NCBI GenBank assembly: GCA_037039685.1
Contig: JAWNGF010000007.1
Location: forward strand, 1,798,001 to 1,862,000
DNA length: 64,000 bases
Origin: Ceratobasidium sp. AG-K
Taxonomy: Eukaryota > Basidiomycota > Agaricomycetes > Cantharellales > Ceratobasidiaceae
Direction of reading: 5' to 3'
Positions 1-64,000 of the stretch are shown here, one piece after another (position 1 is the first letter of the stretch; the number at the start of each line of letters is the position of its first letter). Position numbers and translations under genes: made by a program. The notes below the pieces were generated by a model. That model had not been told where the DNA came from, made no database searches, and saw only the letters and a program-made list of their open reading frames with translations.

Positions 1-1526
1 GCTACTCCACTTGCATCCGTTTCCAAAAAAAAGGGTTTGTCGGGGTTTGGATGGCATAGAGTAGGCTCTTTGCTGATTTCTGTTTTTAGAGCCTCAAAAG
101 CTTTCTGTTGATCGTTTCCCCATTCCCATTTGTTCTCCTTTCTTGTTAAGGTTGTCAGGGGCTTTGCTAAACGGCTGAAATTTGGAACGAATCTTCTGTA
201 GAAATTTGCGAATCCTAGGAACGCCTGAACTTGTTTGACCGTTCTTGGTTCCTTCCATTCCTTTATTGCCTTGACTTTTTCTTCCTCCATAGAGATGCCT
301 GAATCGCTGATTCCAAGTCCAGTATATGTCAATTTGGTGACAAAGAATTCGCATTTTGGAAGCTTTGCGAATAGATTTTCTTCCAGCAAGATTTTTAGCA
401 CCTTCCTGACATCCACAGTATGTTGACTTCTGTTCTTAGAGAAGACTAGGATGTCGTCGATATATACTATGACACATACGTCGATAAGATCATGGAAGAT
501 GTGGTTCATATATCTTTGGAATATGGCGGGCGCGTTTTTCAGTCCAAACGGCATGACGACGTATTCGAATAGTCCTTCTTTTGTTCTGAAAGCTGTCTTC
601 CATTCGTCTCCTTCCCTGATTCTGATATTGTTGAATCCCATGCGCAAATCGATTTTGGAGAAAATTTTTGCGTCCTTGATTTTATCCAAGAGGTCTTCCA
701 TCAGGGGCATTGGGAATCTGTTGTCCTTCGTAATGGTGTTTACTCCTCTGAGATCTTGAACAAGTCGTAGTTGGCGAACTGCCCCTGGATTCTTGGGGTC
801 GATTGGTTTTTTGACAAAGAAGCAAGGTGATGCAATGGGTGATTTGCTTGGACGGTTTTTTCCCGCTGCGATTTCTTCATCCAAGTATTCTCTCAGAGCA
901 ATTGACTCTGCCGGAGAGAGTGGGATAGGTCTGGCTGGTTTTGGAAGTTCAGCTCCTTCCTTGAAGTCGATGGCGCAGTCGTATGGGCGATGATCAGGGA
1001 TTCTCTTGAATTTTTCTTTGCTGAAGACGTCGGCAAATTCCTTGAATTCTTCGGGCAGGTCGTCTATTGAGGCCGTCCTTGCTTGAATGGCTTCTGTTCG
1101 CCATGATATGTGCTTTGTCTTCCAATCGATGACAGGGTTTGATTCTTCTAACCATTCTAGTCCAAGGATAAGTTTAGTTTCTCCAGTAGGCATCGCGAAG
1201 AAGACTTGTTTGAAAGTTCTTCCCTCTACTTCTAGTTCCAGCTTTGCTTTGAAACGTATTTGGTGAGAGAGTTCTTTCCCCTGGATTCCAATTACTCTTC
1301 TAGGAGTGGAGAGTTCTATGAGTGGAATGTTGTTGGATCGAGCCCACAAAATGTCCAGGAAGTTCCTTGATGCTCCAGAATCGATGAGGGTTGGTATAGG
1401 TTCTGTGATTCCGGCAACGTTTGCGTAAACAATGGTAGATTCATTTGTCACTCTAAAGTACATTGCTTCCGTTGCCGGTTTCTTGGTCTCTCCACACACA
1501 GTTAGAGGGAGACCCCTTCTTTTCCC
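1..1526 (-). CDS. pol: retrotransposon Pol (protease, reverse transcriptase, start of RNase H), partial
   Basis: The minus-strand frame, continued from gag by a -1 shift (first in-frame ATG at 1463), is open for the whole visible 1.5 kb. In order it shows an aspartic protease motif LIDSGASRNFLD (about 1390-1350), then a reverse transcriptase whose catalytic core reads VIVYIDDILVFS (473-438). The RT connection region follows (FLGFANFYRRFVPNF), and RNase H begins with ETDASGVA at the window edge. RT and protease catalytic Asp residues are present. Integrase and any chromodomain lie outside the window. This is a typical gypsy order and I see no disabling mutation in the visible part. Confidence 0.92.
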
Positions 1527-3496
1527 GAGTCTTCCGTAATTGTTGCCTCCCTTCCTTTGACGCTAGGTTCCGTCGTTATCCATTCCTTGGACGGGCATTT
1601 GAATGAACGGTGTCCTTCCTGTCCGCACTTCAGGCAGTGGTTGGTTGCTATCCTTGCTTTGTAAACTTCGTCGGGCAGCCGCTTTGTATAGGATTGTCCG
1701 CTAGTGGTCGGTTGCGTTGTCTTCTTTCCTGTAGAGGTCTTGATTTGCTGTAATTTCTGGTCGATGGAAATTGCGATTGAGATCCACCGGTCAAGGGAGA
1801 GTTCTCGTTCTGTTCCATCTTCGTTGATCAGGGTTAGCTCGAAACGAGCTAGTTCTGTCTTGACCTCGGACTTCAATCCTTCCTTGAATTGGTTGATTAG
1901 TGCTTCTTGTCCCCAGTTTACGTCTATCAGAAGGTATCGGAATTCCGAGGCATAGTTTGCTACCGAGTTGGTCTGTTTGCATTTTCGGATGTCCGATTCG
2001 GCTTTAGCCTTTTTGTTGGGATCGCTGAACTGTTCCATGAAGTGTGCTTTGAAACTTTCCCATGTGGCCAGATTTTGGTTGTTTCCTCCTTGATTTAGCG
2101 AGTATAAGAGTACTTGTGCCCAGTGAGTGGCGGCTTTGTTTTCGGATTTGAAGTTTGCTAGAGCTTCGCGGATTCTTTCTTCGTCGGAATTGTATTGATC
2201 CCCCAGGCGTACGAAGTAGCTCTCCATTTGTGTGATGAACATTTCGGCACCTTCTCCTTTCTTTCCGTCAAAGGCTTCTGGGCGAGTTACTTTTGGACGA
2301 CGTGGACTGCTACCGATGTTTGGGTTCTCAGTTAGTCGTTGAATCCTTAACTCTAATTCATCGATCCTGGTAGATTCTGCATCTGGATGTGGTGGAGAAT
2401 TTGATCGCCTGGAAGGGATCCCGTGCAAGGATGCTTCGTCCATCTCTTCTCGCATATTGTTGATGGTTTCTTGAACTTCCGTGATTTTGGTAGTGAAGGA
2501 GGTTCCTTCCTGTCGTAAGGATTCTAGTCCTCGTGTTACTGCCTCGTTCCATTCGAGTTGTCCTTGCCTGGTGGTGTTGAGTTCTTCACGCACATTGTTC
2601 ACTAGTCCTTGGGTGTTGGTAACCTCATTTCGAAGACGGGTTACGTCTTGACCTACTAGGAAGGAGTTGTGTTCACCGTTTCTTGCCGCAGTTAGGATGT
2701 CCGTCAGGGTGCCTTGTAGGTTGTTAATGGAGTCGTTAAAGATTTGCTGGTTGTTTGCGAGGATTTGTGTGGCTTGTTCTAGGCCACTAAGCCTCCGGTC
2801 CATAGCGACCCTCATTCCATCTATGACCCTAATGGTAGCGTTGTGTCTTCCTTCCAGGAGGTCGTTTAAATCGTCTAGATTGCTAATTACAGTATTGTTG
2901 CTGGAGCTGGAACTTGAGCTTCCTGGACCAGCGGTCCTTTGTTGTACCTGGGCCGATTGCCCGGAGTAACCTTGTGGGATATAGGGTGGTGCCGGAATCA
3001 CTGGTGTAACTGGTTGAGAGGCTATTGGAATTGCTCCTACATTGGTGATGGTTCCTCCGATTTGAGGGATTGTGGGAACGTTGGGAATATGTGGTGTAGG
3101 AGGAGGTCTAATGGGAACAAGCGACACGCCCCCATGAGCTTTGGGTTGGGGAGAGAAGAACTGTCTCCTAGATCCTAGTGGCCACAATGGGCGTGATGGC
3201 CCTGGACTTCCAGTTGGGATGCGGATTACAGCTGGAGTGGGGTCATTTGTAAGATCCCCTGGTTCTCTACCCGTGATAGTGGGATCTTCTTCTTGTACTA
3301 TTGTCATGTCGGTACTACCGAAAGCTCCCGGCATTGATGTTTGACTTTGGGAACGTGATCGGACAGGTCCTCCCGCTTGAGCTTGTGCGATATCTTGTTT
3401 GTTTAGTGATCCTGTGGGCCTTGCTGCCCGACTGGGTCCTCTTCTTGCTGATATGGTGGATGAGGGGCGTGACCCTCCGTCCTCTTGAATAGACAT
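1502..3496 (-). CDS. gag: retrotransposon Gag polyprotein
   Basis: A single 664-residue frame, which would form the capsid and bind the element RNA. The first 300 residues are low-complexity, rich in Pro, Ser and Gly. A coiled-coil-prone stretch follows at about 200-350, then a retrotransposon Gag capsid domain at about 400-560, including a WESFKAHFMEQF core. A CCHC zinc knuckle lies near residues 620-635 (CLKCGQEGHRSFKC, spacing C-X2-C-X4-H-X4-C). The ATG lies 29 bases after the LTR, so the leader is very short and contains the primer-binding site. Gag ends with TAA at 1504-1502, and pol overlaps it in the -1 frame through a slippery heptamer at 1526-1520. Confidence 0.92.
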   Translation of the reverse strand: MSIQEDGGSRPSSTISARRGPSRAARPTGSLNKQDIAQAQAGGPVRSRSQSQTSMPGAFGSTDMTIVQEEDPTITGREPGDLTNDPTPAVIRIPTGSPGPSRPLWPLGSRRQFFSPQPKAHGGVSLVPIRPPPTPHIPNVPTIPQIGGTITNVGAIPIASQPVTPVIPAPPYIPQGYSGQSAQVQQRTAGPGSSSSSSSNNTVISNLDDLNDLLEGRHNATIRVIDGMRVAMDRRLSGLEQATQILANNQQIFNDSINNLQGTLTDILTAARNGEHNSFLVGQDVTRLRNEVTNTQGLVNNVREELNTTRQGQLEWNEAVTRGLESLRQEGTSFTTKITEVQETINNMREEMDEASLHGIPSRRSNSPPHPDAESTRIDELELRIQRLTENPNIGSSPRRPKVTRPEAFDGKKGEGAEMFITQMESYFVRLGDQYNSDEERIREALANFKSENKAATHWAQVLLYSLNQGGNNQNLATWESFKAHFMEQFSDPNKKAKAESDIRKCKQTNSVANYASEFRYLLIDVNWGQEALINQFKEGLKSEVKTELARFELTLINEDGTERELSLDRWISIAISIDQKLQQIKTSTGKKTTQPTTSGQSYTKRLPDEVYKARIATNHCLKCGQEGHRSFKCPSKEWITTEPSVKGREATITEDSGKEGVSL
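1520..1526 (-). other. -1 ribosomal frameshift heptamer between gag and pol
   Basis: The minus strand reads G GGA AAA in gag phase, which matches the X XXY YYZ slippery form. Slipping back one base here leads directly into the pol frame, which stays open past the gag stop and on to the window edge. No stop occurs in the pol frame between this point and the protease region. Confidence 0.65.
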
Positions 3497-3511
3497 ATTT
3501 GTATGTTGTTA

Positions 3512-3523
3512 AGCTTGTTTTGT
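3512..3523 (-). other. self-priming primer-binding site
   Basis: On the minus strand this reads ACAAAACAAGCT and starts two bases after the LTR end. It does not resemble a tRNA 3' end that I recognise. It is perfectly complementary to AGCTTGTTTTGT in the LTR, which sits where the transcript should begin. This is the arrangement known from Tf1 of fission yeast, where the RNA 5' end folds back and primes reverse transcription. Confidence 0.75.
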
Positions 3524-3525
3524 AA

Positions 3526-3982
3526 TGTCGTAAGCTTCTTCTTGGTGGCTATGAGACAAGCCGCGATGGAGAGTGGACGGCACTAAGACCTAAGTGACCT
3601 CTTGAACCGCAACGCACTTAAGCGTCTGTAGGCTCTTGAGGGTAGGGGTGGTTCTAAGTGTCACTTGAAGGGGATGTTTTGACGAGACAAAACAAGCTGG
3701 GGTTACCAGGCTTGTTGGTCCTCTATATATATTCAAGAAGTGGCCGAGTCATACAAGGCGCAGCCACATGAGTCACAGCAGTCAACCAGTCAGGAGTGTC
3801 CAAGTGAGTCATGCTGTATGAACAGACATGACTCGTACAAAGCACAGCCGCGTTACACAATGTAACAGAATAACCACAAGAAGGTGCCAACGCGCCAAGC
3901 GGAAACAGAAACACAACACAGAAGAAGGAAACAGGAGGGCGAGGCAACAGGCAAGTCCGATGGAGTGAGCTGGCTCACGACA
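3526..3982 (-). repeat. 5' LTR of the minus-strand gypsy element
   Basis: The 457-bp segment has the short inverted ends TGTCGT and ACGACA. On the minus strand a TATATATA box lies at 3731-3724, and the predicted RNA start (AGCTTGTTTTGT, 3698-3687) is 33 bases downstream. That 12-mer is exactly complementary to the primer-binding site at 3512-3523. Between TATA and start lies an inverted copy (3710-3716) of the start sequence. The LTR shares blocks with the solo LTR at 12425-12846, so the two are probably related families. Its outer boundary rests on the inverted ends only, since the second LTR is not visible. Confidence 0.8.
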
Positions 3983-4769
3983 CCTCTGGGACTTGGTGGC
4001 CACAGGTATGTGTGGGCAAGACAGTTGGAGCACCAAAACCTAAATTTGGCAATTACAAGGAACTAATGATTCAAGTAGGGAGTAAAATGGTAGGACTGGG
4101 AAGTTGCACAGTAGATACCACAGTTGTGAGCCCAAAGTGGTTGGCACAGAATCATCACATGCCACAACAACCACCATCACAGTACCTCAATGTCTGCTAT
4201 TGCAAATTCAAACCCACCTCATATCCCACCTTTGTGCTGCCCATAGAACCCCCTGGTGATAATTGGCCACCTTCCTGAGTGTTGTCACTTCCACAGGTGG
4301 TGGTTGACACTGGACCCATTCCAAAGGACAACACAGAAACTTCCCAATTCAACCCTATGCCCACATCTGCTGGGACTCATGGCAACAAGACTGTCAGTCC
4401 TTGTGCAGTGAGCATTGCCTGGAGCATTGCTTCAAGCATTCCCAAACTGGACATTGAGAAGACCTTACACATTATGTCTAATGAACCTATGCCTATGCCA
4501 GGCTCTGGCTATGCCAACCCAAACATCCCCAAGACTCCCTATTTAATGACTGCTTATCCCTCTGAAGGCAATATTATCAAGGCAATGGCTGAGCCATCCT
4601 TGATTGCTGACATGGTTGCTGCTAACCAACTTTATGAAGCCCTTAGGTATATGACTACCCCACAAACTGACTTTTTTCCTGAACACTTGATTCCTCTGAA
4701 GGACTCCATTCAGATTCCCTTCAGGAGTATTACATATGCAGTTCTATTGCACCACAACTACATCCAGAC
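3983..4769. other. CpG-poor segment between two retroelements, unidentified
   Basis: This stretch lies between the LTR of the minus-strand element and the 5' LTR of the plus-strand chromovirus. It is as CpG-poor as the neighbouring old elements. It holds a plus-strand open frame from 4279 with no domain I recognise. The frame is not stopped before the insertion point. If the chromovirus and one CAGAC copy are removed, it continues in phase into the DNA after 11087 and stops at 11355. It may be remains of another repeat or an old gene. Confidence 0.4.
4765..4769. repeat. target-site duplication CAGAC, left copy
   Basis: The five bases directly before the 5' LTR match the five directly after the 3' LTR (11083-11087). 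Five base pairs is the usual duplication length for gypsy integrases. Confidence 0.9.
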
Positions 4770-5256
4770 TGTCCTGAGCTCAGGTGCAATGTCATATTTT
4801 TTCTATTTTTTCTATCATTTTTCCGAGACAGTTTCCTTTTCTGGTATATTGTATAGAATGTTCTAGAATTAGCCATGTGATCAATTTGTCTTTTGATGTG
4901 ATATTACATTTGATTACCTATTTGATATTAGAATGTTCTGGAATGTTGTTCTTCTCTGTATATGGCTGTGCCACTTCATGTATATATACTGAGGGGTCAA
5001 GTCCAGTAAACAACCAAGACTTGACCCCCTGCCAATAGGATCAAGCATTCATACTTTTCACTCAGCAGGCTCTCAATCCCGCTTACACCTAAGTTACTAA
5101 GGCCTTAGTCACCGTCCACCTTCCAACACCCATTAAACCACCTTATCTCCATTCCCTCTGGGTTTAGGGTTTACCCTTTACTTATCATATTTGCCACAGG
5201 ACTTGGGCCCAGGTGCTATATTCTTTTCTTAGCCATCAGCAAGCTTAGTCGTGACA
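4770..5256 (+). repeat. 5' LTR of the chromovirus
   Basis: The 487-bp LTR starts TGTCCTGAG and ends GTGACA. A TATATATA box sits at 4981-4988 and the predicted RNA start, AAGACTTGACC, at 5016-5026. An 11-bp perfect inverted repeat (4993-5003 with 5018-5028) straddles the region just before and at the start. Two heat-shock-type arrays (4855-4869, 4930-4949) lie upstream of the TATA box. Confidence 0.92.
4855..4949 (+). promoter_or_regulatory. two heat-shock-element-like arrays in the 5' LTR
   Basis: Three contiguous pentamers aGAAt-gTTCt-aGAAt stand at 4855-4869. A second set aGAAt-gTTCt-gGAAt, with a partial fourth unit, stands at 4930-4949. Alternating nGAAn and nTTCn is the binding pattern of heat shock factor. 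They lie about 115 and 40 bp upstream of the TATA box, where an activator would act. In the 3' LTR the central unit reads TGC instead of TTC in both arrays. Function is inferred from pattern only. Confidence 0.5.
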
Positions 5257-5258
5257 CT

Positions 5259-5270
5259 AGGTCAAGTCTT
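5259..5270 (+). other. self-priming primer-binding site of the chromovirus
   Basis: AGGTCAAGTCTT begins two bases after the LTR. It is complementary over 12 bases to the start-site sequence in the 3' LTR (10842-10853) and over 11 bases to the one in the 5' LTR (5016-5026). The same spacing and logic are seen in the other two elements of this window. Confidence 0.75.
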
Positions 5271-6380
5271 TTTGAGTGCTGTCACATGTGGCACCAATTG
5301 CTCTCCCTCCATTTATATAGAACATACAGGGGAAAACAGGCACAGTGTGACCAACAACAGGGTATACTTGATATAGACTGGTAGTTGTTTGCCACTCTAC
5401 ACTGTCAGTGAACCCAATTGTTGTCCTCTCTCAGGCTCAAGCAGCTTTGGACAGCAGAAGCAACCACTTGCAGAGAATCCGCTTTTTCTCATGTTTGCCA
5501 GAACTGTAATAGTTAATAGGAGCTTTCCAATGCTAGCTGTTGATGCAAAAGCTTAGTGCACAATGCCCTTTGTCCTATCCTTCCCCCATCCACAAAGTTT
5601 TCCCATCACTGGTGCTTGTGTGGATTGCCTTCTGGTACAGGGCAGCAGCCCATTTGCACCAAGCACAAATTCATTGCTGGGCCCCCCTGTATCACTCCAC
5701 TCCAGCTTGCATCACATCTGGCAGTAAGTGCTGATGCATCCTGTGCATGTGAAAACATTAAACATTGTCTAGTGGTCCATAGACCCAGACACCTCCAAAA
5801 AGTTGGTAGAGCCCACCAAAAACTTGCACAGCAGCTTGAACCACTGAATGTTTATTGGGACAATACTCACCTCATTGCACCCTTAGTCAACTCTCACCCT
5901 TGCCATTGTTATCTACTCCGCCAAAGACACATTATCACACTAACTGTCTATGGCCAAACTCAATACTTCTACAACAACCTTAACTCCAAAAAAGTTGTTA
6001 AACAATATGGCCAAGGATAACAGATGGAAGTCAGGTGATACACCTACAACTTTTCCCTCTATGCTGCCAGGCAATCTGTATGATGCCATGCTCCCCATGT
6101 CTTTCACCCAACTGTGGCTTTGGAAGGAAGACTCCTTGTAGCATTGTATAATGAGATGATGTTTATGAAAGATAGCATTGCTCTTTTATGGGGTGAACAT
6201 GATGATCATGCAACAGAATTGGTGGGTAAACACTGAGAGTACTCCCAATAACTCATGGGAGCAGCAGTGCAGATTTAATTGATCCAAAATCCCATACAAA
6301 CAGTTCTGGGAGCATACCAAGCTAACCCTGACCAAAGTCTACGTCCACCCCCACCTGGTGATCACACCTTCCAATAGGCA
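5271..6380 (+). other. leader or decayed N-terminal gag of the chromovirus
   Basis: About 1.1 kb separate the primer-binding site from the recognisable gag. Short open stretches occur (5556-6020, 5950-6141) but stops interrupt every frame. The last part, just before 6381, is Pro-rich in the frame of gag and probably belongs to its N-terminus. Confidence 0.4.
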
Positions 6381-7560
6381 TTGTGGCCTCAAATACCTAA
6401 TCCAGGCCCAACCCATTACCCACCACCTCCTCTGCCAGGACCAGCCCAACAAGTTGCACAGGTGCCAAAAATCAAAATGGCAACACCTAACAAACTTAGC
6501 AGCAAAAGGAGCAAATCCTTGATGTTCCAAGTAAATTGCAATATTTATATTCAAGGAACCACTCTGAATGTGTCAGAGGACCGGAAAGTCAAAGCAGGGA
6601 TTTCGTATTTGGAAGGGGAAGCCCATGCATGGGTGCAATTGTACCTAGAATATGACATGTTGCACCCCATCCCCTGGCTACATAATTTGGCACAATTGTG
6701 GGTTGAATTTCAAGGTCACTTTGGTGAGATCAATTGGGAGGAAAAGAACTGGACCAAGCTTACAAAACTTAGGCAAACAGCCTTGGTTCAAGACTACCAT
6801 TGTGACTTCCAAAAGTACACTATTGGTCTCAATTATGGTGACCAAGCTCTTCAAGACATCTTCTATGAATGTCTCAGGGCAGAAGTCAAGAATATGATGC
6901 TCATGCAGGCTTTCAAACCATTTGGACCCACTACATCCTTTGATCAATTTGCCATTAAGGCATCAAAAATCGACCTTTGTTTGGAGTCAATCAAACCTAC
7001 ACACACATTATCCACTCCACAAGCACAGGCCAAGAAGTTGTTGAGTGTCCCGGCCACATTCAACCCCACATGTGGCCCCCAAGAGAAATTAAACATTGGC
7101 AACAAAGGCTATATGGTCGGACCAGATGGGAAAGCCAAAAAGGGTGCATTAACAGGCAAATCACACAATATTCAAAGCGCTCTGAACCCCATGATCAAAT
7201 AGAACACCAGCAAAAGCGCCGAAGGTGCCCTATCCAGTGCTGAAAAAAGATAATCATCTGGCATATACACTAACCCTGGCTGTGTCCAAACCCAATCCCA
7301 GAAGCCCAGGGCCAATGGAACTCAAGGGGAAAGGAAAAAGCATGATAATCTGCAACAATTGCAGAGGAAAGGGCCTTGTCAAACCATACTTTCTCCCCAA
7401 GTTCAGTCATGATAAACCAAAAACCTTAAAAGTTATTGACAGTGCAAAGTTGCCTCTGGACTGGTCAAACATTATACATGCCTCTCCATCCAGATTGCCA
7501 ACCACATTGAGGAAATTGAATGCCATTTGGCAGATGCTGGGAACCATTATTCAGTCTTAG
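6381..7560 (+). pseudogene. broken gag of the chromovirus
   Basis: The capsid-like core is recognisable at 6560-6900 in one frame (ISYLEGEAHAWVQLYLEYD, then a WVEFQGHFGEI segment). The frame stops at 7202, and the likely nucleocapsid part continues in another frame to 7560. Only half of a zinc knuckle (CNNCRGKG) remains there, with no following His and Cys at the expected spacing. It cannot give an intact Gag. Confidence 0.75.
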
Positions 7561-10500
7561 GGATGTCATGGCTTAAAACACATAATCCAAAAATCGATTG
7601 GAATTGCTGTACCATCTCATTTAGCTCTGAACATTGCTCCAAAAATTGCCTGGACAAGCCCAGAGTTTTACAATTAAACGCAGTACAGGAACACCCAGCC
7701 CCATATCAGAGCTTTGCAAAAGTCTTCTCAGAGGAGGAAGCAGCAAAGTTGCCCCCACATAGCAAATACAATCTTGCCATTGATTTTGTGCCTGACACAA
7801 AGCCCTCTCATGGCCCTATATACAGCATGGGTCCCAGGGAGGCCGCCTTGATCAAGGATATGATTGACAAAGTTTGTAAAACAGGTCTTCTCTGTGTTTC
7901 AAAATTATCCATGGTGTGCCCATGTCTTGCAGTTAAAATGAAGGACAGTTCTTTGCAAGTATGTCAGGACTATTGCAAAGCAAATGCTATGACCATTAAA
8001 AACATTGCCCAACTACCAGTCCCTCAGTACCTAATCAAGGAGTTACATGGAAAAAAGGTCTTTACCAAACTTGATCTTAAATCAGGTTTTAACCTGATCT
8101 GCATTCCAGAAGGCAATGAGTGGAAAACGGCATTCAAAACACAGTTTGCCATGTTTGAATGGCTTATAATGTCCTTTGGCCTCACCAATGCACCAGCAGC
8201 TTTTCAAAGCATGATGAACAACATTTTCTGTGACAAACTAGGCATCTCTGTCATCATATATATTGATGACATCTTGCTCTTTTCTGATACAATGGAGGAA
8301 CATATATCAGAAGTCCAGGAGATATTGCAACCCTTAATGGATAAGCACCTATATTGTAACTTCAAAATGTGTTCCTTCCACATCACAAAGGTTGATTATC
8401 TGGGCATGTTTGTGTTGGACAAAGGTGTTGAAGTAGACCAGGAAAAAGTCACTTCAGTGTGAACTGGTACAAACCTCATAATGTTAAGAATGTGCAGGAA
8501 TTCCTAGGTTTTGTAAACTTTTATAGATGGTTTGTACCCAATTTTGCAAATGTAGCACATCCCTTGAACAACCTTCTCAAAAAGGAAACAAAATGGGAAT
8601 GGTTGAGTGCAGCAGATGGTGCTTTTAATACACTCAAGGAGTACCTCACTTCAGCACCCCTACTAGTTCAACCTGACGTACTAGAACAATTCTTTGTTGA
8701 ATGTGATGCATTGGATTTTGTGGCCAGAGCCATATTATCACAAATGAATGCTGAAGGGAAACTTTGCCCAGTTGCGTATCTGTCCAAATCATTGCCACCA
8801 GCCAAACAAAACTATGATATTTTTGACAAGGAGTTACTAGCAATTATTTGAGCATTGGAAGAATGGAGACATGTATTGGAAGGATTGGAGAAGCCAGTCC
8901 AAGTGCTAACAGACCATAAGAATTTGGAAAACTTTGCCAAGTCTCAACAATTAAATTGCCAGCAAATTTGCTGGATGAGCTTCTTGGTCAATGATAATTA
9001 CAATATCATATATAGACCAGGAACTCAGCACTGCAAAGCAGACATCCTTTCCAGATGCTACAATCTTGTCCCACTTGAAGGGGGGTAGAGAAGCAAGTTC
9101 TCATTAAACCAGAACTTTCCATTGCTGCTATCACCCCAGATCAACAAATTCATGATCTAATTTGAGAAGCACTCCTAGAAGACTGTTGGCTAACAGAGGT
9201 CCTAGACAAACTTTGCAACAGGAAAGCAGTGAAAGACTAGGAACAACAAGGGGGCCTGCTCCTTTGCAGAGGCAAGATCTTTGTACCAAGGGAGGAGATG
9301 GTTAGGAACCTTGTGATGGAATCTAGACACAACACTCTAGCAGCAGGTAATCCAGGACAAGCTTGCATCTTGAAGCTGATCTCAAGAACATTCTATTGGC
9401 CATCAATCAAAAAAGCAGTCAATTCATACTTAGCTCACTGTGAAACCTCTATCCGCTCTAAAGCATCCAACCAGCTTCTGACAGGATTACTGCATCCACT
9501 ACAGGTTCCAGAACAACCCTTGGAAGAAGTATCCTATGACCTCATTATAGGGCTACCAGCATCAGAAGGTTTTAATGCAATTCTCACAGTTGTTGATCAC
9601 TTCTCTAAGATGGTCCACTATATTCCCACAAAATCCAATGCTACTTCCCTTGATGTTGCCAACTAATTTGTCACCTATGTATGGAAACTCCATGGGTTGC
9701 CCAAAGTCATGGTATCTGATTGAGGTTCAGTGTTTAACTACAAGTTCCTAAAGCACCTTTACAAGTGCGTAGAGATTAAAGTGTCCTACTCCACTGCATA
9801 TCATCCTGAAACCAACAGGCACTCAGAGTGTGCCAACCAGATAGTGGAAATATTCATATGGGCATACATGAATCATCATCAATCAAACTGGGTGTCACTC
9901 CTACCCATGCTGGAGTTTGTGTATAACAATGCTTTTCAATCATTGACAGGCAAATCCCCATTCCAAATCTGCCAAGGATTCAACCTGTGGTTTGCTGTTG
10001 GTGAAGACACAGATTACCAAGTCCCAAATACTGATGACCATGCCAAGTTCTTTAATGATGGATACAACAAAGTAAAAGCAGCACTCTCCTTAGCTCAGGA
10101 AAGTAAAAGTGTTTTTATGATCAGAATCATCATGTACCTGACAATATCAACAAAGGCAATAAAGTATGGCTTAGCCCCCAAAACATATCAACCAATCACC
10201 CTTTGGTGAAATTAACTCATAAGAAACTGGGACTGTACTGAGTTGTAAAGAAAGTAGGAACACATACATATCAACTCAAGTTATCTCATACTTTGCACAT
10301 ACATCCTGTTTTCCATACCACCCTGCTTTGGAAGGTTGAACCTGACCCTCATCAATGTGATCCACCGCAAACTCCTCCTATTGTCACAGAAGAAGGCAAG
10401 GAGGAATATGAAGTTGAGGAAATCCTGAACAGTTGTCACAAGAGCCATCATTGCTTTGAGTACTTTGTGAACTAGAAAGGATACAATCATGGGAGTAATA

Positions 10501-10563
10501 CTTGGGAACTACCTACCAACCTAGAGAATGCCAAAGACCTTGTTGCAGAATATCATCATTCAC
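7527..10563 (+). pseudogene. broken pol of the chromovirus: protease remnant, RT, RNase H, integrase, chromodomain
   Basis: The RT core is open from 7527 to 8462, with a conserved VIIYIDDILLFS catalytic motif. RT/RNase H continues at 8459-8851 and 8855-9088 after stop codons, with DHKNLENFAK and YRPGTQHCKADILSR as landmarks. Integrase spans 9298-10209. Its zinc-finger His and Cys positions are eroded (AGNPG where AGHPG is usual), and a TGA at 9721 follows the second catalytic Asp. A chromodomain follows at about 10380-10560 (EYEVEEILNS, then a KGYNHGSNTWELP core) with TAG in place of a usual Trp. Nearly every stop differs from the expected codon by one C-to-T or G-to-A transition. Confidence 0.88.
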
Positions 10564-10584
10564 AACCTTGTGCACCTCACCCTT

Positions 10585-10596
10585 GAGAGGGGGTAA
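10585..10596 (+). other. polypurine tract of the chromovirus
   Basis: GAGAGGGGGTAA lies directly before the 3' LTR. A purine run at this place is the usual primer for plus-strand DNA synthesis. Confidence 0.75.
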
Positions 10597-11082
10597 TGTC
10601 TGAGCTCAGGTGCAATGACATATTTTTTCTATTTTTGCCATCTTTTTTCCAAGACAGTTTCCTTTTCTGGTATATTGTATAGAACATGCTAGAATTAGTC
10701 ATGTGATCAATTTGTCTTTTGATGTGATATTACATTTGATTACCTATTTGATATTAGAACATGCTGGAATGTTGTTCTTCTCTGTATATGGCTATGCAAC
10801 TTCATGTATAAATACTGAGGGGTCAAGTCTGGTAAACAACCAAGACTTGACCTCCTCTCAATAGGATCAAGCATTCATACCTTTTACTCAGTGGGCTCTC
10901 TACCCTGCTTACACCTAAGTTACTAAGGCCTTAGTCACCGTCCACCTTCCAACACCCCTTAAACCACCTTTTCTCCATTCCCTTTGGGTTTAGGGTTTAC
11001 CCATTACTCATTGTATTTGCCACAGGACTTGGGCCTGGGTGTTATATTCTTCTCTGAGTTGTCAGCAAGCTTAGTTGTGACA
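10597..11082 (+). repeat. 3' LTR of the chromovirus
   Basis: The 486-bp LTR starts TGTCTGAG and ends GTGACA. It aligns along its full length with 4770-5256. Its TATA box reads TATAAATA (10807-10814) and its start-site 12-mer AAGACTTGACCT (10842-10853) is a perfect complement of the primer-binding site. Confidence 0.92.
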
Positions 11083-11087
11083 CAGAC
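11083..11087. repeat. target-site duplication CAGAC, right copy
   Basis: Right partner of 4765-4769. The next element's LTR begins only one base later, at 11089. Confidence 0.9.
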
Positions 11088-11088
11088 C

Positions 11089-11626
11089 TGTTGTGACCTG
11101 TCCATGACACCAATGGATGCTGACTGCTGCCTCCAACTCTCTGTGCCTTATGTGCCCAATGTTCATAGATATGGCCCTCTCCCTTGTTTTGTGAGGTGTA
11201 TGGATGACATGTCACTGTGGCCCATGTGGCTGCACTGTCTTCTGGATCTTTCTCTTGGAAAGATCAACCTTCTAGAACCTCTGTCTAGAAGGTCTTTGTG
11301 TTTTGCTGACTTAGCGTGGCGCCTGATTGGCCACATATGTATTGTACCACTTTGAGGCATGGATGCCTCTGACAATATATACTGGCCAGCAAGCATGGAC
11401 TTACTCTAGCTTGCTTTGCCTTGTCATCTCTCCCCTTGAGTGCAACTAAGTCAATAGGCCTTTAGGCCATCATCTGAACACAAAGTGGGCCCCAGGCCAT
11501 TGTCATAAGGTTGCTAAGGTTGCACTAGCAACATAGCATAGGGTACAGAGCCTCTAAGGCAGCTCCAGGCCTATAAGACACAAATGGACATGGACATTGG
11601 TCAACCAGCAAAGAGGGGTTGCAACA
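11089..11626 (+). repeat. 5' LTR of the truncated element
   Basis: The 538-bp segment has inverted ends TGTTG and CAACA. TATATA lies at 11376-11381, and the predicted RNA start TAGCTTGCTTTGC at 11407-11419 is 31 bases downstream. An inverted copy AGCAAGC (11388-11394) lies between them. The left boundary is only one base from the chromovirus target duplication. Boundaries rest on the inverted ends and on the primer site placed two bases beyond the right end. Confidence 0.7.
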
Positions 11627-11628
11627 TT

Positions 11629-11641
11629 GCAAAGCAAGCTA
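11629..11641 (+). other. self-priming primer-binding site of the truncated element
   Basis: GCAAAGCAAGCTA is a perfect 13-base complement of TAGCTTGCTTTGC at 11407-11419, and begins two bases after the LTR end. It is the third independent example of this layout in the window. Confidence 0.75.
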
Positions 11642-12419
11642 CATACACTACTAGCCACAAGGAAACACATCTTGCTCACAGACACGGAAAATCATGGTAT
11701 CCTCAAGACCCTCATCAAGAGCAGAAGTGGAAGAACTCTGTGCAAGGATACAGGAAGTATGGGCAAACCCACCATGCAGGGCAAGGCCCTCACCAGACTT
11801 CACAGAGTCACTAAGACCACAGCAATGATCCAGAGCTCCCAGCACTAGAACTGTCCCAGGAGGACTGGGAGGTATTGGCAAAAACCTGGCCAAAATAGTT
11901 AGGTTGGATAATGCATCTCTGACAATAGTGGTAATACCAACCACAGAAAGCACCACCAACACAGGGGCAATCACAATCCCCTCAGCACCTCTTAGAGTAG
12001 TGGTACCAACAGTCGCATCACCAGTGGCTCAACAGACAATACAAATCAGAAGGGAGTGGAGGAACCCTACCCCAGGACCCTCACAACCCAGAGTAATGGT
12101 ACAGAGATCACTCCTTACCTTCTCAATAATGTCCCATCCTTCCAATGCAACAAGCTCTACCCCAGCTCCCTATTCCTTCTATAGTGAGGAAAGCCAAATC
12201 CCTGCCCTTGCAAATGTGGAAGGAGATCCAGCCTCAGTACCCCCATCAAGAACACTATCTGCAACAAGCACCAGTGGCTCAATTGCCACAGCCTCAATAG
12301 ATGAGAACATAAGGCAACAGAGTGCAGTCATCAATACACAGGGAAGGGAAGTAGAAGTCCTACAAGCCATCTATGATAGGATACAACAGGAATACATGGA
12401 GAACAATGCCACCATGGCA

Positions 12420-12424
12420 GTAAG
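12420..12424. repeat. target-site duplication GTAAG, left copy of the solo LTR
   Basis: Identical to 12847-12851 on the other side of the solo LTR. Removing the LTR and one copy rejoins the gag frame without a shift. Confidence 0.8.
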
Positions 12425-12846
12425 CGTCACAACCCTTACCGAACCTTGGAGGCCGAGACTCCACAGGCAGTGAGGATGGGGGTTGGGGTGACGGCAAAGG
12501 TTGAATGGACAGCAACTAAGGCCTAAGTGAGTCACGTGATGAGTGATGGGAAAACAACAAGAGAACAAGTCTTGTGGTAGCAAGACTTGTGTCGCTGGTA
12601 TATGTACTATCTACTGTGGCTATGTACAATAGAGAGTATGCAACAAAGGGGAGAAAGCAGGAGTCCGAGAGAAGCAAGGACAGAACAAAGGGGGCATGAC
12701 AAGTCCATGGAAAACGAGGAACGAGTGAAGCTAGCCAGGCGAGCATGTCCCGCGGTCATGGCTTACATAATAGCGACTAAATGCGCCAAGGTGAGCAGAA
12801 CGAGACCAAACAGGGCAACAAACAAGGCAAACGAAAGGTCGTGACA
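12425..12846 (-). repeat. solo LTR inserted in gag
   Basis: A 422-bp insertion flanked by GTAAG (12420-12424 and 12847-12851). Its ends are the imperfect inverted pair CGTCAC and GTGACA. Blocks shared with the LTR at 3526-3982 in the same orientation support its being an LTR on the minus strand. It has a TATA-like stretch near 12605-12599 and a 10-bp inverted repeat, 12565-12574 with 12581-12590, at the predicted start site. No internal region remains, as expected after LTR-LTR recombination. Confidence 0.82.
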
Positions 12847-12851
12847 GTAAG
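12847..12851. repeat. target-site duplication GTAAG, right copy of the solo LTR
   Basis: Right partner of 12420-12424. Confidence 0.8.
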
Positions 12852-14299
12852 GATTGAATCCCTTGAACAAAGGTGGGATACAAAAATGGAAAATAGCACC
12901 AACTATTTACAGATCACTGAATGCATTGACAGAAGAACAGAATACATGGTCAACACTTTCCTGGAAAGAATAGGGGCAGTTGAGAACATGCTTCAAAGGA
13001 TCCAGAATCAGGGAATCACCACCCTGAACACAATGGAACAAATCAACAGGACTTCCAGTAGACATCAAGCTGGAATCAATGCCTCCATAACAGCACAGAA
13101 CACAAGACTAGCAACAATGGAAGCAACTATACTATGCCTCCTGCAGGAGGAACAGGAAAGGGCTGAAGCTCACAGGTAACTTCTACTCACTGTCAGGCAA
13201 TGGATTGCCAATGTAGAAACAACAGCCAATCAAATTGGGGCTGATGTAGAAGCAATGGGCAAACAACAAATGGAAGATAGGGATGAAAGGAGGTTGGAGA
13301 AGAGCAGAATAACTCCACCACCAAGAAACCCAGCATCACCGCTGCCCCAACCATCAGGATATGGAAGAGGGCCCCAGCAAGCACCAAGCCCACCTTCCTC
13401 TCCCTCTACTCCATCCTTCCACATGGAAAATCAGTCTGGCCGTTGGGTACAGCAACAAGACCACACAATCATCATCCAAACTCAAGGAGGCAATGGAGGA
13501 GGATCAACCTCCAAACAGAAAATGCCTAAACCCTTTGATGGGACCTGAGGAACTGTGGCAGAAACCTTCCTCTCACAAATGAAAGCATACTTCCACATCA
13601 ATGAAACCTACTATGACACAGACCTCAAGAAGATTGCCACCTTCCTAATCAATATGAAGGAAGGGCAACCAGCCAATTGGGTGCAGCCAGCCCTGAATGC
13701 ATATAACAATAGGCATGCACATCTATGGCTGACCAATTGGGAGGAACTCCAAACAGCTTTTGTCAAACAATGGACACACCTGGCTAAGCAACTAGAAGCT
13801 GAGACTATACTACAGAGACTCTACCAAAACAAGAGTGTAGCAGAATACATCACAGACTTCCAACTACTCCAGCAAGACATAGAATGGAACAAAGATGCCA
13901 GCATTGTGTGCTTCAGACATGGGCTCCATCAAACCATCAAACAGGAACTCATAAGGGAGGAAATGCACAACTACAATAGGCAACACCCAAGGTCACTTCA
14001 TGAATGGATGCAACTAGCCCTTCAAGGCGAAAGGCTAAACCCTCCTAAATCCCAAGACAAAGGGAAAGGAAGGGACCAACACAAACAACAAGGGACATCA
14101 AAATTGGATGACTTAATCCAAGTCCCCAATGAAGAGAAGGAGTGCAGGAACATTTTCCAAAAACGCGCAACCACTCAATACCAAATGGACACAACTTCAA
14201 AGCTACAGTCCTCAAACCTTTGAGTTTACAGTCTGGACATGTAATTGCAGCAGACATTAGCAAAATCTCACAAGTAAATCTGGGTCAAGCACACGGATG

Positions 14300-15450
14300 A
14301 GAAGAATTACTCACTGATCGAGGTTACATACATGTCTGACTCCTCCATTGCACCCATATATTTGTTGAATACAATCAGTGCTGCTTTAGCTGACACCCAT
14401 GTGACATGGTGACAGCTCTGGTTAAGCAAGTCGTCATGGATGTCATACAATTGCACCTGCAAGGTAAGTAGCTTGGGCAGCATTTTGTGAACTAGGGAAA
14501 CTTCCGCCTGCAAGAAGCAGTCTGTGGGCTCTTGAAATATTTAGGAGGAAATTGAATAAATATAGGCATATACTTACTAAGTTGACATTATGTACACTCT
14601 ACCTCAAGAATGTAATTGAGCTCTGTGGTGAGATCCCATTGGTTCAGATCTAGGGCATACTTTTGAGTGGCCGATGCAAGTCTGTAAGGGATTGAACTGG
14701 TCCCTTAAAGTACAGGTGGCTATTTAATGCCGCAAAACCGCTGTTCCAGCGTGTAGGCACTAGGCCCGTTAGGGCACGCGCACTTCCCGTAAGATCGGGG
14801 TCGCTGACAACACGCTCTCTAAACACAGACTCAATAGTTGGCGAGTTATTGACTCGACTTGCCGGTCCGACAACCTGCCCACCTGGTTAAACAGCGCAGC
14901 TCATAACAAGGATTGCTGGATGTTTTGCAGGCGTGTAATGGGACGCAGAAGTAGCTGGGCTGGTCATTGCAATCCCAGGCTGACGATCGCACAACTTGGC
15001 CGAATGAATTGGCGATAGTGTGCCACCGCCAGTCCGGAGGCGGTCGCGGAGCACAGGGGTTGTGGTTGTCGTGCTTGTAAAGGCATCGAAATGTAACAAT
15101 AAGCTTGTTAGGCTCGCCTCCGGAATGGTAGTGTCGCTCCAAGGCAGGCTCGTAATGCTTATAGACGGGCGATCTCCACGACTGACGAGCAGCGTCTTGG
15201 AAGATCAGGAAGCCGGTTAGCTAGTGTTCTCAAGAACCAGAGAACGTGTATACTTACCTAAGATGTGTTGGTCGGCATACCTCCAGACTTCGAGATCGGA
15301 CATAGCATTCAACCCCTTGCGATGCTTTGCTCGGGGTTGAACAGGGGTAGAAGGGGCAGGGTGAGCTGGTCGAGCAATCTGAGTGGTCTGAGGAGTATCT
15401 ATTGCAATGTTCGACCTCGGTACTCGCAAAATGCGCGTAAATATATGCAC
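14300..15450 (-). pseudogene. relic of a hAT-type transposase gene
   Basis: Minus-strand pieces fit the order of fungal hAT transposases. A Pro/Lys-rich start (15450-15260) is followed, after an apparent intron, by VYKHYEPALERH and a Cys/His segment that may be a decayed BED finger (about 15180-14900). Near 14690-14600 a LNQWDLTTELNYILE stretch appears. After another apparent intron (14600-14530) comes a segment at 14520-14307 with LPKLLTLQVQLYDI and KAALIVFNKYMGAMEESD, resembling the stretch before the catalytic C-terminus. The large middle of the transposase and the hAT dimerisation region are missing. I recognise the pattern rather than a verified match, and no terminal inverted repeats or 8-bp duplication were found. 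Confidence 0.4.
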
Positions 15451-15855
15451 GATTCATCCCAAGGAGATTATATTGCGAATAAATGTGCATTTATGCACCG
15501 GGTTCACAGGTCACGATGATGTATGTATCATGCGTCATATTCTCAGCTATGATGCGCGGTACCCGTGGCCTTCCGTGGCATTGCACCGCGCAGCGAGTCA
15601 TGCACGACAAACTTGAGCACTCGTTCCGTGATTACATAATCCCATCCCGGTTCGTGCCGTTGGGAATAGCGCGGTTTACCCCGGTTTACCACGATCCATT
15701 TTACTCCCTAGATCCAGGTAAATTCGGCGGTAGGTCACGTGCTACCAGGGAAGGGTGTCGGGTTATCCTACCCAGATCCAAGTTCGCATTGGTTGTGTCC
15801 GGGATTGCGCTCCAAAAGAAGTTTACTATACCAGCAATCACACAAATCCTCCAAC
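15451..15855. other. intergenic, upstream of the NLR gene
   Basis: No gene is seen. This is the presumed promoter of the NACHT-WD40 gene and possibly of the divergent hAT relic. No clear TATA box was found. Confidence 0.5.
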
Positions 15856-18800
15856 ATGACAGAGCCCAAGCCCAAGAAGGGGTTTTGTGCTCGTGTACTG
15901 GACAAGGCGCGGGGAACACCCCGATCGACTTCATCTTCCGCTAAACCAAACTCTTCGGCAGCTTCATCTTCTGATATCCCATTTCCAGGGCCATCAACTG
16001 CAACTGGTAGCATCGCAGAACCTAATCTACCAGCATCCTCACCGTCTGGAACCCCGCCCCCGCTTGCCCGCTTGTCAGTACCACCACACCAAACACCGGG
16101 TTTACCTGTAGCCTCCAATACAGTCCCTTCAATCAATGTGGGACCTGGATCAAGACTGAAGAGCGAGACCGCCTGGGATGGACTCTACACCACACTTCGT
16201 GGATTGCATAAAAGCACTGGGCTGTTCCCGCCGCTCCAGTCGGCGATTGGCGGAGTGATGTCCTGTCTGACAGCTGTTGTGGTAAGCATGCTCATGTGGT
16301 GAGCTGAAGGATGTGAGGAAGCTGACCGAGTTTTATGAATAGGATTCGTCCGCGAACAAAAGTGAATACGAGACATTGGCGTTGGAGCTGGGAGAGATAA
16401 GTAAATCGTTAAGCCACTACCTAATGGGATCAGAGTCCAGGCGGATGTCAGAGTCAATAGCGAGAACCGCTCGGTAAGCTTCCAATGTTCACCGGGCACG
16501 CGTATCTGAAGCGCATATAGACTGATTGAGCAGCAAGTCAATCTCATCGGCAGCAAAGAGAACCGTGGCAGCGCAATGCGCATGTTACAGGCAGAACAGG
16601 ACAAAGAAACGGTCATCGAGTGCTATCGGAACATCCGGGCACTCCTCCAGCAGTTACAGGTGATTGTGACAATAGAACAATATTAAGTGTTATTTTCTGA
16701 CGGCCATGTAGCTCGACGCCAGTCTCAGCATGTGGAGCATCGCGAATAGGCAGATGGTGGTAGGGCAAATGTATCGAATGCGGGACCATGATTCTCACAC
16801 TGTGCAGGACACTCGACTTGAAGGCCTCAAAGCAGCCATGCTCGCTGCACACGGCTCCAGCTTGTCCATGGAGATCAACCGCCGGACCTGCACTGAAAAC
16901 ACTCGCACAAACGTTCTGTCTGGTCTCGATGGCTGGTCGACTGACCCCGACTCTCCAAATGTCTACTGGATGAACGGTCTCGCCGGTACCGGAAAGACGA
17001 CAATCGCATGCACGTTCGCCGAGACACTCAAGGAGCGCAATCAGCTAGCGGCGAGCTTCTTCTGCACTCGCAGCTCAGCGGAATGTCAAGACGTGACCCG
17101 AATCATACCTACCATCGCCTACCAGCTTGCCCGCTATTCCATCCCGTTCCAGTCAGCCCTCTGTCAGATGCTGGAGGACAATCCAGACCTCGGTACACGC
17201 ATGATCTCCACTCAGTTCGAGAGTCTACTGAGGAAGCCACTGATAGAAGTCAAGGCAGCGATACCAAAAGGGCTGGTGGTAGTGATCGATGCTCTAGACG
17301 AGTGCACAGCGAGCAGAGGGGTAGAGACGGTGCTTGACATGCTGCTTCGGAGCGCCGGCGATCTGCCACTCAAGTTCTTTGTAACGAGCCGACCGGCGCC
17401 AAACATACGGGATAGAATCGAAACCCGACCCGACGGATCGCGCATTGGGGTACTACACGACATCGAACGATCGTTGGTGCAAGCAGACATCGAGCGATAC
17501 ATACAGAAAGAGTTACCATCACTCTCAAGGTCCGAAATCGCGCAGCTTGCTGATCGGTCTGGCAGCCTGTTCATCTATGCAGCGACAGCGGTCAGATACA
17601 TCCAAGCCGGGGAGTCAACCAGAGACTTCGACGAGCATGTGGCAGCGATGCTGTCGGGTGGCTCGACCGGTGATATGAACAGGGAGCACCTCGAGATCGA
17701 TAGGCTGTACAAGACCATTTTGCGGACGGCGGACGAGAAAATGAGAGAGGGAGACACAAAGGAACGAATGAGGCACGTGCTCTGGACGGTTGTATGCGCT
17801 CGGGAGCCAATCACTATCGAGACTTTGGCGCTACTGGCGAAGGTCGAGCTGAACAAGACAAAGGCTATGCTACTACACCTGCATGCTGTGTTGTACCAGC
17901 CCGAAGGAGGTGAAGTTATATCAACCATACATGCCTCGTTTACGGACTTTATGCTCGATTCATCTCGGTCGACCGCATTCTTCTGCGACTCGAGGCAGCA
18001 CAGCTGGTTACTTACCCAACAGTGCTTTGGATTGATGACGAAACAGCTGTGTTTCAACATTTGTGGACTGGAGTCGTCATATCAGGCCGACGAGCAAGTA
18101 CCTCAGCTGGAGGAGCGTGTGAACAAAGCAATCTCGCCAACACTGGGTTACGTGTGCCGGTACTGGGGAGATCACCTGAACCAGTCATGTGACTCGAATG
18201 GGCTGTACAAGCTACTTGATGAATTCCTATCCAAGCAGTTGCTTTTCTGGATGGAAACAGTCAATCTGAAACGACAGATGGGTGTAGGCGTGCGGGCGAT
18301 ACTGGGGGCGAAACTGTGGCTGACGGTGAGCTAGGGTGTTCGACTGAACCCACTAGACGCTCAGTAGATTTACGTTCGTGCAGATCAATCACCCATCGTC
18401 CAAGCTCCTGAGACTGGCTGAGGATGCTCGTAACTTTGTCGCTTCTTTTGCAGCAAATGCCATTTGCCAAAGCACACCTCACATCTACGTATCAGCCCTC
18501 TCTCTTACGCATCATTCGAGTGCAGTTTACAAGCACTACTGGGAGCGAACTCGCGGGCTGATAGAACCCAGAGGCATAGGCATTGACCGAAGGTACGAGA
18601 CAGCTATAGCAAGCTGGAGGGTTGCCTTTTTTGTGAACTCGGTTACCTACTCTCGCGACGGCGCCTACATTGCCATTGGAGGCAGGAATGGCACCCTCAC
18701 TATCAGAGACGCCTACGATGGCACACCCATCGGCGGGCCATTTGAGGGCCACACTGGTACCATACACTCGGTCGCATTCTCATTTGACGGCACCCGCATT

Positions 18801-20673
18801 GTCTCTGGCTCCGAGGACTGTACGGTCCGCGTCTGGAATGTGCAAGATGGCACTCCTGCTGGTGGACCGTTCCAGGGGCACCTCAAAACCGTCAGTTCGG
18901 TAGCTTTCTCACCTGACGATACATATATTGCCTCTGGGTCCAGCGACGGGACTGCACGAGTCTGGGACGTGCAGAACTGCAGCCTCATCGGCACTCCGTT
19001 TCAGAGTCATAATACTCCTATCACTTCGTTAGCAATCTCGCCAGACGGTAATTGTGTCGTTTCCGGTAGCGCTGATTGTAATGTTTATATCTGGCGTGTG
19101 AGAGATGGAACTTTTGTTAGCAATGTTCTTGAGGGTCACACCCAACCTGTGTCGTCCGTTGCATTCTCTCCTGATGGCTCGCGTGTCGTCTCCGGGTCCC
19201 AAGACCGCACTATCCGTGTCTGGGATGTTCAGAGCAGTCGGCTAATTCGTGCTCCTTTCCGAGGCGATAACAGCTGGATCACCTCAGTCACATTTTCTCC
19301 GGACGGTACAACTGTCGCCTCCGGCTCTCACGACGGGGCTGTCAGGGTCTGGAAGGTGCAAAGCGGAGAGCTCGTTGGGGCACCATTTGACGGGCACAGC
19401 AGGCGAGTCACGTCTGTAGCCTACTCGCCAGACGGCACACGCATCGTATCTGGCGCTTTTGACCGTACCGTCCGCATCTGGAAAGTGCAGGACTCAAATA
19501 TCGTCGATAATACTTCACAGGGCCACAGGCATATAGTTCTTTCGGTTGCGTTCTCGCCTGATGGTCGTCTCATTTCCTCCGGCTCTTCGGACAGCAACCT
19601 TCGGGTGTGGAGCGCCCAAGATGGCTCCCTTGTTCGCCCTCCATTCACAGGTCATACCCGCAAGATCGGCTCAGTAGAGTTCTCTCCCGATGGCGCTCGC
19701 ATCATTTCTGGCTCCTCCGATCGCACCGTCCGAGTATGGCACGCAGCGGACGGGTCTCTTGCTCTCTCTCCACTTGAAGGCCATAGTGATGTGGTGCCGA
19801 CAGTAGCAGTCTCACCCGATGGCACACAAATCGCGTCTGCCTCCGGCTCCGGAGATTGTACAATACGCGTCTGGGACGTAGATCAAGACACACCTGTCTG
19901 CACCGTCTTCAGCGGTCATACTGGGGTGGTCAATTCAGTTGCATTTTCGCCTGATGGTACGCTTCTCGCCTCTGGCTCCAACGACAAAACCATTCGAATC
20001 TGGAATATGCAGGCTGGCTCTTCGGCCTGTGATCCGTTAACCGGACACACTGGTGGTGTTGAGTCAGTGACGTTCTCACCCGATGGCACTCGTATCGTGT
20101 CCGGTTCTGACGATTTCACAATCCGCGTCTGGGACGTGAAGAACGGCTCTCTTATCGGCACTCCTCTTGAGGGACATACTAACTGGGTCACCGCAGTCCG
20201 AGTCTCACCCGATGGTACGCACATCGCCTCCAGCTCGTGGGACCGCACTATACGCTTGTGGAACATGCAAGATGGAAATTGTAGTGATATCCTCCATGGT
20301 CATGCCGACTTGGTCACATCAGCGGCGTTCTCACCTGATGGTTTGCGTCTTGTATCTGGGTCTCGCGACTCGAGCATTCGGGTTTGGCATGTCGGCCGCA
20401 ATACGACTGCAATCGGTAGGCTACTTCCCCCCTTTGTTCAGCTGATATATCTAAGTTTCATTTGCCCCTTTTGAAGATGCCTGGGCGACAAGAGGTGATG
20501 GATGGGTCATAGGTCATAACTCTAAGCTGCTGTTCTGGCTTCCACCTGATCTTTCGCGGTGCCTCCCAACACCACGCAATGAGTGGTCAATTGGGCCCAA
20601 CGGGCCGATCCGTGTTAATTATGACGGTTGTCTGCTGGGCGATCGGTGGCATCGATGCTATATCTCTGAATGA
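15856..20673 (+). CDS. NACHT-WD40 NLR protein (HET-E/NWD type)
   Basis: Six exons by eye: 15856-16281, 16343-16473, 16521-16659, 16712-18325, 18384-20415, 20477-20673; they stay in frame and give 1512 residues. A Ser/Pro-rich start is followed by an all-helical region (about 105-240) that resembles the helical N-terminal domains of fungal NLRs. The NACHT domain has Walker A GLAGTGKT near residue 321 and Walker B VVVIDALDEC near 423. Fourteen WD40 repeats fill about 858-1447, each with GH and SPDG landmarks, enough for two seven-bladed propellers. The short C-terminus (GWVIGHNSKLLFWLPPDL) is typical of basidiomycete members. Related proteins act in non-self recognition and regulated cell death. 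No frameshift is seen, so the allele looks intact. Confidence 0.9.
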
Positions 20674-21918
20674 CTTCAGTTCTTCTGCTGGGACGATGGG
20701 CCCTTCGTCTGAGGTAGCTCTGCTTGACCATTTGTTACTTATATGCACTAGAAACCCGTATATGTATGCTAGACATAGGCAAGACTCGCTCATTTCAGAC
20801 TTGTATTACTGGCTGCCTTTCCGTAAGGATTTTAGAACGCACGCAGCGCTCCAAAGGCTCATTTAGACCGGTTGTCCAAGTCGGATGCATATTATACCGC
20901 GGAACGCGGTGTGAAACGCGGTCGGAGGCAGATTTGGACGCTGGCGGGGGGTGTTCTAAAGGTCTAAATGGCTCGTCTGGAAGAGGGGGGTCGACCCTTT
21001 CTATTTTCCAAACTACGCATTTAGCTTTAGAACCGTGTAGATCAAACTGATAAGATGACTTCTGCTTGATCAATTACCAAATGAGGGTATCAGCGCCGCT
21101 GAAAGTGTCGGTTAGCAGTCTCCTGTCGGCGTGTGAGCCGCATAAATCGAAGTACGACAAGATTGTCGTTCCCTGTGAGCAGCGTGCTATACGCCAGGTC
21201 GACCTCGTCGCTGTAGTCTCGTTTCTCAAGATAGTTCATGGGATAGTTACACAAAACAAGCTCCTTGAACTGCCAAACGGCCCCCATTTACCCAATTTGT
21301 ACTGGGTACAGCACATTGCACCGGAGACGTATTCAACGGGTCATCAGGGCATCATTGGTGCAGGATTAAAGTGATGTTTAATTCCATATTTAATTTTAGA
21401 AAGCCTTGTCTATTTTACACAGACTGCCCTTGCGGAAAGTCATCAGGAAAAAGCGACATGTCTATCAGGGCTATGGAGGTCTATGCTGGAGCCTCATTTT
21501 CTATGAAGGGCTATAGAGCGCTTTGTAGCCCTTCATAGAAATGAGGCTCTAATATGGACTAGTATAGATTTGCTGTTTTTCTGATGAAGGCAACACAGCC
21601 TGGTTACACATGTACCTGCTACGATCTCAGGTGTTCGGGCCGAATCCGGACCGTCCCGTTGGAACAGTTTAGGACGGCACTTTTTTCTAAATTCCTTGGG
21701 GAAAGGAGCCCAGTCAATTGAGCAAATGCAATACGATTTGCACCAAGCCCATCCATCTTGCATGGGCTCCACTTGGAGAACAACTCTCGCCCGAACTAGC
21801 CGACGGTGCCGACGCATGGGAAATTGCCTCATGACCCGAGTCATGATGACCAACGCTAAATGTATCGATTCATGACCGCCGCTCCTTCCAATCAAGTTGC
21901 AACCCCCCTCTTGTTTCA
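20674..21918. other. intergenic region, no gene recognised
   Basis: About 1.2 kb between the NLR and the carboxypeptidase. Only short unsupported open frames occur. It contains a long imperfect palindrome at 21489-21549. Confidence 0.5.
21489..21549. repeat. long palindrome (foldback)
   Basis: The left arm 21489-21513 and right arm 21526-21549 are complementary over 24 bases with a single one-base bulge. They surround a 12-base loop. It could be a MITE-like foldback element or a small hairpin RNA source. No flanking duplication was identified. Confidence 0.75.
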
Positions 21919-23942
21919 ATGCTTACAAGTTCATTGCGGTACGTCGTGTCAGTTGTTTTTCTGACATGTCCAGTCTTCTCCACTACTGTCGGCGAAGCAC
22001 TTGCACAAAAGCTAGCGAAATCTCAAGCCCAAGGTCAAATTCTTGGGACTAGTGATCATGCCTGTCAGTGTAATCTTAAGACTTAGCTACCGTTGCATTT
22101 GACGAGATATCTGGGGTCTCTATAGTTGAGTTCGTCGAGTCATCGCATTTTCCTGGCTACCAGATGGGGATACGAGGCCTGGACAACTTTTGCGATGAAA
22201 GCGTGAAAAAGTACTTTGGCTACCTGGACATCTCTGCAGAAAAGCGTCTGTTCTTCTGGTATGTTTAGGTTCATATCTCGCTTTGAGCAGCAAAATTTTA
22301 AGGTGATCTAGGTTTTTTGAGAGTCGCAAGCAACAAAATGCTCCGCTTGCAGTTTGGATGAACGGTATGCGTCAGAAATTAAATATTCTGGATAGATTGA
22401 CGTTGCTCTGAAGGCGGACCTGGTGGATCGTCCGGCATCGGCTTACTCATGGAGAACGGTCCGTGTACAATCCAGCCAGGTGGGCACAATACTACACCCA
22501 ACCCATATTCATGGAACGAAGTTGCAAATGTATGTGTTTAAAGTCCAGGTTCGCGCAGCCTTTGCATATGACGACCCTTCTACGCCTTCAAGATGATCTA
22601 CCTGGACCAACCTGCCGGCGTTGGTTACTCTACCACGTCTTCGTCTCCCGTGGCATCCACCTGGGAAGCTGCCCAGGATTTTTATGCCTTTACGCAGCTC
22701 TTTTTCAACCGCTTTCCGGGATATGCAAAATTACCTTTTCATATCATCGCCGAGAGCCACGGGGGCCAGTTTGCGCCTAATTTTGCAACCTACATTGACA
22801 GGCAGAACAAGGCGAATCTAGGATTGTCGAACATTCGGCATGTGTACGTCAACTTGAATTCAATCATCATCGTCAATGGTATGATGTCGTCCGCCATCCA
22901 GGCGGCAACTAGCCCCGAGTATGCCTGCCGAGGTCCTTACGCCTTTTGGGACGATAGAGGAGATCACTGTGCTCTGCTCCGCTCCCGTGTTCCCATCCTG
23001 GGGAGGGTGATGCAACAGTGCAAGAACTTTCAAACCCCCTTAACTTGGTAAGTCCTTGATGGCCTTTGTATTTCCTCATTCATCGAGCCCTCTCAAAGCG
23101 TTCCAGCTGGGATATATGCGCTAACTGCCTTCGAGGAGGGCTTCAAGGTAAGCCATGCCAAAAAGTGGTTGCATGTGCTGAATTACGGTATAATAGGACT
23201 TAGGACTCAACGTTTACGATGTACGCAAAAATTGTACCCGGGAGCTTTTATGTTACGAGCAGTTAGAATGGATTGGCACCTACTTTAATCTTCCAGAGGT
23301 GAAACATGCTATGGGAGTGCCAAATACCCAGAACTACTCGTGTAGGTAACCACCGAATTTCCTTCCTTGAATAACCGACTCATCCGAGCCTAGTAATTGG
23401 TTGGGAAGTTAACCGCGCGTTCATGAGAGCGGGGGACGTGGCCCATGACGCCTCACCTATGGCGGAGGAATTAGCCCGGTCTGGAATCAGGATATTGAAC
23501 GTTGCCGGCGATGCTGATTTTGTTTGCAACTTTATGGTGAGTCGTCTCGCTCTCGACTTATATCCTGTGTTTTACGCGCAATATCAAGGGAGCGTTTGAA
23601 TGGATGCGTCGACTCGACACACCTTACAAGGTTGGCATTTCGATTAGCCGCAAGGCAAGAATACTCACACAGCTCACAGGACGAGTTCCAATCTTTACGC
23701 AACAGAGTGTGGACCACCGAGAGTGGCAAGCCAATTGGTGAAGTCCGCGCTGCGGGTTCGCACAATGGCTCAAGCGCCGGGAACTTTACTTGGCTGAGAG
23801 TGTACGAAGCCGGCCACATGGTCCCACACGACCAACCGGAAGCGGCACTTCGGTTTTTCACCAAGTGAGTTCGCGATCAACAATCTTCCACTCAAACCGA
23901 CCTAATGAAACAAGGTGGATCTACGATGAACCATTTGTTTAA
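21919..23942 (+). CDS. serine carboxypeptidase, S10 family, secreted or vacuolar
   Basis: Removes C-terminal residues from peptides. It is a many-exon gene read by joining GT..AG introns. The start ([20 protein letters not shown]) is a signal peptide. Family landmarks follow in order: WMNGGPGGSS (split by an intron near 22362-22410), [11 protein letters not shown] (22593 on), the nucleophile context ESHGGQF with Ser at 22755-22757, [10 protein letters not shown] with the acid Asp (about 23500), and [11 protein letters not shown] with the His (about 23810). The stop is TAA at 23940-23942. The usual Tyr after the nucleophile Ser is His here, and GQF replaces the more usual GHY or GRY. The three catalytic residues are present, so an active enzyme is likely. 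Confidence 0.9.
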
Positions 23943-24031
23943 CGCTTTTCAATTCATAACACGTACGGCATACATAGAGAAGCTTTGGTTCAAGAATATG
24001 ACGAGGTCAAAAATATAAAGTAATAAATAAC

Positions 24032-27000
24032 CTAAAATGTCCACGATGTAGTATCCGCATGGATACTCAACCTTCGTCGGGCAGATACTTGGTCAGCTTG
24101 CACCAGTATTCTCCTTTGTTCCGCCTCGGACATGCGAGCGCTAGTCAAGAACTCGTTGATCGATGTTACTAAACCACCCACCCATATACTTACAATTCGC
24201 GACCAAATGCGGCCAGTGATTCCCGGTCCTTGACCAATCCCAATTCAATCAACGCCTCGACTCGAGCTTCCAGTCTTGTCATGCTAAGATGGGTCTAGTA
24301 CCATAGCATATCCAAAGCCGCCGTAAAGCTCACCTTTCGGCCGGCGTAGAGATTGCCGTAGGGTTGCGCCGCGGGGGCCACAAGGGCGTAGGTTTTCTTT
24401 CTGGCACCCCTTCGTTTGCTAGTGTAACGACGGCCCCTCCGATCTCGCGTCTCGACCCCTACCGCTGGAACGTCAGCCGAAAATTGTTAGGCAAGCATCG
24501 GCCCTTACCGCAATTGCGGTCGAAGTAATGTTCTTCTCCACGTGGCTGGCGAGGAGAACGTTTTGATGCTCGTGCGTATATGCTACGCCTGCGCTATTAA
24601 GTACATCTGAAATAGCATCCTTGATTGGTGCGGATGGACTGTCATCAAGCATAAAGTCCGCCAAACTCCGTTCAGCCGAGGGCTATGCTGCGAATTAGGC
24701 TCTGGCACGAGCCAGGTTGATGAAATGCGCACCGAAATCTCTTTGATGGTTCCATCGGGTGTTGCATCCATGTTGGCCAGTGCCCAATTGATTTCCGCCA
24801 AGTTTGCCTTTTCGATCTGTGCCGAAAGTTAGCGGCCTAGAGTATAGGGTCGAGTGTTCCCGCTTACAATCATTTTGGTCGCCAGGGCAGTCTCATGCAG
24901 TCTATTGCGTATATTTATAGAAGCCTACGAGCTGATAGTCGAGTACACTTGCCTGAATATATTCTTCAACCCAAAAAGCTCTCCTTGATGATCTTTCGAA
25001 CCCTGTACTCCTTCAAAGTATCGCGTCTGGGCACTAGCTTCATATCCACTAGGGAAGAGTTGAATTTAATCTAATCGATAATCTGCTCGCTCACATCTGC
25101 ATCTGCTGTTGCTTGTAAATCTGCCGAGCATATATGAGCTCTTCGAGCGCGCCCGCTCCCAAAAGCCGATAAACATTGACGTCGCGCTTTTGCCCAAATC
25201 GGTACGCGCGATCCATTCTTCAGATCGCGAGGTAAATACGTCATCCGATCATTGACAGCAAGGACAATACATACGCTTGGAGATCGTGTGCAGGGTCTAA
25301 ATCGAGTTACTATCAGTTCCATGTTGGTTTCAGCATAAGGGCCAAACTCACTCCAATTGGGATCTAGCCACGTTCCTGTGAATTTCCGAGGAGTTCCAAC
25401 GGTATCAACGAAAGACCTACCGAAGATTACGACCTTGTTTGCACTAGTCATATTTAGCCCGGCTTTCGGGAGGTACAGTATATCAGCTCAGCACGATAAT
25501 TAGGGGGAGGCTCGCTTACTTCCGCCGACAAGAGTCGATATCAAGAAGACAAAAACTCCCGGGTCGTTGTTAAACCTGTCGAGCGATTGCATGCCTGGTT
25601 TAAGTTTGGGGTCAGCACGAGCTAGACGGGTAGCGAAGCCACTTGCGTTCTTCTTGCCTCGTCCTCCCGTCCATGTAACAAAAGTTCAAATCTATGATGG
25701 TTTAGCCCGACAGACCCCAGCGATTGGCGGCACCCACTCTTTCGCCGCAGCTGTTCATCGAGCATCTCCAAGATCTTGACGGACTTTGAAAATATCAGTA
25801 CCTTGTTGTTCCCTTCAGTCTTCCACGTGTCCAACAGTTGTGATAGCACCTAGCAAAGGATGAGCGTCTTAAACGAGGTGGGCAAGATAGTTCACCTTCC
25901 ACTTGCCACACAGCGAATCATCATGTATCAAATCAGCCTGTCGAACCGTCTGTCCCGGAAACGCAATCTTGACGTATTGCCTCCGCCTCGCGCGTTGTTC
26001 GTCCGTCTCCCCTTTGAACCCTGGACAGATGAGGATAACGTGGTTGGAGATTTCGACAAAGAGCATCATGTATTTTAAAACAAGGTCTTTCCAGGGCACG
26101 CCTTGGGCATTGTGTTTGTGGCAGCACGAGCCGCGTCTGGTCCAGACCAATCAGCTGGGGCCAGACTGGAACGGGGGGCTTACTTTGCCTGACTCCCACA
26201 ATCGCATGGTTCGTCTTTGCGTACCATGAGTTGAACATCCGGGCAATCCAAGAATCGTTTATACACTTCGAGTTGCGTTTTGGCGAGCGGGCAGAATACA
26301 ACTTGATCGAATTTGCGTGGCATCTAAACATAACTCAGCGCGAATCATAAATGTGGGTTGAAACACACTTGGTCGGCGATGAGAGCCTTTGTCCTAGAGC
26401 ATACACTCAGATTTATTCTCAACTCGTGCCAAACTACGCACCGTCTCAAAAAGAAACACGGTAAAACCCGTTGTACGAGCCGCTCCGCCAACAACTACCA
26501 ACATCAATACGGTCCACGACTGAAACGCGCGACTCACCCGAGCTCTCGACACCTGCGCTTGTGTAGCCTTGTGCGCCTGGCCCTCGGCGAGTGGTAAACT
26601 GATATTCAACTTCCACTGACTCTGTGACCCAACTTTCCCGGGCGAACACCAGTCCAGGAGCGTCCAGAGTTCCTTGTACCCATTCTGAATCGCCGTACCC
26701 TGCCCAAAAATTAAATACCAAATTTAGAATAAATATCGGACTTACAGTCAACCCAAACCGAACCCGACATGCAAACTTGTTCAACGCCATCGTCGTCCTA
26801 CGAACCATAAGCCCAATCTCAGACCCGAAAATCACAGACATACCCCGAACTCGGATTCTTGCACCGATGCACCTCGTCTACGAATATCATCGACCAGGGT
26901 AAACTTGAGAGCAGGTCAATGTAGTTTCGGGCCGTGTCGAACGCGGTCAAGACTACACACTTTCAGCACCATCCACCCACACTTCCCGACCGACTCACCA

Positions 27001-28432
27001 ATATCCAACCGGCCCATGGTGAAATCCTTGACTACGTCTTCACGGACAGACTTGTCTCCCGCGTACACGCCATACTCAAAATACCCCCACTACTCCCGTC
27101 GGTTCCCCACTCACACTCGACAATGGGAACTCACCACTTGAAGCTCCTTTTCCCAATTCCCAATCACCGTTTTCGGGCACACGATCAACACGGTGGGCCA
27201 TTTCTTATCTGCCCGCGGCAAGTCGGCTCGCGCGAGTCCTTCATCCTGGAGCACCCGCACGCGGTCCCGGCGTCTGTGTGCGTCGCTTGATGTGCCCGAT
27301 TTTCGGAGCGCGGCGGAGAGGAAGGAGATGACTTGGATTGTTTTGCCTGGTATCATGTAGAGGACAAATTAACCTTCAAGCCAACGCACCAAGCGGTTCA
27401 GAGACGCACCCAGACCCATGTCGTCGCCCAACAACCCACCCCGCCCCTCGGCCCACCGGGTATGAAAAAACTCGACGCCCTCGCGCTGGTATGCCCGTAA
27501 CTGCCGATTGATACTCGCCGGTACCTGAACCGTAAACGCCGGGTTCCCGTTTGGTGAGGTGAGCACTAGAGGTCCGAGGTGTGCTTGGTCTGGGGGAGGG
27601 GGGAAGTGTGGTTTGGCGTCTGTTGGGGGGCCGATCTGAAACGGGCGTTAGTTGTGGGTTGGTGAGGGGGGAGGGGGACGAACGGGTTGACTGGGCGGTG
27701 GGGCGGAGGATACGCCGGTTGAAGCTGTACTCGGTGGAAATGTTTCTTCTTCAGATTCGGTCGCTGTATCCGTGTCGCTTGGTGGTTTCGTATAAAGCAC
27801 GGTCGTGTCTGCAGGAATGGTTACAATGCCGCCGCCAACGAGAGAATGCAGACGTACGGGATTTGGCTCGTTTGACTGGGGAGGGAGGTGGCCCGCACTT
27901 GGACGGTCGTTTACGGGGTAGTTGACTCGGCGTGGCGTCGTCGTCCTCTTCAGACTCTGCTCCAAGTCAGACCGGAATTCAATAGGGTGTGGGGCGTACC
28001 TGTGGCTGTATCGTCTCCCTGGGTAGCCGCCGGTTTCACAGGCTTCCACTTCTCAATGAGTTTACTCTGCGCGGCCAGAGGAGGCTCGACCAATCCTGCA
28101 CCCTCCCCACATTATCAACCGCACACACCCAACGAAATGAAAACATACCAAGCATAGCAGACAATGGATCCACCTGCATCGCACTCAACACATCCCTTCT
28201 ATTCGTTTTCGTAGCTACACAGCGTCAATCCAGAGCTCAAGTCAGTAATGGTGAAACTCACGAGACGAGGATAGTTTAGGCTGTCGACCCCGCTTCTTGG
28301 ACTTGTACGACGCTTGGACTTCAGCGGATAGCGCAGCCGAGTTGAACTCGTCGTCCGAGTCAGATTCTGTGCTGCGTTAGTGGGAAAGTGGGGAGGAGGG
28401 GGTGCATACCGAGTGGCGCCGCGACCGAGCAT
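24032..28432 (-). CDS. SNF2-family ATPase, ERCC6L2-like
   Basis: A DNA-dependent ATPase of the repair-linked ERCC6-like 2 group, expected in the nucleus. It is a long minus-strand gene with many short introns, starting MLGRGAT at 28432 and ending ...[14 protein letters not shown], at 24032. Landmarks: [12 protein letters not shown] and LLGDDMGLG (27560-27400) with the Walker A split by an intron before KTIQVISF (27356). Then [17 protein letters not shown] (about 27180), the [11 protein letters not shown] box (about 26870), [19 protein letters not shown] (about 25800), LISTLVGG (about 25530), and motif [20 protein letters not shown] (about 25200). The stretch [20 protein letters not shown] near 25000 is what singles out ERCC6L2 among SNF2 proteins. 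Exact exon borders were not all resolved. Confidence 0.85.
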
Positions 28433-28663
28433 AGTTTTTTTCCTAGACACTCTGAGCACGTATCCACACCACATTCTTCACACTCACCACTCCCAACCTT
28501 TAGCTTATCCATACCTATATACAAAAATCCAAAATACACAAGTTGAACGGATCCTCGCCGAGACCATCCGTCGCGCAGAGATCCTCACGTGACACTTCCC
28601 TTTATTAGGTCATACCCACGATCGACGGATTTGCAAATAATTTTTGGTGTGACTGCAGACGAC
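28433..28663. promoter_or_regulatory. short divergent promoter between the SNF2 gene and NOC2
   Basis: Only 231 bp separate the two start codons. The two genes are transcribed away from each other and presumably share this control region. No TATA box stands out. Confidence 0.6.
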
Positions 28664-31121
28664 GATGGGTAAGAAAGCGGCCAAGGCGACACGCAAGTTT
28701 GCGGCTTCGGGCGAGTTGAAGCGGACGATTACGGCGAGGCGGAAGCACAAGGCGGTGAAGCAAAAGGCACAGGCGAGGGGGGCGGAGAAGGAGCGAAAGA
28801 GGCGGGTCAAGGAGCAGGAGGAGGAGGAGGAGGATGAGGGGTGAGTTGCTGATTGATTTACGAGGTTGGTGCTGAGTGTGTAGGCCCAAGGTTACGTCCG
28901 TCGATGACTTTCTCAGTGGGGCGTTTATGGAGGGCGAGCCTGAACCCGAGGCCGACGAGAGCGACGAGGAGAGCGAGGTCGACGATGACCAGTCGTTTGC
29001 CTCGCTTGATGATGGTAAGTCATTCATTTGTGCTATTTCATGTGCTGACTGTCTGCAGACGAAGGCGCAGCACACGCAATGGACCTGGCAGCCCTGAAAA
29101 CAAACGACCCCGAGTTCTACAAGTACCTCCAAGAAAACGACAAGGAGCTGCTCGACTTTGACGCCGACGTCGACGTTCCATCCGACGATGACATGGACAC
29201 GGACGAGGCGCCGCTGCTCACCAGTGACATTCTCAAAGGCTGGCAGCGCAGTCTTATCGAGGTGAGTCTCAACCCATTTACCTAGCCTTGGCTAAGTGTT
29301 AGACACACTCCCTCCGCGCCCTGCGCAAACTCCTCATCGCATTCCGAGCCGCAGCCTACATGAACGACGAAGACGTCAAGACAGCCTGGAGAATCGACAA
29401 CTCGATCGGTACGTCCCTCCTCCCCGCTCATTCCCCGCTCATCCCCCGCAGTGTTCAACAAGCTCGTCACGACGGCGCTCAAGTACACGCCTATTGTCGC
29501 CGCACATCATATGCCGTACAAGACCCTGCCTGGTGGGAAATTGTACGTCCGTTTTGGGCGGTGGGATGTTGGCTAACCGAGTTGTAGTAAACCCCCCGCG
29601 TCGACGGCCAAGACGGCGAGCTTGACGAAACTCTTACTCTCCTATGTCCATAATGCGATTCACCTCATTGGGCAGTTGCCGTCTAACCCAGTGGCAAGCG
29701 ACAAGTATGACGACGACGAGTCGGACGACGAGCCAAGAAAAAAGTCCAAGTCCAAGCCCAAACCCAAAAAGCAAGACTCGGAGGAGGGTCAGACGGCCTT
29801 GATCGAACTCGCTCTGACCGAAACGGGTAAACTCGCGCCGTACCTGGTCGGAAGTCGAAAAGCACTCAAGTCGTGGCTCAAAGTAGGCCCCACCCTCGCA
29901 CCTCGAAGCTAAACTAACCCCGCGCAGAGGTGTTTGGAACTATGGTCCAGCGCAGCTGACAATGTCCGCATGAGCGCATTCCTCGCCGTGCGCAGGTTGG
30001 CGTTTTCCTCGGACGAGGGCGTCGTCGAGTTGGTTCACAAGGTGCGTCCCCGAGTCGGTTCGAGTGGCTAGTGCTAACTGGTGCTAGAATACGTACCTCG
30101 CCTTGCTGCGCTCTTCTAAATCGACAACGCAACACAACCTCCCCTCGCTCACTTTGATGAAAAACACCGCGAGCGAGTTGTACGTCCTTGATCCCGCTGC
30201 GGCGTATACTACGGCATTTGGGTATATTCGCCAGTTGGCTGTGCATCTCAGGGCGAGCACGAAAGTCAAGACCAAGGTTCGTCCCGAGTTGAGAGTGGGG
30301 GCTAGTAGTGTTGATGGGAGGTGTAGGAGGCGTACAAGCAAGTGTACAACTGGCAATTCGTCCACTGCGTCGACTTTTGGTCGATCGTTCTCGCGAGGGG
30401 GTGTACAGACCCGGAAAGCGAGCTCAAGCCGCTCATCTACCCGCTCGTGCAAATCGGACTCGGAGCCGTCGGGTGAGCTTTACATTACCCCTCCTCGAAC
30501 AACCACAAGCTAAATAAATCCAGACTGATCCCATCAACACGCTACCACCCCCTGCACCTCCACGTCCTCCGCTCCCTAACCCACCTCGCCCACCACACAA
30601 AAACATACATCCCCATCCCAGCGCACATTCTCCCCATCCTCACATCCAACCTCTCACCCACCACCAAACCCTCCTCCTCGCTCCGCCCGCTCAATCTCGA
30701 CGTGACGATCCGCGCCCCGACGGCGTACCTCAAGTCTTCCCTCCTCGCCGAAACGATCGTCACCGAGGCTGTTGCACTGTTGGCTGAGAGTTTGCCCTTG
30801 CGGAGCGTGGCGTTTCCAGAGATGGCGGTCCCGATCACGAGTACGCTTAAACGCTCGCTCAAGCGCGCGGGCAAAGTCAACTCCAAGATCGTAAACGCGA
30901 TCAAGGCGCTGGTTGAGCACGTCGGGGAACACGCAACGTGGGTTTCAGAGAGAAGGAAGGGGTTGGAGTTTAGTCCGTCGCAGTGGCAAGAGGTGCAGCG
31001 GTGGGAGGAGGGTGTCAAGGTTGACGAGACGCCGGTTGGCAAGTGGGTCAAGGTGTTGGGGAAGCAGAGAGAGGCGAGGAGAAAGTTGGTCCAGAGTGGG
31101 GGTGGAGTCGTGGATAATTAA
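28664..31121 (+). CDS. NOC2: ribosome-assembly protein Noc2
   Basis: Noc2 acts with Noc1 and Noc3 in maturation and transport of pre-60S particles in the nucleolus and nucleus. The gene begins [20 protein letters not shown] with a very basic N-terminus, as expected for a nucleolar protein. An acidic stretch follows ([15 protein letters not shown]), then [19 protein letters not shown], a family signature. Further exons contain [49 protein letters not shown] and [18 protein letters not shown]. About ten exons separated by short introns join in frame. The last exon ends [11 protein letters not shown]. The acidic Lys-rich insert around 29700-29780 is in keeping with the family. I see no damage. 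Confidence 0.92.
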
Positions 31122-31561
31122 TTGGGCTGGTTGGAGCGTCGAGTCGTGAGAGTTGCGGGATCTGGGACTATGAATGTCTGGTATGGGCGAACAAAAGTAT
31201 TCCTTGTATTGGATACGTTATTTATACATGAATTGGGTGCATTTATGCTCCGACACGTGACTTGGATTTGGCTTGGATTTATTGAACGAATGCAAGATCT
31301 GGTTGTCTGCAGAGAGTAACATGCGCGGTATATCCCAAGGAACGCCCACTCGGGATGAGGGAGAGAAAATAGGGGAAACAAGTTGGAGGTACGCGCGTGA
31401 CTTGGCACGCCTTATTTCTTGGCCACCATCGGAAATTCCCCAAGACTCAGAGGCTAGCTTACAGTGGCAGATTCAAGAAATTGTGTAAAGTCTTTTGAAT
31501 TTGGAGTACGTCACTCAAGTGTTGGGTAGATCCTCAGTCTGGCTGGTGTATCTTCTTGTCG

Positions 31562-31924
31562 ATGGATCCCAGGCAAGTCTTAGGTGACACGATGCCGGAG
31601 GTCACCGAACATCCACCAGCTAAGACGGTGAGTTGGTCCAAATGTGACTCGCGCATAGTCTGACTTGTAACCCAATAGCTCGACCCACCAGTATCCGATC
31701 CTCAACCTTCCCTCTCAGCTGTTAGAGTCCAAGCTTGCACAAAACTACACCAGCTCTACGGATATTTCTTCAAACCGAACGAATTTGTAATGGCCAGACA
31801 TGCGAGGACCCCAGCGCATACATCACACCACGGGAGCTTATCATGCACTTGGATAGCTACCAAAAACCAGTCATTCAAAAGACCGGGCTCCCAGAGAACG
31901 CTTGGGTGCTCTATCACGGGCTGA
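31562..31924 (+). CDS. hypothetical small protein with one intron
   Basis: A possible two-exon gene. Exon 1, 31562-31627, starts MDPRQVLGDTMPEVTEHPP. An intron of 51 bp (GTGAGT to AATAG) follows, then exon 2, 31679-31924, giving 104 residues. I recognise no domain. The second half is more protein-like in the next frame (ITPRELIMHLDSYQKPVIQK), so a frameshift or another splice is possible. On the minus strand 31756-32190 is also open. Treat as a weak prediction. Confidence 0.25.
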
Positions 31925-33290
31925 GCGGTGAGCCGGCGGCAGCTTTGGCTCTCGGCACTGGCTTCGATCGAGTTCTTCATCTTTCGCTTAAACCTGGCGT
32001 TGTGCAACGGGCAAAATAGGCACTTGAGAGTGTTGACGATCTTGAACGGTACTTGCTTGGTGCCAGGCGTTGGTAAAGGTGCGTCCGGCCTGTTTATTCG
32101 CTCGTTCATTACAGCGCCTCTGCTAGCACGGCCTTTGACAGGCTGACGCACCGGCTCTTGATATCGCAAGCCGTTTCTGTTCTCCTGCAATTATGTGATG
32201 TGACCTATCGCTGTTATAATCAACGTATCAATGAGCTGATAATGTATTTATATCAGATTATGCCCCTATCCGAGACAAAGACCTTGTCATTTACTTAGAA
32301 CTATAAAACACGATTAAGCATTCGGACCACCCATATTCAACTCGCTCTTGCTGAGAGCTCGACACCAATTACGATCACCATACTTAAAGGCAACCTTGGC
32401 TGGGCTGCTCGAGATTTGTGGTACCGTACTGGAAGCTCGACGGACAACCCTGGGGGTAGGGGATTAACGTGGCATTTGGTCGGTCAGTCTGATCGAGTGG
32501 GCGTACGGGACCTGAGAGCTGGACCTGTTTCTCCTTGATGCGAGTATTGCAAAGGTGGTGATCTTCCAGTGCCTGCGTCCATCGACTTGTGATTCCCTTT
32601 CGACGCTATATTTTGTGGGCGCAGATCTTCAATTTTGATTTTATAACGAGTGACGCTTCCCCATTTGCTTCTTCTTAATTCCGGTAACTTATGGTACATC
32701 CCCATCCATAATTAGTTACTACAAATGAATATATTCATGCGGGGTCACATGTTCGGCACACCGCCCTTTCTGGCAGCCGAGACAAATGAGATCATTGCAT
32801 ACACCAGACTGAGGTACCACTAATGAGGCACAAGGTACGACAGGATACCGAGAAACCAGCCCAATCCATTTGTGCCTGACCGAAGCCTGCAGGACCTCGG
32901 CCATATCTCTCTCTATTGAGCATCTACGGGTTGCCACTGGAGATACCCAAATTCCCCTGCTGCAATCAAAAGCGAACAAACGTGTATCCTGGGCAGGCTT
33001 GCCACTCCGGGAAAATGGCCCCGGGCTACCACGCTGGACGGCCGGGGCAGTTCATCCAGAATTACTTGAATATATGCATGATTCTCGAACGGTGCCCTCC
33101 GGCCAGAAGCCTTGATGATTCACTACTGATCTACTCCCAAGTCACTCGGCGTTTCCGCGGGACGAGGCTATATGCGGAATTGCTTACATAAGACTCTCAG
33201 TGGTGCTACCAACCGGGGCCCGACGCGGCTCGCGCCTTGGGTAGGGTATAATTATCGCGCGTCGACCAATAGCCAAGGCTAAGCTTCTCC
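31925..33290. other. intergenic region, no gene supported
   Basis: Short open frames occur on both strands, for example 32916-33191 on the plus strand, but none carries a recognisable motif, signal peptide or convincing splice pattern. The last part is the upstream region of the MFS transporter. Confidence 0.4.
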
Positions 33291-36200
33291 ATGGCAGACC
33301 CCAGGTCGATTGAGGTATTGAACGAGGCGGCATCCGACGACCGCACCGTTCGTGACGCTAAACAAGATCCAGAAAAGGCACAAGAGACAACAGCACAGGC
33401 AACAGCACCACAAGATGGGTACTTGACCGGGGCAAAGGTAAGCTACCAGCTTATTAGATGTTGGGGCACTAATCGATATCGCGCAGTTGGCACTGGCGTT
33501 TCTGTAAGTCATTATTGAATTCTAGATGAGCACAGGTGCTGACCTGGATCAGCGGCATGCTTTTGTCCATTCGTAGGCCCCTCAATTGTTATGCTTCCAT
33601 AGTGGCTGATTGGCTACCTAGTGCTTGTCGCCCTCGATCAGACCATTGTGGTGGGTAAAGCCTCAATTCAGTCGGATCTACGCTCGACGTTGCTTACCCC
33701 ACATACAATATAGGCTACCGCTTGTGAGCACCCTTGCACCTAAATCCCTCATTTTCAGCTCATCTCCACCCTAGTGCCCAAGATCGCCTCGTACTTTGAC
33801 GCACTTTGTACGTCTCATACGCTAATCCTATTTGACCTCACTGACATTCCTTCCTAGCCCAGGTTAGCTGGATCGTGTCGGCTTATTTCCTCACCCAGGC
33901 TGGACTTCTCTTGCTCTACGGTAAAAACACCGCCCATGCCGTGCGTGACCGGCTAATAACGCTTGACAGGTCAACTCCTGATCGTCGCGCCAACTAAATG
34001 GATCTACGTTGTGGCTGTCTTGTGCGTATATTACTTAGCCTATGATCGACGCCATTTCATCATTTCATCCTGGTAGAATATTCGAAGTCGGCTCGCTGTT
34101 TTGCGCGGTAGCCCCGTACGTCTAGCTTCCGTTCTCCGCGACATGATCTTGAACATATTTTGTCCAGGTCTGCCGAGTTCCTAATTTTTGGTAGAGCGGT
34201 AAGTTGACTTTCTATTACACCTCAACTGCGATGTACAGGCTAATTCGCCCCGGGCTACTTACAAATTTGTCGAACATGTCTTTCTCGGATATGCGATTGT
34301 CCCTGGTTGATCCCTACTTTTGGAACATCCGACACACACAACCCTCGTTTCCGTTTCGTCAATCACTGCACCTTACCCCCCCGCGAGTCTAGGTTGCAGG
34401 TGCGGGCGCGGCCGGCATCTTCATATCGATCCTATCCATCATTGCTCAGGTCACCCGGCTCGAGGACCGGCCACTGCTTTTTGGTCTGTTTGGCGCAGTC
34501 TTTGCGGTTTCGTCGGTGAGTCGGCCGAGCTGGTCAAGGCATACGATCCAGGCCTACACATCAGTATAATTGTCGCCCCGTGCAGGGCGATCATCTTCTG
34601 TACGGGGAGATATTCCTCGAGCCCTGATGCGTATTGTGGCGCATTCACGTCACTGCTGATACGGGCCTGGATTGTATCCTGAGGCAATCTCGCGTCGCAA
34701 TTTTTGGGTGAGCTGATGCCGTGCCCGCATATCTAGGTTGTTGGTCCGCTGGTAGGCGGCGCGTTCACCGACCACGTGTCCTGGAGATGGTGCTTCTACA
34801 TCAACTTGTACGCCTCTAGCTATGACCACCCACCACTTACTCATCGCACGACAGGCCATTCGGAGCCATCTCGATCGGTGCTATTCTTGTCTTATTCGAC
34901 GCTCGTCCACCCGTTCGCACTGATTTATTCCAATACGACAAGGTGTGGCGCAAGTGGGCCGCTTTGGATTGGATTGGTGCTGCGTTGTGCTTGGGTGAGT
35001 GTGTCTCTGTTTGTCGTCCAGTCGTCAGTGGCTGGGTCCGCTGGCATAGCGTGGCGTCGGCACGAGTCTGCGGCGTCTCTAGGAATTACGACGGGACGCA
35101 GGACTAGAATTGGATTGGTTACGGCGCCTCTCGAATAGAGGTGTTGTACCCCCAACAGCTGTCCACTCGCACTTTGTTCTTAGATTCCGTCATAACTTTT
35201 CAAGGTTCATTATGTGGAGCTCGAGAACTCCGCGTAGATCATGCAGTCAATATCGGATTCTGCTTAATGCACAAACGTCTAAATGTTCAATCTGGGGTTT
35301 CCGCCTTGCTTGAGGTATATTTGATCGCTGATTGCCATTCCGCGGAATATACCAGGATTCGTCACCTGCTTACTACTACCATTGCAATGGGGAGGAAACA
35401 CTAAACCATGTAAGTATTAATTATCACACATACCACGCACCACCTACCGCCTAGGCAATTATCGCTCCTATCCACCCGTCGAGAGGCTGACAATGCTTGA
35501 CTCGTCCAGGGACGGACAAGGTAGTCATTGCATTGTTTTGTGTGTTTGCAGTATTGTTTGTCGCATTCATTCTTTGGGAACGGCGCAAGGGCATCAAGGG
35601 CATTTTGCCGCTGTCTCTGTTCAGACATCGAACACAGATTGGGACATGCATTGAAGCGTTCATGATCTATATGGCGATGATATTGGCGACGTATTACTTG
35701 CCTTTGCAGGTACGTTCCATTCTCATGTGTACATCAAGCTATGCTAATACGGGTTGGCGCAAAGTATCAAGCTACCAAGGGCCACTCTGCGACCAAGGCA
35801 AGCCTGCTTTTCCGATTGATGATATATGAGAATGATTTGTTCCCCTAGTCTGGTATCGACATTCTGCCGTTTATGTTGGCTTGTGGTAAGTTGGTGACTT
35901 GACTGCAGATACACACGGCTGAATTGACAATTTATTCAGTTTTGAGTAAGCTGATCAACGTATATGCGCCTTGACCCAAATTGACGATCCACACCAAGCT
36001 GCTGCCGGGTCTGGTGCCGTAATTAATGTGACGGGACGGTATTGGGTACGTTGCTGCCTACGTTGAGCGCAAGGTCAAGCCTGACTCGTGATGATGCACG
36101 TGCAGCACTTTTTGGTATTTAGGTTAGGCAACTTGTCCTAAAGCTCATCCACCCGAAATTAACCGTTACTTGTTCTGGAATGAATTGCAGCCCCCTGATT

Positions 36201-36997
36201 TCGGCCGTCGCGTCCGGTCTTCTGTTTGGTTGTAACGGCGCCGATGTCTCGAGCGCCAGGTTGGCAGGATTTCAGGTGTCAAGCTTCCTTATCGGCCGGT
36301 CGCAAGGAAGCTAACGCGGTTGGGTTTCCAAAACTAGATACTCCTTGGAGTAGGTCTTGGTGGCAGTTTGCAAAACGTCATTATTGCGATCCAGGCGGAT
36401 TATAATCATGACGAGAAGATGATCCCGCAAGCCACAGTATGTAGACGCCTTTTAGTCTCAGGTTACACTTCATTTCGCTGATAAACGAGGTTTAGTCTCT
36501 CGTTACGTTTACTCAGCTCGGGGGTGGTATCATCGGGATTGCGTAAGTAAGGGTGTATGCGTCGCCGCTGTGTTTCTAACTTGAATTATGACCAGGGTTG
36601 CGGGCGCAGTATTCGCCAATAAGCTGACCTCGAGCTTGTTTGAGATTGCGCCCAACCTGCCCGCTCAGGTCGCAGAAGGCGTCCGACAAAGCGTAACCAT
36701 AATCTATACACTTCCTGCTGATCAGCAACAGCTGGTGATTCAAGCCTACGTTCGCGCATTGAATTACGTGTACCTCGTGGGTGTACCCGTGGTAAGTTGT
36801 TCAATTCCCTATGTCTGTGATATACGACTGAATGGACCGGTTACAGTGTGTCATTGCGTCATTGTCTGCCTTGTAAGTTGATGCTCCGTCGAGAACGGAT
36901 CAAAACTTGAGTGCTGACTTTTGTCATGTGGCTCAGCTTAATCAAGGATCACAACATCAAGCACATGAATATGTCGACAGCCGGTGGTGCCGCGTGA
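33291..36997 (+). CDS. MFS drug:H+ antiporter, DHA2 (14-TM) type
   Basis: A membrane exporter of small toxic compounds, probably in the plasma membrane. The N-terminus ([20 protein letters not shown]) is hydrophilic. The gene is cut by many introns. TM1 carries [16 protein letters not shown], the DHA2 signature. Then come [32 protein letters not shown] and [20 protein letters not shown] followed by [19 protein letters not shown] comes next and the C-terminal TM block ends [21 protein letters not shown] at 36995. Two introns are much longer than the rest (34516-34735 and 34994-35352, approximately). Substrate cannot be predicted. Confidence 0.87.
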
Positions 36998-37551
36998 TGA
37001 GCTAGAATCTCGCTATAGCATATCTCTCTCGCCTGTTCTTTGTTTCAATCTGGTTTCCCAGGGGCAGAGTGTATATCCCCCGCAAGCATTTTGTTGTACA
37101 ACTAGGGTTGCTGCCTTTCCAGAAGTGTTGCCGAACTACCATGGTGTTGAGTAAGCATTTGGAAGATGTTAGTCATGATGGCGAGGCACTTTCTTCCAGT
37201 TCACTCATCAGACCTCGGTGAAAATGCGGGTTTGACATCCGCTACCCATCCGGACCGTATGCTCGTTGGTCGATAGAGAGTGTTAGGACCCGGACGGTTA
37301 AATTACATGCCCAGAACGGGAAATTAGTCAGTCACGCGTACTAGTTTCGGAACAAGATATGCGCTTCAACCTTCCTGTCTCGCTCACAACCATACCCTTG
37401 CCCTGCGCAAGGTTTTAGACTCTGTACGATCGGGGATCACGATCGACCGCCGGCATACCTTCTAGTGAAAACGGAGGTTAAGCGTAAAAGTTTGTATCTT
37501 ATTTTGACTGATCAAACCATATTGACATACTTACGGGTCGTAGAAAGTGTG
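36998..37551. other. intergenic region
   Basis: No gene is seen between the MFS transporter and the RidA-family gene. It includes the 3' region of the first and the presumed promoter of the second. Confidence 0.5.
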
Positions 37552-38349
37552 ATGGCAGTCCCTTTGAGAGCGAAGACAATCGTGCATACGGAGAACGCCG
37601 TGCCCCCACTTCCTGTCTTCTGTGAGTGATGTTGTCAACTTGGATGGACCCCATATATGAAGCCCTGTGGGCAATGGCCGAGCCTGGCCACTGACAACTC
37701 AATGTAAACGTTTGCTAATTTACACTTTGATTCCGTTAGCTCAGGCAACCGTATCAAATGGGGTAGTTTACTGCAGTGGGAGTATCGGTTGTGACCATCA
37801 ACTGAATCTTATCCCAGGAGGAGTGGCCGCCCAAACTGTAAGCCTTTTTGGGAATACCCACGCCGCCTCGTTGCTCTCATCCAACGATCATCAACCTGAC
37901 CCCCGTTGCATGAAAATTACTCCTTACACTATTCGCTTTTGGCAGACCCGGGCTTTAGAAAACCTTTCAGCGGTTTTAGTAGCTGCTGGATCCGGACTGG
38001 AGCATATCCTCAAGGCAAATGTTTACCTGGCGAATATGCCGCGCGATTTCGCTGCTATGAACGAGGCTTACATCAAGGTCTGTGTATTTGCGCTATGTCG
38101 CGGACTTCGTTCCTATCACTCAAGCGTTTCAATTTCTTTCCAAATACCCTGCATTTCCTACGGCCGTTCCCGACACTTTTTTTCCTGCTGGTCGCTTGGG
38201 TTGAACCTCTTTGCCGGCATTCGGCATGAACCTACCTTCGCTAGTTCTTTACCGGGTCGCCACCGGCTAGAACCTGTGTAGGAGTTGCCGCCTTGCCAAT
38301 GGGAGCTGACGTCGAAATCGAATGCACAGCTATTGTCCCTGGCGAGTAG
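37552..38349 (+). CDS. RidA/YjgF/YER057c/UK114-family protein
   Basis: Family members hydrolyse reactive enamine/imine intermediates of amino-acid metabolism. Exon 1 (37552-37621) gives MAVPLRAKTIVHTENAVPPL and is joined through a 118-bp intron to SQATVSNGVVYCSGSIGC. Exon 3 contains ALENLSAVLVAAGSGLEHIL, KANVYLANMPRDFAAMNEAY. The last exon gives TCVGVAALPMGADVEIECTA and ends at TAG 38347-38349. Between exon 3 (end about 38076) and the last exon (about 38271) the expected short FFP...PAR segment could not be placed cleanly; a candidate FFPNT stretch lies near 38140. The conserved Arg before TCVGVA is therefore unproven and this copy may be damaged or have an odd intron. Confidence 0.75.
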
Positions 38350-38488
38350 GAATCGGGCATGCTTTGACACCGACGGGACCGAAGATATTTGCAATCACAT
38401 ACACGACGGAGCTGGCTGTAAACAATCCCATTGAATAACACACAGATGAAGGGACTACATAGTATAGATCAACTTGGCTTTGCGCGTA

Positions 38489-39721
38489 CTAGAGAGCGAG
38501 AAGCACTTTGATACTGTTTGGTAATACGTCGTAGATACTGGCCTCAGTCATGAACAGTCCAGCAACGACGGGTAGATTGTCCCGTAATGACACGCATAGG
38601 GCTTCGATCCCATGCCTAACCAACTCCACAACAAGGACAATGCCAATCCAGATCCCGAGGACAAGCCCTCCTCCGAGCCCGATGGTCGTTGCGAGGATCG
38701 ATCGAAGCGAGTACTTGGCTCGGGTGAACGTGTATACGAGCCCATATGTGAGAGCGACGCCCGGAAAGACCGAGATCACCAATGCTCCTGAGGTGATTAC
38801 GAGTACTGCACACCACATGAGAGCAAGGAGCGCCATCAGTCCTAGACCGCAGATGACCAGGTAGTACTGCAGGGATGAGGCAAGATTGTCGAGGAATTCT
38901 CCCGGTGTTTGAATGGGCTTGGCTGATTGGTCAGGCCCGGCTGGATGGCGGTTGTAGTCCCACTCGAGAGTGTCCTTGATTTGGCGAGGCTTCGACTGGC
39001 AAAGTTTGGCATCTAGCCTTTTGGCTTCCATATCCGGCGCCGTATCCAGAACAATAATCTCCACGGGGCCCGTACCGGCCGCGGAGTCCATTGTGGTGTC
39101 GATGGTCGTGCCCACCAAGTTGTACATCGAAGCGCTCATGGTCAATCCTGTATCCTTCGTTGGCCACTTGTAACCATAAGGAAGGGAGCTCCAGCCACTT
39201 GGTAACTTGGGGGTAAAATAGTCCTCGTTCTCCTCGAAATCCGATTCGATGACCCATTCCTCACACCTGACAACGGATCCAAGGGGTGTCGAGAGAGCGC
39301 TACTCGTGGGCGTATCGTCACCCTCCGAAGGGCTGGAAAGAGGAGAAGCTGAATCGAGGTCACTATCCGTATATGGGACGCCATGTTCTTCAGGCCGCGA
39401 GTCGAGCCAGCCTGGCGTGTGCGTAGAAAATTGTAGAGTGGGGGCTTTGAGGATCCCCTGGGGTGGTGTCGGAGTCGGAGAAGCCTGGGGTTTGGTTGCA
39501 AACAATGGCATAACTGTTTTCTCTGTTTCCAATCTTCGTAGCTTTCGCTTGAGTACTTCCATCGTGGCGAAGAACCTTTTGGGAATGCTGATACGGTGCA
39601 TCGAATTATCAGAGTATGACGCATCCTTCCAGGTTACCTGCTTGGTGGAGCTCGATGTTCCAGAATAAGAAGACCATTTGCTCGTGCCCTGTGCAATGGC
39701 CTCGGCCCGGGTTCGAGGCAT
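38489..39721 (-). CDS. hypothetical membrane protein
   Basis: A single open frame of 410 residues starting MPRTRAEAIAQGTSKWSSYS. The first 260 residues are hydrophilic and Ser/Thr/Pro-rich with low-complexity stretches (SSPSEGDDTPTSS). From about residue 285 there are three or four hydrophobic stretches (LVICGLGLMALLALMWCAVL, GGGLVLGIWIGIVLVVELV and others), so a C-terminal membrane anchor is likely. I recognise no family. An amphipathic or reticulon-like hairpin arrangement is possible but unproven. It is convergent with the RidA-family gene; a small intron upstream of the ATG may exist near 39722-39775. Confidence 0.7.
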   Translation of the reverse strand: MPRTRAEAIAQGTSKWSSYSGTSSSTKQVTWKDASYSDNSMHRISIPKRFFATMEVLKRKLRRLETEKTVMPLFATKPQASPTPTPPQGILKAPTLQFSTHTPGWLDSRPEEHGVPYTDSDLDSASPLSSPSEGDDTPTSSALSTPLGSVVRCEEWVIESDFEENEDYFTPKLPSGWSSLPYGYKWPTKDTGLTMSASMYNLVGTTIDTTMDSAAGTGPVEIIVLDTAPDMEAKRLDAKLCQSKPRQIKDTLEWDYNRHPAGPDQSAKPIQTPGEFLDNLASSLQYYLVICGLGLMALLALMWCAVLVITSGALVISVFPGVALTYGLVYTFTRAKYSLRSILATTIGLGGGLVLGIWIGIVLVVELVRHGIEALCVSLRDNLPVVAGLFMTEASIYDVLPNSIKVLLAL

Positions 39722-40338
39722 CCTTGTGGTATCTGATTAGCACGAACCAGGTAAACTAAACCAATTACTTACATCGAGTATGATTCAAGGTAATCACTGA
39801 CCATGATGATCGGTTTGGCTGTTGGGTGTGCTGACATTTTGGTTTGGTGGGTGTGTAGTCCGGCTGTGGTTCGTGACTGACAGAGAATCCCTCCCCGCTG
39901 GAACTTATAAACTGGACGACGGATTTAAAAAGTACATTTGTAAGAACAACAAACGGGGGTAAAGTAGATCAAAGGATGTAATTACTATAGCGGGTAAATA
40001 GTTGGCGCTTAACTCATGCTCACGTGGCAATGTGGCTTCGACACCCGAACCACGTTTGTCGCGCCGCACTCCCATTGGACTACGGGTAGTTATTTCTGGG
40101 TACCAATGCTTCTCAATTAAAGGTTATATGGATTTCGGTAGACATGGCGCGCAACATTGTTATCTAATCTGTAGTCGAACCTAAGCGTCTTGGTTTCCAT
40201 CGCTTATTCGCATAGTTCTGCCAAAATTTCCAAGCACTTAAAAGATCTCTCGCTTATACTGCATCTCCTCGCCTGGTTCTGTCCGACGTGCACATAGCTC
40301 TTGCTGACCGTGCTGAGAACGTAGTCTCCTCCCACAGA
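39722..40338. other. intergenic, divergent promoter region
   Basis: About 0.6 kb between the minus-strand membrane protein and the plus-strand esterase gene. No gene is seen. Confidence 0.5.
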
Positions 40339-42534
40339 ATGATGTACTCGTCTGTGGCGTTTGGTTTACCAGTACTATTCGGAAGTGTTCTCGCGGCAGG
40401 GCCTGATCCTTCTCTCTGGACAACAGCAAAACTTGGAGGCAAAACGTTTATTAACAAAGGCCTCGTTGGGTTTGGGTATGTCCCTGCTGCGGCGCGTGAT
40501 AGCTACGGTGAAACGTTGGGTGAGTCTGCAGAACTCAGCTTGGTGCGATGTTTCGCTGAATTGTTGTTACTAGGAGGTTTAGGGAGCGCCATTGCGCTAG
40601 AACGGGGATCGTTTAAAGCCGGGCCGAACGGGACTTTCGTTGGCAGGCTCATTGCGCAACCGGATCGCGGCTATAATGTGTCAGTAGTGCCTTCTGATGA
40701 CAGATCAACCGTCCGAGTCGGACCCGACAATCTAACTAATTCAATCCGTACTTTACGCTTCAGTGAGAAGACAATCGACTGGCAGGCACGCCATCACAGC
40801 TTCGACTTTGTTCTCTCGCCCTATTATGGAACGCCTAACTTGGACTTTGACACCGCAGCCAAAACCTTCAACATAAGATACGACAGGACACTGTTGTATT
40901 CAAAAGGTCAGTCGATGGAAAACTGTTACGATCCTTGCCTGGGTAATACTGATACTTACGGTAGCACCCGGCTTCCTGACTTCCGGATCGGACGCTACCA
41001 CAAGTCTGCCGAATTCTACTGCTTATCCGATACTCCCCGCTCCGAGGACAATTAACCCCAAGGTCTCTGTTGATGCAGAAGGTTTGGTTCTTAATGTCGA
41101 TGGAAGGTAGGGATGCAGCCTCCTTACATGCTATCCTAACTCTCCATCACCTACGCCGACTCTTTTATTGGTTCTGTATTGACCCTGTCACTTACAACAG
41201 CTTTTGGACCTCGGATGAGTACGGTCCCTACATCTATCGATTCGGCACGAATGGGATGCTCTTGCAGGTTATCCAGCCACCAATAGCAGCCTTGCCGACG
41301 ATAAATGGCAAGCTCAATTTCACCAGTGCGCTTTCACCGGATTTCGGGAGAGACGCAAATCAAGGTTCGGATCTTTACCCTTTTCTGCTTGTCTATTACC
41401 CGATCCGTGTCGTACACTCCCCCTAATCTTTTAATCCACTGAGTCTTAATTTTCCCCTCCATTTATCTTGCCTTCCCCCATCTCGATTCCTCGATTTCTT
41501 CGATCTCTCCTAACGAACGATACCCAGGGTTCGAAGGCCTTACTGTGTCTCCTGATGGTCACACTCTATTCGCCTTGCTTCAATCAGCCACCATTCAAGA
41601 TGGAGGCGGGGATAAGTCTACAAACCGATACACTCGTCTGTTCGCCTGGGATATTTCAACTCCGGGTAGTAGCCAGTTGACTGGTGCGTACTCCGACAGT
41701 GCCTCAAAGATCTCTGCTCACGGGATCGCCCTGCTTGGGAAACAGGAGAGTGGATTGTCCCCCTGCCACAGAGCAAGAAGGGAAAGACGTATCCCCAGAG
41801 CGAAGTTCACGCACTCACTTCTACGCAGTTCCTGATCCTCAGTCGAGATGGGCATGGACACGGAGACGACGATAACGAGGCTAAGTCAGACTACAAGTGC
41901 GTTTGTTTACCTGTTTAGGCCCATTTTATCGCGAAGTGCCGGTGCTAACCGCAAAATACACTTCTTCCTACCATAGGCAAGCGGACCTTTTCGACATATC
42001 CAACGCCACGGATATCCATGGTTCAAAATTCGACGGCACAACCCCGGTCGCACCAAAGGGGATACTCGACAAGACGGTTGTACCCGCGACATACGTCTCA
42101 TTCGTCAACTATCTAAACGCTACCCAGCTCGCTCGTTTTGGGCTCCACAATGGTACGTGCCATGTTTCGCCGCCCATGATACGCATAATCACACATGCTA
42201 TACCTTCTAGATGAACCCACAGATCGCACGCTGATTGACGCCAAATGGGAGAGCTTTGCACTCGCGCCTGCCTTAGATGAATCCGCACCAGATGACTACT
42301 TCCTGATCACAATTGTGGGTTCGAGCCTTCCCCGCTGAAAGGCGGAGTCCTCGCGGGTATTGGCTGACACATGCCCGATAGGCAGATAATGATTTCATTA
42401 CTCTAAACGGGACGGCCCTCGGCAAACCATACAGTGCCGCTTACGGACAAGACGTCGATACGCAAGTCTTGGTCTGGAGACTGGCTCTGCCAACCGTACC
42501 CCGTGGGAGCGTCGCTGCCTCGCTCAGGATATGA
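40339..42534 (+). CDS. secreted phytase-like esterase domain protein
   Basis: Starts MMYSSVAFGLPVLFGSVLA, a signal peptide with likely cleavage before AGPDPS, so the product is exported. It belongs to the group annotated as esterase-like activity of phytase, a beta-propeller-type domain of uncertain substrate. Landmarks: RDSYGETLGGLGSAIALE (split by an intron at about 40519), LIAQPDRGYN, IDWQARHHSFDF, VSVDAEGLVLNVDGS, FWTSDEYGPYIYRF, EGLTVSPDGHTLFALLQSAT, RLFAWDIS, and the last exon ADNDFITLNGTALG to SVAASLRI, TGA 42532-42534. About eight exons with introns of 50-100 bp join in frame, although not every border was checked. Fungal relatives are often secreted by saprotrophs and plant-associated species. 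Confidence 0.82.
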
Positions 42535-45193
42535 GCTCGGGAAGCCCCAGCTTTTTCCCCGCAATAGCCTCAGGCTCAAAGGCCGTGGGCAAACTTGAGG
42601 AATATGTGGGGAACACGTTTCGGGGGTTTCTAGTGCTATCACAAATATTTGAGTGTGCAAAGTCATCCCAAACCTACGTGCGCGATGCGGCTCTGTCTTG
42701 ATTAAGTGTCCCAGCTGGCCAACTCAGGCGTCGCATACCATTAACGAAAGCGGGACGAGAGCGCTACTTACTTTTCAGTCCATAAAACCGACAGCTTAAC
42801 AGCGTTGTCATGTATCGGCTCCGAAAACCGGACTTGCCGTGCTAGCGGTGATCAATAGCGATCTTACATGTGCCACGCATTACGTCTACGAACTACAGTC
42901 AGAATTAGGAAGGGGCCACTGCCTAGGCCTAGACGCACTCCCTGGCCCCAGAACCCAGAACCTCACGTGTGATCCATAAGGTGTGAGTTAAACGACATCC
43001 TAGGAGCGTGCGCTGACAAGTGATCACCGGTCCACGCGCGCTACCGACCAGAGCCAGCAAAATGATGCGCTACATAGTACCAGGAAATCATGAAAATCCC
43101 CCGGTATCAAGTAGCCTCAAGACATAAACCTGGGACGAGACGAGCGCATATACGGGCTGAAATCGAAGACGGCTGGAAAACAATGCCTGGAAGAAGAGGG
43201 TCTTGGATTTGTCAGCTCTGCCAGGGAAAGACTTGAGAACTTGAATCGAATTACAGCCTTTTCAACCTAGGCCATTCTGCAGCAAGTTACTGTAATTGAA
43301 CCCGAGGTTCGATAACAGACAAGCGCCCAGAAGACGCAGACGCTCATTTGAAACCGTCGCTTTCGCACATTGATGCGCGGTATAATGCAATGGGAGGCAA
43401 GCTGTCGCGGCAGACTTTATTCAGGAAGGATCACCGAAATTAGGTGCTGATAACGAAAGCCTCGACTGCAATCAAGTGGCTCCACTTGCAAATAGATTTG
43501 TCACCTTTGTGGCTGTTGGTTGATTCTCCATCATTCAATGCTGATGGGTAGATACCGAAAGCCGAAGCCTAGGGTACCATATTAGGTAGAGCGTTTCCCT
43601 AGGCTATTGCGACTGACTTGGGATATTGATATAGTAATGGTTTCTGATACGGACCATGACTTTGCCCAAAATGACAGTCTTTGGGAGCCGAATACACCTC
43701 GGGCACGAGCAAATCCTTGGTAGAACATAGCAAAATCGCCGCGCTTGGGGGGCTCGTAATATATCAGGTATTTGTAACTAGGCTACGTACGGCAAGCATT
43801 TCCTCCTAGTGTAGGCAAGTTCTGATGCAAGCCAACGAAATAGGATTTCAACCCCAATTACCCACTTCGACTATTTACAAAGAAGATGGCACCGAGGTTC
43901 CTCATTCGGCCCCTTGGAAGCTTGGACCATGGGAATCCACGGTGGCACTCTAAAGAGAGGATGCTGGACCAGAGCCCCCTAGAAGATGGATTGTGTAAGG
44001 TGAAAAATAGACTCGGTGATTGATGGACGTTGTCATGTAGCTATGCTACAGCTCACCTGCGCTTTCACAGGGAACAAGTGGAGTACACACCAGTCTGAAG
44101 ATGCGAAACAAAACGCCTGAGAGTGTCCATTCTCCTCGGTGCGGTTCGATCCCGCACGCATGCGAGGTGCCAAGGTCATCTCAATCGCGGCATTTCAGCT
44201 TGGATTGAGAGTTCCCGGATGTACAACAAAAAGGAGTCTTACTAAATTGGCGTGCGCGTGATGAATGGAGGCATGATGGACGCTTGCGTACAAGGCAGCA
44301 TGCTATGGTCTGGAAGTTTACTGTGCTTGGCACAAGTCTCGCGGCAACACCCGACCTAAGGCTAGACGCCGAGACGGTCGGAGCGCTTATCTCAGCTTTG
44401 GGCTCCAGATAACCAACCAGGAAAGATGATTGTGCTTGAGTGATAGCTTGCAACTTCTATAACGTGGATCGGGAGGGGTGGGTTCGCGAGCAAGATCTGC
44501 TCACTGGAACCCGGTTCCTCGGTAAGGCAAAAACGGGTCTTGGGCCCCGACCGTAAAATTGGCTCGCTGATGCAAGGGCCTCGCAACCTTACTTCATCGG
44601 GGTTCCTGGGTCCCCGGCCATGCGCGCCGAGCGTCATATGCATCAGACCGTAATTTCAGTTGCTTTACGTTCTGCACTCTATTGCTGCACAGAGCGCGTG
44701 ATGTTCGATTGTACGATTTTTTATCAAGCGCCATCAGCGAGGTTCCCCCCAGAACGCATGCATGTATCAACTCTATTTCGCACAAGCGATCGAGTCTGCG
44801 CGGAACGCGTTCCGTCAAACCGGCGCCGCCGGTTGCGGTGGCCCTGAGATCCCCCACATGAGGACCTTATAAATATGGGTCAAGCAGGGACGAGCCCAAA
44901 GGTTCAATTTGGCAGGCTGAACCTGGAACGAGTTAAGCTCGTTGGTGACGAGTGCTTACGTTATAATTTTTTATTATTCTCACGTTCTCATTTCCTCGTG
45001 TTCATGATGGAAAACACATGTTGATATCACATGGAAACAGTTGATGGGTTGTAAAATACATGTCAATATTTGAGATTGTACACCAGAGAAACCGCTCCGA
45101 GCTTCACTTTACAAATGAAGCGCTGGTCCGGTCGAGACGCAAGGAATCATACGAAAAAGTTAAAAAGTGTCCAAAAAAATGCGCGTGCAATGC
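42535..45193. other. 2.6-kb gene-poor region
   Basis: No gene is supported on either strand. Open frames are short and carry no motif. Near its centre is a tRNA-like T-arm with a perfect B box (44101-44161, listed separately). The right part is the 3' side of the WOPR gene. Confidence 0.5.
44101..44161 (+). ncRNA. tRNA-like fold without D arm, containing a B box
   Basis: TGCGG, TTCGATC and CCGCA at 44140-44156 form a perfect T-arm including the B-box sequence GGTTCGATCCC. ATGCG (44101-44105) can pair with CGCAT (44157-44161) to close it. GAGAG and TTCTC (44119-44123 and 44130-44134) make a hairpin in the anticodon-arm position. There is no D arm and no clear A box, so it is not a normal tRNA. 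It may be a decayed tRNA gene or an extra TFIIIC site. Confidence 0.3.
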
Positions 45194-46560
45194 TTAGAGT
45201 TGCAAGCGGAAAGCCGAGACTGCCCGTTGATCTTCCAGGGAGCGGGAACTGTAGCTACTCTGGGGTGGCGTGCCGCCGAAAGGCACCGAGGGACTCAATC
45301 GCTCGGCATCTCTGTGATCCATCGAGACCAGAGGGGGAAGTATAGGCCCTCGCGCAGGGGTAGCGTGGATCTGAGGAATGTATGCGGGGGTACCTTGAGG
45401 AAAGTAGCCCGGGTAGGGTGGGACCGCGTTGGACGATGGCGGGTGGTGAAGAGGAGAGGGTAATGGGGGAGTGCTCGAGGTCAAAGACAGGGTCGAAGAC
45501 GCGGACCAGGGACTTGCGGTGGGATCGCCACTTTTGCTCCAGTATGGTCCATTGTTGCGATATTGGGTGAAGGACGATATGGGGGAAGGGGTCAATGGGG
45601 ACACTCCGCAGTCGGACGATACTGAACTACGTTGATCCAGATCGGGACTCAGTCTCGATTCAGCGTCCAGGTCTTGAGATGTCGGTCGCCTATCGGATTT
45701 CCGCGTAAGACCTTTGCCTGTGACGTAGACATTTGGGGGTACTGCAAGCTGGGAAAGAACTGGATCTTGATCAACAGTGGGCAGGCCATGGTAATCGTTC
45801 CCCGTAAAGTAGGCCTAAAATTAAAATCAGGGTTGGGTCCGAGCATAAAAACGTGTCCACTCACGGTTAAATGCCACTTGCGCGCAGTTGTGGTGCCAGG
45901 AAGAGTGACCCAAGCCGAATAAGTCTGCAGATAGGGTAAATACCACGTGTCGAGGAGATAGCCGAGTGCAATACCTGTTTGGTAAGCCCATCAGGTTTAG
46001 CGGGACGGTCTTGACGTCTGAAAACCTGGGGAGCCTTGCTACGCTCGCGGGGATCGGACGGCTTGCGAGCTCTAAATCATGGTTAAGCTACGATCACAAA
46101 GTCGCATTCGTAAAGGAGCTACCTTCGAGCTGCCTTGGCCTCCTTCTCCTCCGTTGTCATCATGACGTTCTCGGTATAGAACAAGAACGGCTCGCGCATC
46201 CGAGACTGGCTCCTACAGGCAACGCTTAGCATCGTACACCCGCGTAGCCATTCTGTACGTACCATTTGCGGCCATCCGTCCATCGTTCGAGGCCACCTTT
46301 GTAATCAGCTTCCTCCCAGCAGAACACCTCGCCTGAACGAAGCAGGTCACGATCGGCCGCACTGAGGCGATGGGTAATCATAGGCAGGAGTCCACGCCGC
46401 ACAGCCTCAAAGACGACATGGGCATCGTGGGCCGTACGAATGTCTGCAAGGCTGGTTAGAGCTTGTATCGACGGTTGAAATGGGTCAACGAACGCAGGTT
46501 AGGGTGAGTTGCGCGGGACCGAGGGATGATAGGCGTCAAGGATGACGAAGGTCTCGACAT
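45194..46560 (-). CDS. WOPR (Gti1/Pac2) family transcription factor
   Basis: WOPR proteins such as Wor1, Ryp1 and Sge1 are DNA-binding master regulators of morphology and development in fungi. The minus-strand gene starts MSRPSSSLTPIIPR at 46560. The first WOPR half has IRTAHDAHVVFEAVRRGLLP, then MITHRLSAADRDLLRSGEVF and WEEADYKGGLERWTDGRKW (46440-46260). It continues with EPFLFYTENVMMTTEEKEAK (about 46190-46110). The second half has LQTYSAWVTLPGTTTARKWH (45940-45880) and then, after an intron, YFTGNDYHGLPTVDQDPVLS (from about 45810). The C-terminal tail is Ser/Pro-rich and ends AFRLQL, TAA at 45194. Some splice borders in the N-terminal half remain unresolved. Confidence 0.85.
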
Positions 46561-47879
46561 GACTGCAGCAGAGGGGGGGGGGTGCAGTCGCAGGGACAGG
46601 GGTAGGTGGGGAAGAGCAATCGGTATCGGGTAAGTCCTTATATACAAGATGGGTCGTAAGACAAATGTGCGACGCCACCGCTCATGGGGCCTATGTATCG
46701 AGAAAATCTTGAGTTTAAAAGAAGCTGCGGGTAAAGTCGACCATGTTGGTTCGAAATGGAACCAGAAGATGTGTTTGGGGTTTAGTTGTGGCTGCTGATG
46801 CGATGGACGATCATAGTAGGGAGACCATATCGGGGCCCCTGCCCATGGACGCGGACATCAGCGGACTCTGGTAACAAAGCAAGGAGGGCTAATAAGCTCA
46901 GGTACGATCCTTATGTCTGGCAGGGATCAGTCAAACAGAGACGCAAGTTAGGCTGTTTATGGTCTCGACACAAGACGGTCCATCAATGACCGAAGCGCCC
47001 ATAAGTTGCGTGCTTATCACTATGGGGGTCGCTAGGCGTTGAGCGAAGCCAAACCCGGAATTTTGCCATTCAGACCGGTTGCCAATCTTTTGGAAGCACC
47101 CTTGTTTTTGCCTGAATCTTCCTCGCAGGGGACGACCGGTGAGTGCGCTTACCAAGCCTCATTTCGTCAAGCTCGAGATCTGCAGCACGATAAGCCTGCT
47201 GATTTCAAACTCCGGATCCTCTCCATATACACTTATTTCGACACAACCCCGATCAGACTTGCGCTCTAAAGTCTCGCTCAACATCTAGTGTGTACCCCAC
47301 GCGTTTATACATTACTGGGGTACAAGCGTTGACATGTGCCATGGACAGTCCAGATCATCAGATGGGCGGGTAGCTCCGTTGGTTGAAAGTCTACTTTCGT
47401 CGCATTTTTGCCAATGGAAAACCTAAACCTTCGGATTTGGGTTCAGCCACCTACCCTCGCACAGCACTGCTGAAAGATCCCACCAACATTGCTCTGCTCG
47501 CGTACGTGATTTCATCCTTGCCACTCACTTGGCTAAATCCACGTTGGTACGTTTGACACACATCATGCAACTTTGCGCTGCGACCCAGTATTTCGCTAGC
47601 GGGGGAAGAGGGGATGTTCCCACGGTTTCGTATGTTGGTTACAGAGTATAGCGTGAGTGTACTTAATGCTTATGGCGCTGATCGAGTGCCGCGAGTTTGG
47701 CTGAGTCTCAACAATTAATTATCTTTGTTTAGCCATGTGGGTAAATCGTGGGGCTAAAATGAGATCACGAAATTGGCATCAGTATGTTTATTCATTTGCA
47801 AAATCCTTGATCCAACATCATGCAACAAACGGAGGCAATCCATTTACAAGTTGGCTCATCCATTCACAGCCTCACAACC
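46561..47879. other. intergenic region upstream of the WOPR gene
   Basis: About 1.3 kb without a supported gene. A G homopolymer stands near 46572-46581. A stretch at 47364-47450 has an A-box-like TAGCTCCGTTGG but no proper cloverleaf. Long upstream regions are common for developmental regulators. Confidence 0.45.
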
Positions 47880-50800
47880 TCAACCCATTCTTCGCGAGAG
47901 GGCGATCTGCGAGTAACTAGTGTCAGTTGAGGGTTCGGTTCCTGGATCGAACAAGGCATACGATTTATGATCTGAGGTATTGAGTGCCACCGTCAACTTG
48001 ACAGTAACCACTTCGAACCCTCGGAACTTGAGTGGGAATGTCACGACCTGATCGTCGGACTTGTCCGCCTTTAGTTCTTCGATTTCGTCCTCCAAAACAT
48101 TCGTGATGACGGCTTTGGAGACCTTGAGCTTCTTTGATCTGTGGAGGCAATCTTAGATCGAGGTAAGTGACGTGATGAGGCGAACTTACACATTGAGGGA
48201 TGCCCGAGCGTGACCGCCAAAAGCTTCGTATAAACGGAGAACAACGGTTTTTTCGCCCTTGGAATTAACGCTGAAGGAATCATCATCACCACGTTTCACT
48301 GTCTCCAAGATCACGTTTGGAGCACCCGCAACGTTGAACAAAGCCTTGTGAATTAGACCTGATACGGCGCCATACCCGCCCTCGCCTTGGTCAGGAACGT
48401 AGCGTACTGACAAAATTGTACAAGCGCCGATCAGCGTTCAGTGCCGTAGACTCAAGTGAGGTGAAATCTTACGGTGAAGCGGAGAGTTGAAAGTATATGC
48501 GACTTGGGGAACGTCTGATTGCAGGAAATGTCCCTGATGCGGGAGAACTGCCCAGCTGAATGCGTGTTTGCCTTGGTCTTGTTCGGGATCTGGGGAAGTA
48601 GCCGCGCGGAGGAGTGAAATGCGGAGAATGTTGCCAGTAACAGCAAAGCCGTACTTGCTCTCCGACAGGATAGCTACTCCGTATCCGTATTCTGAAAAGT
48701 CCGCGTACTTTGAAGATTGTGTAAGAACTGGTACTCAAATATACGAAGGGTCACGTACCTTGTGTCCACATACCTGGATGGTGGAGTCGGACTGTTAGTA
48801 GATAAATTAATGAGATGCATGGCCAATCTTACTTCGAACTTGGCAGCATCCCACGTCGTGTTCCGGTGCGTTGGCCGCGAGACGTGTCCGAATTGGCATT
48901 CGTAGGTGGCCTCCATGCTGCGAATGTCCAGGGGAATTTCGACTGGGCAAATTCATTTGAATAAATGTATTCCATTTGGATAAGGCTCGTCCCACTCACA
49001 CTTTAGGATTTCGTGGCGTTGATGCCAATCAACTTCGGCATCGAAGCGGATAAACGACCGAGATTCGGAGGACAAAGAGGCTAAATAGCGCAACGTCAGA
49101 TCGCACCTGGTAAATGCCTCAACTCGACTCACATGGAACCGCATCGAGGGAGATCTGGACGCGGAAGTTTAGCGGATTGAAAATACAAAATAGAAAGCTG
49201 TCTCACTGTCGTCATGACCGTCGACTGGCCGTACTTGACTTTGGCTTCGACGGAAGCCCGAACCGGTCCATTCTCCAGTATCGAGATATCCGTAAACTCC
49301 AGCTCGGTAAACTTTTCAAGGTGGTGAATTTCGACATCTGAATGTGTTGAAGACGTAAGTCGTGAGCAAAGCCAAAGACGGGAACCCCCTACCCCAAGCA
49401 TCTGAAGGTCGTGTCCAGGTCAGAAGCTGTTGGAATGCAAATAACCATTGATAGACGCACCCCAATAATTAGGTTGGTCGCTAAAGATGACCAACCCTCC
49501 TGTCTTGCCCGGCGGAATGAGCTCACGACTAAAAAAAGAGACTATTAGCGTGGATCCGAAACTGCGTCGGGGTTACATACTCGAGCTGAACGTCAACCAA
49601 GCTGACGATCCGACCGCCCGAGATAGTCATACACACGTTGGAGTTTTTAAGCACAAAGTCGCTTGAGCCCGATTGGTGAACTACCCGAAATGGGCATCAG
49701 AGATGGATCGGTAGACTCGGCCAACGATACTTGCCTGAAACTGGCTTGACTTCCGCAAACAGACCGATAGGTTGCGCCACACCGGCGCCCTCACGAGCGT
49801 CCATGAGGACATATCCACTTTGACCATCAGATGAGATCTGGACCGCAGTATTGCGCAGGTTCTTGCCCCCAGAACTGGAAAGTGGGACCTGCACCACCTC
49901 GCGGCGCGGGAAGGGAGTGGTGTTGATCGCGAGGACTTTGCCTGTGGTCGAGACCGTAAAGGGTAAGTTGGGATCGATGGGTGTTGAGCCAGCTAGCAGA
50001 GTATCGAAGGCTTCCTCCAAGATCGACTTGCATTCCGCCGCAACTTCGCTGTATAATTTCTCAGCATCCTCGTAGACCATGCCAATGGCCGAGCCAGGGA
50101 GAACTAGAAATGATTAGATAGACGAGACAAACTAAAGCGGGATAGCGCACCATCATGGAATTGGTTAAGTAACACCTTTTCCCATGACTCGTCTATGCGT
50201 TGTTTGGGATAAGTGTACCCGGCCGTAAGTGAGGCTAGGGTAGCAACGAGCTAGCGAAAGAGGGTGGGGGCGGAAAATACCGATGGTGTAAATCAGTTCG
50301 GTTCGCTCGTGCACATGAGCGCTTACCTCTACGTCACGGAGAAGGATCTCCGATTTGCGGTTCCCCCTTTTGATTGAGCCGTGCGAGGTGTATGTCCCCC
50401 GGTGGAACTGAACGTAATGTGATTAATTGCCACTCGATTACTTGAACAATTGAAGCGATTTACCTCCAAGTACAGCTCACCGTGCCTTTGATGTATTCAC
50501 ATGAATGATACAGTTCTTCCACTATAAGTGAACCCGACTCACCAGTTCGGCAATGCAGTTCCGCTAATGCTCTCCTTCTCCAAACGATCGAAAAAGGCTT
50601 CGGTGGTATGTCCCATATTTACCAGGGGTAGTTCGCGCGAATTGTTACCTGCCGCGCGAACCCGGCGCAACTAATCATGGAATGAGCCCAAGGAACATCA
50701 GTACATTGTGACTCCAAACCGGCGATAACTCAAAACCGCATGAGCCTGAGAGAGATAGGGGTTGGAATAATGGCGTGCGGGGATGCGGTGCTCCCAGCAG

Positions 50801-52352
50801 GTTATGTGGTTGGTTGGGCGGGGAGATCGGTGATCCGGCTGGATCGGATGCGACTTACGTTCTCAAGCATCTTGGCGAGTGGCCCTCCTCCTCCATCGCC
50901 ATTGCCGAATACCAGTAGGCCCATGTCGGAGGACTCCAGGTTCTGTAATTGATGGTCGTTAATTGCGCGGCTAAAACAATGGAGCGTTTGGACAACTGAC
51001 CTTGTGATTGTTGACGGCCTTGCGGACATCTCCAGTGGTAGCCTGGGCAGTGTACGTATCTAGGCGTGGATTGGTTATAAACTAATTATCGCGGTTGCCA
51101 CATGCGAAATAGACTCACCGACCGGTGTCATATGACATAAGACCTGTGTACCATCAATTCCAACCCAATTAAACGTCGAGTGTGGGAAAACATTGCTGGA
51201 TCGGGGCGATACTTAATCTCATTGAGTCAAATGCGATTGCGTTATGTTGACGTACACATTGTTCCTGCGGACATGTCGGGTTAATGTCTAAATCTCGGTA
51301 AATGCGTAGGTCGACATACCAACTTAGTTTTTGGGTAAAGAACCTTTGCATCCCGGCACTCCTCATCAATTGAGGAATAGAACCAGAAAGGCCAAAAGAG
51401 TCAGGCAACCACCCGGTTCGGCAGCGGACCCCGAATCGAGACTGGAAATAACGCTGACCGAAGGTCATCTGTCGGATGAAAGCTTCGCCTGAAGGCATAT
51501 TGCCGTCATGCTCGACCCATGCGCCACCAATAGGCTCGAAATGCCCGGCTTTGATTTTAGCTTTTACCTTTTCGAAGAGAGGAGGGTAGAGCTAGCGGAA
51601 CGTATGAGACAATGCAATGCAATAATTCTAAATTACGTACTTGTTCGAGCCACTTGTATTGTTGGGCCGAGCTGCAAGTAAAGTGATGCTCGGGGTATCG
51701 ATTCATCAAGTCCACTTGAGTCGACCAAGATCGTGCAACCTTTTGTTGAGTAACGCTGTACGGCCAAAGCCAAGCGGTATCAATATGGCCTGAAGTCGAA
51801 TACATACTTAGTAAATATCGGGATGGAAAGGAATGACTTACAATGCCCAATTCCCCATACCTGCTCACGATCCGCTCCCTTTTCCATCTCCTCGGACTCG
51901 GTAAATCTTCTCCCCCTCCTTGGCCCATTCGGACCCGAAAACAACCTCTGCAAGCTTACGACACTTGTCTACCGTGTTCTACTCGGGTCAAAATGTAACG
52001 CGCGTGAGATTACAATCACCCAACCTCGATATGTGCGTACTGACCGGGTCGTTGACATCGAATACATTCATAATTTCGTTTGCCGTCTTAAGCGCAAGAT
52101 TTTGAAGGGGGAGAGTTTCACAGGGAGCGTGTCGATAATTTTCGCGCAAGTCGTGAAATCCCAGAACAAGTGCCATGCATCTTGGTTGGGGACGACGAGG
52201 TCAGGCTGGGACTCGTCAACGTTGTCACGAATTGCCTTACGCCCGGACAGGATTCCTTTCCCCTTCACCCGAGAAGTTCCTTTCTGGGCTTCGTCGGACC
52301 TACTTCGACACCTCCAATGGATAGGGGGTCGTGTGGCATCCGGTCCCCACAA
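47880..52352 (-). pseudogene. GH38 alpha-mannosidase (Ams1-like), N-terminally truncated and frameshifted
   Basis: Ams1-type enzymes release mannose from free oligosaccharides in vacuole or cytosol. The catalytic domain is clear: DLVVPNQDAWHLFWDFTT (52200-52150), GHCHIDTAWLWPYS (51795), WVEHDGNMPSGEAFIRQM (51510), WLPDSFGLSGSIPQL with the nucleophile Asp (51400), then LLVFGNGDGGGGP (50900). The C-terminal beta domains run to SQIALSRRMG, TGA, at 47880. About 20 short introns join well from 51800 down. Two frame changes within conserved sequence occur near 52110 (before LQNLALKTANEIMNVF) and near 51890 (before EKGADREQVWGIGHC). Upstream of 52352 the usual N-terminal domain, about 200 residues, is not found. 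Either the gene is decayed or the assembly has indels here. Confidence 0.8.
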
Positions 52353-52414
52353 CGATCTCTACGGTAATCGATCTGAGAGTCCTACGCCTCCTTCTCCTGT
52401 ATAGAGGTCGACGC

Positions 52415-53105
52415 AATGGCGGTCCCCCAGCCCCCAAAGCCACGTTTAACAAGCTTCCAGGGCTATTAACCTTCTTCCTTCCAAACCGGCTGAATACGAC
52501 GCTTACACATCAGTTTCCGGTGACCTGGGATACCCCGTAGAGGCCGACGAACTCGGCCTTCGTCCTCTCAAGCGGAAGAACCGACGCATATTCACCCTTT
52601 CTGGCCGGGCTGCCGACTCCACACCAACGAAACTCCTCATATAGTTGGTTACCAAGCCACTTCGATCGATCCCAGTGCATACACCTCTGGCGCCTCGCTT
52701 GATGCACTAATCGCTGAGGCTGAGAAGCGCTGGCCAAAACACCCTTGCACCGTTTATTTCCCCCCACAAGACACCAAAACTACTCTCCCTCCCGTTCACA
52801 ATATCACGGTTCAGCTCAAACTCCCCCAATCCCCTCAGTCTACCGCGATGGACATACTCAAGCCTTGCAACCTACAATAGTACGGAGCCTGTGCGAGCAA
52901 CTCCGCAACCATATAATCACTGCGCCTTGGCTTCCTGGGGTTGAAGACTAAGACGTGCACGATTGGATCTGGAATGGATGAGCTGATTTCGATACAAGCC
53001 CCGGACCGGTCACTCGAGGGATATGAAGGCGACGACGAGCGTCATTACGATGAGGCAAATGAATCTGAAGTCGAATCCCATTGGGATGATGATGAGGTGG
53101 TATAG
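52415..53105 (+). pseudogene. unknown gene with apparent frameshifts
   Basis: Protein-like segments succeed each other on the plus strand in changing frames: LPSKPAEYDAYTSVSGDLGY (about 52470-52530), ASLDALIAEAEKRWPKHPCT followed by VYFPPQDTK (about 52695-52780), VRSLCEQLRNHIITAPWLPG (about 52880-52940), and GMDELISIQAPDRSLEGYEG with an acidic end HWDDDEVV, TAG, at 53105. No convincing introns explain the frame changes. I do not recognise the family. It overlaps the place where the mannosidase N-terminus would be expected, and shares with it the frame problems of 51.9-53.1 kb. Confidence 0.4.
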
Positions 53106-53583
53106 GAATGCGCATGAGTAGATGTGCAAAGTTTTATCTGCATGGTTGTGACAATACCTTCCCTGTTTTTAGCATAGATCATTTCTGCGCTGTTCCCATT
53201 CACGCTCCTTCCCAAGATCTTTCTGACATTAACCTGTACTCCTTGATTTTCCCCCCCCCCGTTGATTTTGGATCGAACCGACACCGAGGTCTAACCAACT
53301 TGACAACCGAGTACTATCCACATTACGTCTACAATACATTCCCCTAGATGCATCTTCCCAAGTAAATTGTGTCGCTGGCCTCTGAATCGCATTTCGCTTG
53401 CATCATATCAAAACACTTCAGGCCGCAGTCTGACGACGCCAAGAGTGTATAGTAGTTCATAGATATTGAATTTTAGCCGCACTCTAAGTTACTGCACAGG
53501 ACACTATAGTGATGGAAGACCAGACCTCTATCAACTGAGCGGAAAGGCGAGCTAAGTAGGAAGGGTTGGGTCCCCGAACTAGA
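53106..53583. other. intergenic region
   Basis: Between two converging genes. A C homopolymer stands at about 53251-53260. No gene is seen, though the end of the potassium transporter may extend into its right part if the last intron is spliced. Confidence 0.4.
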
Positions 53584-56500
53584 TTAACAGCATTCACACC
53601 CACACGGATAAATCCTAAAAACCGAGTATATGGAAGTTAGGGTGTTACGAAGGTACTTGTGGATGTGTTGCTTACTCGTCTGCGGACCCGAGCCAGTTGG
53701 CAGTTTCAGGACATCGTCGACATGCGTCGGTAAACCCACCTCGACGAGCATTGCCCTTTTGCCCAAAATGATGTTTAGAATCGCTATGTCATCTCCATCA
53801 TCAAGCAACTCCAACCGACCTGAGCCAGTCCACGAATGGAGACAAAAACCCTGCTTGAATCGGACGGCTGACAACATAGTAACTCGGGACGATGTGGGTG
53901 GTGACCTTGCTGGCGGCACGCAGTTCTTCAGCGTGGGCTTCGCCCGTAGCACGGCGCTCGAGCTCGTAGAGCTTCTGTATTACTTCGTCAATCTGAACCT
54001 GGAAGTCATCACGGAAGCCCTTAAAATATGTGACGCCATAAAACCCCGGAAGCGAGCGAACTCGAGAAACGATGTATCGGTCCTCTGGTGCCACCCGAGC
54101 AGTAGGCAGGACGCGAACAGAGAGGAAGATCTGTAGGAAGTCGTAAGCAAATTAGAAGGCCAAACCACGCATTACTCACGACCACCCGAGGGAGAGCCGG
54201 CCACTGGCGCAAAAACGCTGGAAGTGTCTGGGAGTGAGGGCGCTGCGGGCATGAAAAAACTGGAATGCGCACCATAAAAAGCATGCGGAACTCCCTTCCC
54301 AGCCGATAACTTGTGAAATACGGCGGCCGTTTCCACACGTGGAAGGAGCCTCCTCTCCTTTGAGTCGGAAAGCAAATATAAGCCAAGTTTCTCGTTTTCC
54401 AGCTCTCCTTCGTCTGCGAACTGGTCATTTACGAAGGTGATCTCTTGGTTTTCAGAGGTCGACTGAGACTGAGCCGCAAAACAGACGGGGGAAACTTTTG
54501 TATCAAGGCCCATAGAGTCGAGCATGATGAAATGCCGTAGATTCCGCCTATTTGCACCGTCAAAGTCATCTTCAAGCCCCTTGGCCCAGGTCCAAAACCA
54601 CATGACGAGCATTCTGAGAGCTGAATTAGTTGCGTAATTTTAGGTTAGGTATCAGCCAATACTCACAGGATTGAACCAATCATAAGCGGGACCCATGCCC
54701 CATGGGGAACCTTCTTCATGGACGCACCCCAAAAGAGACCTATGCGCTTGGATTACTACACATTTCAAACTCATAACGTGCGCACTACAGTGCTTACCAT
54801 CGACAAACCCGAAGAATAAGAAGAATGTTACGCCTAAAACGATGGGTTTTTGTTTGACAAAAGGGATCTGTATCGCAATGAGCGAAGTGGTAACAAACAT
54901 TACGGTCGACACGGCAAATCTAGACACTAGGTCAATAACGGTACTCAGTGAAAACATGAATAATCATACCCGTATGCGTTTGTCAATGCCGCAAGATCTT
55001 TGAAGACAGCAACCACCACGATCGTGCCAATGGCAACTGTCAATCGCAGAGTAACTTAGCTACAAAATTATGTGATGGCTAGAAATGCTACTCACTAGCC
55101 CAATTAACCGCGGGAACATACACTTGCCCTTGAATGGTATCGGATGTATATTTCATCAATAACGGCGGGAAGCTTCGCAAATTGATTAACTGTTGAGTCT
55201 ATGGGTGGATAAGTTCAAGCTATATGTATTGCAAGGTATATGCATACCAAGCTAAATGCAGCTGTGATCATGGCCTGGGATGCAATTAACTGAAGAAGTG
55301 TCTGATTAGAAGAATAATGCACCGAACGAGGGAGACTGACCGTAGCAAAGATAGCAAAAATAAACATAATCCAGTACAACGGGCCTCCAGTAGGTCCAGG
55401 GATCGTTCGGTAGAACACGTTATTGACGACAGCTTCGCCATCGACGATAAGACGGGCCCCTTGTCCAAGATAGGCCAGGATGAGAGCAGGGTAGGTCAGG
55501 AATATAAAAGAGAGCTAAATTCGTACATCAATGAGCATTGATCCATGAATCTACATGTATTTATCTCACCCGAATGGATGTGGCATTGAATTGTCCCAAG
55601 CTAAGATGCTAGCGTCAGACTCAGCCAGATAGAAAGCATACCAAGCTCACTTAGCAAAGAGGGCTTCACATCCCGTTACGCAGAGTAGAACTCCAGCCAA
55701 GATGTCGTAATTTTTGGTGCGGATGAAAACTGACAGTGGGTTGTGTATAAACAGAGATAGGGGGCCTGAATAGAACAACACCTACGAAGAACAGCACGGC
55801 TTGGATCAAAGGCGCGGAATATAGCGGGATACTGGGCAATGTTGACAATTCCAGTGGCCGCCAATAGTATGAACCAAATCAAGGTCACTATATTGCGATT
55901 AGAAATGCTATCATCGTGAGCTGGATGAAGACAGACCTGGCGCAAAGACACGACCAATTGTAGCAGTTCCGAATTGTTGAATAAGAAACAGGACAATCAA
56001 AAAGGCCTACAAACAAATCACGTTCAAGCGTGAGCCCACAAAGTAGAACTTTGAAAGGGGGTGCCTACAATCGAAATGGGAACAATCTTGGTCGAAACCT
56101 CAGGCTTGGCCACCGCAATACCCCCCACTGCAGAGGTGACCGACACAGCTGGAGTGAACACACCGTCGGCGAGACACAACGCAGTCCCAAATAGGGTCTA
56201 AAAGTAACGTAGAATTAGCAGCCATTGAACAATGGTAAATGGCTGGAGCACGGACCCAAGGTAGAAGCCAGTATCGTAACCGGCTGTTCCGACCGAGCCC
56301 ACGCACCGAGCTACTTGGGGAACCAGGGGAGTCGGGCTTGTACTTGTAGTTACTATCGTGGGTGAGCGACCGGTCCTCATCATCAGTGATAAAGTTGGGT
56401 GGAAAGAGGCCATGAAACAGGGCAAATGTTCCGCCCTCGCCTTCCCCAGTGCCAAAAGACAGGGCGAACCCGACCTGGGGGTTGGTGGGATTAGTAAAAA

Positions 56501-56893
56501 GGAGCGGGTCGAAGCTGCGGCAAAGGATTCCGGCTCACATATTTCAGCATCGGGAGAAGTGTGAGTGCCCAGACGATGGCACTAATACCACCCAGCACAT
56601 CCTCCTCGCTAGGAACGGGACCTGACGAAGGCCAGATGCCGTTCAGGACGTATAACGGGGACGTGCCAATATCAGAATAAATTATACCTGTATCCAACCA
56701 GCGGGATGAGTGTAACGCCAAGAAGTGTTAGCAACATGATCTTACCAAGTGTCTGAAAGCTGAGGGCGAGCAGTGCAGAGCCACCGACCTTGAGGGCCCG
56801 TCGACGGTCTTCGGACTTTCCAAGCTCAGCGGCAGAGTCGGGAGCAAGATCGGATGGGTGTTTCTTCCCGGAAACAGCAGAGATAGAGGCCAT
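53584..56893 (-). CDS. HAK/KUP-type potassium transporter
   Basis: High-affinity K+ uptake at the plasma membrane. The start MASISAVSGKKHPSDLAPD is hydrophilic. Then LALSFQTLG joins, across an intron, to IIYSDIGTSPLYVLNGIWP, the family signature. More landmarks: LPMLKYV, GEGGTFALFHGLFPP, CLADGVFTPAVSVTSAVGG, LILAYLGQGARLIVDGEAVV, NVFYRTIPGPTGGPLYWIMF, IASQAMITAAFSL, TNAYGFAVSTVMFVTTSLI, KKVPHGAWVPLMIGS. A hydrophilic C-terminal domain follows, with RYIVSRVRSLPGFYGVTYFK and HIVPSYYVVSR. About a dozen predicted membrane spans. The final residues are uncertain: the unspliced frame ends at 53584, or a last intron may lead to RVGVNAVNLV and a stop further left. Confidence 0.88.
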
Positions 56894-57920
56894 GGAATGC
56901 CGAGAGGGGTGCGCGATGGACCATGACTGGCAATCTGGAGATCTATTTATACGGTGCGATGCCCTCACGATTAGGGGCCGCGACGATAATTTCTGGTGGT
57001 TAACCATGGCTAGCCATTGGTTCACCTCAGCAAGGAGTAACAACCCAGGACCGTTAGGCGTTGGGTCGATCTGAGGCAAATAATATCTCTCTGCGCGAGT
57101 TTGGCCATTCGATTTCTATAATCAACAAGACCGTTCTGTTCGAGTGCGTACCTGGTTATCGCAACAGCGACATTTTAGCTTGACAGTAATGCCCTCGGTT
57201 CCTCGACAAAAGGTCCTCGAGCAAGTTCAAAGATAGACGGGCATACGACAGGTTTCCCCATCAGGCTCGAGCGAGGTTTGGAAAGAACGTAACGTACGTA
57301 TCGCACGACAAAGCACTGTACAATCGCAAAGATAGCAGAATTAACGCTGCGCCAATTGTGCTATTATGGGCCGAGCCAACCTTCTGTGTGGGGTGGACAC
57401 CGATCACCGCTGACTCACAAGGGGTAATGGTCAGTTCCATGTCGTCATTCCCCGCACGTGATAATCACTGGTTGTCCCTGAATCCGTGTCTGTGAGCTCA
57501 GGGAAAATTGCAGCGCCACAACGGTCACGGATGTGAATGTGTAAATTTTCCAGTTGAATGTATAAAGAATTCCGAAATGTTATATCATCTTGGCCTGAAC
57601 GATTTAGCTACGACTCGACGTGAACTTACCTTCGAGAGGAGAAGGAAGCACAACTGAGGGCTTAACCCCAAAGCGACAACGCTCCCGGTCATGCCATAGG
57701 GGTACCTTCACGTGGGGGAACCAAGTGCACGGAGATCAATGCAGAGCCGCTAATAGAAAAAATCATAGTGTATGCGGTGCACTACGTCTCTGAAGGCGAC
57801 GATGAACTGGAACCGGAGCTGGGTAGATTTGGCAAGCCGTATGTTGACAATATATGTGGGGTAACTCCACGCCACCGGAAAAGGCGATGCGTACCCGTTG
57901 CTTGGGGCAAGTGTCACTAA
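56894..57920. other. intergenic region upstream of the potassium transporter
   Basis: About 1 kb without a supported gene. It holds the presumed promoter of the HAK gene and the 3' side of the FAD oxidase. Confidence 0.5.
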
Positions 57921-59782
57921 TCATTTAGGCCCGCGCGTTACAGATGGTTTACAATGTACTACAAACCTATGAATATGTGCATCCAATGTGGAGTATAACC
58001 CTTCAGACCCCGCAGTGACCGGGAGAATCGGATAGAATTTATCAAAGAGTCCGTGTGGATCGTAGCGTGCCTTGACAGCTTGAAGCCGAGGATACGATTG
58101 GCCGAAATGCTTTGCAGCAGCATCATAGTCGGCCGTCTCAGTTTCTGGCACCCGGGTTTCAAAATAAAATACACACTCCGTATGTCCAAGTTCACTCACG
58201 ATAGTTGGCATAGCCGACCGAGTCCACTTGTCCTCCTGTCTCAATCTCATGCTCCCATATAACCTCTTTCAGCTTCGTAGCGTGAGCGCGAGCGGTCTCT
58301 ACGCTCCCAATCTGATCCATCCTAGGCCAGTGAATCAGGTATACGATATTGTCTCCTCCACCGCGACCAGGAAATGAGCTCAGTTCGGAGGAACCTGCGC
58401 GAACAACATGTAGAGGGAGGTACTCCACAATAACAGCGGATCCAGCAAACGGAGATACTGAAATATCAGAGAAGGTAGAGAAGAGGCTGCGGGCAGTGGA
58501 TGGTGGAAAGGAAGATCGGGAAGTGCCAGTCATGTACACATTATCCCCGTGTTGTGCTTGTTCGTTCTGTAGGAGGAAACATGCTTGGTACTTTATTTGT
58601 GTGAATCCAGAAACACCGACCTGCTGGGCGTTCATCAACTCGTATGGAAGCTCCTTCGTTTGGTCAACAAGGTGTGCTAGGTTATACTCAGTTCATGAAT
58701 AAGCGCAGGGAGAGAATGAGAGAATACCCACGTATTGACAAAAAAGTGGCAAATCTCTCCCTGCCATCCGTTTCTGAGCCGTTGAAAAAAGGTCGAAGAC
58801 CAATGCAAGGCTACATAATTTGTAAGTCGTGCGGGAACAGAAACAGGAGATCTCACCTCGTGGCTCTGTGGGCCCCGGAAGAAAAACACCAAGGCCGCTT
58901 CTCCCTGCCTACGACCCGCTCCCACTTCAACCCACCAGGTCTCTAATGCCTCGAAAAGCTGCTCCAATACTGATCCTCCGTATATAATGGTTCCAGACCA
59001 AACTGTTCGCCGCTGGGGATGAAGTCGAATCGCGAATTCGGTCACTACGCCGAAGTTTCCCCCGCCACCACGGATGGCAAAGAACAACTCGGGATCGTTT
59101 ACGGCCGAAACTGTCTTGGAGTTTGGATTAATAATACCAGCTCCTGTTGAAGCGCCTGGGGTGACAATAGTAGCGGCGATGACGTTGTCACACGCAAGAC
59201 CATATTGACCTGTAAGCCAACCATAGCCTCCCCCGAGTGTCAGGCCACCTACGCCTGTGTGGTTGACAGTGCCCCCAACTGCTGCCAGGCCATACTTGAT
59301 CGCAGCCTCGTCGACATCGCGCCATACAGCTCCTCCGCCCACAAAAGCAATCCGGTTTACGGGGTCAATTCGGACATGGGCATAGTGTCGGGATAGATCG
59401 ATGACTAATCCATCAGTAGACGATGAAGTTCCAGCGCAAGAATGGCCACCGCCCCGAACGGCGAGGGGAAGAGAATGCTTGAAAGCATGAGTTATGGCGG
59501 CAAAAATATCGGTCGCGAAGCGAGGGTAGACCACGAGGCGGGCTGGGCGTTCGGCATTGTAAGCCCATCGAGCGATCGAATCCAGGTAATTCGGGTCGTT
59601 TGGAGTGACTACCTGACCGAAGAAACTGCCAAAGACGTGAGCTGGTTAGGAATTAACAAATAACTTGGCACTGACCCAGGGATAGCCTCTGGAGAAGTTG
59701 GGTCGAGGGCAAAGCTCCCCAGAACAGAGGCTCGCTGGGGTCGGAAGCTGTTACGGAGGCTAGGTACTGTCACAGTCGACAT
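57921..59782 (-). CDS. FAD-linked oxidase, berberine-bridge-enzyme type
   Basis: Oxidases of this family act on sugars, oligosaccharides or secondary metabolites. The start MSTVTVPSLRNSFRPQRASV shows no signal peptide. An intron (about 59680-59631) leads to GQVVTPNDPNYLDSIARWAY. The FAD domain has LAVRGGGHSCAGTSS, where His is the usual 8-alpha attachment site. It also has VNHTGVGGLTLGGGYGWLTG and YGLACDNV, where Cys would be the second, 6-S-cysteinyl attachment, so FAD is probably bound twice. IRGGGGNFGVVTEF follows. After several introns the C-terminus shows VDSVGYANYRE and the BBE motif KARYDPHGLFDKFYPI, ending RGPK, TGA, at 57921. The enzyme appears intact and probably intracellular; its substrate is unknown. 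Confidence 0.87.
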
Positions 59783-60275
59783 ATCGACATTCGAGGATGA
59801 AGCTGAGAGGACAAGCAGATCCGGGTGCGGAGAACACGTTGGTATATGAACGGATCAGATGTTGGGACCCGGTAATACACTCCCCATATGTAACATATAT
59901 TCTATGATAGCCAAAGGTGAGGACGCATGGGAAAGACTCGCAAGACTCATATTTTCGTAGATAGAACCAGGTACGGCGCAACCAATGACCAGCGAATGAC
60001 CGGATGCTGCTTCCGGAGCCGATAGTCACGTGGCCCGGCGGAATAGCAAATCTCTACCACTGCGACAACCCCTAACGAGTTGGTTCACCCGCATTGTTCG
60101 GGGCAACGAACTCGAAAACTATTTTACCCAATTACTGTGAGCGGATAAGTGATCTGCTGTCTGGTGGGTGAAACTCAGTTTACGCTCGAAGGTGCATTGA
60201 ACGAGTTCGCGCCACAAGCTAGTTGAATAAGAGAGAATCATCGGCTCGTTCCTCATCAGCACGTGGGCGATCGAG
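59783..60275. other. divergent promoter region
   Basis: About 0.5 kb between the start codons of the FAD oxidase and the TFIIIC subunit gene. No gene is seen. Confidence 0.5.
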
Positions 60276-63200
60276 ATGGATGGTTTGACCGAGTTCATCT
60301 TGCGAGAACTCGCCTTCGAGGCTGGACTTGGTGAGTTTCCGAGTCGTCGGTTCGAACCCCCATGAAGTCCAACTAACCCCGCTTTATTTTAGGCTTTGAT
60401 GTCTCACAGCTTTCCAAGCTCATTTCCCAATATTATGCAATCCTCAACCCAGACGTTCATCAAACCGTTGATGACAAACTATGTGCGTTTGTCTGGTCGC
60501 TACTCGCTGCCCGAGAGGACGTCATTGTTGGTCGCACGCCAGACGGCGCTGTACCCGTGTACTTTCCACCGCAGATAGGGAACGCGCAGAAGGGAAAGGG
60601 GAGGACGACAAACGAAGGAGCGGCTTCCCTCATTCCACTTCGTTCCAGCGAAAAAACATCCACCCCCTTGGACGCCCTTGTCACTAAATATGGCACAGAC
60701 GTGCGGATTTCCGTCACGCCCGAAACCTGTTTCCAGTATATCACTGGGTCCCATGTTAGAGTATGTGTCTGATTATCGTTCGTGCACCAATCTCACATAC
60801 ATAAAAGCCTACCAGGCTTTCTGGTACAGCGTATGCTGTTCTACAGTTAATTGCTCGCACCAGAAGGGAAGGCATATCACCTGCTGAAGTGAGCAAGCAA
60901 AGTGGATACAGTCCCAAGGATTGTTTCGCCTTACTTCAAACGTTGGTCGAGTTGGGCCACATGTGAGTGAGCATTGCCCGAGATAAAGCCAGTCTTTGAT
61001 TCACGGCCCCCTAGCTATAAAATTCGAGTAGGTGGATCTGTGGTGAATATTTGCATCCACCACGCGTTCTACGACGATGAGTGCGAATGGAAACAAGCTG
61101 AAAAAGAGGCCACGGTCGAACCCAAACAAAGGGATGGCTCTCGTCTGACCTCGGTCGGAGGATCCGACGCGGACGAAGACGAGGGAGGGGATTTCAAGGG
61201 GTCTCTCCAATTCGAGCGCATCGACAACCGCCACTTGTCCAACATTCAAGTGGTTAAACCCCGGTTGGAAAGGCTTTTGCAACACATGCAGAATGGAGTT
61301 CACCCCTATCGCAATTTGCTGTTTGCACTCGTAAGTCTAGCCGCGTAAAGTTCTTGTGTCGTCAAGCAATAATCATGTGGTCTAGGGATTTGATACTTCA
61401 AACAGGAAGGAGCGGAGGGTATTCACCCACCGTATTCATGAGTTAATCAGCGCCCGGTTCATCGAGAAGGTTTGGGCGCCATCGAAAACCTCTTCTACTC
61501 GGCGTATTCTTTGTGTTCGATTAGTGACCGATGACCCTGCCACCCTTGCTGGAGACATGGACCTGGCTGAAGATGGCGCAGGAGACGAGAACGATCCTAC
61601 GGAGGATGGGCTTGACGTTCGCAGTGAAGTCGTTGAAAGTCAGTAACTCCTCTTGGCCGTTACCTTCCTGGTTCCTGACGGACAAGCCAAGATATGCTCG
61701 CAGAATATGAACTGGCCAACGCCACCCAGTTGATTGCTCACCGTATCATTACGATGATTGAGGAGTCTGGTACCACCGGTATGACCATTGCGGTGAGTCA
61801 GAGGCGTGTCTTAGCATGATATGGCTCAACTCAATTGCTTGTGCAGGAAATATCCAAACAGCTCCAGAACTTTGATCTTCGCTCCATTACCAATTTGACC
61901 ACACGCTTTAAGGATGGCAATCCACCCACACATCTCGCCAATCGAGGTCTCGTCATTCGAACTGAAACCTATGGCCGCGAGAAACGCCAAAGGTTATTCA
62001 CAAACGCGGCATACCTCACTATGGCGGAGCGGGACCACTTAGAGGACAAGGCATTCAATTTCACCGCTGAAGACCTTGCGCGTGCTGGGGCCTGGGCATC
62101 ATTTCACCCAGATGAATTTTTCACTAACCAGCGTGCGCGGGACGACTGGATCCAGGAGTTTATTAGGCGCTCGCTTGAGGAGAGTGGGCAGAAGGCAAGA
62201 AGAGATGCAAAAGGGAAAAAGCAACACAAGAATCCGCTTGATGCCAATGGCAAACCTGTTATCGGTCGTCCGAGGAAGGAGTGGAAGACTGGTTCGCAGA
62301 TTGAAAAGGGGAATGACCCGCCAAAGAAACGTGGCCGCCCGCCAAAGAGGAAAGCAGAGGAGGTTGAAGAAGTCGACCCGCCTGTCCCGAAGAAGCGTGG
62401 CCGGCCGCGGAAGGCAAAGCCAGTACCTGCTGAGGAGACGGAAGTGCCTGCTGACAACGACAAACACGCAGTGGTTAACTCTGCTGCCACTGTTCCCGAG
62501 CCGGAGATGCGGACACGGTCTAGCGTTGACGCCGCTACTATTGGGCTGAATGTCGGTATCCCTTCGTCAGGAGAAGAACCAGCAACCCAAGGGCATGCTA
62601 GTGGCATGAATCGAGCACCCGTATTGGCTGTGACGGGCTTGGCTGAACACTCTGCCAGTCCAAGCGAGTCAACTCATAAAGTGCGTTTCAGATCAATAGG
62701 CCCGCTTGATACTGATTTTTGCTCCAAATGATCCAGGAACGGCGGTCTGCGAGGCTGAAGGGTCAAGCCATGGTGCCTGCAGAGCCACCGGCCACAGCAA
62801 GTACCTCCCAGCCATGCGCATCTTCGGTCAATACGCGACGCGATATCAGCACGAGTCGTCCTTCCAAACGAGCTAGAGTTGCGAGCGAGATTCGACCTAC
62901 TGGCGCTCGAGACGCGATCGCCACTCAAAGTCAGCCAACTCCACATATTGACCAACCTGCAGTGCCGCTCGAAGGACTCGAACGAGCCGAGGGTCCCGAA
63001 TTGCAGTCGACACCTGTGGGGCGGCGGGGCAAAGAGCCCGCAGTTATGACAGGTGACTCCGTCGAATCTTCGCTTCTCCGTTCACCATCTGTGCCAAGTG
63101 GTAGGTGATGTGCTCTCGTCATGCTGTACCGATGTGATAATTTTCCTTTCAGGGTCACGACAAGGGCGTCCTGCAAGTGTGTCCTCGCTCCGCCGCCAGA

Positions 63201-64000
63201 CCGAATTTCTCCAAGTCCTTGAGACGATGGGCGGTGTTGTCAACATTTCACTGGCGAGGCTGTTCACAGACGAGCACCAGAAACTCCTTGAAAGACTTCA
63301 TGCATCCGGGAACGCCGTAAGTGGGATGCCCGGAACTGGAATGGACAGACGTACGTTCAGCTCTACGATTAGCGCGCTGGAAGTGAAGGGCTTTATCAAA
63401 ACGCGAGCCGTATCAACTGTTACGTCCTTGGGGGCAGTTCGTCGGGCCAACATAATCCACCTTCCAAATGCATCCATGGAGTCGATCGAAGCATGTGTCG
63501 AGAAGTTTCGAGCGAGTGCATCATCTGGAAAGGGCGTCAGCATACAAAACGATTACCCTACTCTTCCTGAAGTAATGACATTGCCCCAAACCACACGGAA
63601 CAAAACACAGCCAGCACCCCGCGGTCCACGTTCTCTTTCGCGGTCTCCCTCGCCCGCTCCGACCCCCACAGAATCACAAGACCCTCTCACGGTAGCTCGA
63701 CTGATTAACCTAGCCGAGCCAATGACCTCTGCTCAATACTTAGGATATCTCCCTGGCCGTTTCAGCCGCGCCCGCGTTCTCCACCTGCGGCTACTTTCGG
63801 AGCTCGTGGCTTCACACCCAATCAGTACCCTGGTCTCACCCGCTGATAGGGTATTCAGCAAAGACTATTTCTTCGAGGCCCTCCCAATATCAACATATTG
63901 TACAATCATTCCCGTGGGATCCGTATTGGAAGGCTTGAAGGACCTCCTCGAGAGCGAAGTCGGCCCATCTGTTCGTCTACTGGATGCCCCAGAAACAGTT
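60276..64000 (+). CDS. TFIIIC subunit, B-block-binding (Tfc3/GTF3C1-like), 5' part
   Basis: The largest TFIIIC subunit recognises the internal B box of tRNA genes and recruits Pol III factors. Start MDGLTEFILRELAFEAGLG, split by intron 1. Landmarks: ISQYYAILNPDVHQTVDDKL, the B-block winged-helix region with ISPAEVSKQSGYSPKDCFAL and LQTLVELGHIYKIRVGGSVV, then NIQVVKPRLERLLQHMQNGV, FDTSNRKERRVFTHRIHEL, and TGMTIAEISKQLQNFDLRSI. Three AT-hook-like motifs follow (IGRPRKEW, KKRGRPPKRK, KKRGRPRKAK, 62260-62420). Another winged-helix-like stretch is SSLRRQTEFLQVLETMGGVV (from 63180). The frame remains open at 64000, so the C-terminal half is missing. AT hooks would add DNA binding beyond the B-block contacts. 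Confidence 0.85.
60349..60359 (+). promoter_or_regulatory. B-box sequence in intron 1 of the TFIIIC subunit gene
   Basis: GGTTCGAACCC matches the tRNA B-box consensus core GTTCRANNC. It lies inside the first intron, about 70 bp after the start codon. No A box or tRNA cloverleaf surrounds it. It could be an extra TFIIIC site. Confidence 0.4.

What the first reader, a model, noticed from the sequence alone, without database searches (positions are those of the whole stretch)
3510..12590. Four LTRs carry a PBS-like inverted copy of the RNA start sequence just upstream of that start
In each LTR the predicted transcript start forms the downstream arm of a short inverted repeat, and the upstream arm lies between TATA and start. 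The arms are 3691-3697 with 3710-3716 (minus), 4993-5003 with 5018-5028, 11388-11394 with 11409-11415, and 12565-12574 with 12581-12590 (minus). Arms are 7 to 11 bp, loops 6 to 14. The LTR sequences otherwise differ strongly. The upstream arm has the same sense as the primer-binding site. In the RNA it would exist only near the 3' end, where it could hide the second copy of the self-primer in the 3' R region, so that only the true 5' end can anneal to the primer site. I know of no description of such a U3 decoy arm.
Basis: partly seen in the sequence, partly recalled or inferred. Interest (0 to 1): 0.78.

Follow-up and report, generated by a model that had tools for sequence, protein, structure and literature searches.

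The report
Hairpin hiding a retrotransposon's second self-primer
Several families of fungal jumping genes that start copying themselves with the tip of their own RNA carry, beside the second copy of that tip, a short matching sequence that can fold over it and probably keeps it out of use; the match is kept even where the tip sequence has changed completely.

Summary
All four arm pairs are at the stated coordinates; a fifth is in the 3' LTR of element 2. The elements are self-priming Ty3/gypsy retrotransposons of a 53.6 Mb genome. In each family the PBS starts 2 nt after the LTR's CA end and is the 12-13 nt complement of a word 31-35 bp below TATA. Three more families (E5, E6, E7) were found without using the arm. 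All 7 families of this genome have a U3-R hairpin beyond dinucleotide shuffles (p 0.0005-0.004), although the five RTs compared are only 34-59% identical. Arms fit their own primer: 0 of 1,000,000 random re-pairings of 11 families, armless ones included, reach the observed energy. In other records the arm is clear in two families (L163; L173/L170), absent in one certain self-primer (L164) and in one tentative one (L167): widespread, not universal. Best reading: the arm masks the 3' R copy of the primer, so that only an authentic RNA 5' end pairs with the PBS. Folding favours masking in RNA over protection of DNA. RNA 5' ends and function are untested. Nine literature searches found no description; the founding Tf1 papers are not held.

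The parts
3526..3982 (-). E1 5' LTR (TG...CA; bounds read by eye)
3724..3731 (-). E1 TATA box
3710..3716 (-). E1 U3 arm (AACAAGC)
3687..3698 (-). E1 predicted RNA start / self-primer, 12 nt
3512..3523 (-). E1 PBS, exact complement of the primer, 2 nt after the LTR
4770..5256 (+). E2 5' LTR
4981..4988 (+). E2 TATA box
4993..5003 (+). E2 U3 arm
5016..5027 (+). E2 predicted RNA start / self-primer
5259..5270 (+). E2 PBS (11 of 12 nt complementary in this copy; 12 of 12 in L003)
10393..10587 (+). E2 C-terminal chromodomain region of a broken pol (bounds approximate)
10597..11082 (+). E2 3' LTR
10819..10829 (+). E2 3' LTR U3 arm (fifth arm pair of the window)
10842..10853 (+). E2 3' R copy of the primer
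11092..11626 (+). E3 5' LTR (start read by eye and from family matches)
11376..11381 (+). E3 TATA box
11388..11394 (+). E3 U3 arm
11408..11419 (+). E3 predicted RNA start / self-primer
11629..11640 (+). E3 PBS
12425..12846 (-). E4 solo LTR, target duplication GTAAG at 12420-12424 and 12847-12851
12599..12604 (-). E4 TATA-like CATATA
12581..12590 (-). E4 U3 arm
12562..12573 (-). E4 predicted RNA start / self-primer (PBS seen in genomic copies)

Best explanation
Each LTR carries in U3, just upstream of the RNA start, an anti-primer arm: a mimic of the PBS that folds onto most of the first 12-13 nt of R. The 5' copy of the primer in the RNA lacks this arm, because transcription starts below it, so it can pair with the PBS and be cut to prime. 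The 3' copy, and any copy in an RNA started too far upstream, stays locked in a local hairpin. The arm thus lets the element tell its true 5' end from a second identical sequence, avoids futile or damaging pairing or cutting in the 3' R, and leaves the rest of R open for first-strand transfer. Shown by sequence: self-priming geometry, the hairpin, matched change of arm and primer. Computed: the energy difference between the two copies. Inferred: the RNA 5' end, masking in the particle, and its benefit.
For: 7 of 7 families of this genome have the hairpin (dinucleotide shuffles p 0.0005-0.004), three of them (E5, E6, E7) found without the arm. Own-versus-swapped arms: 2 of 5,040 for the 7 families; 0 of 1,000,000 sampled for 11 families including armless X3 and X4; 2 of 5,040 for the seven arm-blind finds alone, armless ones included. 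Very different primers are each matched: E7 AAGAACAATTTAC, L163 CAGTCTCGACAA, L173 AAGGCGAACAA. One to three pairs lie upstream of +1, which only a local U3-R hairpin can form. At the modelled 3' end 72-99% of the primer copy pairs with U3 in 9 of 9 arm-bearing families, while in the 5' leader primer:PBS pairing is 0.94-0.99 in 8 of 9. Loss of PBS binding exceeds that of shuffled intervals at p <= 0.03 in 8 of 9.
Against: L164 self-primes without an arm and L167 (tentative) too. In the E2 leader the model does not form primer:PBS (0.06); X2 binding loss is p 0.06. E1 is weak by bare duplex energy and in the sliding control. The loop between arm and start is about as conserved as the arm (E1 0.994 against 0.995; E7 0.978 against 0.966), so conservation alone does not single out the arm. 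Own primer ranks only second for E5 and third for E6 and E7 among 11. No RNA ends or functional data.
Confidence: 0.6

Rival explanations
1. The same hairpin acts at the DNA stage. Plus-strand strong-stop DNA ends in the PBS, which is complementary to R-start in the same strand, so it could fold back and prime itself. The arm would hide R-start until second-strand transfer.
For: With DNA parameters the snap-back is 0.96-0.99 when the U3 interval is held single-stranded, and much lower with it free in E1 (0.30), E2 (0.00), E4 (0.04), E7 (0.06), X1 (0.00), X2 (0.32). In HIV-1, self-priming of minus strong-stop DNA is a known hazard (PMC4668388, passages).
Against: E3 and E6 still snap back at 0.95 and 0.97 and E5 at 0.61, whereas the RNA model works in 9 of 9.
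Confidence: 0.13
2. The arm is a docking site: the self-primer, or the strong-stop DNA that carries it, pairs with the U3 arm at the 3' end and helps circularise the RNA and transfer the first strand, as the U3 half of the Ty3 bipartite PBS does with tRNA.
For: The arm has PBS sense. Ty3 places the second half of its PBS in U3 (PMC5371799, PMC11381356, passages).
Against: The same primer nucleotides cannot pair with PBS and arm at once. One to three pairs involve U3 nucleotides upstream of +1 that a 5' primer does not have. The local hairpin competes with docking.
Confidence: 0.1
3. The inverted repeat is a promoter feature (binding site or initiator geometry) and its match to the primer is a by-product.
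For: It lies between TATA and a CC|A start at constant distance, and the whole interval is conserved within families.
Against: The sequence differs between families while pairing is kept, unlike a sequence-specific site. Stem positions track the primer.
Confidence: 0.1
4. Chance plus common descent: an inherited inverted repeat without function.
For: E1, E3, E5 and E6 share a recognisable core; X3 and X4 lack the arm; E1 is weak in the sliding control.
Against: Every arm-bearing family passes on its own, and neutral change would not keep arm and primer matched while both change.
Confidence: 0.04

Closest known systems
Tf1/sushi group of self-priming chromoviruses (Tf1, Tf2, Tj1, Tosmo, Tcn1-like)
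   Same: PBS complementary to the RNA 5' end; first 11 nt of Tf1 RNA used as primer (PMC7175516, passages); chromodomain in E2.
   Different: The passages I saw describe primer, PBS and a 5' pretzel (PMC10085805; PMC4600332), not a U3 arm. PMC10085805 notes that Tosmo2 differs from Tosmo1 and Tosmo3 in U3 up to 9 bp from R; whether these have arms was not tested.
Ty3 5'-3' bipartite PBS
   Same: A PBS-like stretch in U3 at the 3' end of the RNA (PMC5371799, passages).
   Different: Ty3 binds a tRNA through separate parts of it; here the same self-primer nucleotides pair with either PBS or arm.
HIV-1 TAR and strong-stop self-priming
   Same: A terminal-repeat hairpin that affects strand transfer and self-priming (PMC4668388, passages).
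   Different: TAR lies in R, so it is at both RNA ends (recalled); this hairpin spans U3-R and would exist only at the 3' end.

Membership tests
Self-priming LTR retrotransposon (Tf1-type priming) | PBS next to the 5' LTR complementary to the predicted RNA 5' end | tested here: met
   12-13 nt exact complement in a representative of each of E1-E7; 12 nt in L163 and L164, 11 nt in L173, 10 nt in L167
Self-priming LTR retrotransposon (Tf1-type priming) | RNA starts exactly at the primer | not testable with these tools
   No RNA data; TATA spacing 31-35 bp is consistent
Self-priming LTR retrotransposon (Tf1-type priming) | RNase H cut behind the primer | not testable with these tools
   Known for Tf1 from PMC7175516 (passages)
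Tf1/sushi chromovirus | Ty3/gypsy RT with chromodomain after integrase | tested here: met
   E2 only: RVT_1, Integrase_H2C2, rve, Chromo. E1 RT and gag gypsy-like, its C-terminus lies outside the window; not tested for E3-E7
Tf1/sushi chromovirus | Clusters with Tf1/sushi in an RT tree | not tested
   No reference RT set was fetched
Tf1/sushi chromovirus | Three-duplex pretzel in the 5' leader | tested here: inconclusive
   Central primer:PBS duplex in the MFE of 8 of 9 arm-bearing leaders (not E2), and the 5' flank of PBS pairs with R/U5; the 3'-flank duplex, which would be a pseudoknot, cannot be shown by this fold
Ty3-like bipartite PBS | tRNA primer with a second binding stretch in U3 | tested here: not met
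   PBS is complementary to the element's own LTR; a search for tRNA complements was not run

The most novel reading that the evidence does not exclude
Self-priming retrotransposons carry a dedicated cis-acting anti-primer in U3 that masks every copy of the self-primer except one at a true RNA 5' end: a built-in check of end identity, old enough to span deeply diverged gypsy lineages, which evolves in step with primer and PBS as a three-way matched set.
Probability: 0.55. Interest if true: 0.82.

Novelty: new variant of a known kind. Interest (0 to 1): 0.72.

Why it matters
Self-priming poses a logical problem: the primer is part of R, so each genomic RNA carries it twice, and cDNA strands carry it too. 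How the element uses only the 5' copy was not addressed in what I could search (founding Tf1 papers not held). An arm that changes with the primer gives a concrete, testable answer, a way to predict RNA start and PBS from an LTR alone (also from solo LTRs), and a marker of self-priming for annotation. The armless exceptions offer a natural comparison.

Tried and rejected
PBS-variant hunting for new families: the variants of E1, E4, E5 and E6 that I fetched mostly proved to be differences between PBS and an unchanged or differently changed R, with the arm as in the family, so they give no covariation; L129, L130, L133 and L134 gave no self-priming LTR, and L114 was cut too short. The 10-nt scan of 292 kb also listed 11 other words (each in 1-2 places) and cross-LTR pairs of E4; I set the 11 aside by eye because they do not sit 2 nt behind an ACA end. 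Searches likewise listed a few words that I set aside; one search listed words in L166 and L168 that I set aside. Relatives in viral contigs: none. L165, L166, L168 and L169 show no 5' LTR signature and could not be tested. L171 and L172 show no self-priming signature. My first guess of the X2 primer register was wrong: the 11-mer that I expected as PBS occurs in contig C258 only as the two arms; L173 then showed the real PBS, shifted by 3 nt. L170's own PBS was not seen; it is put with X2 by likeness. That the arm is a copied PBS with its flanks was dropped by eye: no likeness beyond the arm. A control set of tRNA-primed LTRs was not obtained; controls are shuffles, slid positions, swapped families and neighbouring intervals. 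Rows dropped: the 8-family permutation leaves out E3 (near-duplicate of E5) and the armless X3 and X4; the 11-family test puts them back.
Full report
What is there. The four arm pairs are exact at the stated places. They belong to four LTR families: E1 (minus, 5' LTR about 3526-3982), E2 (plus, LTRs 4770-5256 and 10597-11082), E3 (plus, 5' LTR about 11092-11626) and E4 (minus, solo LTR 12425-12846 with a 5-bp target duplication, inside E3). E1 encodes gag, protease and reverse transcriptase, E2 reverse transcriptase and E3 a gag; broken E2 also keeps integrase and chromodomain pieces.

Self-priming. An arm-blind scan (a word below TATA whose complement lies 100-800 bp on, near a CA) returns only E1, E2 and E3 in 64 kb, both strands. 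For E4, 14 of 20 fetched genomic copies (L081-L094) show the PBS; the other six show other flanks. In a representative of each family the PBS begins 2 nt after the terminal CA of the LTR and is a 12-13 nt exact complement of a word 31-35 bp below TATA. This is the geometry of Tf1 priming, in which the first 11 nt of the RNA pair with the PBS and are cut off as primer (PMC7175516, passages).

More families without using the arm. E5 came from scanning fetched flanks, E6 from scanning three 8.5-10 kb stretches, E7 from a reverse-transcriptase search followed by the scan, with 20 further copies. Primers: E1 AGCTTGTTTTGT, E2 AAGACTTGACCT, E3 AGCTTGCTTTGC, E4 AAGACTTGTTCT, E5 AGCTTGCTTCGC, E6 ATCTTGTTTTGC, E7 AAGAACAATTTAC. 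Identities among the RT stretches of E1, E2, E4, E5 and E7 are 34-59% (34% for E1-E2 over 317 residues, the others over about 150-163). E3 and E6 were not measured.

The hairpin. In 7 of 7 families the interval between TATA and start folds onto the primer better than dinucleotide shuffles of the interval (p 0.0005-0.004, 2,000 shuffles each) and base shuffles (p 0.0005-0.007). Weaker measures: bare duplex energy of E1 (p 0.083), longest word of E6 (p 0.089), and the sliding control for E1 (22 of 369 positions as good). The stem covers most of the first 12-13 nt and takes in 1-3 pairs upstream of +1. Nearby intervals hold shorter complements: 2-4 nt upstream of TATA; 3-7 nt downstream of the primer, the 7 being E1.

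Arm and primer change together. Pairing of each U3 interval with all primers: 2 of 5,040 pairings of the 7 families reach the observed energy, one being the true pairing and the other the energy-equal swap of the near-identical E3 and E5. With eight arm-bearing families (E3 left out as near-duplicate of E5, armless X3 and X4 left out) 1 of 40,320; with all 11 families, X3 and X4 included, 0 of 1,000,000 random pairings; with only the seven arm-blind finds (E5, E6, E7, L163, L170, L164, L167) 2 of 5,040. Own primer ranks first of 11 for E1, E2, E3, E4, L163 and L173, second for E5, third for E6 and E7, 7th for L164 and 8th for L167. Families are related, so these counts are optimistic as probabilities.

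Maintenance. An exact arm of 6 nt or more is kept in 30 of 30 E1, 26 of 30 E2, 18 of 21 E3, 21 of 21 E4 and 15 of 21 E7 aligned copies. These are fetched copies only; the first look listed 1,489 candidates for E1, 460 for E3, 399 for E4 and 222 for E7, of which 40 each were scored. Mean column identity of the arm is 0.995, 0.956, 0.992, 0.995 and 0.966 (E1, E2, E3, E4, E7) against 0.939, 0.850, 0.893, 0.979 and 0.957 for the U3 upstream of TATA; the stretch between arm and start is nearly as high (0.994, 0.927, 0.963, 0.939, 0.978).

Other records. A scan of bacterial genome records found seven contigs with related RT, evidently eukaryotic contaminants. Three hold a 5' LTR signature. L163 (X1): primer CAGTCTCGACAA, 12-nt PBS, hairpin -23.0 kcal/mol, arm present. 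L164 (X3): 12-nt PBS, arm absent. L167 (X4): 10-nt PBS behind a TCA end, tentative, arm absent. Dinucleotide-shuffle p: 0.0005, 0.22, 0.58. From the record of L164 (47 RT matches) I took by place three stretches that exist: L170 has a 12-bp U3-R hairpin, L171 and L172 show no self-priming signature. L173, found with the hairpin word and so not arm-blind, is a relative of L170 with its PBS in view (TTGTTCGCCTT for AAGGCGAACAA) and hairpin p 0.0005. Of the seven arm-blind finds, five have the arm.

Mechanism. In the 5' leader the primer pairs with the PBS at 0.94-0.99 in 8 of 9 arm-bearing families (E2 0.06); at the 3' end the primer copy pairs with U3 at 0.72-0.99 in 9 of 9, at 0.35 in X3 and 0.29 in X4. 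PBS binding falls by 5.7-14.6 kcal/mol when the U3 interval is present; shuffled intervals cost 0.4-4.3 on average (400 shuffles; p <= 0.03 in 8 of 9, X2 0.06). In X3 the loss is 2.3 (p 0.32); in X4 it is 8.9 (p 0.29), as much as in armed families but no more than its shuffles give. In plus-strand DNA the arm strongly lowers snap-back in E1, E2, E4, E7, X1 and X2, partly in E5, hardly in E3 and E6. I therefore prefer masking in RNA. Everything after the fold, masking in particles and its benefit, is inference.

Known or new. The passages on self-priming or LTR structure that I saw (PMC10085805, PMC3601003, PMC2864245, PMC4600332, PMC6317226, PMC7175516) describe primer, PBS and a 5' pretzel, not a U3 arm. 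Searches. The original Tf1 papers are not held, so absence from print is not established. The elements are self-priming gypsy elements, at least E2 a chromovirus; the arm is an addition to that known kind, hence new variant of a known kind.

Noticed in passing
L163-L169; G002 (record of L164): Bacterial and cyanobacterial genome records hold contigs of eukaryotic gypsy elements; the Trichormus MAG behind L164 has 47 RT matches to my alignment.
   Followed up: partly
L164:1-55 and 5211-5265: The contig repeats its first stretch at its end, as if one LTR element had been assembled as a circle with a single LTR.
   Followed up: no
window 4770-11082: E2 pol carries many stops, and its modelled 5' leader does not favour primer:PBS pairing (0.06), unlike the other eight arm-bearing families.
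   Followed up: no
L167:4800-4960: The U3-R region forms another hairpin that spans the start; PBS binding is lowered as much as in armed families, though no more than shuffles give.
   Followed up: no
L166:1-200: The contig begins with a tandem repeat of roughly 40 nt (by eye).
   Followed up: no
window 16800-18000: The sequence reads by eye like an NTPase of NACHT type (recalled motif, no search run).
   Followed up: no
L006 and L008, about 2140-2930: E4-related LTRs with slightly different loops lie downstream of E2 LTR copies, with hairpin arms of the same design.
   Followed up: no
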